This document shows, in pieces, positions 1 to 49,890 of a DNA stretch of 49,890 nucleotides (positions are counted from its first letter, which is position 1; each line of letters starts with the position of its first letter). This stretch comes from Gemmatimonadota bacterium (GTDB taxonomy: Bacteria; Gemmatimonadota; Gemmatimonadetes; Longimicrobiales; Gaopeijiaceae), in assembly GCA_022561145.1 (NCBI GenBank), contig JADFRS010000008.1:1-49890 (forward strand), written 5' to 3'. Both the position numbers and the translations under genes were made by a program. The notes beneath the pieces are model-generated. The model saw only the letters and a program-made list of their open reading frames with translations, was not told the DNA's origin and ran no database searches.

Positions 1-870
1 CCTTCCTGAAAGAGGGTCCAGGACCCCGCGCCAGGCGGCGTCCTGCGGAGCTCAAACCAGCGAATTCCCGCCTGGTCCGTCCCGGTCACATCGACCGTGA
101 AATTCCCCACCAGCGTCTCGTGGGTGCCGAAGTTTCGGTACTGGAGCCGGTGCATCACCGGCTCCCTCAGGGTATCGAGCAATACACCGGGGGCCGGTTG
201 TGGCACACAGCCAGCGCCTCCACACAAGGTGGAGTCGAATTCCGCTACCAGAACAAGGGACTCTGTGACGGCGAATGCCGGAACACCAAAACCCGTCACG
301 ACCTCAAAGATGTCCAGAAAATCCATAGTCGCATCGACCCCTCCGGTTAACGGGTGCATGCCGTGCACCTCGTCGTCCCAATGGCGCACAAAATGGCCTG
401 GCGCGTCCACGACCGGTGGCGTCAACCCGTCGAGATCGGCCGGAGCAAGCCCCCCCTGGAAGCCGAAGCCCAGATGTGGCGATGGAAACCCCCCGGTGAT
501 TACGAAACCGCTAAAAGTGCCCCCAAGCGCTAAGACCCGATCAATGAAAAAGATGACGTGGGATCCGAACCCGGACGGGTCGTTAACTGTCAGAAAGTAG
601 GCGTCCGGCCAGATGCCCCATTTGGGGTAGTCATGATCCACCACACCGCTAAAAAAGAAGTCGTAGACAAACCAACCGCCCGTCGGATCGGGGGTCGTGG
701 AGATGTAAAAGCAGACACCAGCCCCGTACCCAAATGGGCCTCCATCCACAATGGCACCGCCTGCGCCGTCCAGTTGGATTCCCTCCTGCTCTGAACCTAG
801 GCGTCCCAGCAGGGGGTTGACCTCGCGAACCGGGTCGCCCGGCTTCCAGCGCTTCGCCTTTGGCAGGTCG
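1..870 (-). pseudogene. Partial exported protein of unknown function, open at the window edge and fused to a hutH remnant
   Basis: The minus strand is open from about 870 down to base 1 in one frame with no stop, and the C-terminus lies outside the window. The translation contains the segments 'STTPDPTGGWFVYDF' and 'DYPKWGIWPDAYFLTVND', a pattern I associate with large secreted bacterial proteins of unknown function that carry 'TTxDPTGxW...DYPKxGxWPDxY'. No credible start or signal peptide exists: upstream the frame runs straight into the histidine ammonia-lyase fragment in a different reading frame. It is therefore either the 3' part of a gene whose 5' end was lost by rearrangement, or an assembly join. 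The length seen is about 290 codons. Function cannot be assigned. Confidence 0.55.
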
Positions 871-1393
871 CCAACGCGTCCGCGGAAGGCACCGGCGCAC
901 CGTCGCCCAGAACGAAGCCCTCCCCCAGAATCGTCAGGGCGATGTGTGCGAGTGGCGCAAGATCTCCCGAGGCGCCCACCGATCCCATCTCGGGGACGAC
1001 CGGATGGATGCCGTGGTTCAACATTTGCACCAGCAGCTCGACGAGCTCCAGCCGGCATCCCGAGTGTCCACGACATAGCGCGTTCGCGCGCAATAACAGG
1101 ATGGCTCGCACCTCGATCTGGGAAAGGGCGGCTCCAACTCCCGCCGAATGACTTCGGACCAGGTTGCGCTGCAGCTCCACCTGTTGCTCCGGAGCAATCA
1201 CGACATCGGCGAGGCGACCGAAACCCGTGGTGACGCCGTAGATCCTCTCACCGCTCTCGAGCATTCGCTCGACAAACGCACGTGATTCGGTGACGGCGAC
1301 CCGAGCTGGCTGGCCCAGGGACACTTCGACTCCATCCCGCGCGACCGACTCTACCGCCTCTAGCGTCAACGAATGGCCAGTGAGTTCGATCAT
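797..1393 (-). pseudogene. hutH: Histidine ammonia-lyase, N-terminal fragment (truncated)
   Basis: Histidine ammonia-lyase removes ammonia from L-histidine to give urocanate. The first ~175 residues match the family well: 'YGVTTGFGRLADV' near residue 55, 'LVRSHSAGVG' near 80 and 'GSVGASGDLAPLAH' near 140, whose Ala-Ser-Gly forms the MIO prosthetic group. Family members are about 500 residues, but here homology stops after 'PSADALA' (about position 868), followed by some 23 unrelated residues and a stop at 797-799. The rest of the enzyme is missing and the DNA continues into an unrelated secreted protein in another frame. The ATG overlaps the stop of the upstream AhpD-like gene (ATGA), so the two were probably one operon. 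Without its C-terminal helical domain it is unlikely to be active. Confidence 0.8.
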
Positions 1394-2010
1394 TCGACCT
1401 CGCCCGATCCCTCGCAGCTCCGCTCACGGCGCGCTCCGAACTCTTTGTGCGTGATCGTCATCGCGTCATCCGTCCATTTGGACTCGAGTTCAACGCCAAG
1501 GCCATCCGCGAGACGGTTCACATAGTTGTAATAGGCGCTGACCTGACAGATATCCAAGATGCCGGTGTCGTCGAAGCCGGCCTTCTTCAGGGCGGCGACA
1601 TCAGCCTGTCTCATCCCGCCCGGGTCCCGGGTCAAGCGCACCGCATAGTCCAACATGGCCCGATCCTGTCCGGAAATCTCAGCGAGCCGGTAGTCCCGAG
1701 CCAGCGCGCGTGGAACCTCGGCGTTTCCCAACAGCCGACGGAGACCCGCTCCGTGATGGTTGATTCAATAGAAGCAGTCGTTCGCGGCGGACACCGTCAC
1801 GGCGATCATCTCTCGCCGCACTCGGCTGAGGGGGGACCGGCCGCGCATCAGATGGGCGTAGAGCTGCAGATGGTGCTGCATCGACGGGGGATTCAACGAA
1901 TGGATGCGGACGATGTTGTCCAACTGACCGTCCGTCGCGGCGTAGCGAGCATAGAGCTCTTCCAGAAGGCCATCGGCTTCTTCTTGGGGTACGTAGGGAA
2001 TGTGGGCCAT
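1390..2010 (-). CDS. AhpD-like peroxidase-related selenoprotein (CxxU), read through in-frame TGA
   Basis: A carboxymuconolactone decarboxylase/AhpD-fold protein of 206 residues if the TGA at 1765-1767 is read as selenocysteine. The start 'MAHIPYVPQEEA' is typical of the peroxidase-related enzyme family; a longer in-frame start at 2043 is less likely. The redox site reads 'SAANDCFY-U-INHHGAG': AhpD relatives have CxxC followed by His about four residues later, so the TGA falls exactly on the second, peroxidatic Cys. The two halves (1765-2010 and 1390-1764) are in the same frame and both look conserved, ending 'VSAYYNYVNRLADGLGVELE'. A perfect 6-bp hairpin follows the TGA at the distance expected for a bacterial SECIS. 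The alternative is a nonsense-mutated gene. The end overlaps hutH by 4 bases. It likely reduces organic peroxides or thiols (family inference). Confidence 0.8.
1738..1754 (-). promoter_or_regulatory. Putative bacterial SECIS hairpin
   Basis: On the minus strand, 10 nt after the TGA, ACGGAG pairs perfectly with CTCCGT around the five-base loop CGGGT. The apical loop starts 16 nt after the UGA, within the known 16-37 nt range for SelB-dependent bacterial SECIS elements. It has a G in its first two bases, and the GGGUCU run resembles the GGUCU of the E. coli fdhF element. These sequence observations support Sec insertion; binding by SelB is inferred. Confidence 0.7.
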
Positions 2011-2238
2011 GAAGTCCCGCTGTCGGGTGGTCGATGAGTGCACGATGCGTTAAAGATGTCCGCAATGACCGCTCCCGGGCAATGCGTCCGCGGCCCCGAT
2101 CGCACATGTCGATCCAGCCGTAGGGCGTCCACATTCTTGCGCTTCCAGGTGCGCCGCCGAACATTTAGTCGGCCAATCAGCAAACCGGTTTGTCCTTGGT
2201 CCATGGCCCGGACCGCTTCCTCCGTCCACCGCTAGCCC

Positions 2239-2652
2239 TTGAACCCCTACGACGCGCCCCAAAGCGATTGGGAAGAAGATGTCCGCCGATTGAAGGCGCG
2301 CCTGCCCGTTCTGCGGCTAGCCTCCGAGTTGATTCGTCCGACGGTGGTGTCCGTCCTGGATATGGTGCTGCGGGATCGGGACGCAAACCTCCGAATCGAC
2401 GAGGTCACGCTCCCGCCCGGATCTTCTGCTGTCGGTAGAGAGATCCAAGAACTCAAGCTGGGAGAGATTTCGAACGCGCTCCTGGTGGCATACCGTGAAT
2501 CCAGCGGCCAATGGCGCTACAATCCGCCAGGCCGCATGACGGCGGCGGAAGAATCCGTCCTGATCCTGCTAGGAACACCCAGCGAGATCAGCGCCGTTTG
2601 TGAGCATGTTGGAGGTACGATGCTATCCAAGCCCACGGCGGAAGGGGCGTAA
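2239..2652 (+). CDS. RCK_C (TrkA-C) domain protein, possible regulatory subunit of the adjacent antiporter
   Basis: A 137-residue protein from a TTG start just after an in-frame stop. The segment 'LASELIRPTVVSVLDMVLRD' near residue 28 and 'GREIQELKLGE' to 'ILLGTPSEI' form an RCK_C domain, the ligand-sensing half of K+ channel and antiporter gating proteins. The usual TrkA-N NAD-binding domain and any pore helices are absent. The gene ends two bases before the antiporter start, so translation is probably coupled. A stand-alone RCK_C protein beside a cation/proton antiporter recalls KhtT-KhtU, which suggests a regulatory subunit; however the linker into the domain looks like that of full-length TrkA-N/C channels, so it could also be a remnant of one. 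Start choice is uncertain. Confidence 0.6.
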   Translation: MNPYDAPQSDWEEDVRRLKARLPVLRLASELIRPTVVSVLDMVLRDRDANLRIDEVTLPPGSSAVGREIQELKLGEISNALLVAYRESSGQWRYNPPGRMTAAEESVLILLGTPSEISAVCEHVGGTMLSKPTAEGA

Positions 2653-2654
2653 GC

Positions 2655-5174
2655 GTGGAGGAAGGTCACAACATCGTCCAAATCGTCTATTCGGCGGTCA
2701 CTTTGTTGCTCGTCGCAGCCGGCACAATGGCGTTCGCGAAGAAGATTCGCATGCCCTTCACTGTAGCTCTCGTGCTGGTCGGAATGGCGTTGGCGCAAAT
2801 CGCGAATCTTGGCGGTGAAGCGCTGAGCGGTGTCCTCAGCCTGGACATGCCTCCCGAGTTGGTATTCTTCGTGCTGCTGCCGGCGCTCATCTTCGAGGCG
2901 GCGTTCAATCTGGAGGTCAGAGCGCTCCGGGAGAATCTCTCCCCCGTCTTGATGCTCGCGATTCCCGGGCTCCTGATCTCGACAGCCGTAATCGGCTCGG
3001 TCATGGTGGTCGCCACCGACCTGGGCTGGCCGGAGGCGCTTCTGCTTGGCTCGATACTCAGCGCCACGGACCCGGTCGCCGTAATCTCCCTCTTCCGCCA
3101 GCTCGGTGCCCCCAAACGGCTGACGACTCTGGTCGAAGGCGAGAGCCTGTTCAACGACGCAACCGCCATCGTGTTGGCTAACATTCTGGTGGGCATCATG
3201 GCCGTGGGAGTGATCACCTCCCAGACGGTCCTGCTCGGCATCGGCAACTTCTTCCTCGTCTTTCTCGGTGGACTCCTGGTCGGCTGGGCCGCCGCCGTGT
3301 TGGTCGGATTGGTGTTGGGCCGGGTGGAGGGCGACGCTTTCATCGAAATCTCGCTCACCACCGTCCTGGCTTATCTGTCGTTCGTGATGGCTGAGGAGAC
3401 CCTCCATCTGAGCGGCGTCATGGCCACGGTTGCAGCGGGCATGGTGATCGGCGGATGGGGAAAGGCCAAGATCTCTCCATCAGTGGCGGGTTACATGGTC
3501 CACTTCTGGGAGTACGCTTCCACGGTGGCCAACGCCCTCATTTTCTTGCTGGTTGGCATCACCATCGGACGGACCATAGGCATTTCCGGGATCACTCAGT
3601 ATCTCCCCGCCCTGGGTTGGGTGATCCTCGCCATGATCGTCTCGAGGGCCCTGGTCATTTTCACGCTCCTGCCGCTGGTCGGCCGCCTCCCCGGCTCGGA
3701 ACCCGTAGACATTCGGTACCAGACCGTGATGTTCTGGGGTGGGCTGCGTGGCGGAGTCGCGCTGGCCATCGCGCTCAGTGTCGTCCCGGAGGACGCGTCG
3801 GGCATGAGGGAGATGTTCGTCGTGCTTGTGGCGGGGGCGGTGCTCTTTACGCTCGTCTTCCAAGGCCTGACAATGGAACACCTCGTGCGGCGCTTCGGCC
3901 TTCACGTGCCGCCGCTCTCCGACCGCCTAGCTCGCTTCGAGGGTCTCCTGTCCGCCAAGACTCGGACCCTCGAGCAAATCCCGGAGCTGCAGGCCGGTGG
4001 CCTTTTCGCTCCTCGTATCGCCGATAGCATTCGTGACCGGTGCGAGAAGGATATCGCCACCATGAAAGCCGCCCTCAAACAGTTGCGAGCGGACGAGCTC
4101 GACCTGGACGAAGAGCGCAAACTCTTGCACCTCAGGTGCTTCGGCGTCGAAAACACGCTGTATTATCAAATGTTCACGCGGGGCCATCTCTCGGAACGCG
4201 CCTACCGGAATCTCACGCACTCGATCGAGCTACAGACCGAGGGAATTCGCCACGACGCGAACCTGCCAGGCTTCACGCTTCACCCTCCCACCGGCGAGCG
4301 CCTTGAGAATGTGTTCTATCGCATTCTGGACGGGCTTCCGGGGCTCGGTGGGATTGTCGAGCGGTTCAGGGCCAACCGCACAGCGCGGGATTACGAGATC
4401 GCGTGGGCCCGCTCACGGGGCAGCCGCTGCGTGCTCGATGAGCTCGGCGAACTCGCCAAGATCGACTCGGCGCGCCCCGACATCGTGGACGAAGCCAGGG
4501 CGGCGTACGAGTATTGGTACGAGAACGCACGCAGCCGCCTCGATCAGAACGCGGAACTCTTCCCCGAGTTCGTCTCCGCCGCGCAGGAGCGACTGGCCGA
4601 TCGCCTAGTGTTGCACGCCGAGCGTGAGGCGATCGAAGAGAAAGCCCATTCCGGCATTATTCCGGAAGGTGTAGCCGAGACCATGCTTCAAGAGATGGCG
4701 GAGGAGCTGAGAACGCTCCGGGCCAGCCAGGTCGTGAAGCTGCAGGTGAGCCCCGAGGAACTCCTCAAGAAAGTCCCGTTCTTCGCGGATACGCCCCCCG
4801 AAGAGTTCGCTCTTCTGGCGCGCAAATTGCGGCGTCGAACGGCACCCGCAGGCGAAGTCATCGTGCGACAAGGCGGTTCGGGCTCATCGCTTTTCCTGGT
4901 GGCGCGGGGCGTCATCCGTGTCTCACTCCTCAAGGGCGATGTGTCCGAAGATCTCGCCACACTCATGGCTGGCGACTTCTTCGGCGAAACCGCTTTGCTA
5001 CACAATACGTACCGCACCGCTACATGCCGCGCAGTAACACCGTGCGCCCTCTATGAGTTGAGGCGCGATGACCTCGATGAGGTCCGCGCCCGCTGCCCGG
5101 CCATCCAAGCGGCACTCGAGGAAGCGGATTCCCGGCGGCAAGCCGAACTCCGTGAAGTTACGGAGGGTCTGTAG
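2655..5174 (+). CDS. CPA1-family Na+(K+)/H+ antiporter with C-terminal cyclic-nucleotide-binding domain
   Basis: An 839-residue inner-membrane cation/proton antiporter. The N-terminal ~410 residues hold about 12 hydrophobic segments with NhaP/NHE hallmarks 'SATDPVAVISLF' (about residue 136, ion-binding Asp) and 'GESLFNDATA' (about 162). A ~290-residue charged helical cytosolic region follows, then a cNMP-binding/Crp-like domain from about 703 to 825 with 'GDFFGETALLHNTYRTATCRA', which contains the phosphate-binding cassette pattern GE(T)AL...RTAT. The GTG start lies two bases after the RCK_C gene, and the pair probably forms one transport unit controlled by a nucleotide or cation. The domain order resembles eukaryotic and bacterial cNMP-gated NHE proteins. 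Which ion and which ligand cannot be told from sequence. Confidence 0.88.
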   Translation: MEEGHNIVQIVYSAVTLLLVAAGTMAFAKKIRMPFTVALVLVGMALAQIANLGGEALSGVLSLDMPPELVFFVLLPALIFEAAFNLEVRALRENLSPVLMLAIPGLLISTAVIGSVMVVATDLGWPEALLLGSILSATDPVAVISLFRQLGAPKRLTTLVEGESLFNDATAIVLANILVGIMAVGVITSQTVLLGIGNFFLVFLGGLLVGWAAAVLVGLVLGRVEGDAFIEISLTTVLAYLSFVMAEETLHLSGVMATVAAGMVIGGWGKAKISPSVAGYMVHFWEYASTVANALIFLLVGITIGRTIGISGITQYLPALGWVILAMIVSRALVIFTLLPLVGRLPGSEPVDIRYQTVMFWGGLRGGVALAIALSVVPEDASGMREMFVVLVAGAVLFTLVFQGLTMEHLVRRFGLHVPPLSDRLARFEGLLSAKTRTLEQIPELQAGGLFAPRIADSIRDRCEKDIATMKAALKQLRADELDLDEERKLLHLRCFGVENTLYYQMFTRGHLSERAYRNLTHSIELQTEGIRHDANLPGFTLHPPTGERLENVFYRILDGLPGLGGIVERFRANRTARDYEIAWARSRGSRCVLDELGELAKIDSARPDIVDEARAAYEYWYENARSRLDQNAELFPEFVSAAQERLADRLVLHAEREAIEEKAHSGIIPEGVAETMLQEMAEELRTLRASQVVKLQVSPEELLKKVPFFADTPPEEFALLARKLRRRTAPAGEVIVRQGGSGSSLFLVARGVIRVSLLKGDVSEDLATLMAGDFFGETALLHNTYRTATCRAVTPCALYELRRDDLDEVRARCPAIQAALEEADSRRQAELREVTEGL

Positions 5175-5302
5175 GCACGGCCCCGTTCATGGGATTGTAC
5201 TGGACAGACCTCGCGGTCATATCCATTATTAAGATTAGCTTGGACCGAAAATTGTAGTACGGGTTCATGCCGAGACATGGACCCGGCACGAAAGGAACAT
5301 GC

Positions 5303-5593
5303 ATGTCAAAAGAGGAAGTAACGCACCCCGAGGTCGACCAAAGGTGCGATGCGGTGCGGAGAAACGAAGGCGATCGTCGGCTCTGGGTACGCCGCGAGGT
5401 TGCGTACCGCCGGTACGGCAAAGGCCGCCGCGTCTGGAACCGGCGCCTCTCCACCGTTACGGTCGATCGGGAGGCCCGCGTGGACACCCGCCGGAAAGGC
5501 GGAACGCGCAGGGTCGCTGACGACCGGCGAAATGGATCGACAGGCCGCCAAAGCGGCAACCGACGGACCGCCGAAGAGCGCCGCGTCGCCTGA
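5303..5593 (+). CDS. Small Arg-rich repetitive protein of unknown function
   Basis: A 96-residue highly basic protein starting at 'MSKEEVTHPEVD', chosen because AAAGGAAC lies about 6 bases upstream; a longer in-frame start at 5267 lacks a site. From residue 20 onward paired arginines recur every 6-10 residues ('RRNEGDRR', 'VRREVAYRRYG', 'GRRVWNRR', 'DTRRKGGTRR', 'DDRRN', 'NRRTAEERR'), giving a degenerate repeat with almost no hydrophobic core. It has no recognised domain or signal peptide. It stands alone between an AT-rich upstream stretch (5180-5260) and a strong terminator, so it is a single-gene transcription unit. A nucleic-acid- or polyanion-binding role is suggested only by composition. 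Confidence 0.6.
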   Translation: MSKEEVTHPEVDQRCDAVRRNEGDRRLWVRREVAYRRYGKGRRVWNRRLSTVTVDREARVDTRRKGGTRRVADDRRNGSTGRQSGNRRTAEERRVA

Positions 5594-5615
5594 GGAGTAG
5601 CCCGAATGATCATGC

Positions 5616-5648
5616 CCCCCGGGGAAGATCTTCCCCGGGGGCTTTTTT
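5616..5648 (+). terminator. Rho-independent terminator after the Arg-rich gene
   Basis: A near-perfect palindrome (5 C, GGGGAAGATCTTCCCC, 5 G; 5616-5641) is followed directly by six T residues at 5643-5648. It sits 22 bases after the stop of the Arg-rich gene and separates it from glnS. Confidence 0.9.
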
Positions 5649-5798
5649 GATTAGGGCGGTGGTAGGTAACGTCGACCGAGCGTTTCATTTTTCCCGTAGA
5701 CCAACCCCGTATCACGTTGTTAGACTCCGACGATCTTCACCATCCACCAATGTTGTCGGGTGGCCTCCCGAACGACCGGTACAGTGGGATTGAACAGC

Positions 5799-8114
5799 AT
5801 GAGCGAGGCAACTACAGTCGAGGGGCTGGATTTCATCCGGGCCATAATCCGAGACGACGTCGCGGCTGGAACGCACGACGGAAAGGTGGTCACGCGCTTT
5901 CCACCGGAGCCGAACGGATTCCTCCACATCGGACACGCGAAGTCGATCTGCCTGAATTTCGGGGCAGCGGCCGAGAATGACGGCGTAACCCACCTCCGAT
6001 TCGACGACACGAATCCCACCACCGAGGACGAACGCTACGTCGAAGCGATGAAGGAGGACATCCGCTGGCTGGGGTTCGACTGGGGCGTGAATCTCTTCCA
6101 CGCCTCTGACTATTTCCAGCAGCTTTACGGCTATGCCGAGCAGCTCATCGAGTCGGGAAAGGCCTATGTAGACTCGTCGACCGAAGAGGAAATCCGCACT
6201 CTGCGTGGATCCGTCACCTCCCCTGGGCAGGCGAGTCCATACCGTGACAGATCGCAGAAGGAGAACCTCGACCTCTTCCGGCGGATGCGAGCTTGTGAGT
6301 TTTCGGACGGCGCCCAGGTGCTGCGTGCGAAGATCGACATGGCGTCACCGAACATGTTGATGCGCGATCCCCTGCTCTACCGAATCCGGCGCGCACGTCA
6401 CTACCGGACCGGGGACGAGTGGTGCATTTACCCATTGTACGACTTCGCACACGGCTTGTCGGACTCGATCGAAGGAGTCACTCACTCGCTGTGCACACTT
6501 GAGTTCGAGAACAACCGGGAGCTCTACGACTGGATCCTCGACAACCTCGATGTGCCTAGACCCCAGCCACGCCAGTATGAATTCGCCCGCCTCAACCTCG
6601 CATACACGGTGGTCAGCAAGCGCCGGCTGCTCCCCCTGATCGAGGCCGGCCTGGTGACTGGCTGGGACGACCCTCGCATGCCGACCCTCGCGGCGCTCCG
6701 GCGACGGGGCGTGCCGCCGTCCGCGATCCGGGCGTTCTGTGACATGATCGGGGTCGCAAAGGTCGAAAATCGAGTGGATCTGGGTAAGCTCGAGTACGCG
6801 ATTCGCACGGATCTCAATCCCAAGGCACCCCGCGTGATGTGCGTCCTGCGGCCACTCAAGCTCGTGCTCACGAATTACGCCGTTGGAGAGACAGAGGACC
6901 TGGAGGCGCCATACTTCCCATCGGATATCGGCAAGGAGGGGTCACGGACCGTTCCGTTTGGGCGCGAGCTGCTCATTGAGCGCGACGATTTTTTGGAGGA
7001 TCCCCCGAAGGGCTTCCACCGGTTGGCGCCGGGCCGCGAGGTGCGCCTGCGGTACGGGTACATCGTGAAGTGCGTGGACGTCGTGAAGTCGAAGGACGGC
7101 GAGATTCAGGAGGTCCACTGTACGTACGACCCGGATACGCGTGGTGGATCGGCGCCGGACGGGCGCAAGATCAAGGGCACCATACATTGGGTCTCGGCCT
7201 TGCATGCGCTGCCCACCGAGGTCCGGCTCTACGACCGCCTGTTCCTCAAAGAAAACCCCGACGCCATCGAAGAGGACGAGGACTTCCGTGACGGCGTCAA
7301 CCCCGAGTCGCTGATCGTCTTGGCCGGCGCTCGGATCGAACCCTCTGTGGCGGCCGACCCACCCGATACGCACTACCAGTTCGAGCGCCAGGGCTACTTC
7401 TACCGCGATCCGGTAGACTCCTCACCGGACGCCCTGGTCTTCAATCGTACCGTTAGGCTCAGGGACAGTTGGGCAAAAAAAACTCCGTCCAATGCGACGA
7501 TCACCGACGCGCTGCGCTCCAAGGTCCCGAGCCCTGCGTCGGCCCCGACCACGCCCCGGGTGCACCGGCCCGAAGATGCCGAGGCCGCAGTCCGATTCGA
7601 CCGCTACACCAGCGAATTCGGGTTGCCCGAGGCCGATGCGGGAGTCCTGGCCCAAGAGGCCGACCTGTCCGATTACTTTGAGCGGGCCCTCACCGGGTCG
7701 GCGCCACCGCGCCCGATCGCCAACTGGATCATCAACGACCTACCTCGCGTTCTCGAGGGCCGCAGCCTGAGCGAATTCCCTATCGAGCCCGCCGACCTCG
7801 CTCACCTGGTGCAGATGGTCGAAGAGGGGGCCGTGAGCGTACGAATCGGGAGGGAGGTGCTGAGCGTCATGGCAAGCACCGGCGGCAGTCCCGACGCCAT
7901 CGTCGAGGCTCAGGGCCTCACCCAGATCAGCGATCGCGAGACTTTGGAGCCGATCATCGCCGAGTTGGTGGACGATCACCCCGATGAGGTAGCGGCGTAC
8001 AGGGGTGGCAAACACGGTCTCATCGGCTTCTTCGTCGGACAAGTGATGCGGCGGACTGAGGGCAAGGCCGACCCCGAGGTGGTGCAGGAGTTACTCCGGT
8101 CCCACCTGGGGTAG
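5799..8114 (+). CDS. glnS: Glutamine--tRNA ligase with C-terminal YqeY-like domain
   Basis: Class I aminoacyl-tRNA synthetase charging tRNA-Gln with glutamine (771 residues from 'MSEATTVEGLDF'; an upstream in-frame ATG at 5760 would add 13 unconserved residues). The signature 'PPEPNGFLHIGHAKS' near residue 43 is the HIGH motif and 'VVSKRRLL' near 271 is the KMSKS counterpart. The anticodon-binding beta-barrels follow, then from about residue 590 a GatB/YqeY-like tail ('EFGLPEADAGVLAQE', 'PIANWIINDLPRVL', 'VVQELLRSHLG'). This tail, known from Deinococcus GlnRS, helps tRNA binding. It is about 220 residues longer than E. coli GlnS because of this tail. Its presence shows that the organism uses direct Gln-tRNA charging. 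Confidence 0.95.
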   Translation: MSEATTVEGLDFIRAIIRDDVAAGTHDGKVVTRFPPEPNGFLHIGHAKSICLNFGAAAENDGVTHLRFDDTNPTTEDERYVEAMKEDIRWLGFDWGVNLFHASDYFQQLYGYAEQLIESGKAYVDSSTEEEIRTLRGSVTSPGQASPYRDRSQKENLDLFRRMRACEFSDGAQVLRAKIDMASPNMLMRDPLLYRIRRARHYRTGDEWCIYPLYDFAHGLSDSIEGVTHSLCTLEFENNRELYDWILDNLDVPRPQPRQYEFARLNLAYTVVSKRRLLPLIEAGLVTGWDDPRMPTLAALRRRGVPPSAIRAFCDMIGVAKVENRVDLGKLEYAIRTDLNPKAPRVMCVLRPLKLVLTNYAVGETEDLEAPYFPSDIGKEGSRTVPFGRELLIERDDFLEDPPKGFHRLAPGREVRLRYGYIVKCVDVVKSKDGEIQEVHCTYDPDTRGGSAPDGRKIKGTIHWVSALHALPTEVRLYDRLFLKENPDAIEEDEDFRDGVNPESLIVLAGARIEPSVAADPPDTHYQFERQGYFYRDPVDSSPDALVFNRTVRLRDSWAKKTPSNATITDALRSKVPSPASAPTTPRVHRPEDAEAAVRFDRYTSEFGLPEADAGVLAQEADLSDYFERALTGSAPPRPIANWIINDLPRVLEGRSLSEFPIEPADLAHLVQMVEEGAVSVRIGREVLSVMASTGGSPDAIVEAQGLTQISDRETLEPIIAELVDDHPDEVAAYRGGKHGLIGFFVGQVMRRTEGKADPEVVQELLRSHLG

Positions 8115-8136
8115 CCCTGGCGCCTTGTCGTGACAG

Positions 8137-8151
8137 GCCGCTAGTCGGCCA
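8137..8151. terminator. Hairpin between convergent glnS and the symporter gene
   Basis: GGCCG pairs with CGGCC around CTAGT in the 96-base gap between converging genes. There is no T run, so a terminator role is weak. Confidence 0.3.
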
Positions 8152-8210
8152 GTATACCGACGGTCTACAACGCTGGAGGCTGTAAGGGCGTGTGGCCGGA
8201 GCCGGGTGGG

Positions 8211-9701
8211 TCAGCCGTCCCCGTAGACGAAACGCTCCACCTCGCCATGCACTCGCGCCACGGTCTCGGCCGAAGGCGGAGTCGAAAATCTCGAGACGAT
8301 CATGCACGTCAGGAAATTGGCTGAAATGGACCAGATGGCGCCGTGCATACCGAAGGGATGGGGCCAGATTACCAAGGTGGCGTAGAGCACGGCCAAGCCC
8401 GCACCGATTCCAGCCAACACGCCGTTCCTCGTCCAGGGTCGGGGGGTCGGAAAGCACACGCCCATCACGCCCGGAAGCAGTTGAAGCGCCCCCGCTCCGG
8501 AAAGCGTCACGAGCGTGACCAGGAGGTCGGACGTGCCCACAGAGAGGATGTATCCCACCACCAGAAGCCCGAGCACGATGAGCCGTCCCACCCGGATGTA
8601 GTGTCGCTCGTCACGGCCGGGTGACACGAACCTTTGGTAGATATCACGCGTGAGCACGGTCATGTTGGCGTGCAGAATCGAGTCCAGGGTGGACATCGCA
8701 GCTGCCGTAGCTCCCGCCAGGATCATGCCGGTCAGCCAAGCTGGTGCATAGGTGAACAGCAGCTCCGGAAAAATCCGATCCGGAACCTCGAGGTCGGGCA
8801 TGACCAGGGCGCCGCCGAGGCCGACCAGCGCGGCGGGGATGTACAGTGTCATCAGAAAGATCGGCGTCGTGGCGCCGAGCCACTTGATCGTGCGGCCCGA
8901 GGCGGCCGTGAAATACCTGATCATCATGTGTGGCTGAAGGATGATTCCGAACGAAAGCGCCACGCTCATCCCGACCCACATTCCCGGTGTGAAAAAACCT
9001 TCCGGACCGGGAAGGCTGAGCAGGTCCGGCCGCTCGGCCACGACCCTCCGCCAAAGCTCGACCGGCCCTCCGAAAAGGCGCTCCGCCAACACGAGTGCTC
9101 CCACCCAGATGGCCACATACATCCAGACCGCCTGAACGACGTCGGTCCAGTACACAGCCCTGAGGCCGCCGGCCATCAGGTAGCCGGCCGCGATCACGAG
9201 GAGGATCGCGGTTCCGACTTCGAAGGAAATCCTCCCCCCGGAGGCCACGGAAACGATGTAACCGAGCCCCTGGGCCTGTACCTGGATGTACAGGATCGTG
9301 AACAGCACGGAGACCAATGCCACGACGACCCTCACGGCATCGCTTTCGTAGAAATCGGCCAACATGTCGGCCGGAGTCATATAACCGAACCGTTTGCCGA
9401 CCGCCCAGATCCGGCTTCCGAGCACGTACGTGATCGCCCCCACGAGAACCGTCCACGTCCCCGCGGCCCAGAAGCCGATTCCGTGGGTGTAAAAGAAACC
9501 GCCGGAACCCAGGAAGGCGAAGGCCGAGTGGAAAGAAGCGACGACGGTCAGGTAGAGCACCACGAATCCGGCCTGCCGGCCATAAAGGAGGAAGTCCTCC
9601 AGATCGCCGGTCATGCGGCGGTTCGCCACTACGCCCAGCACGATGGTGACCAGGAGATACACGAAAATCAGGCTCGTGGAGACGACCCAAGGCTCCACTA
9701 C
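8211..9701 (-). CDS. Sodium:solute symporter (SSS family)
   Basis: A 496-residue integral membrane transporter with about 13 hydrophobic segments. The start is the GTG of 'VEPWVVSTSLIF', which overlaps the stop of the preceding small membrane gene (TAGTG). SSS features include 'GRQAGFVVLYLTVVASFHS' in TM2, 'YMTPADMLADFY' and 'LILAGATAAAMSTLDSILHA'-like sequence around residue 350-370 (seen as 'ILAGATAAAMSTLDSILH'), which contributes to the Na+ site. The pairing with a short DUF3311-type partner is typical of monocarboxylate or amino-acid SSS importers such as MctP. The substrate cannot be assigned from sequence. The longer ORF extending to 9788 runs into the partner gene in another frame. Confidence 0.87.
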   Translation of the reverse strand, partial: VVEPWVVSTSLIFVYLLVTIVLGVVANRRMTGDLEDFLLYGRQAGFVVLYLTVVASFHSAFAFLGSGGFFYTHGIGFWAAGTWTVLVGAITYVLGSRIWAVGKRFGYMTPADMLADFYESDAVRVVVALVSVLFTILYIQVQAQGLGYIVSVASGGRISFEVGTAILLVIAAGYLMAGGLRAVYWTDVVQAVWMYVAIWVGALVLAERLFGGPVELWRRVVAERPDLLSLPGPEGFFTPGMWVGMSVALSFGIILQPHMMIRYFTAASGRTIKWLGATTPIFLMTLYIPAALVGLGGALVMPDLEVPDRIFPELLFTYAPAWLTGMILAGATAAAMSTLDSILHANMTVLTRDIYQRFVSPGRDERHYIRVGRLIVLGLLVVGYILSVGTSDLLVTLVTLSGAGALQLLPGVMGVCFPTPRPWTRNGVLAGIGAGLAVLYATLVIWPHPFGMHGAIWSISANFLTCMIVSRFSTPPSAETVARVHGEVERFVYGDG

Positions 9702-9934
9702 ACGCCCTTCCGCATCGCCCAGATGAGCACGCCGATCATCAGAACGTACACCGCCAGAAGGTAGACATAGAGGAAGGGTATTCCCCACAGCGAGGGCTCG
9801 ATTCGATTGGCCAGCGTGTGCACGATCGGGGGCTGGGCCATGGCCATGAGAATCGCGAACGACACGATGGCCACCCAGCCGGCGTGCGTGCGTGGCAAGT
9901 AATGCGACCGAAATTGGGGCGGCGGCTGACTCAT
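9698..9934 (-). CDS. Small two-helix membrane protein, symporter partner (DUF3311-like)
   Basis: A 78-residue protein 'MSQPPPQFRSHYLPRTHAGW...' with two hydrophobic helices, residues 20-40 and 52-73, ending 'IWAMRKGV'. The start at 9934 was chosen because GAGG lies 8 bases upstream; 'MRP' three codons earlier is possible. It overlaps the symporter start by four bases, so the two are translationally coupled. Proteins of this size and topology regularly precede SSS-family transporters and are thought to be small subunits. The very long minus-strand frame extending to 11887 is an antisense shadow of fhs. Confidence 0.75.
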   Translation of the reverse strand: MSQPPPQFRSHYLPRTHAGWVAIVSFAILMAMAQPPIVHTLANRIEPSLWGIPFLYVYLLAVYVLMIGVLIWAMRKGV

Positions 9935-10111
9935 GGGCCTCATTTGACGGTCTGGCACAGGCCGGCGCAAGGCGTCTGCCGGACGACGTAGCCCTCTCGA
10001 TAAGCGGATGCCCCCACGGGGGTGCCCCATTCGCCGATTAGCCCGTATAATCCTGGCCGCGACAGCCGGCCTCCTACCAGAGGCCATACCGCCACTAGGG
10101 AGGACGGGTTC

Positions 10112-11788
10112 TTGAGCCAAACACCCACAGACATCCAGATCGCACAGTCGGCCGAACTCCGGCCCATCGTCGAGATTGCGGAGACCCTCGGCCTCGGGCC
10201 CGCCGACATCGAAAACTACGGGCACTACAAGGCGAAGGTGCCGCTCGGAGCCTTCCAGAACCACAACGGCCCCAAGGGCAGGCTCGTCCTCGTCACCGCC
10301 ATCAGCCCTACGCCGGCGGGTGAAGGAAAGTCCACCATTTCGGTCGGGCTGGCGGACGCGCTGAATGTGAGAGGGCGCAATCCTGTTCTTTGCCTGCGCG
10401 AGCCGAGCCTCGGACCGGTCTTCGGAATCAAGGGCGGCGCGGCGGGGGGCGGGTACTCGCAGGTGGTTCCGATGGCGGACATCAACCTCCACTTTACGGG
10501 CGACTTCCACGCAATCACGGCCGCGCACGGACTGCTCTCGGCGATGCTCGACAACCACCTCTTCCGGCCGAACGATCTCAACGTCGATCAGCGGCAGATC
10601 GTGTGGCCGCGCGCGGTGGACATGAACGACCGTGCCCTCCGCTCGATCACGATCGGGCTCGGTGGCCGTCTCGGCGGCATTCCCCGCGAGGACCACTTCG
10701 TGATCACCGCCGCATCGGAGATCATGGCGATCTTTTGCTTGGCGGAAGGACTCTCGGATCTCACGAAGCGGCTCGGTGAGATCATCGTGGCTTATACACG
10801 GGACGGCACACCGATCCGCGCCCGGGAGCTGGAGGCGCCCGGCGCCATGACGGTACTCCTCAGAGACGCCATCAACCCCAACCTCGTCCAGACGTTGGGA
10901 AAGACACCCGCCTTCATCCATGGGGGTCCGTTCGCCAACATCGCCCACGGATGCAACTCGCTGATCGCGACCAGGGCCGGTTTGGCGTTCGGCGACATCG
11001 TCGTGACGGAGGCTGGGTTCGGCGCGGACCTTGGCGCGGAAAAGTTTTTCGACATCAAGTGCCGCATCGGCAACCTGGAACCCGAAGCCGTGGTGCTCGT
11101 GGCGACGGTGCGAGCCCTCAAGATGCACGGTGGTGTGAAGAAGGACCTGCTCGCTACCGAGGACGTAGAGGCATTGAAGCGAGGACTTCCGAACCTCGTG
11201 GGACATCTCGAGAACCTGAAGAAGTTCGGGGTGCCAGCCATTGTTGCCGTGAACCGGTTCGCCACCGACACCACCTCGGAGGTGCAGGCCGTCATCGACG
11301 CGTGCAAGGAGATGGGCGTGCAGGCCGTGGAGTCCGACCCGCACAGCCGAACGGCCGAGGGTATGCTCGAGCTCGCCGATGCCGTCACCGACCTGTTGGA
11401 GGCGGGAGGAGCCGCCTACAAGCCGCTGTACCCGCTCGACATGACGCTTCGCGAGAAGATCGAGGTGATCGCCGGGGAGATCTACGGCTCTGACGGAGTC
11501 GAGTTCTTGATCGACGCTGAGAAGTCGATCGAGCGCCTGGAGGGCATCGGCATGGGAGACTCCCCGGTATGCATCGCGAAGACCCAGTACTCGTTCTCGG
11601 ACAACCCGGAGCTGCTGGGCCGGCCTAGTGGGTTCCACATCACGGTGCGGGATGTCATCCCGTCCGCCGGCGCGGGCTTCGTCGTCGCGAAGACCGGTGA
11701 CATCATGACGATGCCGGGGCTGTCGGCACGTCCGGCCGCGAGCGGCATGAGCGTCAAAGACAGCGGCGAGATCGTCGGCTTGGCGTAG
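10112..11788 (+). CDS. fhs: Formate--tetrahydrofolate ligase
   Basis: Catalyses ATP-dependent formation of 10-formyl-THF from formate and THF, in one-carbon metabolism. The protein has 558 residues from the TTG start 'LSQTPTDIQIAQS', which has AGGGAGG about 8 bases upstream and gives the usual family length of ~557; the ATG at 10022 is too far upstream. It contains the nucleotide loop 'TPAGEGKSTISVGLADAL' near residue 67, 'REPSLGPVFGIKGGAAGGGY' near 98 and 'TEAGFGADLGAEKFFDIKC' near 300. The C-terminus ends 'MTMPGLSARPAAS...GEIVGLA'. The stop overlaps the GTG of the PHP protein gene. No other Wood-Ljungdahl gene is in the window. Confidence 0.96.
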   Translation: MSQTPTDIQIAQSAELRPIVEIAETLGLGPADIENYGHYKAKVPLGAFQNHNGPKGRLVLVTAISPTPAGEGKSTISVGLADALNVRGRNPVLCLREPSLGPVFGIKGGAAGGGYSQVVPMADINLHFTGDFHAITAAHGLLSAMLDNHLFRPNDLNVDQRQIVWPRAVDMNDRALRSITIGLGGRLGGIPREDHFVITAASEIMAIFCLAEGLSDLTKRLGEIIVAYTRDGTPIRARELEAPGAMTVLLRDAINPNLVQTLGKTPAFIHGGPFANIAHGCNSLIATRAGLAFGDIVVTEAGFGADLGAEKFFDIKCRIGNLEPEAVVLVATVRALKMHGGVKKDLLATEDVEALKRGLPNLVGHLENLKKFGVPAIVAVNRFATDTTSEVQAVIDACKEMGVQAVESDPHSRTAEGMLELADAVTDLLEAGGAAYKPLYPLDMTLREKIEVIAGEIYGSDGVEFLIDAEKSIERLEGIGMGDSPVCIAKTQYSFSDNPELLGRPSGFHITVRDVIPSAGAGFVVAKTGDIMTMPGLSARPAASGMSVKDSGEIVGLA

Positions 11789-12969
11789 TGGCCCGTCGCG
11801 TCCTGGTGGCCGGGGGCGCCTTCGCCGCCCTGGCTCTGGCCACGGCTGTACTGGCGGCCCTTCGGACGCATGAACCCTTCGGCGCACCGACGGCCCCCGC
11901 CCAATCCGAGTGGGTCGGCGTAGTTCACGTTCACACCGTGCATTCCGACGGTGGGGGCACGCTGGACGACGTGGCCGCCGCGGCCCGCGAAGCGCACTTG
12001 GACTTCGTCGTCGTAACCGATCACAACGTCTGGGCCGGGCAACGCTGGCAGTACCGCGAGGGGTCCCTCCTCATCATCGGCGAGGAGGTGCGTGTGCCGG
12101 GAGGGCATCTCTTGGTGATCGACGGGGAGGATCCTCGCGGGCGGGCCCCGGAATGGCCCGAGAGCATGCTCGCCGACCGGCCACGCCCCGACCCCGCCAT
12201 CGCTGCCGGCGACGCCCTGCGCGTGGTGGCTCACCCCCAAGGACCGGGACGCCCGTGGCTGATCTGGGACGTCCGGCATTTCGAAGCCATGGAGATCTGG
12301 AACTGGGACACCGACTGGAGGAACGACTCCCCATGGGACTGGCTGCGGGCGCTGCCACTGCTCCCATTCGAGCCCACCTCCGCCTTGGCCAGGCTGGTGG
12401 ACCGGCCGGACTCCTCGCTGGCGCGTTGGGACGCCCTGCTGTCGGAGGCGCCGATCGCCGCTATCTGCTCGGTGGATGCCCACGCCCGGGTCGCGCTCAC
12501 CAAAAACCGTTTCCTGCCCTTCCCGGCCTATCGCCACCTCTTCAAGCTCGTCCGGCAACACGTGCTCCTGGACGGGAACCCAACGGGTGACCCGGACCAC
12601 GACGGAGACCTCGTCGTCGAAGCCCTGCGGGGCGGCCGCGGGTACTGCGGATTCGACGGAATCGCCGATGCTCACGGGCTCTCGGTCGAAGTCGAGTCGG
12701 GCGGAACGGTGGCCGGTCTAGGCCAGCGGGTGGTCTGGGCGGACGGAGCTAGGTTGCGGGTGGCGCTTCCGGCGATCGGCGAGCCGACCACGTTGACCGT
12801 CTTCCGAGATGGTGTGGTCATTCGCGAGACGAGCGAAGCTACTCTCGACCTCGAGCTGTTTGGCCCGGGCGTCTACCGCATCGAGGCCGCCGTCCGGCCG
12901 GAAGCGCTGTCCCGGTCGCTGCCTTGGATCTTCGCAAACCCGGTCTTCGTGGACGCGCCGGGGGGCTGA
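11788..12969 (+). CDS. Exported PHP-domain metal-dependent hydrolase
   Basis: A 393-residue protein starting with GTG inside the fhs stop (TAGTG). Residues 1-25 'ARRVLVAGGAFAALALATA' form a signal peptide or anchor, so it acts outside the cytoplasm. The PHP (polymerase and histidinol phosphatase) fold begins at 'VHVHTVHSDGGGTLDDV' near residue 47 (metal-binding HxH), with 'VVVTDHNVW' near 75, 'GEEVRVPGGHLLVI' near 97, 'VVAHPQG' near 149 and 'CSVDAHAR' near 228 supplying further metal ligands. A C-terminal beta-rich segment (about 290-390) follows. The activity is most likely phosphoesterase or amidohydrolase-like; the substrate is unknown. Coupling to fhs looks positional rather than functional. 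Confidence 0.8.
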   Translation: MARRVLVAGGAFAALALATAVLAALRTHEPFGAPTAPAQSEWVGVVHVHTVHSDGGGTLDDVAAAAREAHLDFVVVTDHNVWAGQRWQYREGSLLIIGEEVRVPGGHLLVIDGEDPRGRAPEWPESMLADRPRPDPAIAAGDALRVVAHPQGPGRPWLIWDVRHFEAMEIWNWDTDWRNDSPWDWLRALPLLPFEPTSALARLVDRPDSSLARWDALLSEAPIAAICSVDAHARVALTKNRFLPFPAYRHLFKLVRQHVLLDGNPTGDPDHDGDLVVEALRGGRGYCGFDGIADAHGLSVEVESGGTVAGLGQRVVWADGARLRVALPAIGEPTTLTVFRDGVVIRETSEATLDLELFGPGVYRIEAAVRPEALSRSLPWIFANPVFVDAPGG

Positions 12970-13072
12970 CGACCCCTTCGCCCTTGCCGGCGAACGTTCA
13001 CTTTGGCAGGAAGTGTCATCGTCAAGGGACAACTTCCTCACTGCCACACCGAGACCGGCTCAGCATCCTGTT

Positions 13073-13099
13073 ACGACAATCCACGCAAGATACTGTCGT
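13073..13099. promoter_or_regulatory. Inverted repeat upstream of the sigma-54 promoter
   Basis: ACGACA at 13073-13078 and its exact complement TGTCGT at 13094-13099 form a dyad with 15 bases between. Its centre lies about 70 bases before the predicted start of transcription, so it could be an enhancer-binding-protein site. This is inferred from position only. Confidence 0.35.
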
Positions 13100-13128
13100 T
13101 GAATCACTTGCACGGATTCTATCTGGTA

Positions 13129-13144
13129 TGGCACGCCTCATGCT
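13129..13144 (+). promoter_or_regulatory. Sigma-54 (RpoN) type -24/-12 promoter
   Basis: TGGCACGCCTCATGCT matches the consensus TGGCACG-N4-TTGCW with one mismatch (A for T at the twelfth base), and the GG and GC elements have exact spacing. It lies 64 bases before the ATG of a 36-residue membrane peptide and points toward it. Confidence 0.65.
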
Positions 13145-13208
13145 TAGGAGTATTCCCGTAGCGCATTGCAATAGAGAATTCAGTGAGTCGATAGAAGGGA
13201 ATCGGACA

Positions 13209-13319
13209 ATGGTGTCATTGAGCTTTGACCGCAGTGAGGTGTGGGGAGCGGTGAGAACAGGGCTGGTGGTGCTTTCCTATGTGGCTATTTTCCTCGGGTA
13301 CATGCTCGGGGGCGCTTAG
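13209..13319 (+). CDS. 36-residue single-span membrane peptide
   Basis: ATG at 13209 has GAAGGGA about 9 bases upstream and opens a frame ending at a TAG at 13319. The product starts 'MVSLSFDRSEVWGAVRTGLV' and ends in one hydrophobic helix, 'VLSYVAIFLGYMLGGA'. Length and layout (short charged head, one membrane span) resemble small regulatory or assembly peptides of membrane complexes, but I do not recognise a family. A near-consensus sigma-54 promoter lies 64 bases upstream, which argues that it is a real, regulated gene. A longer ORF starting at 12924 in the same frame has no supporting start site and reads through the promoter. Confidence 0.55.
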   Translation: MVSLSFDRSEVWGAVRTGLVVLSYVAIFLGYMLGGA

Positions 13320-13340
13320 GTCGTCGGGTACTCCCGCCTG

Positions 13341-13425
13341 CCTGACAAATCGGCATCCCACCCGCCTGACAATTCGGCGTCCCGCCAAAACGGCGGGCCC
13401 AGATACTGCACTGCCATATTGGCGG
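13341..13425. repeat. Four tandem imperfect dyads (TGMCA-N3-YGGCR)
   Basis: Four related sites occur within 85 bases: CCTGACAAATCGGCAT (13341), CCTGACAATTCGGCGT (13365), CCCGCCAAAACGGCGGG (13381) and ACTGCCATATTGGCGGC (13410). The shared pattern is TG(A/C)CA, three or four A/T-rich bases, then (T/C)GGC, approximately self-complementary. They lie between the small membrane peptide and the Lrp-like gene. A cluster of operator half-sites for a dimeric regulator is the simplest reading; I cannot name the regulator. Confidence 0.5.
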
Positions 13426-13461
13426 CTTTCCCAGTACTGACAGCCTCAGAGTGTAATTGCG

Positions 13462-13480
13462 GGGCTCGCGAAGCGAGCCC
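13462..13480. terminator. Perfect 8-bp hairpin with GAA loop
   Basis: GGGCTCGC-GAA-GCGAGCCC lies 58 bases before the Lrp-like gene. It has no T run, so it may be a weak terminator or an RNA structure in the leader. Confidence 0.4.
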
Positions 13481-13537
13481 GAGACTGCCATTATCCCCCA
13501 TGCACCACCATTCACGCCAGGATCCGGAGTCGAAGCG

Positions 13538-13783
13538 ATGCATGCTGTGTTCGTGATGATCAAATGCGAGCTGGGTACGTCCTACGAGGTGGCGGCGCAT
13601 ATCGCCGACAACATCGAGGAAACCTCCGAGCTCTACTCCGTGTCGGGAGATTACGACCTGTTGGCCAAGTTTCACGTCGGAGACGATGACGATGTGGGAC
13701 ATTTCGTGTGTGATCGCCTGCATAAGACCCCTCACCTGAGGGATACCTTCACGCTCGACACCTTCAACGCCTTTACGGTCTAG
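13538..13783 (+). CDS. Stand-alone Lrp/AsnC ligand-binding (RAM) domain protein
   Basis: An 81-residue protein beginning 'MHAVFVMIKCELGTSYEVAA' with GGAG about 9 bases upstream. The whole length is the alpha-beta sandwich of the AsnC_trans_reg domain: 'SVSGDYDLLAKFHVGDDDDV' in the middle (G-D-Y-D-hydrophobic is the family core) and 'RDTFTLDTFNAFTV' at the end. There is no helix-turn-helix, so it cannot bind DNA as Lrp does. Such SARD-type proteins can bind amino acids, modulate full-length Lrp regulators or act as enzyme partners. The tandem dyads just upstream may control it. The target is unknown. Confidence 0.8.
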   Translation: MHAVFVMIKCELGTSYEVAAHIADNIEETSELYSVSGDYDLLAKFHVGDDDDVGHFVCDRLHKTPHLRDTFTLDTFNAFTV

Positions 13784-13882
13784 GTCTGGTGTCGAGTCAC
13801 CGCTCGGTAGGTGTCACGGAACCACACCCTCGAACGTGTGATTCTACAGGAGCACCGCCGACCACGGTCGGAGGCGCGTTCG

Positions 13883-13901
13883 CTCCCCGTATCGCGGGGA
13901 G
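13883..13901. terminator. Hairpin upstream of a lipoprotein gene
   Basis: CTCCCCG pairs with CGGGGAG around a 5-base loop (TATCG), preceded by a second small hairpin (CCGACC-A-CGGTCGG). They lie between the Lrp-like gene and the next gene. The following bases are A-rich on the plus strand, not T-rich, so termination is uncertain. Confidence 0.35.
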
Positions 13902-13935
13902 GCCGAGGAAAATAATGAGAGCGTGGAGGACATAA

Positions 13936-14457
13936 ATGTTGGCTGTACGGCGGGATCCAACGAAGCGCATACGAGGCTCGAGGGCGTGGCTCCTCCTGTG
14001 GAGTGTTGCGCTGGTCTCCGGATGTGGAGCCGGCTCGGTTGGTCCAAACGACGACTTCGATGAGGTGGCCTACGGAAACCTCATCTACCGGGCGAAGCAA
14101 GTGACCATCGCCGAGTCCTTTCCGATTCAGATCGGGGTGACCGTGTCCGTGCGGAACCAAACGGCCTCGACCCAATCCGTCACCTTCCCGGACGGGTGTG
14201 TGGTCCTGATGCGCGCCTACCGTGACGATCCGGCACCCGTGTGGGACATGGCTACGGGGCTGGCGTGTACGCTCGCGCTGGTGCAGCGCGACTTGGAGCC
14301 CGGCGAGGAAATCGAGTTTGGCGCTGGATTGGTGAGCGCAGCGACGATCCTCGGCGGCGCCCTGCCCTCGGGACAGTACCGGATGACCGCCTATCTCCGC
14401 CCCGGCGGTGACATCGTCGAGTTGGAGATGGGCCTAATCGACTTGGCTCAGCCTTAG
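13936..14457 (+). CDS. Predicted lipoprotein with BsuPI-like domain
   Basis: A 173-residue protein with a ribosome site GTGGAGGAC about 6 bases before ATG. The N-terminus has a basic stretch, a hydrophobic helix 'AWLLLWSVALVSG' and a lipobox 'LVSGC' with the acylated Cys near residue 31. The mature part is beta-rich: 'IGVTVSVRNQTASTQSVTFP' near 66 and 'GCVVLMRAYRDDPAPVWDM' near 90, then 'LEPGEEIEFG'. This layout resembles BsuPI (intracellular proteinase inhibitor) immunoglobulin-like domains. It stands alone on the plus strand, converging with the efflux operon. Domain assignment is by pattern only; the role is unknown. Confidence 0.6.
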   Translation: MLAVRRDPTKRIRGSRAWLLLWSVALVSGCGAGSVGPNDDFDEVAYGNLIYRAKQVTIAESFPIQIGVTVSVRNQTASTQSVTFPDGCVVLMRAYRDDPAPVWDMATGLACTLALVQRDLEPGEEIEFGAGLVSAATILGGALPSGQYRMTAYLRPGGDIVELEMGLIDLAQP

Positions 14458-14497
14458 AGCTCGCCTTGCGCCTCGGCAGCCCGTTGATCGGATGGCT

Positions 14498-17400
14498 CTA
14501 TGGACTCGCATCCACCTGCCTCCTCCTCCACAGGTAGTACAGTACCGGGATTACCACCAATGTGAGCATGGTCGATGTGACCATGCCCCCTATCATCGGT
14601 GCGGCGATCCTCTGCATTACGGACGCGCCGGTCCCGCGGGCCCACATGAGCGGTAGCAGCCCAGCCACGATCGCCACCACCGTCATGAGTTTCGGCCGCA
14701 CCCTCGCGACCGCGCCGTGGTTGATCGCAGCAATCAACCCGTCGAGCGTGACGCTCCCGCCCGCCACGGTCTTTTCCCACGCCTGGTCCAGGTACAGGAG
14801 CATCACAACGCCGGTCTGGGCCGCGAGACCTCCAAGCCCGATGAACCCCACGGCTACCGCCACGGAAAGGTTGTAGTCGAGCAGCCACATGAGCCAGACA
14901 CCCCCGACGAGGGCAAAGGGCAGCGAGAGCATGACGATTCCCACTTCGACCACATTGCGAAAATTGAAGTAGAGGAGAAGGGCGATGATGCCGAGGGTGA
15001 TCGGCACGACCACAGTGAGCCGGGCCTTCACCCTCTGAATGGATTCGTACTGTCCACTCCACTGGAGGCGGTACCCTGCCGGGAGCGCGAGTTGCTCATC
15101 CACCAGTCGTTGTGCCTCATTCACATAGCTCCCGACATCACGATTCCGAACATCGATGAATACGATCCCCACGAGTTGCCCGTTCTCACTCTTGATGACG
15201 GGAGGGCCGGCGCTGAATCCCACGGTGGCCAACTGGGTCAAGGGGACCTGAGCGCCGGAGGGCGTGCCCACCAAAACCTGACGAAGGCGGAACGGATCAT
15301 CCCGGAACTCGCGCGCATAGCGAACCTGCACGGGGTAGCGCTCCCGACCTTTGACGATGGTCGTGACGTTCCGGCCACCTAGGGCCGTTGCCACGACGGC
15401 CTGCACATCCCCCACGGACAGTCCATATCGACCTATGGCTTCCCGATCCGGTTCGATGTCCAGATAACGTCCGCCAAAGGACCGCTCGGCGAAGATACTG
15501 GCGGTCCCATCCATCGGTGCCAGCAATTTCTCGATCTGCGCGCCTACGGACTGAATGACCGAGAGGTCGGGGCCGAAGATCTTCACACCCAAGGTCGTCC
15601 TGATCCCGGTCGCTTGCATGTCGGTGCGGTTCTTGATGGGCATGGTCCAACTGTTGACCAATCCGGTGAAACGCAGCTCCCGGTCCATCTTGGCGATCAA
15701 TTCCTCTTGGGATAGCCTCTCCGGCCACTCCTTCGGGTCCTTGAGATTGACGATGGTCTCCACCATCGAGATCGGAGCTGGATCTGTGGCCGAGTCGGCG
15801 CGTCCCGCCTTGCCCCACACGGATTCCACCTCCGGGAAGCTCATGAGAATGCTGTCCTGGCGTTGGAGGAGTCGCCGCTGCTGGGCGATGGAGATTCCCG
15901 GAATCGAGTTCGGCATGTACATCAGCGAGCCCTCATCCAGGGGCGGCATGAACTCACTCCCCAGGCGTGCAAGCGGCCAAAGAGTCCCCGCCAATACGAT
16001 CAGGGACGTCACCAACACCGCTCCCCGATGTGCGAGGGCCCAGTTCAGGACGGGCCGGTAGACCCAGATCGCGAAGCGGCTGACCGGATTCTCCGATTCG
16101 GGCCGAATGGGCCCACGGATGAAGAAGCCCATGAGCACCGGAATCGCGGTGATGGACAGTAGCGCAGCCGCCGCCATGGCCAAGGTCTTGGTCACAGCCA
16201 AAGGCCTGAACAGGCGGCCCTCCTCCGCCTGTAACGCGAAAATGGGAGCGAAGGATAGCGTAATGATGAGAAGTGACACGAAGAGCGCCGGACCCACCTC
16301 TCGCGTCGACTCCACGACCACATCCCATCGTGAGCGTTCCGGGTGCATTTCGATGTGCTTGTGCATGTTCTCGATCATGACGATCGCGGCGTCGATCATC
16401 GCCCCGATCGCGATGGCGATCCCGCCGAGCGACATGATGTTCGCGTTCACGCCCAGGACACGGGTCCCCGCAAGAGCGAGGCCGATACCGAGCGGGAGGA
16501 TCGCGATCGCCACAGCGGCGCTGCGAGCGTGCAGCAAGAAGACCAAGCAAACGAGGCCCACGATGATCGACTCTTCTATCAGCGTCCGAATCAGCGTGTC
16601 CGTAGCGCGCCGGATGAGGGCGGAGCGGTCGTACGTCGTGACGATACGTACTCCGGGCGGTAGGCCGGAACTGATCTCCTCGATCCTTTCCTTGACGCCG
16701 TTGATAACCCGGAGGGCATTCTCGCCATACCGCATGATGACCACCCCCCCAACAGCCTCACCGCGTCCATTCAATTCGGCGAGTCCCAACCGCATGTCGG
16801 GTCCGATCGTGACGGTAGCGACATCGCGAATCCGGACGGGCGTGCCGGTGCGCCCAATACCTACGGTCAACTCAGCGATGTCCCCCACGCCCTTGAGGTA
16901 CCCTACTCCGCGGACCATGTAGTCGCCTCCGGCGATCTCGATCGTCCGGCCGCCCACGTCCCGGTTGGATGTCTCGATTGTCCGGACCACATCGTTCGAT
17001 TCGACTCCGAAGGCCAAGAGTCTGGCTGGGTCGAGGATGACCTGGTACTGCCGAACGAAGCCGCCGATACTGGCCACCTCAGACACTCCCGGAACGCTCT
17101 GCAGTTCGAAGCGGACGTGCCAATCCTGGAGGGAGCGGAGCTCGTCCAGGCTGTACCCGTCACCGATCAGCGCGTACTGGAAGACCCACCCGACCCCGGT
17201 CGCGTCCGGACCCAGTTCGGGCCGAACACCCTCGGGCAGCGCATCGGATGAGGAATTGAGGTACTCGAGTACTCGGCTCCGAGCCCAGTAAAGGTCGGTG
17301 CCCTCCTCGAACAATACGTACACGAACGAGAGGCCAAACATGGATTGGCCACGAACGACTTCGGCCTCTGGAACGGCCAGGAGTGCCGTAACGAGAGGAT

Positions 17401-17599
17401 ACGTCACCTGGTCTTCGACCACCTGTGGTGCCTGCCCCGGATACTCGGTGAAGACGATTACCTGTACGTCCGACAGGTCGGGAATGGCATCCACAGGCAT
17501 GGTGCGGATGATCTGAACACTCGCCACCATGGTCCCGACCATGAGCAACACGGCGAGTCCACGCCAGCGCACCGACGTCTCGATGATCCAGTGGATCAT
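14498..17599 (-). CDS. cusA: CusA/CzcA-family heavy-metal efflux RND transporter
   Basis: The inner-membrane pump of a tripartite metal exporter (1033 residues). HME-RND hallmarks are 'MPVDAIPDLSDVQVIVFTEY' near residue 35, the TM4 motif 'GAMIDAAIVMIENMHKHIE' near 400 with the proton-relay Asp, and 'DEGSLMYMP' near 555. Two methionines in the porter domain fit the Cus type rather than Czc: 'RTDMQATGIR' and 'APISMVETIV' correspond to positions used for Cu(I)/Ag(I) in E. coli CusA. It overlaps the CusB gene by ATGA and is last in the minus-strand operon. Monovalent copper or silver is the favoured substrate; Ni, Co or Zn are not excluded. Confidence 0.92.
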   Translation of the reverse strand: MIHWIIETSVRWRGLAVLLMVGTMVASVQIIRTMPVDAIPDLSDVQVIVFTEYPGQAPQVVEDQVTYPLVTALLAVPEAEVVRGQSMFGLSFVYVLFEEGTDLYWARSRVLEYLNSSSDALPEGVRPELGPDATGVGWVFQYALIGDGYSLDELRSLQDWHVRFELQSVPGVSEVASIGGFVRQYQVILDPARLLAFGVESNDVVRTIETSNRDVGGRTIEIAGGDYMVRGVGYLKGVGDIAELTVGIGRTGTPVRIRDVATVTIGPDMRLGLAELNGRGEAVGGVVIMRYGENALRVINGVKERIEEISSGLPPGVRIVTTYDRSALIRRATDTLIRTLIEESIIVGLVCLVFLLHARSAAVAIAILPLGIGLALAGTRVLGVNANIMSLGGIAIAIGAMIDAAIVMIENMHKHIEMHPERSRWDVVVESTREVGPALFVSLLIITLSFAPIFALQAEEGRLFRPLAVTKTLAMAAAALLSITAIPVLMGFFIRGPIRPESENPVSRFAIWVYRPVLNWALAHRGAVLVTSLIVLAGTLWPLARLGSEFMPPLDEGSLMYMPNSIPGISIAQQRRLLQRQDSILMSFPEVESVWGKAGRADSATDPAPISMVETIVNLKDPKEWPERLSQEELIAKMDRELRFTGLVNSWTMPIKNRTDMQATGIRTTLGVKIFGPDLSVIQSVGAQIEKLLAPMDGTASIFAERSFGGRYLDIEPDREAIGRYGLSVGDVQAVVATALGGRNVTTIVKGRERYPVQVRYAREFRDDPFRLRQVLVGTPSGAQVPLTQLATVGFSAGPPVIKSENGQLVGIVFIDVRNRDVGSYVNEAQRLVDEQLALPAGYRLQWSGQYESIQRVKARLTVVVPITLGIIALLLYFNFRNVVEVGIVMLSLPFALVGGVWLMWLLDYNLSVAVAVGFIGLGGLAAQTGVVMLLYLDQAWEKTVAGGSVTLDGLIAAINHGAVARVRPKLMTVVAIVAGLLPLMWARGTGASVMQRIAAPMIGGMVTSTMLTLVVIPVLYYLWRRRQVDASP

Positions 17600-18795
17600 T
17601 GCCTGTTCCCCATATCCATTGGGGCCCTGGCCGAATCGTCTCCCGTGCCCATCCCACCCATGTCCAGGCCCATGCCCATATCGAGCATGATGCCCGCCAT
17701 CGCAGCGGCAAGATTGGATTCGGAGTCGAAGAGGAAGGTCGCCGAAGCCACCACGGTATCCCCAGGCGTGAGGCCGTCGGTTACGAGCAGCGTGGAATCT
17801 CCCCGCAGGCCAACCGTGACTTCCACGGGATGGATGGCACCGCCCCGAACAATGAAGGCGAGGTCCCGATCACCGGTTGGAAGAACTGACGTGAGGGGCA
17901 CGATCATGCCGCGCGGGAAGTGAGTTCGCATCCTCACGGTGGCATACATCATCGGTCGAATGTCCCCGTCGGGATTCGGCATCTCGACGCGCACGCGTAG
18001 CGTCCGGGTCGCAGGGTCGAGCGTCGGGTAAATGAACGCGACACGGCCCCGGTAAATGCGTCCCGGGATGGCGTCGAAGACGATCTCAACGGGTTGACCA
18101 ACCGCCACCATGGCGATGTCCTGCTCGAAGATCTCGGCTTCGATCCAGACGTTGGTTAGATCCGCGATCCGATAGAGGGTCTCGCCCGCCTCGATGTGCT
18201 GACCCTCGATGACGTGCTTTTCCAGAATGTGGCCGGTGAAGGGAGAGAAGATGGTCAGGGTGCGGCGAGCCTCTCCGGCACGCTCGATCTCTGTGATCAG
18301 GGAGTCCGAGATGCCCCACAGCGCCATTCGGCGGCGGGCAGCTTCAACCAGTGATCCGGCGTCCGGAAGCTCATTCAGCCCGGTGGCCAGGAGCAACTCC
18401 TCCTGCGCGCTGATCAAATCGGGCGCGTACAGCTCGAAGAGGGCGTCACCCGCTTCAACGCGGCGCCCCGTCTCGTTCGCGTAGAGCTTCTCGATCCACC
18501 CGCTGACCCGCGCGTTCACGATGCCCATGCGGCTCTCATCCGGCACCACGGTCGCCACCGCCCGAACGGTTCGGTCCAATTCCGCACTGCGGACGATCGC
18601 GTAGCTCACACCTTGCAGGGAGGCTTGCCGCACAGTAACCCGCATTGCGGCTCCGGCCATCCGCATGGCGCCCATGTCCAAGCTATCGCTGGCGGTCTCC
18701 CCCGCCTGAGATGATGCATCTTCTTGTGTACCGCCCTCTGCGCAGCCGACGAATAGAAGAGCCGCTGTCAGGATGGTCGCTGTCCGAATGATCAT
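17596..18795 (-). CDS. cusB: CusB-like periplasmic adaptor lipoprotein with Met-rich C-terminal tail
   Basis: The membrane-fusion subunit linking the RND pump to the outer-membrane channel (399 residues from 'MIIRTATILTAALLFVGC', lipobox 'LFVGC'). This start has AGGAG 8 bases upstream and an ATGA overlap with the TolC-like gene. Barrel-sandwich and alpha-hairpin segments are visible ('VSGWIEKLYANETGRRVEAG', 'LFELYAPDLISAQEELLLA', 'RIADLTNVWIEAEIFEQDI'). Near the N-terminus 'MGAMRMAGAAMRV' resembles the Met-rich metal site of CusB. Unusually the C-terminus adds 'MLDMGMGLDMGGMGTGDD' and 'APMDMGN', a second Met-rich stretch that may bind Cu(I), taking the place of a separate CusF chaperone, which is absent here. 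Confidence 0.88.
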   Translation of the reverse strand: MIIRTATILTAALLFVGCAEGGTQEDASSQAGETASDSLDMGAMRMAGAAMRVTVRQASLQGVSYAIVRSAELDRTVRAVATVVPDESRMGIVNARVSGWIEKLYANETGRRVEAGDALFELYAPDLISAQEELLLATGLNELPDAGSLVEAARRRMALWGISDSLITEIERAGEARRTLTIFSPFTGHILEKHVIEGQHIEAGETLYRIADLTNVWIEAEIFEQDIAMVAVGQPVEIVFDAIPGRIYRGRVAFIYPTLDPATRTLRVRVEMPNPDGDIRPMMYATVRMRTHFPRGMIVPLTSVLPTGDRDLAFIVRGGAIHPVEVTVGLRGDSTLLVTDGLTPGDTVVASATFLFDSESNLAAAMAGIMLDMGMGLDMGGMGTGDDSARAPMDMGNRQ

Positions 18796-20078
18796 CGGTA
18801 CCACTCCTCTCCGGTCAACGCGGCCAACTCGGTGCGGCCCGCTCCGTACTGGGAAACGAGTCGAGCAAGATCGATTTGGGCGCGAAACAGTTCGTCCTGG
18901 GTCTCGAGAACGCTCGTGAGTTCGACTTCTCCAACGCGATACCGTTGGAGGGCCGAGACCGATGCGGCCCTGGCAAGGGGGATAATCTGGGTAGCCGTCA
19001 GGTCGGTCCGGCGGCGCAAGGCGTTGAGGGCAGCCAAGCGCGCGCGCACCGTACCGGTGAACCGGGCAACGAGGTCCTCGTATTCCTTCTCGGCGGCGCT
19101 CACATCGAAACGGGCCGCCTCAGCCTCCGGTGTTTGTTTGCGACCGGACCAAAGCGGCAACGGTATGCCCACCCGAACCGTGATGAACGGCTGTCGTCCT
19201 CCAAATCGTACGCCGGTCTGAAAGGAGATCATGAAGTCGGGGCGCCCCGAGATCTCCACCACACGGGCTCGCCGGGCCGCACGATCCACCGAGGCCGAAG
19301 CTACCCGGAGGGATGGGCTCTCGAGAACCTGCTCGGCCGCGTCGCCGAATGGAAGAAGCTCGGCATCTCCCAGGCTCAGTGTAGGACTGCCGCCCTCATC
19401 CAACAGGAGGGGCGCCTCCACGGGGGAGCCGTTCGCGCCCAGGAGCGCGTTGACCATTTCCTCGGCCCCCGTGACCGCTGCCTCCAGGCCGGGGAGCTGC
19501 TCTTGCAATCTCGCCCGGGCCAAGCGTGCCCGAAGAGCATCGGTCTGCGGTACTCCACCGCTCCGATAACGGGCATCGGTCACCGCGACCGCCTGCTCCG
19601 CCAATTCGGCACGCGCCTTCCACAGCTCGACGGAGGTTCGGGCGAACGAGAGCTCGTAGTAGGCCTTCGCCGCCCTGGACGCGAGGTCTGCCCCTTGGTC
19701 CTCTACGCGCCGGAGGGCGAGGGCACTATCGGCGCGGGCGACGGACGTAGCGGCGCTTCGCTTGCCTGGGTAGGGAAAGGTCTGTGCGACGCCGAAGGCG
19801 ATTTGAGTCATGCCCTCGGCTGCGAAGTCGAAGGAGGGGGCCGGAACCGACACCATCCCCAGCGACACAGTAGGGTCCGGGAACGCCCCCGCCGGACCGA
19901 TACGGCTCGTGGCTGCACCGAGACGAGCCTGGTGGGCGCGAAGGCCCGCATTGCTCGCGAGCACCCTCAAAACGTATTCGCGCAGACCGGGCGCATCCAC
20001 GATGGAGTCTTGAGCCGCCACACCTTGTACGGCTACCGCCTGAAACAAGACGAGGATCAGGTACTTGGCATGTCTCAC
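18792..20078 (-). CDS. TolC-family outer-membrane efflux protein
   Basis: The outer-membrane channel of the metal exporter (428 residues). The GTG start 'VRHAKYLILVLFQAVAVQG' was chosen because GGGGGAG lies 10 bases upstream; an upstream GTG at 20129 would bury the signal peptide. A cleavable signal ends near 'GVAAQDS'. The protein shows the long alpha-helical repeats of the family: 'VLRVLASNAGLRAHQARLGA' style segments near residue 45, 'AKAYYELSFARTSVELWKA' near 150 and 'YRVGEVELTSVLETQDEL' near 385, which is the conserved OEP repeat. The last four bases overlap the CusB start. It belongs to the CusC/CzcC group by context. Confidence 0.88.
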   Translation of the reverse strand: MRHAKYLILVLFQAVAVQGVAAQDSIVDAPGLREYVLRVLASNAGLRAHQARLGAATSRIGPAGAFPDPTVSLGMVSVPAPSFDFAAEGMTQIAFGVAQTFPYPGKRSAATSVARADSALALRRVEDQGADLASRAAKAYYELSFARTSVELWKARAELAEQAVAVTDARYRSGGVPQTDALRARLARARLQEQLPGLEAAVTGAEEMVNALLGANGSPVEAPLLLDEGGSPTLSLGDAELLPFGDAAEQVLESPSLRVASASVDRAARRARVVEISGRPDFMISFQTGVRFGGRQPFITVRVGIPLPLWSGRKQTPEAEAARFDVSAAEKEYEDLVARFTGTVRARLAALNALRRRTDLTATQIIPLARAASVSALQRYRVGEVELTSVLETQDELFRAQIDLARLVSQYGAGRTELAALTGEEWYR

Positions 20079-20171
20079 GATTGTGTTCTCCCCCTGCACC
20101 GCACGATGGCGGCGACGATTGGTATGCACGGTGGACGTCCACCGTGCGCTATTTGGAATTGTGGAGGGGAA

Positions 20172-20513
20172 CTACGCTCGAGGTGGTCGGGTCAGCGGGT
20201 CCGCGGAGGTCTGGGGAGGTGTGGACTGGGCAGAGCGCAGGGGTGCCGTCGAAACAGGGTAGTCCGCAGGCAGCGGGAGGCGGAAATCGGCGGGCCCGGC
20301 TTGCGGCACGCCGCAGCCCTCGAACGAACAACACTCCATCATTGAACTGGGGGCCGAAAGCACAGCCCCACTGGCACCAGACGTCAGGGTCATCTCCTGC
20401 ACATCCGCCCCCATCCGGCCCAGCGTGGTGCAGATGCCCGGACCGGAATAGGGCAGCAGCGTGGCCGCGAGCAGTGCCGCAGCAAAGACCCTAGAGGTAC
20501 CTGAGGTCGTCAT
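20172..20513 (-). CDS. Small exported protein heading the metal-efflux operon
   Basis: A 113-residue protein from 'MTTSGTSRVFAAALLAATLL' (AGAAGG upstream; the TTG at 20549 falls inside a dyad and is less likely). It has a signal peptide, then a poorly ordered mature region with a Cys cluster, 'MMECCSFEGCGVP', near residue 60, and a Pro/Ser-rich tail. It sits directly upstream of the TolC-like gene on the same strand and downstream of a MerR-type dyad, so it is likely metal-induced. Short Cys-containing secreted proteins often lead such operons and may bind metal. I do not recognise the family. Confidence 0.5.
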   Translation of the reverse strand: MTTSGTSRVFAAALLAATLLPYSGPGICTTLGRMGADVQEMTLTSGASGAVLSAPSSMMECCSFEGCGVPQAGPADFRLPLPADYPVSTAPLRSAQSTPPQTSADPLTRPPRA

Positions 20514-20548
20514 CGAGCGCCTTCTGAATCGTTCACGACCTAGCTTCA

Positions 20549-20570
20549 ACCCTCTGGAGTAAAGAGAGGT
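20549..20570 (-). promoter_or_regulatory. MerR-family-like operator dyad in front of the efflux operon
   Basis: On the minus strand ACCTCTC-TTTACTCC-AGAGGGT forms a dyad of 22 bases resembling operators of metal-sensing MerR-family regulators (for example the ACTCT...AGAGGGT of PbrR and ACTCTGGAGT of ZntR). It lies 36-57 bases before the chosen start of the first operon gene. No MerR-family gene is in the window. A weak terminator for the upstream RIC gene is an alternative reading. Confidence 0.4.
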
Positions 20571-20572
20571 CC

Positions 20573-21244
20573 CTACATGGCGAGCGCCCGCGGGAAGAGG
20601 ATGTTGTTCTCCAGGTGGATGTGCTGGTGCAGGTCATCCTCGAGGGCGCCGAGGCCGTACCACAGAGCGCGCCACGTGTTGCAGGCGTCCTCAGGCGGCT
20701 GGTACCCGTTCGTCAGCTCGCGCAGGCGCTCCAAGGCGCCCCCGGCCGAGGCGTGCTCCTCCTCCATGACGGAGATAGGATCCAGGGCCATTGCGCCCTG
20801 ACCCCGTCGGATCATGGGAAAGAGGATCTCTTCCTCCTTCATCATGTGCCGCTCCAACTCCGTCTTTAGGGCGAGGAACGTCGAGAGCAGCTCTCCGAGC
20901 ATCTCGGGCTCACGATCGCCGTGCGCCTTGAGAACCTTGCGAGCCATGAACTCCAGGCGCGGTAGCTCCTCCTCCAGCGGCCGATGATAGGCGGTCAGGA
21001 TATGGTCGATCAGATCGTTCAGATCGGCTTCGTCCCAACGCTTCTGGTCGTCGTCCACTTCCGCGATCTCTGCCCGGATCTCCTCGAGGATTTGTTCGGT
21101 GTCCAAGCCCCTCGCCTGGCAGACATCCTGGATGGGTTTGCCGCCGCCGCAACAGAAGTCGATGCTGTGGCGGGCGAAGACCCGTGTGGCTAATGGATAC
21201 TCGGCCGCGATTCGCCCCACGGGCGTGGCGTTTTCGATTCCCAT
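20573..21244 (-). CDS. ytfE: Iron-sulfur cluster repair di-iron protein (RIC/YtfE/ScdA family)
   Basis: A 223-residue cytosolic protein that helps restore Fe-S enzymes damaged by nitric oxide or oxidants. Residues 1-60 form the ScdA N-terminal domain with the hallmark 'HSIDFCCGGGKPIQDVC'. The rest is a hemerythrin-like four-helix bundle with di-iron ligands in 'DHILTAYHRPLEEELPRL' (near 90), 'ERHMMKEEEILFPMI' (near 135), 'MEEEHASAGGALERL' (near 165) and 'DDLHQHIHLENNILFPRAL' (near 210). The start 'MGIENATPVG' has GAGGA 9 bases upstream. It is divergent from the PaaX-type regulator and next to a nitrate-respiration and benzoyl-CoA reductase region, where NO protection of Fe-S enzymes makes sense. 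Confidence 0.92.
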   Translation of the reverse strand: MGIENATPVGRIAAEYPLATRVFARHSIDFCCGGGKPIQDVCQARGLDTEQILEEIRAEIAEVDDDQKRWDEADLNDLIDHILTAYHRPLEEELPRLEFMARKVLKAHGDREPEMLGELLSTFLALKTELERHMMKEEEILFPMIRRGQGAMALDPISVMEEEHASAGGALERLRELTNGYQPPEDACNTWRALWYGLGALEDDLHQHIHLENNILFPRALAM

Positions 21245-21306
21245 ATCTCTCATTCCTCGAATTCAGTAGTTGCCGGTCGTCTTTCAGCTCGGTGTCATTC
21301 CGGAAG

Positions 21307-21335
21307 TTGCAATTGCGATATATGACAATTATAAT
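21307..21335 (+). promoter_or_regulatory. Sigma-70 type promoter of the PaaX-family gene
   Basis: TTGCAA at 21307-21312, a 17-base spacer and a perfect TATAAT at 21330-21335, 37 bases before the ATG of the regulator. The stretch 21300-21360 is strikingly AT-rich against its GC-rich surroundings and also serves the divergent RIC gene, so the promoters overlap. Confidence 0.6.
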
Positions 21336-21372
21336 ACGATCGTCACAGAATTGATATACTACCTGGACCGCC

Positions 21373-22269
21373 ATGACGACTCGGCGCCCGAAAGACCTGG
21401 TCTTCACCCTTTTTGGGGATTATCTGCTCCACCGCTCCGAGGCGGTCTGGGTTGGGAGCTTGATCTCCCTGCTCGCCCCCCTTGGGCTCAATGCACCCAC
21501 GGTCCGGACGGCCCTCTCCAGGATCGCTCGGCGAGGTTGGATTCGCTCCGAGCGGCTGGGCCGCCGCAGCTACTACTCCCTCACAGCCAACGGGCGCCGG
21601 CTCCTGGAGGAGGGTGAGGCCCGGATCTACCACCCGAATTGGGACCGGCCCTGGGACGGGCAGTGGGTGGTCCTGACATACTCCATCCCCGAGGGCGATC
21701 GACGTCTTCGCAACCAGTTGCGCGACCGGCTCACGTGGCTGGGGTTCGGCTCCCTTGGGAACGGACTCTGGATCTCTCCGCACGACGTGGAAGGCGAGAT
21801 CCTGGAGATCGCCGATTTCCTCGGAATCCAGGACCGGCTCGAGTGCTTCCGCGGAGACGCCATCGGGCTGAGTTCCCCCGAGCGTCTGGTGGAACGCTGC
21901 TGGGATCTCCCGGCCATCAACTCCCGATACGAGGCGTTCCTACAGCGCTACGCCCCGAAGTTTCTGGCGTGCCGCGACGCCCAGGAACAGGGTGAGCTCG
22001 ACCCGGAGCGGGCATACATGCTCCGCTTCGAGTTGATCCACGAGTACCGGGAATTCCCGTTCCTCGATCCCTATTTGCCGCGCGCGCTGCTCCTCGACAA
22101 CTGGGGTGGCGAGTGCGCTGCGCACCTGTTCAAGATCTTCCACGACCTTCTGGCCCCCGCCGCCGACCGCTACGTGGATTCGCTCCTCGCCGAGGCCGCG
22201 ACGCCCCCGAAGGCTCGCACCCGGCGCGGCGCAATCCAGGACTCCACTTCACAGTTCGGCTCCACGTGA
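21373..22269 (+). CDS. PaaX-family transcriptional regulator
   Basis: A 298-residue regulator with three recognisable parts: a winged helix-turn-helix at residues 1-75 ('LGLNAPTVRTALSRIARRGW', 'LGRRSYYSLTANGRRLLEEG'), a central PaaX domain ('WDGQWVVLTYSIPEGDRRLR', 'GFGSLGNGLWISPHD') and a C-terminal PaaX_C domain ('YMLRFELIHEYREFPFLDPY', 'LPRALLLDNWGGECA'). PaaX of E. coli represses phenylacetate catabolism and is released by phenylacetyl-CoA. Here the gene is nine bases upstream of oah and leads the benzoyl-CoA operon, so an aryl-CoA or ring-cleaved CoA ester is the likely effector. Known anaerobic benzoate clusters use BzdR or BadR/BadM instead, so this pairing is unusual. Confidence 0.9.
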   Translation: MTTRRPKDLVFTLFGDYLLHRSEAVWVGSLISLLAPLGLNAPTVRTALSRIARRGWIRSERLGRRSYYSLTANGRRLLEEGEARIYHPNWDRPWDGQWVVLTYSIPEGDRRLRNQLRDRLTWLGFGSLGNGLWISPHDVEGEILEIADFLGIQDRLECFRGDAIGLSSPERLVERCWDLPAINSRYEAFLQRYAPKFLACRDAQEQGELDPERAYMLRFELIHEYREFPFLDPYLPRALLLDNWGGECAAHLFKIFHDLLAPAADRYVDSLLAEAATPPKARTRRGAIQDSTSQFGST

Positions 22270-22277
22270 GTGTGACT

Positions 22278-23366
22278 ATGGGCTACTTCGAATCGCACGC
22301 TGCAGAGACCCTCGACTTCAAGGAGATCCTATACGAGAAGGCCGATTGGGTGGCCACGATCACCATCAACCGGCCGTTCAACTACAACGCTTACTCCACG
22401 CTGGCGCTGCGAGAGCTGGCAACCGCCTTCCAGGACGCCGCCTTCGACGACCAGGTGGGCGTAATCGTGTACACGGGCGCCGGTGACCGGGCGTTTTGCA
22501 CGGGGGGAGACGTGAAGGAGTACGAGGCGCTCTACATCCAGAAGCCTCGCGACTACTGGAAGTACATGGGCCTTTTCAAGGCCTACATCGAAAGCATCGT
22601 GAACACGGGCAAGCCCGTAGTCGCGCGGCTGAACGGCATGGCCGTGGGTGGCGGCAACGAGTCCCAGATGGCCTGCGACCTGGCCGTCATGGCCGAGCAC
22701 GCATGGATCGGGCAGGTGGGGACCCGGGTGGGGAGCGTAGCGGCCGGCGGTGCCACCCAGTGGCTTCCCATCATGATCGGCGATCGGCGGGCCCGGGAGA
22801 TGCTTCTCTTCAACGGCGAGATCCGACCCCGGCAGGCCCTCGACTGGGGCCTGGTAAACAGGGTTGTGCCTTCCGTCGTGAAGGGCGGCGACTTCATCGA
22901 GGGCGCCACCGAGGAGCAGATCCGTTTGGCGCAGAAGGGTGAGGACGGCTACTCGATCAACCTCGACCGCCTCGACGAGGAGGTGGACGGCCTGGTGGAG
23001 AAGCTCCTGGACCAGTTCCCGGAATGCGTCCGCTACACCAAGCAGCAGGTGAACTTCTGGAAGGACCTCTCCTGGCACCACACCATCGGCCACGCCAGGG
23101 ATTGGCTGTCCATCCACTATACCTGCTACGAGCCCTGGGAGGGCATGCGTGCCTTCGTCGAGAAGCGCCCGGCCGATTACATGGGCGTCCGGAAGCGGGC
23201 GGCCGAGGGCCGCTCCAGCGAGTTCGTCTGGGGCCCGCCTCGGGGCGAGTGCGGAAAATGCGGCGCGAAGGGTATCCCGGCGGCGTTCGAGTACTGCGGC
23301 GTGTGCGGTGAGCCCTTAGGCGAGGCGGCCGCCTCGACGGTGGAGACGGAAGGAGCCGCGTCGTGA
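22278..23366 (+). CDS. oah: 6-oxocyclohex-1-ene-1-carbonyl-CoA hydrolase (ring-opening)
   Basis: A crotonase-fold enzyme that adds water and opens the ring of 6-oxocyclohex-1-ene-1-carbonyl-CoA to 3-hydroxypimelyl-CoA, in the lower benzoyl-CoA pathway (362 residues from 'MGYFESHAAETLDFKEILYE'). The features 'RPFNYNAYSTLALREL' near 36, 'RAFCTGGDVKEYEALY' near 72, 'GMAVGGGNESQMACDLAVMA' near 121 and 'YTKQQVNFWKDLSW' near 255 are those of the Oah/BamA group and differ from ordinary enoyl-CoA hydratases. A zinc-ribbon-like tail, 'CGKCGAKGIP...YCGVCGEP', closes the protein. The TGA overlaps the GTG of dch. In-frame GTG codons at 22266 and 22272 are alternative starts. Confidence 0.9.
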   Translation: MGYFESHAAETLDFKEILYEKADWVATITINRPFNYNAYSTLALRELATAFQDAAFDDQVGVIVYTGAGDRAFCTGGDVKEYEALYIQKPRDYWKYMGLFKAYIESIVNTGKPVVARLNGMAVGGGNESQMACDLAVMAEHAWIGQVGTRVGSVAAGGATQWLPIMIGDRRAREMLLFNGEIRPRQALDWGLVNRVVPSVVKGGDFIEGATEEQIRLAQKGEDGYSINLDRLDEEVDGLVEKLLDQFPECVRYTKQQVNFWKDLSWHHTIGHARDWLSIHYTCYEPWEGMRAFVEKRPADYMGVRKRAAEGRSSEFVWGPPRGECGKCGAKGIPAAFEYCGVCGEPLGEAAASTVETEGAAS

Positions 23367-24130
23367 GCTATTCCTTTCTGCGGTTGGAGCGGGAGGGAGC
23401 CGTGGCCCGGCTCACCCTGGATCGGCCCCCGGTCAACGCTCTGGACATCGCCACCATGCTGGAAATGAGCCGGGCCCTACATGAGGTCGAGGCGGATCCG
23501 GAGGTGAGCGTCGTCCTCGTCACGGGCGAGGGAAAGGCCTTTTGTGCCGGCGTGGACGTAGAGGATCACTCGGCGGACCAGACCGAGGTCATGCTGGATG
23601 TCTTCCATGGAGTCGTGCGCCAGCTCATGGAGCTCCCCTGTCCGGTGGTCGTGGCCGTGAACGGAGCGGCGCTGGGCGGTGGTTGTGAGCTCATGCTGGC
23701 CGCCGATGTGGTATTCGCCCGGGCGGGCTCCAAGATCGGACAGCCGGAGATTCTCCTCGGAGTCTTTCCCCCGGTGGCTGCCGCCCTGCTGCCCCGCTTG
23801 ATCGGACGGCAGCGGGCCATGGATCTCATCCTCTCGGGTCGCACGTTGAACGCTGAAGAGGCGCTGGCCATGGGACTGGTGAGTCGAGTGATCCCGCCCA
23901 ACCACTTCGCTGCTGAAGTGGATGAGTACGTGGCGGGCCTCGCCTCCCTGAGTCGCCCGGTGCTCCGGCTCGCCAAGACGACGGTACGGGAATGCCTGGA
24001 GCTCTCCCCACAGAAGGCGGTCGACCGTGCCGAGCAGCGATACCTGCGGGAGCTCATGGCCCTGGAGGACCCGCACGAGGGCCTGTCGGCCTTCCTGGAA
24101 AAGCGATCTCCCGTATGGAAGGGAGCCTGA
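23363..24130 (+). CDS. dch: Cyclohexa-1,5-dienecarbonyl-CoA hydratase (dienoyl-CoA hydratase)
   Basis: A 255-residue crotonase-family hydratase. It would convert cyclohexa-1,5-diene-1-carbonyl-CoA, the product of benzoyl-CoA reductase, into 6-hydroxycyclohex-1-ene-1-carbonyl-CoA. Visible features are '[16 protein letters not shown]' near residue 18, '[20 protein letters not shown]' near 55 (oxyanion hole, with the characteristic VDVEDH of dienoyl-CoA hydratases), '[18 protein letters not shown]' near 98 and '[20 protein letters not shown]' near 130. It starts with GTG within the oah stop and is followed one base after its own stop by the reductase genes. Position between oah and the reductase supports Dch over a generic enoyl-CoA hydratase. 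Confidence 0.87.
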
Positions 24131-24131
24131 C

Positions 24132-25340
24132 ATGGCCGTTCAGAACGCTTCCGCTCCCGCGGGAGCCATGAAGCCAGCCGCGCGATTGCTCGAGCTTCCC
24201 GACGCCACGGATCTTGGCGAGACCCTCTGGCACTGCCGGGAGATCCTGGAGGACACGGACTTCCCCACGGTTCGAAAATGGCGGGAATCCGGGGGGAAGG
24301 TGCTGGGCCACTTCCAGGTCTACTTCCCCGAGGAGCTGGCCCACGCCGCCGGCATGCTGCCGGTGAAGGTTCGCGGGGCTCCGGTGGACCGGCGCGAGGC
24401 GGATAGCAAGTTCGGCTCGTACCTGTGCTCGATCCTGCGCAGCTCACTGGAGTTGGCTCTGACGGGGCGTCTCGACCTCGACATGTTCGTGACGCACCCG
24501 ATCTGCGACGCGGCGCGCAACCTGGCCGGCATCTGGGGTCGCAACCGCCCGGAGTCCGCCCAGATCCTCTACCTGCCGCAGAACCCGAACTCGGCGTTCG
24601 CCGCGGCTTACCTGGCCGAGGAGTACCGCAGGGTCCTGGACGACATCGAGCGCATCACGGGCCGCACGGTGACCGAGCAGGCGCTCCGGCACTCCATTCG
24701 CGTGTTCAACCGGAACCGGCAACTGCTGCGGGAGCTGTACGCCATCAAGCGCGACACGCCGTGGCTGGTCTCGGTGGACGAGGCGTACGTGGTGATGGCC
24801 CTCGGTGGGCTGATCCCCCGGGAGGAGCACAACGAGCTGCTCGAGTTGGTGATCCCAATGTTCCTGAAGCGCGACCTGCGCAAGCAGGACAAGATCCGCG
24901 TCGTCTTCGAGGGCGGGTTCTGCGAGCAGCCGCCGCTCGACCTCCTCAGGGCCATCGCCCAGTTCTGCTACGTGGTGGACGACGACCTGCTCATCGGGCT
25001 TCGCTGGATCCTGGAAGACGTGCCCTCGGACGGCGCTCCCCTGGAGAAGCTGGCCGACGCCTATCTGAACCGCTCGTCGTACAGCCCGGTGCAGCACGAT
25101 CTGCGCAAGCCCAAGGAGCGCATGCTCCTGGAGCGCATTCGGGAGGCGGGCGCCGAGGCGGCCATCGTGTCGGCGGCCAAGATGTGCGAGCCCGGACTGG
25201 ACGAGCAGGTGGCGTACGCCGACGCCTTGGACGAGGCGGGCATCCCGTACTTCATCACGGAGTTCGAGGAGAAGATGAGCTCCTTCGACCACCTCCAGAT
25301 CCAGCTCGAGACCTTCATGGAAAACCTTCTCTTCGTATGA
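24132..25340 (+). CDS. bzdN: Benzoyl-CoA reductase, BcrC/BzdN-type subunit
   Basis: One of the two catalytic Fe-S subunits of ATP-dependent class I benzoyl-CoA reductase, which reduces the aromatic ring by Birch-like electron transfer (402 residues). It belongs to the 2-hydroxyglutaryl-CoA dehydratase D-component fold. Visible family features are '[20 protein letters not shown]' near residue 55, '[16 protein letters not shown]' near 95, '[20 protein letters not shown]' near 120 and '[19 protein letters not shown]' near 257, with Cys residues that ligate the cluster. The ATG starts one base after the dch stop and the gene is followed 7 bases later by bzdO. Assignment to N rather than O rests on size and gene order, as in Azoarcus bzdNOPQ. 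Confidence 0.88.
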
Positions 25341-25347
25341 GGCGCGC

Positions 25348-26652
25348 ATGAGCACAGCGGTTATCGACTCTCCCATCGTGGGCCGTGGCGCCCGCGACGG
25401 AGGCCGGCTCTTCCGTGACTGGTTTTCAGGACTGAGCGAGCTGGCGGAAGCGGGAGGGAGGGCGGCGTACGTATTCGTGATGGGAAGCATGGCCGAGCTT
25501 GTGCAGACCTTCGACATGCCCGTCGTCTTTCCCGAGATCAACTCGTTGCAGACGGCGGTGCGGCGCGTCTCGGACAAGTACCTCAGCCTGGCCGAGGACC
25601 ACGGCTTCTCGCCGGACGTGTGCGGGTACTTGAAGGCCGACTACGCGCTCCAGGTGCTGGGCGGCGAGCACCCGATGGGCAGGGTTCCCAAGCCCTCCGT
25701 GGCCATCCTGACCAACGCCTGCAACACCTATTTCAAGTGGGCCGAGATCTGGGAGCGCATGTACGACGTTCCCACCGTCGCGATCGACGTGCCCGGCAGC
25801 CGCGAGGCCCCCAACGTACGCACGCCGTCCCCGGCCGACCTCGAGAGGGACCGGCGCTACGTGGCCCATCAGATCGACGAGCTGATTCCGGTCCTCGAGA
25901 AGGTCAGCGGCAAGAAGTTCGACATCGACCGACTGCGAGAGGTGCTCGGGCGTACCAACGAGATGGGCCGCGGCTGGCGGCGCGTCTTGGAGCTCAACCG
26001 CGGCACGCCGGCGGTCTTCGACGCCATGATGGAGGGCACGATCTTCCTGGGCGTGGCCAACGCGCTACGCGGGACCCAGGCCGGCGCCGACTACTTCACC
26101 GAGCTGGCCGAGGAGATGGAGTACAAGCGCGAGCACGGCATCAGCCCGCTCGTGGACCAGGAAGAGAAACACCGCTTGGCCTTCGTGGGCGTGCCTTGCT
26201 ATCCGATCTTCCGCCGCTTCTACGAGCTCTTCTCCGAGTGGGGCGGGGTGTTCGCGAGCTCGACCTACATGTGGTTCGCGTCCGGCGGACTGAACCTGGA
26301 CTTCGAGTACGACCTGGACCGGCCCCTGGAGAGCCTGGCGGAAGGGGTTCTGCTCAACGTGACCAAGGCCATGGACGCCATGCTCTTCCACGATCAAGCG
26401 CTCATCCAGGCCATCGACGACTTCAACCTCGACGGCGTGGTCTACCACCCCATCAAGAGCTGCAGGACCGTCTCCACAAGCCTGGCCGACAGCCGCCGGG
26501 TCGTGCTCGAGCAGCGCGACGTTCTCGCCCTCTACATCGAGTCGGACATGATGGACAAGCGCGTGGTCTCGGAGGCCCAGCTCAAGAACCGCATCGACGC
26601 CTTCTTCGAGGGGCTGGACTCCCGGAAGCTGCGGCTGGAAAGGAGCGGTTAG
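25348..26652 (+). CDS. bzdO: Benzoyl-CoA reductase, BcrB/BzdO-type subunit
   Basis: The second catalytic subunit, forming with BzdN the heterodimer that holds benzoyl-CoA and low-potential Fe-S clusters (434 residues, 'MSTAVIDSPIVGRG...'). It includes 'QTFDMPVVFPEINSLQTAVR' near 53, 'ILTNACNTYFKWAEIWERM' near 121 with a cluster Cys, 'AFVGVPCYPIFRRFYELFSE' near 274 and 'VYHPIKSCRTVSTSLADSRR' near 370, the last two being typical D-component motifs with Cys ligands. The gene is 7 bases after bzdN and 3 bases before bzdP. It is clearly more similar in layout to BcrB/BzdO than to hydroxyacyl-CoA dehydratases, given its oah-dch-had neighbours. Confidence 0.88.
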   Translation: MSTAVIDSPIVGRGARDGGRLFRDWFSGLSELAEAGGRAAYVFVMGSMAELVQTFDMPVVFPEINSLQTAVRRVSDKYLSLAEDHGFSPDVCGYLKADYALQVLGGEHPMGRVPKPSVAILTNACNTYFKWAEIWERMYDVPTVAIDVPGSREAPNVRTPSPADLERDRRYVAHQIDELIPVLEKVSGKKFDIDRLREVLGRTNEMGRGWRRVLELNRGTPAVFDAMMEGTIFLGVANALRGTQAGADYFTELAEEMEYKREHGISPLVDQEEKHRLAFVGVPCYPIFRRFYELFSEWGGVFASSTYMWFASGGLNLDFEYDLDRPLESLAEGVLLNVTKAMDAMLFHDQALIQAIDDFNLDGVVYHPIKSCRTVSTSLADSRRVVLEQRDVLALYIESDMMDKRVVSEAQLKNRIDAFFEGLDSRKLRLERSG

Positions 26653-26655
26653 ACG

Positions 26656-27471
26656 ATGACATACGCCGCCGGAGTCGACGTCGGCTCCACCCAGACCAAG
26701 GCCGTGATCGTGGATGAGGACGCCACGATCGTCGGGCGCTCCCTCCTCCCGACCGGAGCCAACGTGGTGATGGCTGCGGAGCACGCCTTCCAGGCCGCCA
26801 TCCGCACGGGCCAGGTGTCCGAGGAGGAGGTGGGCTATGTGGTGGGCACGGGCTACGGGCGCTACCGGGTGGAGTTCGGCGACACGCAGATCACGGAGAT
26901 CGTGTGCCACGCCCGCGGAGCCGCCGAGATGTTCCCCGGAACCGAGACCGTGCTGGACATGGGGGGCCAGGACACCAAGGCCATCCGCATCGCCAAGGGC
27001 GGAGACGTCCTGGACTTCTGCATGAACGACAAGTGCGCGGCGGGAACGGGCCGCTTTCTCCAGTCCGCGGCCGCCGCGCTCGAGATAAACCTGGAGGAGC
27101 TGGGGCCGACGGCGCTTCGGGGCACCCGGCCGGTCGACATCAGCACGACGTGCACGGTGTTCGCCGAGTCGGAGGTGCTCTCCTGGCTGGCCAAGGGCAA
27201 GAAGATGGAGGACATCCTGCTGGGCGTGCACCGCTCCATCGCTTCCCGTTCGTTCGGCCTCATGCGCAGGGTGGGAATCGTGGGCGAGGTGACGTTCACG
27301 GGCGGGGTGACCCGCAACGAGGCCATGGTGGTGGTCCTCAACGAGATCCTCGGCACGGACATGAACGTGAGCGAGGAGTCGCACTACATAGGCGCTCTGG
27401 GCGCGGCCCTCTTCGCGCTGGAGCGGATCCGGCACGGGAGGGTTGCGGCGCTCCAGGAGGAGGGGGTCTGA
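26656..27471 (+). CDS. bzdP: Benzoyl-CoA reductase ATPase/electron-activating subunit (BzdP-like)
   Basis: A 271-residue ASKHA-fold ATPase that hydrolyses ATP to push electrons from ferredoxin onto the catalytic subunits. The phosphate-1 loop is '[17 protein letters not shown]' at the N-terminus, followed by '[13 protein letters not shown]' near 63, the phosphate-2 region '[18 protein letters not shown]' near 99 and '[17 protein letters not shown]' near 216. The [4Fe-4S] cluster bridging two ATPase subunits is held by Cys in '[13 protein letters not shown]' near 124 and '[12 protein letters not shown]' near 162. Both ATPase subunits here are short (271 and 291), unlike the ~437-residue BcrA/BadF, which places the enzyme with the Azoarcus-type Bzd reductases. 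It overlaps bzdQ by ATG/TGA. Confidence 0.86.
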
Positions 27472-28346
27472 TGGGATTCACAGCGGGCATCGACCTGGGG
27501 TCGGTCTACACCAAGGCCGCCATCATCGACGACGCCGGACTGCTGGCCGGCACCGCCCTTCGCCGCACAGGCTTCAAGCTGGAAGAGGCGGCACATGAGG
27601 CGTTCGAAGACGCGCTGAGGGCCGCAGGCACCAACCGCGGAGAGATCGACTACGTGGCCAGCACCGGCTACGGGCGCAACCAGGTGGGCTTCCGCGACCT
27701 CCAGGTGACGGATCTGACGGCCCAGTCCTGGGGAACGCGTTTCTTCTTCCCCGGCACTCGCACCGTCCTGGACATCGGTGGCCAGACCATGAAGTCCATG
27801 CGACTGGACGAAGAGGGGCGGGTGCACACGTTCCGCCTGAACGACAAGTGCGCGGCGGGCACCGGGGCCTTCTTGGAGAAGACGGCCCGCTACCTGGGTT
27901 ACACCATCGAGGAGATCGGCCCGCTGGTCGAGTTCTCGAAGGAGTCCGTGCCCATCTCCGGCGTGTGCGCCGTGTTCGCCGAGTCCGAGGTCATCAACCA
28001 CGTGAGCAACGGCGCGCAGGCCGCCGACATCATGCACGGGGCCATGGAGTCCTTGATCGAGCGCTCCGTGCGCCTGATGAAGCGCGTCCAGATGGAACCG
28101 GAGTTCACCCTGGTTGGCGGCCTCATGCGCTTCCCCACCATGGTGCGCGTCATGCGGGAGCAGCTCGGTGAATCGGTCAACGTGCCGACCGACCCGCTGT
28201 CGCAGTTCACGGGAGCCATCGGTGCCGGCGTGCTGGCCAGGCGCCGCCTGGAGAAGCTCGGCCGGGATACCGGACGGACGAGCGACTTGCAGCCGGCAGG
28301 CCGAGTGGCTGAGGGTGAGTGGCCGGTTCCGGATTGCCCGGCATGA
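27471..28346 (+). CDS. bzdQ: Benzoyl-CoA reductase ATPase/electron-activating subunit (BzdQ-like)
   Basis: The partner ATPase subunit of 291 residues, same ASKHA fold: 'GIDLGSVYTKAAIIDDAG' (phosphate-1), 'ASTGYGRNQVGFRDLQVTD' near 60, 'VLDIGGQTMKSMRLDEEG' near 99 and 'VGGLMRFPTMVRVMREQL' near 212. Cluster Cys residues are in '[20 protein letters not shown]' near 124 and 'SGVCAVFAESEVINHVSNGA' near 161. With BzdP it makes the heterodimeric activator. The C-terminus 'GRTSDLQPAGRVAEGEWPVP' extends about 25 residues beyond the fold. The start overlaps the bzdP stop, and a small CxxC-protein gene overlaps the end, so the whole unit is translationally coupled. Confidence 0.86.
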   Translation: MGFTAGIDLGSVYTKAAIIDDAGLLAGTALRRTGFKLEEAAHEAFEDALRAAGTNRGEIDYVASTGYGRNQVGFRDLQVTDLTAQSWGTRFFFPGTRTVLDIGGQTMKSMRLDEEGRVHTFRLNDKCAAGTGAFLEKTARYLGYTIEEIGPLVEFSKESVPISGVCAVFAESEVINHVSNGAQAADIMHGAMESLIERSVRLMKRVQMEPEFTLVGGLMRFPTMVRVMREQLGESVNVPTDPLSQFTGAIGAGVLARRRLEKLGRDTGRTSDLQPAGRVAEGEWPVPDCPA

Positions 28347-28611
28347 GGGGGACGCTGGGCACAACGGCGCCGGCGTAGGAGGAGGGCGCGTTAACCGGCC
28401 GAGGCGGGACGCAGAGCTGGCACGCGACGGCTGGGAGCGGCGCTTCGTCGGGTCTCCGCCGCGCCTGCAGGACGCGATCGAACTGTACGAGTCGCTGGGG
28501 CTGGAGGTGCTCTCGGATCCGGTGAGCGAAGAGGAGTTGCGAGAGGAGTGCGCGGGCTGCGAGTTGGCCCTCACGTTCTTCAGAGTCCTATACACGAGGA
28601 GATCAGGGTGA
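28315..28611 (+). CDS. Small CxxC protein of the benzoyl-CoA operon
   Basis: An open frame between bzdQ and had whose C-terminal part is clearly protein-like: 'RDGWERRFVGSPPRLQDAIE', 'LYESLGLEVLSDPVSEEELR', 'EECAGCELALTFFRVLYTRR'. The CxxC close to a 'YTRR' end suggests a small metal- or redox-binding protein, and its stop overlaps the had GTG. The start is unclear: the only common start codon near is GTG at 28315, inside bzdQ. A strong GGAGGAG at 28378 is followed by GTT, not a start codon, so the start may have been altered. From 28315 it would have 98 residues, from the ribosome site about 73. I do not recognise a named family; the position suggests a role in assembly or electron supply of the pathway. 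Confidence 0.55.
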   Translation: MSGRFRIARHEGDAGHNGAGVGGGRVNRPRRDAELARDGWERRFVGSPPRLQDAIELYESLGLEVLSDPVSEEELREECAGCELALTFFRVLYTRRSG

Positions 28612-29630
28612 AAGCCGCTGTCTTTGGTGGCCCCGAACAGGGCCTGAGCATAGAGGAGGTCCCCGACCCGCGGCCCGGGCCGGGAGAGGTTCTCATCCGC
28701 GTAGCGGCGTGCGGGGTGTGTCACACCGACCTGCATTACCTGGACAACGGAACGCCGACCTTCAAGCCGCCGCCGATCATCCTGGGGCACGAAATCTCGG
28801 GCACGGTTGCGGAGCTGGGACAGGGCGTGGACACCCTTCATCCGGGCGACCGCGTCCTGGTGGCCGCCGTGACGTCCTGCGGGGCCTGCTCGGCGTGCCG
28901 CAATCGCCGCGAGAACATCTGCGAAAACGGAGTCATGTTGGGAAACCACGCCGATGGGGGATACGCCGAGCTGACGGTGGCCCCTGCCCGCGACGTCTTT
29001 CCGCTTCCCGATGAAGTGCCGCTCGTGGAGGGCTGCATCATCGCGGATGCCCTGACCACCCCCTTTCACGCGGTCGTGCACCGCGCGCAGGTGGGCGCGT
29101 CGGATCAGGTCGTGGTCATCGGGTGCGGTGGGGTCGGCCTCAACGTGATCCAAATGGTGATTGCTCAGGGAGGCCGGGTCGTGGCGGTGGACCTGTCCGA
29201 GGAAAAGCTCGAGTGGGCGCGCCGCTTCGGCGCCGCCGAAACCGTGAACCCTTTGGAGGTGGAGCGCGTGGACAAGGCTGTGAGAAGGCTCACTGGCGGT
29301 GGGGCCGACGTCGCGTTCGAGGTCGTCGGCAAGGCCGACACACAGGAGACGGCGCTCTCGTGTCTCAGAACCGGTGGTCGTTTGATCCTGGTCGGATACA
29401 GTCCTGAGACCATGTCGCTCAACGCGGGCAGGGTCATGTTCCGAGAGCTGTCCGTCCTCGGCTCGCTCGGGTGTCCCCCGATCGACTATCCGCGCGTAAT
29501 CGAACTGGTGCGGCAGGGGCGGCTGAAGGTGAAGGAGTTGGTCACGCACCACTTCGCGCTGGACGACATAGAGCAGGCGCTCGACACGCTGCGAAACGGT
29601 GAAGCCATCCGCGCCGTGGTGACGCCGTGA
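28608..29630 (+). CDS. had: 6-hydroxycyclohex-1-ene-1-carbonyl-CoA dehydrogenase
   Basis: A zinc-containing medium-chain alcohol dehydrogenase of 340 residues. It would oxidise 6-hydroxycyclohex-1-ene-1-carbonyl-CoA to the 6-oxo compound with NAD+, between Dch and Oah in the pathway. The GTG start 'VKAAVFGGPEQGLSIEEV' has GAGGAGA just upstream and overlaps the stop of the small CxxC gene. Catalytic zinc ligands lie in 'AACGVCHTDLHYL' (near 35) and 'LGHEISGTVAELG' (near 60). The structural zinc site is 'CGACSACRNRRENIC' near 90. The Rossmann motif is 'VVVIGCGGVGLNVIQMV' near 170. Substrate assignment rests on the operon context; family proteins alone would be generic ADHs. Confidence 0.83.
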   Translation: MKAAVFGGPEQGLSIEEVPDPRPGPGEVLIRVAACGVCHTDLHYLDNGTPTFKPPPIILGHEISGTVAELGQGVDTLHPGDRVLVAAVTSCGACSACRNRRENICENGVMLGNHADGGYAELTVAPARDVFPLPDEVPLVEGCIIADALTTPFHAVVHRAQVGASDQVVVIGCGGVGLNVIQMVIAQGGRVVAVDLSEEKLEWARRFGAAETVNPLEVERVDKAVRRLTGGGADVAFEVVGKADTQETALSCLRTGGRLILVGYSPETMSLNAGRVMFRELSVLGSLGCPPIDYPRVIELVRQGRLKVKELVTHHFALDDIEQALDTLRNGEAIRAVVTP

Positions 29631-30649
29631 GCACGCGCTTGCCGCACGGCGGGCCCGGCGAGAACTCCGTGGAAGCGGTGCCGGGAACGGGCCTCTGGAT
29701 CACAGCGCAGTGGGTGGGCATCGCCCTGACCGGCGCGCTGCTGACGGGCCTGGTCATGGCACCCGAGCTTTCGCTCGACATCCTCTGGAACGCGGTGATC
29801 CCAGTCTTGCCCGCCGTATTCATGATCAGTCCGGCGTTGTGGCGGAACGTCTGCCCGCTCGCGACCCTGAACACACTCTCCGGGCGCGCCCGGGGCAAGG
29901 TGAAGACGGATGGCGCGCTGGCCACCGCCGCCCAAGTCGTAGGCATCGGATTGTTCTTCGTCATGGTGCCCGCGCGGCGCTTCGTGTTCAACACGGACGG
30001 GCTGACCCTGGCCGTGGTCATCGTGGTGGTGGCGGGCCTGGCACTCGCGCTCGGGTTCGTGTTCAACTCCAAGGCGGGCTTCTGCAACGGCGTCTGCCCC
30101 GTGCTTCCGGTGGAGAAGCTCTACGGGCAGCGTCCGCTGATCCGGCTCGGCAACCCACGCTGTCAGCCTTGCGTCATGTGCACCGGTGTGGGCTGCATGG
30201 ATCGGACGCCCAACGACGCGGTGCGCCAGGTCCTGGGCGCGAAGGCGGACTCCAAGGCCTGGCTGCTTACCCCGTTCGGCGTGTTCGCGGGGGGCTTCCC
30301 CGGCTTCGTGTGGGGGTATTTCACCCTCACCGACGTGCCGCTGGCTGAGGCCGGAGCCGTGTACCTGCATGTGCTCCAGTGGATGGCGGTCTCCTACACG
30401 CTCACCGCGTTGATCGTGTGGGTCGGCAATGTGTCGTCGGAGTGGATGCTGCGACTGCTCGCCGTGTCCGCGTTGTGCCTCTACTACTGGTACGGGTCGG
30501 TGGGCATCGCCGACGCCTGGGCTCTTCCCGACGCATTCGTCTACGCTCTGCGCGCCGCAGCGATCGGACTCGTGGTGGTGTGGTTGGGAACATCCGCGCG
30601 AGGGGACACGGTCGAGCTCGCCCCTTCGTCGGCGAGTGCGGGAGCGTAG
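29627..30649 (+). CDS. Polytopic membrane protein with Fe-S-type Cys motifs, candidate electron carrier
   Basis: A 340-residue inner-membrane protein with about 8 hydrophobic helices. The GTG start overlaps the had stop. Two clusters of cysteines lie next to membrane helices: 'ALWRNVCPLATLNTLSGRA' near 67 and 'GFCNGVCPVLPVEKLYGQ' near 148, followed by 'NPRCQPCVMCTGVGCMDRTP' near 172, giving Cx2Cx2Cx4C. This recalls NapH/NosR/CcoG-like ferredoxin-type membrane proteins, though the spacing is not canonical. No soluble ferredoxin gene lies in the operon, yet benzoyl-CoA reductase needs a low-potential donor. I infer that this protein could move electrons between the quinone pool or a proton gradient and the reductase. 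The family is known to me only by pattern, so function is open. Confidence 0.6.
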   Translation: MSTRLPHGGPGENSVEAVPGTGLWITAQWVGIALTGALLTGLVMAPELSLDILWNAVIPVLPAVFMISPALWRNVCPLATLNTLSGRARGKVKTDGALATAAQVVGIGLFFVMVPARRFVFNTDGLTLAVVIVVVAGLALALGFVFNSKAGFCNGVCPVLPVEKLYGQRPLIRLGNPRCQPCVMCTGVGCMDRTPNDAVRQVLGAKADSKAWLLTPFGVFAGGFPGFVWGYFTLTDVPLAEAGAVYLHVLQWMAVSYTLTALIVWVGNVSSEWMLRLLAVSALCLYYWYGSVGIADAWALPDAFVYALRAAAIGLVVVWLGTSARGDTVELAPSSASAGA

Positions 30650-30652
30650 GTC

Positions 30653-32116
30653 GTGAAGACCATCATCGAGCCCTTCCGCATCAAGGTCGTCGAGCCGATC
30701 CGCATGACGACCCGTGAGGAAAGGGCGCACCTGCTCGAGAAGGCGGGTTACAACGTCTTCCTTCTCCACTCCGATGACGTGCTCATCGACCTGCTCACCG
30801 ACTCGGGCACGGCCGCCATGAGCGCGGCGCAGTGGGGCGCCATCATGCGGGGCGACGAATCGTACGCCGGCAGCCCGTCGTACTATCGGTTCCGCGACAC
30901 CGTCCGGGAGATCTTCGGCTTCAAGCAGATCATCCCGACGCATCAGGGGCGGGCTGCCGAGCGGATTCTCTTCTCCACGGTGTGCGAGCCGGGGGACGTG
31001 GTGCCGAACAACACCCATTTCGACACGACCCGCGCCAACATCGAGGCGACGGGGGCGCGGGCGGTGGACCTTCCCATAGCGGAGGGCCTGATTCCTTCGC
31101 ACGTGCATCCGTTCAAGGGCAACATGGACGTGGAGGCGTTGTCCGAGTTGATCGCCGAAGTGGGACCGGAGCGGGTGCCGCTCGTCATGATCACGGTCAC
31201 GAACAACACGGGTGGCGGGCAGCCCGTGTCCATGGCGAACATCCGCGCCGTGTCGGAGGTCTGTCGCACGCACGGCATCGACTTCTACGTGGACGCGTGC
31301 CGCTTCGCGGAGAACGCCTACTTGATCAAGCTGCGCGAGCACGGCTACGCCGACGCGCCGCTCCCGGACATCGTGCACGAGATGTTCGGGTACACCGACG
31401 GATGCACGATGTCGGCCAAGAAAGACGGACTGGCCAACATCGGTGGCTTCCTCGCCACCAACGACGAGGAGCTGGCCCGGGATGAGCGGGACCTGCTCAT
31501 CCTCACCGAGGGGTTTCCGACGTACGGTGGCCTCGCCGGGCGCGATCTGGAGGCGGTGGCCGTCGGGCTCCGCGAGGTGCTCCACGAGGATTACCTGGAG
31601 TACCGCCTAGCCTCGGTGCGCTACTTGGGAGAGCACATCTCCGGCTTCGGCGTGCCCATCGTCCAGCCTCCCGGCGGACACGCCATCTACATCGACGCTG
31701 CGGCCTTTTTCCCGCACTTGGACCCGCTCGAGCTTCCGGGGCAATCGCTGGTGGCCGAGCTGTACCTGGAGGGAGGCGTGCGGTCGGTCGAGATCGGCAC
31801 CGTCATGTTCGGCACGCATGACTGGGAAACCGGAAAGGAGACCGCATCGTCCATGGAGCTCGTTCGGTTGGCCCTGCCGCGCCGCGTCTACACGCAGAGC
31901 CACGTGGACTATCTGGTCGAGGTCATCCACGAGGTGTGGGACCGCCGCGAGGCGATCGGCGGCTTCCGCTTCACTTACCAGGCCCCGACCCTTCGGCACT
32001 TCACCGCTCGATTCGAGCCCTCGTACCGATTCGCGGCCCGCGTAAGAGGCTCACCTCCGTGTGGTGAACTTCCCGACAGAGTAATCAGCACTCCCCCCAC
32101 AGAGATCATCACGTGA
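30653..32116 (+). CDS. tnaA: Tryptophanase (beta-eliminating PLP lyase)
   Basis: A PLP enzyme of 487 residues that splits L-tryptophan to indole, pyruvate and ammonia. Family features are 'EPFRIKVVEPIRMTTREER' at the N-terminus, 'IPTHQGRAAERILF' near 92, 'TNNTGGGQPVSMANIRAVSE' near 183, the PLP lysine region 'TMSAKKDGLANIGGFLA' near 253 and 'EGFPTYGGLAGRDLEAVAVG' near 287. Three positions that separate tryptophanase from tyrosine phenol-lyase are tryptophanase-like here: Asp in 'THFDTTRA', Ile in 'RSVEIGTV' (Arg in tyrosine phenol-lyase) and His in 'LRHFTARFE'. A roughly 30-residue unconserved tail follows 'FTARFEPS'. It starts 3 bases after the Cys-rich membrane gene, so it is in the benzoyl-CoA operon. 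Confidence 0.87.
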   Translation: MKTIIEPFRIKVVEPIRMTTREERAHLLEKAGYNVFLLHSDDVLIDLLTDSGTAAMSAAQWGAIMRGDESYAGSPSYYRFRDTVREIFGFKQIIPTHQGRAAERILFSTVCEPGDVVPNNTHFDTTRANIEATGARAVDLPIAEGLIPSHVHPFKGNMDVEALSELIAEVGPERVPLVMITVTNNTGGGQPVSMANIRAVSEVCRTHGIDFYVDACRFAENAYLIKLREHGYADAPLPDIVHEMFGYTDGCTMSAKKDGLANIGGFLATNDEELARDERDLLILTEGFPTYGGLAGRDLEAVAVGLREVLHEDYLEYRLASVRYLGEHISGFGVPIVQPPGGHAIYIDAAAFFPHLDPLELPGQSLVAELYLEGGVRSVEIGTVMFGTHDWETGKETASSMELVRLALPRRVYTQSHVDYLVEVIHEVWDRREAIGGFRFTYQAPTLRHFTARFEPSYRFAARVRGSPPCGELPDRVISTPPTEIIT

Positions 32117-32180
32117 GGCCTGCATTATAGCGGAGCCTTTCCAGTTCCGTCGTGTCGCGGTGAGCAAAGGATGGAGAGCA

Positions 32181-33044
32181 GTGAACCCACAACGTTCGTC
32201 TTTGCGCGATGCCATAGTCATCTCAGTCGCGCTCTGTGTCCTCGCAGCTGCCCACGGCGCTCCCCTCGAGGGTCAGGCGATGGGAGAGGAGCTCTTCCGT
32301 ACGACCTGTGCCGCCTGCCACACCACCGGAACCGACCGGCTGGTGGGCCCTGGCCTCCAAGGCGTCGAGGACCGCCGGGACCACGAATGGCTGGTGTCGT
32401 TCATCACGGAGCCCGACCGGATGATCGCCGAAGGCGACACCATCGCCACCCGCCTTCTGGCCGAGTACATCGTGCCGATGCCGAACCTCGGGACCACCCG
32501 AGCCCAGGCGGAGTCCATCCTCGACTACATCGCCAGCGCGAACGAAGCACCTACGGGGGAGACGAGCGGCACGCCGGTAGCACAAGCCCCGGCCACAGAG
32601 GAGCAGGTTCTCCTCGGGCAGGCCCTCTTCCAGGGGCACACCCGGCTCGCCAACGGCGGGCCGACATGCAACAGCTGCCACGAGGTGACCCATGATGCGG
32701 TCATCGGTGGTGGGATTCTGGCCAGGGAGCTGACCACGGTCTTCTCGCGGCTGGGGGGGCCCGGAGTCCGGGCCATCATCGGAAGCCCGCCGTTCCCGGT
32801 GATGCAGAAGGCCTACGAGGACCGGCCACTGACGGAAGAAGAGGTCGCGGGCCTGGTCGCCTTTCTCGAGCGGGCGGACGCGGAGCAGGAGCTACACCAG
32901 CCCAGGGACTACGGCATCAAGCTGTTCGGCTTTGGTGTGGTCGGCGCCGCTCTTCTGCTCGGCCTCTACTCCCTGGCCTGGAGCGGCCGGAAGCGAGGCT
33001 CGGTGAATCAGGAAATCTTCGACCGCCAAATCAGCTCCATATGA
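32181..33044 (+). CDS. Membrane-anchored diheme cytochrome c of the nitrate reductase operon
   Basis: A 287-residue exported cytochrome with a signal sequence ('[20 protein letters not shown]') and two heme-binding CxxCH sites, '[11 protein letters not shown]' near residue 46 and '[11 protein letters not shown]' near 170, each in a class I-like domain. A C-terminal membrane helix, '[19 protein letters not shown]', near 255 would anchor it with the hemes outside. The GTG at 32181 follows GGATGGAGAG; an in-frame GTG at 32160 lacks a site. It precedes narG by about 45 bases on the same strand. Comparable cytochromes precede nar genes in Thermus (NarC), where they take electrons from NarI or the quinol pool. 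It may route electrons from nitrate respiration to periplasmic acceptors. Confidence 0.82.
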
Positions 33045-33093
33045 CCCGATACCATCGAACCTACGTACTCAAGCTCAGCGGAGCCGTGTGACC

Positions 33094-36000
33094 ATGGGCT
33101 GGATAAAAGACATCGTCTCTCCCCAGACGAGGAAGTGGGAAGAGTTCTACCGCAACCGGTTCCAGCATGATCGTATCGTGCGCAGCACGCACGGCGTGAA
33201 TTGCACGGGCGGATGCTCGTGGCAGATCCACGTGAAGGACGGGATCGTCACCTGGGAGACACAGGCGCTCGATTACCCGCTCCTGGACGATAAGCTGCCG
33301 CCCTACGAGCCACGCGGATGCCAACGCGGGATCTCGTATTCGTGGTATCTCTACAGCCCGCTGCGCATCAAATACCCGTTGATCCGTAGTGCGCTGATCG
33401 ACGCGTACCGAGCCAAGAAGCGCGAAGTGGGTGGAGATCCCATGGCCGCGTGGAAGGCGCTCCAGGAAGACGATGCCGCACGCAAGACCTACCAGACCGC
33501 ACGCGGGAAGGGCGGTTTCCGCCGCACGTCTTGGGATGAGGTCCTGGAGATCATGGCCGTCGCCAACATCTACACGGCCCAGAAGTACGGCCCGGACCGG
33601 GTGATCGGCTTCAGCCCCATCCCCGCCATGTCCATGCTGAGTTACGCGGGCGGCAGCCGGTTCCTCCAACTGTTCGGCGGCGTCAACCTCAGCTTCTACG
33701 ACTGGTATTGCGACCTCCCCACGGCGTTCCCTGAGATCTGGGGCGAGCAAACCGACGTGTGTGAGAGCGCCGATTGGTTCAACGCGAAGATGATCGCGGA
33801 CATGGGTGCCTGTCTCAACATGACGCGCACGCCGGACTGCCATTTCTTTGCCGAGTCACGGCACAACGGGACCAAGGCCGTGGTGTTTTCGCCGGACTTC
33901 AGCCAGGTCTGCAAATACGCCGATCAGTGGGTCCCGCTACACGCGGGTAGCGACGGCGCCTTCTGGATGGCTACCACGCACGTGATCCTTAAGGAATTCC
34001 ACCACGAGAAGCAGACCCCGTACTTCCTCGACTACGTCAAGAAGTACACGGACAGCCCTTATCTCGTGAAACTCGAGAAGGATGGAAACAACTACAAGCC
34101 GGGTCGCCTGCTCCGGGCCAACGAAATCGCCGAGTACCGCGATATTTCCAACGGCGATTGGAAGTTCGTGAACATCGACGCGGCGAGCGGAAACTTCGTC
34201 GTGCCGAAGGGGAGTTCAGGCTCTCGTTGGGACGAGAAGCCGGGCAACTGGAACATGAAGCCCGAGAACGCGGCCAACGATCAAGCGTACGACCCGGTGC
34301 TGACGTTGTTGGGACGCTCGGAGAAAGTCGCCCAAACGGCCTTCACCGAGTTCGGATTGGACAATCACGTCTATCGCGGTGTTCCGGTCCTCGAGATCGA
34401 GACGGTAGACGGACCGGCCCTGGTGACCACCGTCTACGACCTCACCATGGCCCAGTACGGAGTGTCTCGCGGGTTGGCCGGCGACTACCCGGCCGACTAC
34501 ACCGACAGGGCCGCAGCGTACACGCCCGCCTGGCAGGAAATCTTCACGGGGGTCGCCGCCAGCACGGTGATCCAGTTCGCTCGGGAGTGGGCCAACACAG
34601 CCGATGCCACCGGCGGCAAGTGCATGATCATCATCGGCGCGGGCATCAACCACTGGTACCACTCCAACCTGATATACCGAGCGGGCGCCATGGCCCTGAT
34701 GCTCACGGGGTGTGTCGGCAAGAACGGTGGAGGCCTCAACCACTACGTGGGCCAGGAAAAGCTGGCCCCATCGGACTCGTGGGGTGCTATCGCATTCGGA
34801 AAGGACTGGCACGGTGCCATCCGCCTCCAACAGGCGCCCATCTGGCACTACATGAATACGTGCCAGTATCGCTATGACGGCCAGTTCTCACGTTACAACA
34901 CCGTCCCAGACAACGATCTCACGAGACAGCACACCGCCGACCAGATCTACAAGTCGGTGCGCATGGGATGGATGCCGTTCTACCCACAGTTCGACCAAAA
35001 CAGTCTCGAGTTGGGCAAGGAAGCCGTGGAGAGCGGCGCTGCCGACGATGACGCGGTCAAGAAGTACGTGCTGGAGAAACTCAAGGCCAAGACGCTCAAC
35101 TATGCCGTAAGCGACCCGGAGGCCGAGACCAGCTTCCCCCGCGTGTGGTACATCTGGCGCGGTAACGCGATCATGGGGAGCATGAAGGGCCACGAGTACG
35201 CCCTCAAGCACTACCTCGGTACCCACCACAACTCGATCGCCGAGGAATCCGAGGAACGCCCCACCGAAGTGAAGTGGCACGATGTCGCACCCGTCGGGAA
35301 GATGGACCTCATCATCGACCTCAACTTCCGGATGGACTCGTCGGCCCTCTACAGCGACATCGTGCTACCGGCCGCGTCGTGGTACGAGAAGGCCGACCTG
35401 AACAGCACCGACCTCCACTCGTTCCTCCATCCGCTGTCGGCCGCAATCGCGCCCGTGTGGGAGTCCAAGACGGACTGGAACATCTTCCGCGACATCGCCA
35501 AGGCCACGAGCGAGGCGGCGGCCGAGTACTTCCCGGAGGTTCAGAAAGACATCATCTCGGTGCCCATCGCGCACGACTCCGAGGGTGAGATCGCACAGCC
35601 GAAAATCAAGGACTGGTACCTGGACGAGTGCGAGGCTATCCCCGGGAAGACGATGCACGGCATCGAGGTCGTGGACCGGGACTATACGAAGATCTACGAG
35701 AAGTTCATCACGCTGGGCGATCGCATCCGCACGACCGGCCTGGGCGCTCACGGCAACCATTACGACTGCGCCGACGCCTTCGACGAGATGATCGAGTCCA
35801 ACCACTTCCCGGTGGAGCGCAACAACGGCAGCGTGCTCCCTTCGCTCAAGGAAGACGTGTGGGCCGCCGACGCCGTGCTGCACCTTTCGACGCTCACCAA
35901 CGGCGTGCTCAACGTGCGCGCCTACGAGAACGCCGAAAAGAAAACGGGCCTGGACCTGGCCCACCTGGGCGCCGGCAGCGCGGACGTCCGGATCAATTAC

Positions 36001-36711
36001 GCGGATCTGCAAGCCCAACCGCGCCGGTACAACACCTCGCCCCTCTGGTCAGGCTTGATGAACGACGGTCGGGCGTACGCGGCCTACACCTACAACGTCG
36101 AGCAACTGGTGCCGTGGCGCACGCTCACGGGGAGACAGCATTTCTACCTCGACCACGAGATGTACCTGGCGTACGGCGAGAATCTCCCGACCTACAAGCC
36201 GTCACCCAAGCCCGAAGCCTACGGCGACCTCAAGCAGACATTGAAGGACGGCGAGGCCCGCATACTCAATTGCCTCACGCCGCACGGAAAGTGGCACATC
36301 CACTCCACCTACATGGACAACCCTCGCATGCTGACCCTGTCGAGGGGCTGCGAGCCGGTGTGGATGAGCGAGGTGGACGCCAGGGAGCTCGGCATCCAGG
36401 ACAACGACTGGGTCGAGGTCTTCAACGATCACGGTGTCTATGCGGCCCGTGCCTGCGTGAGTGCGCGCATTCCGAAGGGCGTGTGCATCGTCTACCACGT
36501 ACCGGAACGCACGATCGGAATTCCGAAGTCCCCAACCCGCGGAAACAAGAGGGCAGGGGGCCACAACAGCTTCACCCGGATCCACCTCAAACCGAATTTC
36601 CTCGCCGGTGGCTACGGACAATTCTCGTACGGATTCAACTACTGGGGGCCGATCGCTCCCAACCGCGACACGCATGTCGTCGTGAAACGCATGGACAAGG
36701 TGGTGTTCTGA
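33094..36711 (+). CDS. narG: Respiratory nitrate reductase, catalytic alpha subunit
   Basis: A cytoplasm-facing Mo-bis-MGD subunit reducing nitrate to nitrite (1205 residues; the GTG at 33088 is an alternative start). The N-terminal [4Fe-4S] site is HxxxCxxxC in '[16 protein letters not shown]' near residue 32 with the last Cys in '[18 protein letters not shown]' near 73. The Mo-ligand Asp is in '[20 protein letters not shown]' near 205, followed by '[14 protein letters not shown]'. The C-terminal domain includes '[17 protein letters not shown]' and 'YHVPERTIG'. There is no twin-arginine signal, so it faces the cytoplasm unlike NarG of archaea and nitrite oxidoreductases. Context narGHJI-narK supports dissimilatory nitrate reduction. 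Confidence 0.95.
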
Positions 36712-36747
36712 TGATCAGAGACTCGCGCCAGGGACGGGAGCGCTGAC

Positions 36748-38301
36748 ATGGATGTTCGTTCACAAATCTCGATGGTATTTCACCTCGATAAGTGCATCGG
36801 GTGCCACACGTGTTCGGTCGCCTGCAAGAACCTTTGGACCGACCGCAAGGGCGCCGAATACATGTGGTGGAACAACGTCGAGACCAAGCCCGGAACCGGA
36901 TACCCGGGCAAGTGGGAAGATCAGGATATCTACAAGGGTGGTTGGGAGAAGGATGGTGAAGGCATCCGGCTGAAGGGGGCCGGCAAGCCGAAGAGTCTCA
37001 CCAACATCTTCCACAATCCCCACATGCCGGTAATCGACGACTACTACGAGCCCTTCACCTTCAAATACCTCGACCTGATCGAGTCCTCGGCCGGCGACGA
37101 CCAGCCCACCGCGCGCCCGATTTCGATGATCACGGGCGAGCCGATGGACATCAAGATGGGTCCGAACTGGGACGACGACCTGAGCGGGTCGCCCGACTAC
37201 GCGCGGAACGATCCCAACTTCGCCAACCTCACGGACGCTGAGCAGGAGGCCATGTTCGAGCTCGAGCGCATGGCATTCTTCTACCTGCCACGCATCTGCA
37301 ATCACTGCCTGAACCCGGCGTGCGTGGCCTCGTGCCCGTCCGGCGCGATCTACAAACGCGGTGAAGACGGCGTGGTCCTGATCAACCAGGATGTGTGCCG
37401 AGGCTGGCGCATGTGTGTGACCGCCTGCCCCTACAAGAAGACCTACTACAACTGGAATACCGGGAAGTCGGAGAAGTGCATCCTGTGCTACCCGCGCATC
37501 GAGTCGGGCCTCGCACCAGTGTGCATGCACTCGTGCGTCGGGCGCATCCGCTATTTGGGCGTGATGCTTTACGACGCCGACCAGATCGAGGCCGTCGCCT
37601 CGGCGGACGAGGCCGATGTCGTGCAGCGCCAGATGGACATGATCCTCGACCCGTTCGATCCGGAGGTCGTTGCCGCGGCGATGGCGAACGGCGTGGCGGA
37701 CTCGACCATCGACTCAGCGCAGAAGTCGCCGACCTACAAGTTTGTGAAGATCTGGAACATGGCGCTGCCTCTGCATCCGGAATTCCGCACGCTACCGATG
37801 CTCTTCTATGTGCCGCCGCTCCTGCCGGTGGTGGCGACCGTTTCCGAGGCTGACCACAGCGAACGGGCCGGCGAGCTTCATGACATCGCGAAGCACTGGC
37901 CCGACAGCTGGCTCTACGACACCACCACGAAGGAGCTCTTCGGCACGATCGACGACGCCCGATTCCCCCTCGAGTACATGGCCAGTCTGTTCAGCGCCGG
38001 GGATACCACAGCCGTGGCGGACCGCCTGAAGAAGCTGATGGCCGTGCGCCTCCACCGGCGCCTCGTCACGGTCGGCGACGTGGCCAAGGAGACGGTGGAT
38101 GCGGCGCTCGCCGATACCAACCTCACACCCTTACTCGCCGACGAAATCTATTATCTGACTTCCTTGGCCAAGTTCGACGACCGCTTCGTGATTCCGGCCG
38201 CCCATCGAGAACAGGCCATCGAGATGATCGAGTTCACCGGTGACGTGAAGGGCAACACCGGCTTCGGATTCAAAGTCGGCTCCGCCGTGAGGGGGGCCTG
38301 A
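36748..38301 (+). CDS. narH: Respiratory nitrate reductase, Fe-S beta subunit
   Basis: The electron-transfer subunit between NarI hemes and NarG (517 residues). Four ferredoxin-like clusters are visible: 'CIGCHTCSVACKNLW' near residue 16, 'CNHCLNPACVASCPSGAIYK' near 184, 'CRGWRMCVTACPYKKTYYN' near 217, and 'CILCYPRIESGLAPVCMHSC' near 244. The Trp in 'CRGWRMC' takes the place of a Cys and is the usual NarH sign of a [3Fe-4S] cluster. The ATG follows GGGACGGGAGCG and lies 36 bases after the narG stop; narJ begins 2 bases after its end. The length is normal for the family. Confidence 0.95.
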   Translation: MDVRSQISMVFHLDKCIGCHTCSVACKNLWTDRKGAEYMWWNNVETKPGTGYPGKWEDQDIYKGGWEKDGEGIRLKGAGKPKSLTNIFHNPHMPVIDDYYEPFTFKYLDLIESSAGDDQPTARPISMITGEPMDIKMGPNWDDDLSGSPDYARNDPNFANLTDAEQEAMFELERMAFFYLPRICNHCLNPACVASCPSGAIYKRGEDGVVLINQDVCRGWRMCVTACPYKKTYYNWNTGKSEKCILCYPRIESGLAPVCMHSCVGRIRYLGVMLYDADQIEAVASADEADVVQRQMDMILDPFDPEVVAAAMANGVADSTIDSAQKSPTYKFVKIWNMALPLHPEFRTLPMLFYVPPLLPVVATVSEADHSERAGELHDIAKHWPDSWLYDTTTKELFGTIDDARFPLEYMASLFSAGDTTAVADRLKKLMAVRLHRRLVTVGDVAKETVDAALADTNLTPLLADEIYYLTSLAKFDDRFVIPAAHREQAIEMIEFTGDVKGNTGFGFKVGSAVRGA

Positions 38302-38303
38302 CC

Positions 38304-39020
38304 ATGCATCCATTCACCCACTACGAGCACCTCGCCGTGCTCTTCGACTATCCCCAACTCGACTACCCGACGTGGGTTCAAGGCACCTATGACGCGCTCG
38401 CCGGCCGGTACGTTCTCGCGGCCGCTGAGATCGCGGTCCTCGCTCAGGTATTGCCGAGCGAAGGAGGTCCATTCACCCCGGAGCAACTGGACGAAGTCCA
38501 GGAGATCTTCACACGCTCCTTCGACGTCCAGGCCATCACCACGCTCGGCGTGGGCTACGTCATGTTTGGTGACGATTACAAGCGCGGCGAATTGTTGGTG
38601 AACCTGAACCGCGAGCTCGCCCTAGTCGGAATCGACCCAGGCACCGAACTGTCCGACCACCTCCCCAATGTGCTCCGCCTGGTCGCGCGTTGGGAGGACC
38701 GAGACCTGGCCCGCGAGTTCGTCGAAGAGATTCTGCATCCGGCAATTCAGATGATGATCTCCGAGTTCGGCGAGCGCCGGATCGACGCACGTAACGGCCT
38801 TTACCAGAAGCACTTCAAGACACTGATCGTCTCGTCGGCCGAGCGCGGAACCATGTTCCGCGAGCCACTCACGGCCGTCCTTGAAGTTCTGCGCGATGAC
38901 TTCGGCCTGGGCGAGTGGACACCGCCCGAACATAACAACGACTTCTTGCGGTCCGTCGGGCGTGAACTGGAAATCGAAGCATCGCGCGGTAAGCCGACCA
39001 AGTCGGGGAGAATGCTATGA
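38304..39020 (+). CDS. narJ: Nitrate reductase molybdenum cofactor assembly chaperone
   Basis: A 238-residue TorD/NarJ-type cytosolic chaperone that binds NarG before cofactor insertion and membrane attachment. It is mostly alpha-helical, starting 'MHPFTHYEHLAVLFDYPQLD' with the conserved early 'LFDYP', and includes 'LSDHLPNVLRLVARWEDRDL' near 112, the 'DHLP' motif of this family. It starts two bases after narH and its end overlaps the narI start (ATGA). Sequence alone would be weak evidence for function; position in narGHJI is decisive. Confidence 0.92.
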   Translation: MHPFTHYEHLAVLFDYPQLDYPTWVQGTYDALAGRYVLAAAEIAVLAQVLPSEGGPFTPEQLDEVQEIFTRSFDVQAITTLGVGYVMFGDDYKRGELLVNLNRELALVGIDPGTELSDHLPNVLRLVARWEDRDLAREFVEEILHPAIQMMISEFGERRIDARNGLYQKHFKTLIVSSAERGTMFREPLTAVLEVLRDDFGLGEWTPPEHNNDFLRSVGRELEIEASRGKPTKSGRML

Positions 39021-39745
39021 CCGCGCTCGATACGTTTCTTTTCGTGGCGTTTCCCTACGTGGCCGTGATCACGTTCGTGGTCGGCGTCCTCTATCGGTGG
39101 AAGCGGAAGGGCTTCACGGTTACGTCCCTCTCCTCCCAGTTTCTCGAGGGGAAGATGCTCTTTTGGGGCACGATCCCGTTCCACATCGGCATTCTTGTGG
39201 TTTTCCTCGGGCATCTCGTGGCATTCATGCTCCCCCAGGCGACGCTCGCGTGGAATAGTCAGCCCCTGCGCCTCATCATCCTCGAAGGCACGGCGTTCGT
39301 ATTCGGGCTCACCGTGTTGATCGGACTCGCGGCGCTGATGTACCGCCGGTTCACCAATCCCCGCATACGGGCCGTGACCACCCCCATGGACATCGGCATC
39401 GAGCTGCTTCTCCTCGCCCAGGTGATCCTCGGGGTCTGGATCGCGTTGGGATTCCGTTGGGGGTCGTCCTGGTTTGCAGCCGACCTATCCCCTTACCTGT
39501 GGTCGTTGGTGAGGTTCTCGCCGGATCCGTCGGCCGTATTCGCTCTGCCATGGGTCATCAAGCTCCATATCGTCGGGGCGTTCGCACTCGTCTTCATGGT
39601 GCCCTTCACGCGCCTCGCACACGTGATCGTAGCGCCGCTCAACTATCTCGTCCGGCCGTATCAACAAGTCATTTGGAACTGGGATAGGAAGGCGATTCGC
39701 GATCCGAGCACGGCATGGAGCGCTGCCCGGCCGAAAGCGAACTGA
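39017..39745 (+). CDS. narI: Respiratory nitrate reductase, diheme cytochrome b gamma subunit
   Basis: The quinol-oxidising membrane subunit of 242 residues with five hydrophobic helices. Histidines that would ligate the two b hemes are in 'GTIPFHIGILVVFLGHLVAF' (helix 2, near residue 53) and 'PWVIKLHIVGAFALVFMVPF' plus 'RLAHVIVAPLNYLVRPYQQV' near the end. 'LEGKMLFWG' just before helix 2 and the C-terminal 'YLVRPYQ' are typical of NarI. It overlaps narJ by four bases. A 53-base gap separates it from narK. Confidence 0.93.
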   Translation: MTALDTFLFVAFPYVAVITFVVGVLYRWKRKGFTVTSLSSQFLEGKMLFWGTIPFHIGILVVFLGHLVAFMLPQATLAWNSQPLRLIILEGTAFVFGLTVLIGLAALMYRRFTNPRIRAVTTPMDIGIELLLLAQVILGVWIALGFRWGSSWFAADLSPYLWSLVRFSPDPSAVFALPWVIKLHIVGAFALVFMVPFTRLAHVIVAPLNYLVRPYQQVIWNWDRKAIRDPSTAWSAARPKAN

Positions 39746-39798
39746 TCCGCGTCACCCACTAGGCGGGGTACTCGGGCCACACTTCAATCGGAGTCGAG

Positions 39799-41250
39799 TT
39801 GACCAAGGAGCTCGGAAGAGCGCATACCATTCTCGCGCTCAATACGCTCGCCTTCACGGTCTGCTTTGCCGCTTGGATGCTGAACGGCGTCCTCGTGACC
39901 TTCCTGGTCGAGAACCGAGTCTTCGATTGGTCGGCCGGCCAGATGGGCTGGCTCATCGGTATCCCAGTACTTACGGGTTCCCTTGTGCGGCTTCCGCTCG
40001 GAATGGCCACGGACAGGTTCGGCGGCCGACCCGTCTACACGCTGCTCATGCTGGCGGCGGCCGTCCCCATGTTCTTCCTGGGCCACGCCGACTCCTACCG
40101 GGAGTTCATGCTGCTGAGCCTGGGATTCGGATTGACCGGCGGATCCTTCGCTGTCGGCATCGCGTTCACCTCGGTCTGGTACTCGAGAGAACACCAGGGC
40201 ACCGCTCTGGGCATCTTCGGAGCCGGCAACGCGGGCGCGGCTCTCACCGTAATGGGTGCGCCGACGTTGCTCAACAGGCTCACGGACAACGGCGCCAACC
40301 TCGACGGCTGGCGTTCGCTGCCTGTGTACTATGCCGCTGCGCTCGTCGTCATGGCCGTTCTGTTCTTCCTGGGCACGAAGAACAAGACGGCCGAGGGCGC
40401 CGATACCAAGACCATCAAGAAGATGCTTGCCCCATTGGCGCACATGAGGGTGTGGCGCTTCGGGCTCTATTACTTCTTGGTCTTCGGCGGCTTCGTAGCG
40501 CTCGCCCAGTGGCTGGTTCCGTACTATGTGAACGTGTACGCCATGCCTCTGGTCACGGCCGGACTGATGACGTCCATCTTCTCGCTGCCGTCGGGCCTGA
40601 TCCGGGCCCTGGGCGGGTGGTTTTCCGACCTGTTCGGGGCGCGGCGCGTGCTCTACTCGGTGCTGAGCGTGGTGGGGATCTGCTGTTTCCTGCTGATCTT
40701 TCCCAAGATGGACATCGAGTCTCCGGGGCGCGGAGTGATGGCCCGTAGCGCCGGGACCGTCACGGAAGTCACGCCGACCATGATCACGGTCGAGGATCGC
40801 ACCTATGCGGTCATCTCAGAGCCGCCCGATCAACCCAGAGAGGGTTTCCTGCCCTGGCCGGTGGTCAAGAGCTGGCAGGAGCCGCAGGTCGAAGTAGGCG
40901 ACGAGGTCGTGCGGCGGCAACTGCTCGCCGACGGCATGACCCACATCTACTTCCAGGCGAACGTGGGGATCTTCACGCTACTCGTGTTCATCATCGGCAT
41001 CGCCATGGGGGTCGGAAAGGCAGCCGTCTACAAGTACATCCCGGACTATTTCCCCGACGATGTAGGCGTCGTAGGCGGCATCGTCGGCGTCTTGGGAGGA
41101 CTCGGGGGCTTCGTCTGCCCCATCATCTTCGGATCGTTACTCGACTCGCTAGGCCTCTGGACCACGACCTGGATGTTCCTGTTCCTGGTCACGGTCGCCT
41201 GCCTCGTGTGGCTGAGCCTCGTCGTCCGCCGCATCTCACGCCAGATCTAG
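39799..41250 (+). CDS. narK: NarK-type nitrate/nitrite transporter with a soluble insertion
   Basis: A major-facilitator nitrate/nitrite porter of 483 residues starting with TTG (CGGAG upstream). Signature segments are 'FAAWMLNGVLVTFLVEN', 'GWLIGIPVLTGSLVRLPLG', 'GFGLTGGSFAVGIAFTSVWY' near 115 and 'GNAGAALTVMGAP' near 140 (nitrate signature). Between helices in the second half, residues about 310-385, there is an unusual hydrophilic insertion beginning 'ESPGRGVMARSAGTVTEVTP' and including 'VEDRTYAVISEPPDQ', which looks like a small beta-rich domain. It may sense or gate transport on the cytoplasmic side. The gene follows narI and ends 11 bases before the second narK. Confidence 0.88.
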   Translation: MTKELGRAHTILALNTLAFTVCFAAWMLNGVLVTFLVENRVFDWSAGQMGWLIGIPVLTGSLVRLPLGMATDRFGGRPVYTLLMLAAAVPMFFLGHADSYREFMLLSLGFGLTGGSFAVGIAFTSVWYSREHQGTALGIFGAGNAGAALTVMGAPTLLNRLTDNGANLDGWRSLPVYYAAALVVMAVLFFLGTKNKTAEGADTKTIKKMLAPLAHMRVWRFGLYYFLVFGGFVALAQWLVPYYVNVYAMPLVTAGLMTSIFSLPSGLIRALGGWFSDLFGARRVLYSVLSVVGICCFLLIFPKMDIESPGRGVMARSAGTVTEVTPTMITVEDRTYAVISEPPDQPREGFLPWPVVKSWQEPQVEVGDEVVRRQLLADGMTHIYFQANVGIFTLLVFIIGIAMGVGKAAVYKYIPDYFPDDVGVVGGIVGVLGGLGGFVCPIIFGSLLDSLGLWTTTWMFLFLVTVACLVWLSLVVRRISRQI

Positions 41251-41261
41251 GAGGCCAAAAC

Positions 41262-42854
41262 GTGGAGGCCGTTGGTGTAGATCAAGAGAACACAGAATCC
41301 CGGGAAACTCCCGGGGGACTGTCGGACTGGAACGTCGAGGATGCGAGCTTCTGGGCCAAGACGGGTAGGAAGACCGCGTTCCTGAATCTCATTATCTCCA
41401 TTCCGTGTCTCCTCCTGGCGTTCGCGGTCTGGCTCTTCTGGTCGATCATCATCGTCCAGATGGGGTCGCTGGGTTTCCCATTCTCAACAACTGAGCTCTA
41501 TACGCTGCCCGCCGTTGCCGGCTTGGCGGGAGCGACGCTTCGGATCCCCAACTCGTTCATGATCGCCATCGGGGGCGGCCGCAACGTCATCGGTGTCACC
41601 ACGGCTCTCATGATCATCCCCACTCTGGGTGTCGGCCTAGCACTTCAGGATCCCACCACGAGTTATATGTCCTTCGTCGTGTTGGCGGTTCTGAGCGGTA
41701 TTGGCGGAGGCGCCTTCGCCTCGTCCATGTCCAATATCAGTTTTTTCTTTCCCAAGCGGATGCAGGGTCTGTCGCTCGGCCTCAACGCCGGTCTAGGCAA
41801 CGTGGGCGTGAGCATCATGCAGGTGCTTCTACCCTGGGTCATGGGCTTCGCCGTGTTGGGTGCGTTCAGCGGCGATCCGAGCCAACTCCCGGACAGCCTC
41901 GGGGGCGCCCTCGTGTGGATCCAGAACGCCGGCCTGGTCTGGGTACCGGCCTTGGTGGTTCTGACAGTCCTCGCGTTCGCATTCATGAACAACCTGCACT
42001 CGGTCGGCACGGCACCGATAGCGATCGGAAAGGTGCTTTGGCTGGAGTTGATGGGCTTCGGCGGAGCCGCCTTCGGTGTGTGGCTGCTCCTGGGCGTCGA
42101 TCTAGGACTGCCAGACCTGCTCAAGGTTTTCCTGGTCCTCGGGCTTACGATCGGCATGACCCTGCTGCTCATGCGTTACTTGAGCCCAAGGGCCGTAAGA
42201 GACAATTTGACAGGGCAGTTCGCGATCTTCAAGGAGAGGCACACTTGGGTCATGACGTGGCTCTACGTCATGACCTTCGGCTCCTTCATCGGCTACTCGG
42301 CAGCGTTCCCCAAGCTCATCCAGGACGTCTTCGGCACACTACAGGACGGGACGCTCAACCCGAACGCGCCGAATCCGCTTCGGTACGCGTGGCTCGGTCC
42401 TTTGGTGGGATCGCTGGTCAGGCCGTTCGGGGGCTGGATCTCCGACAAGCTCGGCGGCGCGCGCGTCACCCACTGGGACACGATCGTGATGATCGGCGCG
42501 GCGCTCGGAGTGGCCTACTACGTGAAAGCCGCGGGTGCCGCAGCGGCTCCCGAAGTATACTGGTGGCCGTTCTTCTGGCTGTTCATGCTGCTGTTCGTGA
42601 CCACAGGCATCGGCAACGGGTCTACGTTCCGGATGGTGCCGATCATCTTCAAGCCCTCGATGGCTGGCCCCGTGCTGGGCTGGACCTCTGCGGTGGCCGC
42701 ATACGGAGCTTTCCTGATCCCACGGATTTTCGGCGGGCAGATCGAAGCGGGAACCCCGGAGTACGGCCTCTACGGGTTCGCCGCGTATTACGTGAGTTGC
42801 CTCGGTGTGAACTGGTGGTTCTACGCCCGGAAAGGTGCTGAAATCCCATGCTGA
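41262..42854 (+). CDS. narK: Second NarK-type nitrate/nitrite transporter (NarK2-like)
   Basis: A 530-residue MFS transporter from the GTG 'VEAVGVDQENTES', chosen because AGGAGG lies 7 bases upstream; the ATG at 41208 lies within the previous gene. The N-terminal 35 residues are hydrophilic, then 12 helices with 'AGLAGATLRIPNSFMIAIGG' near 98, 'GIGGGAFASSMSNISFFFP' near 150 and 'LSLGLNAGLGNVGVSIMQVL' near 178, the nitrate signature, plus 'RPFGGWISDKLGG' near 385 and 'GIGNGSTFRMVPIIFKP' near 450. Two NarKs in tandem, one antiporter-like and one symporter-like, occur in several denitrifiers. A small hairpin follows the stop. Confidence 0.9.
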   Translation: MEAVGVDQENTESRETPGGLSDWNVEDASFWAKTGRKTAFLNLIISIPCLLLAFAVWLFWSIIIVQMGSLGFPFSTTELYTLPAVAGLAGATLRIPNSFMIAIGGGRNVIGVTTALMIIPTLGVGLALQDPTTSYMSFVVLAVLSGIGGGAFASSMSNISFFFPKRMQGLSLGLNAGLGNVGVSIMQVLLPWVMGFAVLGAFSGDPSQLPDSLGGALVWIQNAGLVWVPALVVLTVLAFAFMNNLHSVGTAPIAIGKVLWLELMGFGGAAFGVWLLLGVDLGLPDLLKVFLVLGLTIGMTLLLMRYLSPRAVRDNLTGQFAIFKERHTWVMTWLYVMTFGSFIGYSAAFPKLIQDVFGTLQDGTLNPNAPNPLRYAWLGPLVGSLVRPFGGWISDKLGGARVTHWDTIVMIGAALGVAYYVKAAGAAAAPEVYWWPFFWLFMLLFVTTGIGNGSTFRMVPIIFKPSMAGPVLGWTSAVAAYGAFLIPRIFGGQIEAGTPEYGLYGFAAYYVSCLGVNWWFYARKGAEIPC

Positions 42855-42870
42855 CCCCCTCTCGAGGGGG
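42855..42870 (+). terminator. Hairpin after the second narK
   Basis: CCCCCT-CTCG-AGGGGG lies immediately after the stop. It is followed by TTGAATCCTCG rather than a T run, so it probably attenuates transcription or protects mRNA ends. Confidence 0.4.
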
Positions 42871-42896
42871 TTGAATCCTCGTTAGGGAGAGCCGAC

Positions 42897-43386
42897 ATGC
42901 CCCGACCTCGACATACTACTGTGGGAAGGACTCATCACTGGCCTGATCGGAGCCGCCGCGGTGGCGTTCTGGTTTCTGTTGGTCGACGTGGTTGCGGGCC
43001 ACCCCTTCTACACGCCGGCCATTCTCGGGTCGGCGGCGACCATCGGCCTCAGAGATCCTGACTTGGTGGTGATCAGCATCCAGTCCGTTGGGGCCTACAC
43101 CGCGTTCCACCTGCTCGCGTTCTTCGCGGTCGGGGTGGTCGCCTCGGTCCTCGCGCACGAAGCCGAAAAGTCGCTCCACGTCCTTTGGCTGGTCGTCGAG
43201 TTCTTTCTGATCTTCGAGTTTGCGTTCTACGCAGCGGTGGGCCTGGTCTTCGCGCCTCTCCTGGCCGAGCTGGCCTGGATCAATGTGGCCGTCGGAAACT
43301 TCATCGCAGCAGCCGGCATGGGTTACTATCTGTGGCACGCCCACCCGACCATCGGCGAGCAGTTGGCCGCGCCATCAGAGGGCTGA
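42897..43386 (+). CDS. Small polytopic membrane protein, apparent +1 frameshift near its start
   Basis: From GTG at 42961 the frame encodes 141 residues with four hydrophobic helices ('MAFWFLLVDVVAGHPFYTPA...', ending 'GYYLWHAHPTIGEQLAAPSE'). Upstream the same frame continues as 'DLDILLWEGLITGLIGAAAV', clearly part of a first membrane helix, but has no start. An ATG at 42897 with AGGGAGAG upstream would fit exactly if the run of four C in ATGCCCCGACC had three, giving 'MPDLDILLWEGL'. So either one base was inserted in the homopolymer (mutation or sequencing error) or a shorter protein starts at 42961. It is the last gene of the plus-strand nitrate block. I do not recognise the family. Confidence 0.6.
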
Positions 43387-43410
43387 CGGGACGTCCCGCA
43401 GGCGGGGCAC

Positions 43411-44232
43411 CTATGAATCGACGGGTCGATGGCCCGACTCGGTCAGCACCAACACGGCTATGCCGGCGAGTAGCGCCAGGTTGGGGAAGAGGAGCGGGGA
43501 GAATATCGGTGCCCCGTAGAGAAAGTTCTCCCGCATGCCGCCGGGTCCCTGGAGGTTCGCCGTGAGGTGGAGTCCGAAGCCGACAACCCCGACGACGATC
43601 TCAAGCGCCAGAACCAGCCCGACAAAGCGCAGGTACCCCCGGTCGTGGGGCTTCGCCAAGGCGACGGCCATCGTACCGATCGCGAGCGCGCTTGCCGCGA
43701 CGGGAATCCACTCCAAAGTGACGAAGAACCCGTTCTGCGCGTGGTCGAGCACCGACAGGACGAAGTTGCCTACGAATCCGCCCAGCGCCAGGAAGAGCAC
43801 CCACTGGGCCCACGCGAGCGAGCGACGCTCCAGCATCCGGTTCGCAAGTAGCAGGAACCCGAGCCCCGAGTACGCCAGCGGCGCGGCGAACGGCGCGGCG
43901 TACACGAGGTTCCGAATCGTCTGATTCGAGAAGAAGTGGCTGTCGAGGTGCCAGAACATGCCGGCGATGCCGACGAGGATCGCGAGTGTTCCCACCGCCG
44001 ACCCGACCCGGGGCGGCTCCCAGTCCACTCCCCGCCTCAGGCTACGTATCACACCAGGCAGCAGCGCAAGCCCCGCCGCGATCGAAAACCAGAACGGAAT
44101 CCACTCCGCCCAGTGCCGGAACCGGTTGATCGAGTGAGCCACGTAGATGTCGAGGCTCAGGAACGCGAAGTTGGCGAAGATGAAGATCTCGAGAAGCACA
44201 TCGGCCTCTCTGAGGCGCTTCCGCGCGATCAA
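43411..44232 (-). CDS. Polytopic membrane protein, partner of the octaheme cytochrome
   Basis: A 273-residue integral membrane protein with 7-8 hydrophobic helices. The TTG start 'LIARKRLREADVLLEIFIFA' overlaps the stop of the cytochrome gene (TTGA), so the two are translationally coupled; the ORF start at 44307 lies within that gene. Histidine-bearing helices ('YVAHSINRFRHWAEWIPFWF' near residue 30, 'GMFWHLDSHFFSNQTIRNLV' near 90 and 'VVGFGLHLTANLQ' near 225) could bind heme or quinone, but no family motif is recognised. By coupling it may be the quinol/quinone-interacting anchor of the HAO-like cytochrome. It converges with the plus-strand nitrate block over 24 bases that contain a CGGGACGTCCCG palindrome. 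Confidence 0.65.
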   Translation of the reverse strand: MIARKRLREADVLLEIFIFANFAFLSLDIYVAHSINRFRHWAEWIPFWFSIAAGLALLPGVIRSLRRGVDWEPPRVGSAVGTLAILVGIAGMFWHLDSHFFSNQTIRNLVYAAPFAAPLAYSGLGFLLLANRMLERRSLAWAQWVLFLALGGFVGNFVLSVLDHAQNGFFVTLEWIPVAASALAIGTMAVALAKPHDRGYLRFVGLVLALEIVVGVVGFGLHLTANLQGPGGMRENFLYGAPIFSPLLFPNLALLAGIAVLVLTESGHRPVDS

Positions 44233-45518
44233 CGCAGTCCTCTCATCTCCGCGGCAAGCTCCTCCATCTCCACCATCTTGGCCAGAAGCTCGTAGTTCCC
44301 ATGCCACTGCACGAAGTCCGCACCGCCCATGAACGCGCCGTGCTTGGCCGTGCGTCCGTAGTAGTGCCAGAGGTCGAAGAAGACGAAGTCGATGGAGGCG
44401 TCGAACGGCTCGGCCGTGATGAGGCCCTCGTCCGCCAGCTCCGCCATCAGGTCCATCGCCGCCTGCACCTTCTCATTGGTGGAAGTGACGACGGTCTCGG
44501 CGGCCTCGTAGAAGGCCTCCACGCGCGGGGCTGTGTGACATTTCTGACACAGCGTCTTCATTTCCGCCTGGCCTTGCAGGTAGGTCGGGCGCCGCTCTGA
44601 GATCGGGGCGAAGAGCCACCACGAAAGTCGCTCGGTCACGTCGTGCGTGAACCCCATGCCGTCGAGCCCGCTCATATGGCAGGTCGCGCAGGTCGGGACG
44701 GACATGTCCGCCGTGGAGAGCGTCCTCGGGTCGGCGTGCAGGTTCTGTGACGCGCGTTGCGAGTTGAAGAGCACCCCATGCTTGGACTCGTTGTAGATCT
44801 CCAGCTGGGAGTGGTCCGGACCCATGTGGCACTGACCGCAGGTGGCGGGCTCCCGGGCCAGCGAAACCGACGCGGAGTGTGCGGAGTGGCACTCGGTACA
44901 CTTCCCGACGGATCCGTCGAGGTTCGGCCGGCCGATGTCATGACACCCCTGACAGCCCACCTCGGACGCGCTGGCACCTTCCAGAAGCGCCAACGGGTTC
45001 GGCGCCCGTCTGACCGCCCCCGGATGCAAAAGCTCGGAAGCGGCGATCACATCCTCGCTGAAGCCGGTGCTCCCAAGTACCGCTGCCCATGCCGGTGCAG
45101 CGTGTCGGCTGCGCAAGAACTGGTCGTACTGAGTCGCGTGACACGCCGCGCAGTTCTGCGACGTAGGCATTACGGTGATCGTGAAGCCCCGATGGTCGAG
45201 CGGTTCCTGACGGTCGAGCACCTGGTGGCAGTCGAGACACGTCACGCCTCGCCCCGCGTGTACGCTACGCTCGAACTGATGCACGATCCCGCCAGTCTCT
45301 TGCATGTGGCACGAAGCGCATCGTCCGGTGGCCCGCACGAAGTCGGCGGACGGCTGGCCCGTCTCCACGGCAGGACGGGCTCGGTTGATCAGCACCGCCG
45401 CCAGGATTAGCGACGTACCGAGAAAAACCGCGATGAATACGCTGCGGAACTGCATGAGTCCGGTCGACACAGGTGGGTTGGATCCCTGCTGAGACAATAG
45501 CTCGTCAACGGCCGCCAC
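44229..45518 (-). CDS. Membrane-anchored octaheme cytochrome c, hydroxylamine oxidoreductase-like
   Basis: A 429-residue multiheme cytochrome. After a GTG start with GGGGGAAGG upstream and a membrane helix ('VFIAVFLGTSLILAAVLI', residues 27-45) come exactly eight CxxCH sites: CASCH, CLDCH, CAACH, CQGCH, CTECH, CGQCH, CATCH and CQKCH. Number and spacing fit the octaheme HAO family, and the C-terminal region 'HYYGRTAKHGAFMGGADFVQ' with 'WHGNYELL' resembles the HAO helical domain. In this family the fourth heme is catalytic. Whether the Tyr cross-link of true hydroxylamine oxidation is present cannot be decided; without it such enzymes tend to reduce nitrite or hydroxylamine. Next to nitrate reductase, nitrite reduction is a plausible role. 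Confidence 0.8.
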   Translation of the reverse strand: MAAVDELLSQQGSNPPVSTGLMQFRSVFIAVFLGTSLILAAVLINRARPAVETGQPSADFVRATGRCASCHMQETGGIVHQFERSVHAGRGVTCLDCHQVLDRQEPLDHRGFTITVMPTSQNCAACHATQYDQFLRSRHAAPAWAAVLGSTGFSEDVIAASELLHPGAVRRAPNPLALLEGASASEVGCQGCHDIGRPNLDGSVGKCTECHSAHSASVSLAREPATCGQCHMGPDHSQLEIYNESKHGVLFNSQRASQNLHADPRTLSTADMSVPTCATCHMSGLDGMGFTHDVTERLSWWLFAPISERRPTYLQGQAEMKTLCQKCHTAPRVEAFYEAAETVVTSTNEKVQAAMDLMAELADEGLITAEPFDASIDFVFFDLWHYYGRTAKHGAFMGGADFVQWHGNYELLAKMVEMEELAAEMRGLR

Positions 45519-45663
45519 GCCTTCCCCCAGCGACCCAGCGCGACATTGCCTGGGATCGCTGCGGGGAAAACTCCCTACGCTAGCTCGCGGGTAGCTCCCG
45601 CTCGCCCGAGTCTGCCCCTACCCTCGATCTTTGACAGGATCTCCTTGCCCAAGGAGGCTTGAT

Positions 45664-45816
45664 GTGTCCGCCATACACCATCATCCGATGGCAGGGTTGG
45701 AACTTCTGCGACAGGCCGTGGCCGCAGCCCTTGTTGCCATCTTGGCCCCCGTCGCCTTCGCGGCCTTCATCCTTGCCTGGTTCGCCCTGGCCTTGATCCT
45801 GGGACACTTCCTCTGA
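45664..45816 (+). CDS. 50-residue membrane peptide
   Basis: GTG at 45664 with a perfect AAGGAGG 6 bases upstream begins 'VSAIHHHPMAGLELLRQAVA', followed by one long hydrophobic span 'ALVAILAPVAFAAFILAWFA' and a short end 'LILGHFL'. The strong ribosome site argues for a real gene. It is 39 bases upstream of the PCYCGC-type protein and may be part of the same small operon. An overlapping frame from ATG 45662 also lies near this ribosome site but encodes a Pro/Trp-rich peptide of unlikely composition. Function unknown. Confidence 0.5.
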   Translation: MSAIHHHPMAGLELLRQAVAAALVAILAPVAFAAFILAWFALALILGHFL

Positions 45817-45854
45817 AGCTTGGTCGGGTCAAGCCTTCTAGAGGAGCAAGACCC

Positions 45855-46325
45855 ATGAGTCGCGCGGAGAATCGACGTTGGGCACGCAACAGAGACTCTC
45901 GTGGCCGCGGAGGACCCGGCCGCAGCCGGCACCCCGCGTGGATTCTGGTCGCGAGCGCTGGGGCAGCATTGCTTGTGCTGGCGGTCATCAGCCAAGTAGG
46001 GCGAGGCGGTGCCCTACATCCCACTCCGCGAGTCGTCGAGATGGCATCGCATGTCGTGCCCGACGCGCGATATGCCGGCCAAGCAAGGGCGCGGCAGGCG
46101 TACCAGATGGCGGCCGCGGTCCCCGGAGTCCTCGATGGACTCTACTGCTACTGTCGCTGCTCCGAGCACTCGGGCCACTATTCGCTGTTGGACTGCTTCG
46201 CGAGCGATCACGCGGCCGGGTGCGACGTGTGCATGTCTGAGGCCGAGATCGCGCATGAGATGACCAGGGAGGGTGCGTCGCTAGGGGCCATTCGAGCGGA
46301 AGTGGACAGGACGTACGGGGCCTGA
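45855..46325 (+). CDS. Anchored PCYCGC-motif family protein
   Basis: A 156-residue protein with a basic N-terminus, a membrane helix ('AWILVASAGAALLVLAVIS', residues 28-47) and an exported C-terminal domain carrying the Cys pattern 'LYCYCRCSEHSGHYSLLDCF' near 95, then 'GCDVCMSEAEIAHEM' near 122. This matches the PCYCGC motif family, whose members have a Cys-rich patch and an H-x-S-L-x-x-C-F segment. A metal (probably copper) role has been suggested for such proteins by context, and a CopD-like membrane protein follows 37 bases downstream. The spacing of the six cysteines is kept, so the motif is probably functional. Confidence 0.78.
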   Translation: MSRAENRRWARNRDSRGRGGPGRSRHPAWILVASAGAALLVLAVISQVGRGGALHPTPRVVEMASHVVPDARYAGQARARQAYQMAAAVPGVLDGLYCYCRCSEHSGHYSLLDCFASDHAAGCDVCMSEAEIAHEMTREGASLGAIRAEVDRTYGA

Positions 46326-46362
46326 GAGCCCGGTCTCTTCGAACACCGCGATAGGGGCCGTC

Positions 46363-46857
46363 GTGACGACAGCCTACTTCCTGACCGTGACTCTGCACGT
46401 GCTCGCCACGCTCGTGTGGCTCGGTGGCATGCTCTTCTTCGCGCTCATCGCGCCGATCTTGCGCGACATCGAGGACGATGCGCTGAGGGCGAGCCTCTTC
46501 GGGTCTCTGGGCCGGAGGCTTCGGACCGTGGGATGGGTGTGTATCGCCGTGCTGCTCGCCACTGGTGTCGGCCAATTGCACTTGCGCGGTTGGTGGGGTG
46601 GCGCGTTTTGGGGAACGCCAGGGTTTTGGGGCAGCGCGCTCGGTTCTGCGCTGGCCTGGAAGTTCGGCCTCGTGGCGATGATGCTCACTGTGCAGGGCGT
46701 GCATGACTTTTGGCTCGGGCCAGCCGCCGGGCGCGCCAGAGCGGGCTCCGAAGAGGCGCGCTCGCTCCGGATGAGAGCAGCCTGGTTGGCGCGAGCGAAC
46801 GCGCTCTTCGCATTGCTGCTGGTCTACTTCGCGGTGAAGGTGGCACGGGGCGGGTAG
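46363..46857 (+). CDS. CopD-like/DUF4149-type four-helix membrane protein
   Basis: A 164-residue membrane protein starting at GTG ('TTAYFLTVTLHVLATLVWLGG'). Four hydrophobic helices carry 'TLHVLATLVWLGGMLFFALI' (residues 9-28), with the His-Val-x6-WxGG motif of the CopD and related families, and 'RTVGWVCIAVLLATGVGQLH' near 54. Related proteins bind heme or copper in the membrane. It is 37 bases after the PCYCGC gene and may act with it in copper handling or in cytochrome oxidase assembly. Distinguishing CopD from DUF4149/DUF2269 would need a profile search. Confidence 0.65.
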   Translation: MTTAYFLTVTLHVLATLVWLGGMLFFALIAPILRDIEDDALRASLFGSLGRRLRTVGWVCIAVLLATGVGQLHLRGWWGGAFWGTPGFWGSALGSALAWKFGLVAMMLTVQGVHDFWLGPAAGRARAGSEEARSLRMRAAWLARANALFALLLVYFAVKVARGG

Positions 46858-47314
46858 GCAGCTCCGGGTTCCACTCGGCGTCCAGCGCGTCGAATGGAGA
46901 GTTGAGTTCCGCCCGCTTGTCGAGGACGCCGCCGGTGGCCATCGGCGGGCCCGTGGGGAGTTTCCCCACCGACCGGTCCATTTTCCTCCCGACATCCGAC
47001 GGAACGGGCCACCCATAGCTTCTCAATGGGCCAGCAGCCGTGAGGCTGTACATACAAACCGACCCTCTGCAGGGGGAAGGAATGGCGATGAAGCTACCGA
47101 CCATCGGCGCGGGTGCGACGGCAGTCGACAGGGTGGCGGAGGAGTGAATTTCCCCACGGACGGTTCATCCTACTCCCGCTAACTGAGTCGCGGCGATCTC
47201 ACTTTCTTCAGGCAGCTGCCACCGAGGTGGCTAATGTCGGCCCAGTCTCGCTGGCTGAGGTCCCGGGCGCACTACCGGAAGTGGCAGGCGCAGCCCCGTG
47301 ACGGAGGTGATTCG
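46858..47314. other. Non-coding stretch with a degenerate direct repeat and a possible 21-codon ORF
   Basis: No convincing gene lies here. At 47082-47147 a short frame 'MAMKLPTIGAGATAVDRVAE' follows a GGGGGAAGG ribosome-like site, but it is too short to judge. The segments near 46961 (GTTTCCCCACCGACCGGTCC then ATTTTCCTCCC) and 47150 (ATTTCCCCACGGACGGTTC then ATCCTACTCCC) are imperfect copies about 187 bases apart. Confidence 0.35.
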
Positions 47315-47800
47315 ATGGACGACCAAGGTTGTACCCGGATGATAAGACTCGAGCGGGCTCTTTCTGAGGGCGATAGCCGGGGCGGTCACGATGACGAAGC
47401 TGGCAGAGTTGATCTGGCTACGAGGCGGTGGGCACGGAAGTGGTGGATCCGTGTGTGGACGTGGATTCTCCTGGCGGGTTGCGCCACGGCGCCGGCCAGC
47501 CGGCGAGACCCGCTCCCATGTCCCGTGGTCCTGGTCGAGAACCAAACTCTCGAGAATGTGGTCGTCTACCTCGAGTCACCCAGGCGTCGGTTGGGGATCG
47601 TCGAGGGGTTTGCCTCTGAGAGCCTCGAGGTGTGCGGCGTGCTCGCGGCCCCGGCTTTCGAGGTGCACGCCGTCGGTGCCCGGTTCGATCATGTGATTCG
47701 GGGTCACGGCAGTTGGATGTATCCGGGCGACAGCTACACGCTGGTCGTGGGACCGACACACGGCCTGTCCTATCTGATACTCTCCGACACATCGCACTAA
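47315..47800 (+). CDS. Predicted small lipoprotein of unknown function
   Basis: A protein of up to 161 residues. The ATG at 47315 has GGAGGTG in front, but a hydrophobic helix 'KWWIRVWTWILLAGC' and lipobox-like 'LLAGC' lie only at residue ~55, later than normal, so either the start is downstream at a rare codon or the N-terminus is unusual. The mature part is beta-rich with 'CPVVLVENQTLENVVVYLES' and 'RLGIVEGFASESLEVCGVLA' and ends 'GPTHGLSYLILSDTSH'. Layout suggests a small outer-membrane or periplasmic beta-sandwich. It precedes another short lipoprotein by about 150 bases. No family recognised. Confidence 0.5.
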   Translation: MDDQGCTRMIRLERALSEGDSRGGHDDEAGRVDLATRRWARKWWIRVWTWILLAGCATAPASRRDPLPCPVVLVENQTLENVVVYLESPRRRLGIVEGFASESLEVCGVLAAPAFEVHAVGARFDHVIRGHGSWMYPGDSYTLVVGPTHGLSYLILSDTSH

Positions 47801-47953
47801 GGGTGCCCTTATCGGGCTCAGCGTGGACACCATCGACTCGATTCGATTCATCAGCGCGGCCGTAGCTACGGCACGGTGGGGCGTGGGCCACGCTCGTGGA
47901 GTGATCCAGGTGGTGACCACGCCGGGACTCCCTTGAGCGCGAAAGTCGTTCGC

Positions 47954-48298
47954 GTGAAAACACGTCGCTTGGCCGCAGCAGGACTCGTCGGGGCCGTGAT
48001 CCTCGTTGCCGCGTGCGGGCCGCTCCGTAAGGGAGAGAGCGCCACGAACTGCAACGGCGTCAGCCACGAGCGTGGCGGCTTCGTGCTTACAGGCAGGGCG
48101 CTCGAAGACGGCCCAGGCTCGGTGCTCGTGGCGATGGAGGGCAAAGTGCCGAACTTCCGGTTACGGCGGAACTCGGGGGGGTGCCCAGTCGTGACCCTGC
48201 GGAGCGCAGTGACCTTCCAGGGCGTGGTGAATCCGCACGTATACGTCGACGGAACCCACGCGCACGGTCTGATTCTCGTCTTCATGCGATCGGGATAG
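47954..48298 (+). CDS. Predicted small lipoprotein of unknown function
   Basis: A 114-residue protein from the GTG 'VKTRRLAAAGLVGAVILVAA' with a lipobox 'LVAAC' (acylated Cys near residue 22). The start fits a signal peptide better than the ATG at 47876, which would add 26 unrelated residues. The mature region is short and beta-rich ('GGFVLTGRALEDGPGSVLVA', 'VTFQGVVNPHVYVDGTHAHG') with two Cys besides the lipid-linked one. It is followed within 10 bases by a long hairpin that ends the plus-strand block. No family recognised. Confidence 0.55.
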   Translation: MKTRRLAAAGLVGAVILVAACGPLRKGESATNCNGVSHERGGFVLTGRALEDGPGSVLVAMEGKVPNFRLRRNSGGCPVVTLRSAVTFQGVVNPHVYVDGTHAHGLILVFMRSG

Positions 48299-48305
48299 AT
48301 CAGAA

Positions 48306-48338
48306 GAAGCCCCCCGGAGCGAGGCTCCGGGGGGCTTC
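48306..48338. terminator. Long perfect hairpin between convergent genes
   Basis: A 15-bp perfect stem (GAAGCCCCCCGGAGC with its complement) around the loop GAG lies between the small lipoprotein and the convergent SusD-like gene. It lacks a clear T run on either side, yet the very stable stem between two gene ends makes a bidirectional terminator likely. Confidence 0.65.
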
Positions 48339-48366
48339 GTGCGCCTTGGCGCATTGGTGGTCGGCG

Positions 48367-49758
48367 TCAGTTGATCTGCCACCACACAGGAGTCACGAGG
48401 TCGAGGCCACCGCCCTGCCTGGAGACCGCAGCGGCGAGGTTGGCCGCGTTCAGCGACTGTTCCAGGTCCGGATACTTGAACCGCACCGGGATCCTGCTCA
48501 GCGTCAGATCGGGACCCGCCTGCAGGGCTGGAACGCCGGTCCGGCGCACGTGGGCCCACGCCTCGCTTCCGTTCATGAAGAGCCCGATCCACTGCTGAAG
48601 CTGGATCTGCTCGAGACCGGTCGCGGCGTCGTATGCGACCACGGGTTGTGCCAGGTAGGCGTCGATCTCCACGGTCGTCGGCGAGTTGGCCGCACTGTAC
48701 TGCGTCATGTTGGCGCGGATGCCGTCGGCATAGAGCGTGGCCGGGTCTCCCGCGATCCACCCGCGGTGCGCGGCCTCAGCCGCCAGCAGCATCACCTCGG
48801 AATACGTCATCACCGCGGTGGGCGTCGCGGCCCCGCCGGAGCGCCAGTGGTTACCGATGCGTGAGTACCAAGCCAGCGACAGCTCCGGCGTGATGTCACC
48901 GTTCTGGAGACCGCGGTACTCGCCGTCCTCCGTAGCCGGTTCCGCGTACAGCGCGAGGCGCGGGTCGGCCATCGACTTCAGCGTGTCCACCATGGTGGCA
49001 CTGATGCCGTGGTCGTCACGTCCCTGCCAATCCTCGAAGAGAGGATTGCGGTAGGGCGAACCCGGCCAAGAGAGCATCGCGTTGTCGTCGTTGCTCAGGA
49101 AGCCGCCGGCGTTGTATGCCGCCACGAACTCGGATCGGGCTGTGGCCGCGTCGACTTCGGACATCCGCATCGCGAGACGCATGCGCAGCGAGTTGCCGAA
49201 CCTGCGCCACTTCTCCATGTCGTCCCCGTACAGGACGTCACCGGATCCGAAAACGGAGGATCCACTGGACAACATGGCCGCTCCGCCCCCGAGCGTCTGC
49301 AGGAGACCGGCATAGACCTGCTGTTGCGTATCGTACGCCGGCGTGGTGACTCCGTCCGCCCCCGCTAGTGCTTCGGAGTACGGTAGGTCGCCCCACAGGT
49401 CCGTCGCGATGTGGAAGATCCAACTCTTCCAGATCATGCCTACGCCCTCGATGTTGGCGTTTCCGATCTCCCGGCCTTTGTCGATTACCATCTGGATGTC
49501 GGCGAGGGAACCCGCGTAGTAGCCGTCCCAATACGCCTGCATGCGGCTGGCACGGACGATTCCCTCTTCCTCGTCCGGGTACTGGAGCTGGACTGCGTGC
49601 TGTGGCCAGATGGCCGTGTGAGACAGCAGGAACTGTGCGCCGACGTCGGTCGGCGCGTTGGGGTTCAGGTTGATCTCGGTCAATCCTTCGTCACAAGCGC
49701 TCATCACCAGCACGAGACCGGCGACCAGTACCCGCTTGGTTAGCATGGCTCTGTTCAT
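48367..49758 (-). CDS. SusD/RagB-like outer-membrane nutrient-binding lipoprotein
   Basis: A 463-residue surface lipoprotein of the SusD-like_2 type that captures ligands for its TonB-dependent partner. The start 'MNRAMLTKRVLVAGLVLVMS' has CCAGGAGAC upstream; the lipobox is 'LVMSAC' with the Cys near 22. Typical features are 'LTEINLNPNAPTDVGAQFLL' near 28, 'HIATDLWGDLPYSEALAG' near 115, 'KWRRFGNSLRMRLAMRMSEV' near 190 and 'VMTYSEVMLLAAEAAHRGWI' near 330. It follows the SusC gene by 14 bases. The substrate (glycan, peptide or other) cannot be told. SusC/SusD pairs are common in Bacteroidota and Gemmatimonadota, which supports the lineage guess. Confidence 0.9.
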   Translation of the reverse strand: MNRAMLTKRVLVAGLVLVMSACDEGLTEINLNPNAPTDVGAQFLLSHTAIWPQHAVQLQYPDEEEGIVRASRMQAYWDGYYAGSLADIQMVIDKGREIGNANIEGVGMIWKSWIFHIATDLWGDLPYSEALAGADGVTTPAYDTQQQVYAGLLQTLGGGAAMLSSGSSVFGSGDVLYGDDMEKWRRFGNSLRMRLAMRMSEVDAATARSEFVAAYNAGGFLSNDDNAMLSWPGSPYRNPLFEDWQGRDDHGISATMVDTLKSMADPRLALYAEPATEDGEYRGLQNGDITPELSLAWYSRIGNHWRSGGAATPTAVMTYSEVMLLAAEAAHRGWIAGDPATLYADGIRANMTQYSAANSPTTVEIDAYLAQPVVAYDAATGLEQIQLQQWIGLFMNGSEAWAHVRRTGVPALQAGPDLTLSRIPVRFKYPDLEQSLNAANLAAAVSRQGGGLDLVTPVWWQIN

Positions 49759-49772
49759 GATTGTCTCCTGGC

Positions 49773-49890
49773 TCACGGCTGGATGGAGATGGAGAAGCCG
49801 AGGCTTCTGGCGGACGGGAACTGCCCGAACTCGATGCCTTGCACGTTGCTGGCGTCGAAAGCGGTCTCCGGATCGATGTTCGGCATGTTG
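49773..49890 (-). CDS. SusC/RagA-type TonB-dependent receptor, C-terminal end only
   Basis: The last 38 codons of a gene that begins outside the window. The end 'GIEFGQFPSARSLGFSISIQ' followed by Pro and stop is a typical SusC C-terminal beta-strand, with 'G..FG.FPSARS..' conserved and an aromatic/hydrophobic final strand for BamA recognition. The SusD-like gene follows on the same strand 14 bases later. This pair forms an outer-membrane import complex driven by TonB. Confidence 0.85.
   Translation of the reverse strand, partial: NMPNIDPETAFDASNVQGIEFGQFPSARSLGFSISIQP

Follow-up and report, generated by a model that had tools for sequence, protein, structure and literature searches.

An AhpD-like CxxU selenoprotein gene in Gemmatimonadota that apparently heads a histidine-degradation operon

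A gene near one end of a contig from an uncultured Gemmatimonadota bacterium (GenBank assembly GCA_022561145.1, contig JADFRS010000008.1; the whole 49,890-nucleotide stretch analyzed is called the window below) very probably encodes an AhpD-like selenoprotein of the TIGR01926 type with selenocysteine (Sec) at codon 82, as judged from sequence comparisons. To go by its gene order, it is apparently the first gene of a histidine-degradation (hut) operon. AhpD-like selenoproteins with a CxxU motif are already on record: two early reports describe them from the data sets of the Sargasso Sea and of Global Ocean Sampling (PMC1088965, PMC2398784), and they also appear in a 2026 review as "AhpD-like protein, TIGR01926, CxxU" (PMC13188914). 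The family is thus already known as selenoproteins, and the protein is counted as an additional member. The hut context of an AhpD-like selenoprotein appears to be unreported; a search for hut-linked selenoproteins or AhpD returned nothing relevant, which describes the library searched and is no proof of novelty.

The reading frame starts with an ATG at position 2010 and ends with a TGA stop codon at 1390–1392 (Table 1). A sequence-only reading of this DNA had given the correct limits of the gene but was silent on the strand, which is the minus strand. It had also proposed that the two halves separated by an in-frame TGA form a single protein, with the TGA in the place of the second Cys of a CxxC motif (CFYU). 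Both points held: the halves share one frame, the sequence around codon 82 is ...SAANDCFY-U-INHHGAGL..., and the read-through product matches TIGR01926 and homologues of solved structure. The TIGR01926 profile gives it 144 bits, above the cut-off of 81.8; the Pfam CMD match is 6.7e-12, and residues 20–172 match the sequence of Protein Data Bank (PDB) entry 3c1l at 6e-33. The cut-off for AhpD sensu stricto (TIGR00777) was not reached (15.2 versus 191.95 bits). Membership in NF041238 (AhpD_rel_CFYUT) was considered and rejected; the CFYU motif and a related fold are alike, but that model spans 357 residues and the score of 57.9 bits is far under its cut-off of 175. With the published AhpD-like TIGR01926/COG2128 family (AhpD-like 1; PMC1088965, PMC2398784, PMC9312934, PMC13188914), the protein shares the hidden Markov model and the position of CxxU, and that family likewise has Sec/Cys pairs among its homologues and a bacterial Sec insertion sequence (SECIS).

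Table 1. Features of the selenoprotein locus in window coordinates
Feature	Position	Strand	Basis
AhpD-like (TIGR01926, COG2128-type) selenoprotein gene	1390..2010	-	206 residues, TIGR01926 match; homologues have similar starts
Glu67, counterpart of PA0269 Glu36 and M. tuberculosis AhpD Glu118	1810..1812	-	invariant column
Cys79, first (resolving-type) Cys of CFYU	1774..1776	-	column nearly invariant
In-frame TGA, Sec82, second position of the CxxC/CxxU redox motif	1765..1767	-	TGA/TGC-only column
His86, counterpart of PA0269 His55 and M. tuberculosis AhpD His137	1753..1755	-	invariant column
Bacterial SECIS hairpin	1738..1754	-	stem 1749-1754 with 1738-1743; loop 1744-1748 (CGGGT)
ATGA, 4-nt overlap of selenoprotein stop with hutH start	1390..1393	-	sequence
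5' part of hutH (histidine ammonia-lyase, ~codons 1-175)	869..1393	-	96% identical to sister L052

A search of 146 genomes (the window's own and relatives) gave 79 with a homologue. The codon 82 column was read in ~110 loci, among them homologues from Acidobacteriota, Chloroflexota, and Planctomycetota besides those from Gemmatimonadota, and is exclusively TGA (Sec) or TGC (Cys), which answers the question of what relatives carry at this site. The Cys forms make up a single clade (support 91/89) within a tree of otherwise Sec forms; the tree is midpoint-rooted, and no direction of change is claimed. The Sec system that had been predicted to lie elsewhere in the genome was found in the same assembly, with selA (546 bits), selB (323 bits), and selD (375 bits) all above their cut-offs and a tRNA-Sec that has the TCA anticodon (68 bits); an absence of sel genes, which would have spoken against Sec, was not observed. 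The selD gene (L112, G000:C228:41365-42285) itself contains a single in-frame TGA, a feature shared with known SelD forms that contain Sec. Among the relatives, selA is present in 62/63 genomes with TGA versus 2/14 with TGC only (Fisher p = 3e-11, uncorrected for kinship). The sole TGA carrier lacking a selA match (G003) is an assembly of 830 contigs and 88% completeness, and its selA is possibly missing because the assembly is incomplete. Two further loci stand apart in the family. A second Sec-containing AhpD-like paralogue with 39% identity is encoded in the same genome (L111, G000:C215:19739-20332), and a distant homologue on a very long branch (L129, G098:C209) has GAAU in place of CxxU, retaining the Sec codon while the first Cys is gone. 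Homologues in plasmid records all have <60% identity, and the annotated ones are named "peroxidase-related enzyme"; the viral contigs searched contained no relatives.

A hairpin beginning 10 nt past the TGA, with a perfect 6-bp stem (ACGGAG/CTCCGT) and its loop 16 nt from the TGA, had been noticed in the sequence-only reading and is present as described. The published limits for bacterial SECIS elements are a loop of 3–9 nt, a stem of 4–16 bp, a G in the first two loop positions, a spacing of 16–37 nt, and a minimum free energy of −7.5 kcal/mol or lower (PMC13188914). The window hairpin has a loop of 5 nt, a stem of 6 bp, and a G at loop position 2, and its spacing of 16 nt sits at the lower bound. 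The energy threshold is reached over 37 nt (−11.3 kcal/mol) but is missed by the bare 17-nt hairpin (−6.7 kcal/mol), and a 60-nt fold favors a different structure. Taken alone, the window hairpin is within chance when compared with synonymous-codon shuffles (p = 0.17). Across 87 Sec sequences, the hairpin score is 16.2 as observed versus 8.4 after shuffling, and the 14 Cys homologues have no hairpin excess (7.4 versus 7.2). The six stem pairs hold in 98.8% of cells in an alignment of 68 sequences, and in 16 of these both sides of the stem have changed by a compensatory G-C to C-G swap. Covariation of the stem is 0.212 versus ≤0.066 with the partner slid, and sliding destroys the pairing. RNAalifold recovered the inner five pairs unaided as a 5-bp consensus stem. 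The hairpin is within the published bacterial limits and conserved with compensatory change. The paralogue group, including L111, has a separate hairpin of its own at 24 nt from the UGA, which is likewise conserved and includes a compensatory change. Searching Rfam at gathering scores gave no match in the window.

The TGA could in principle be a plain stop codon left by a recent nonsense mutation or marking a decaying pseudogene. A mechanical list of open reading frames does give two frames here, as a standard gene caller would, but 63 genomes from several families and classes carry this TGA, it occurs in other phyla as well, and the sel genes are in the genome. Relative to the sister genome, dN/dS is 0.13 downstream of the TGA and 0.30 upstream of it, where only six changes were counted; relative to more distant relatives it is 0.10–0.23 before (where computable) and 0.12–0.20 after. 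The decay of downstream codons that would accompany a recent mutation, named beforehand as contrary evidence, was not seen, and the codons past the TGA are under purifying selection by this comparative measure, with selection acting on both halves of the gene. The conserved TGA and the conserved codons after it have already refuted the plain-stop explanation, to which we assign a negligible probability.

An equally negligible probability attaches to a sequencing or assembly error, or to a genetic code in which TGA encodes Trp. What lends it some color is the state of the source assembly, which is fragmented into 252 contigs (4.1 Mb, 89% completeness) and has an apparently chimeric contig end at 1–868; against it, the identical TGA is found in independent assemblies, homologues have Cys and never Trp at this column, and TGA ends this same gene as an ordinary stop. 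Of nine TGA codons in the whole window with coding-like in-frame flanks, the one in the selenoprotein gene is alone in having a recognized homologous continuation. Of the eight other candidates, the five examined were shadows of longer open reading frames on the opposite strand and were discarded. As stated, the error or recoding explanation is already refuted. From position 869 onward, the window matches the contig of the sister genome (L052) at 94–96%, whereas 1–868 does not match it. The hutH gene is cut near this contig end, and its remainder (from codon 182) closes a second contig of the genome (C187, 18446–19402; length 19402). Because the sister match starts at 869 and hutH continues at the end of C187, the first 868 nucleotides are probably a chimeric contig end, which leaves the selenoprotein gene unaffected. 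On the other side of the gene, ~676 bp of a potassium-channel/TrkA-like gene in the sister (L052, 2018–2694) are missing from the window, where a short fused open reading frame (2239–2652) has its junction near 2310–2315; this gap is either a real deletion or an assembly artefact.

An AlphaFold2 model, built from the window protein and 17 relatives, is all-helical with a mean pLDDT of 80. The top Foldseek matches of the model are 3c1l (best, 1e-9), 2pfx, 6k40, and 2prr. Peroxidase-related proteins of solved structure, namely 3c1l (Mesorhizobium mlr4105), 2pfx, 2oyo, 2prr, and Deinococcus AhpD (6k40), match in sequence at 6e-33 to 1e-19 and in fold at 1e-9 to 8e-8. The three aligned PDB chains (3c1l, 2pfx, and 6k40) have Cys at the Sec position of the window protein. 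Glu67, Cys/Sec82, His86, Arg166, and Gly172 are invariant across 61 sequences. The full AhpD-type Glu-Cys-(His/Tyr)-Cys-His proton relay is present, and its spacing (E67-C79-Y81-U82-H86) is identical, at an offset of 31, to E36-C48-Y50-C51-H55 in PA0269 (2ijc/2o4d), an AhpD-like protein with weak thiol-dependent H2O2 reduction (PMC3141380). PA0269 differs in being shorter (~145 residues), in having Cys instead of Sec, and in sharing only ~24% identity in the fold alignment. Because the relay, the fold, and the PA0269 spacing all match, a selenol peroxidase or a selenol/thiol oxidoreductase is the best-supported chemistry; peroxidase or oxidoreductase activity on peroxides or disulfides is accordingly suggested with moderate confidence from homology. 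The hut-linked clade also conserves a third Cys (Cys155, window 1546–1548) and a C-terminal tail (W179 and E190-F191).

In the Gemmatimonadota clade of 36 genomes that holds this gene (support 100/97), hutH is directly downstream on the same strand in 32. Wherever the contig reaches far enough in the loci examined for gene neighborhood, hutU follows hutH. Of the 32 hut-linked genomes, 23 allow the 4-nt stop/start overlap, and the remaining nine have start codons within ~1–23 nt of the stop. The four unlinked genomes fall into two pairs that sit inside the clade and have retained the gene; hutH was not found in one pair (G071 and G039) and is located elsewhere in the other (G059 and G084). We assign the gene to a hut operon by its conserved position next to hutH and hutU, with all three read in the same direction. 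The order resembles that of the classical hut genes (hutH, hutU, hutI, and hutF) in having hutH-hutU downstream, and differs by the extra selenoprotein gene at the head. The early reports on the CxxU family, in the parts consulted, concern marine metagenomes and name no hut linkage, whereas the window member falls in a hutHU-associated clade of Gemmatimonadota.

Linkage to hut genes was absent in all Cys, Acidobacteriota, Chloroflexota, Planctomycetota, order-level, and class-level homologues examined. Searching by BLAST, no Cys version was found upstream of hutH in one example without Sec (L176), nor in five selA-bearing loci (L174, L175, and L177-L179). In the sister genome, the hut pathway is complete (hutH, hutU, hutF, and hutI), with hutF and hutI beside hutHU, and the idea that the selenoprotein stands in for a missing hut enzyme was rejected on this ground. 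Many relatives also have hutH without this selenoprotein gene. Considering the full pathway beside the gene in the sister and the many relatives whose hutH lacks such a neighbor, any role in the hut pathway would be accessory at most.

Here, we propose a catalytic mechanism for the protein by analogy with AhpD. SelB and Sec-tRNA would decode UGA82 with SelB bound to the hairpin; in their absence, translation would stop at residue 81, ahead of the catalytic residue. The Sec82 selenol, activated by the Glu67/His86 relay, may reduce a peroxide or another oxidized substrate, with protons passed on by Glu67 and His86 in the way described for AhpD. Cys79 would then resolve the selenenic or selenenylsulfide intermediate and regenerate Sec82, and a cellular thiol donor would reduce the protein. 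With less certainty, the enzyme might serve the hut pathway by keeping HutH/HutU reduced or by clearing peroxides from imidazole intermediates. This service is proposed because of gene order alone, and a literature search on peroxides of imidazolone propionate yielded nothing usable in its favor, so that the substrate is our conjecture. We place a dedicated role in histidine degradation just short of an even chance.

The selenoprotein may instead act in general defense against peroxide or disulfide stress, its place before hutH reflecting shared regulation or inherited gene order, and we hold this tentatively as a substantial possibility, distinctly below an even chance. It would account for the lack of hut linkage at every locus examined outside the clade and for the two pairs within the clade that keep the gene unlinked, and the fold and relay fit thiol peroxidases; the 32/36 linkage across many genera and the tight stop/start coupling, however, exceed what is expected of an unrelated neighbor. 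A selenol-based reductive enzyme acting on a small molecule, such as an imidazole derivative, rather than a peroxidase is unlikely. The fold matches do include the AhpD-fold debrominase Bmp8 (6ohi; C82A mutant 6ohj), and the extra conserved residues of the clade (Cys155, W179, and E190-F191) could suit such a function, but the peroxidase-related 3c1l, 2pfx, and 6k40 are far better matches in both sequence and fold, and the peroxidase relay is intact. Returning to a role dedicated to hut, the gene leads the operon and overlaps the hutH start with its stop codon, and for this reason the UGA-Sec codon might also be read as a selenium gate: a shortage of selenium, SelB, or tRNA-Sec would stop ribosomes at codon 82 and lower the coupled translation of hutH. 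We regard such a gate as very improbable. If it were true, Sec would serve as the catalytic residue of a redox enzyme dedicated to hut and, at the same time, as a switch that responds to nutrient supply.

The analysis supports a selenoprotein reading for a gene that annotation pipelines would split or drop. The Sec trait is common in Gemmatimonadota, with selA over the cut-off in 98 of the 146 genomes of the set, and there is little on this phylum in the selenoprotein literature searched. The physiological role of the AhpD-like CxxU family is stated nowhere in the literature found, and the hut link offers a directly testable connection to a pathway.
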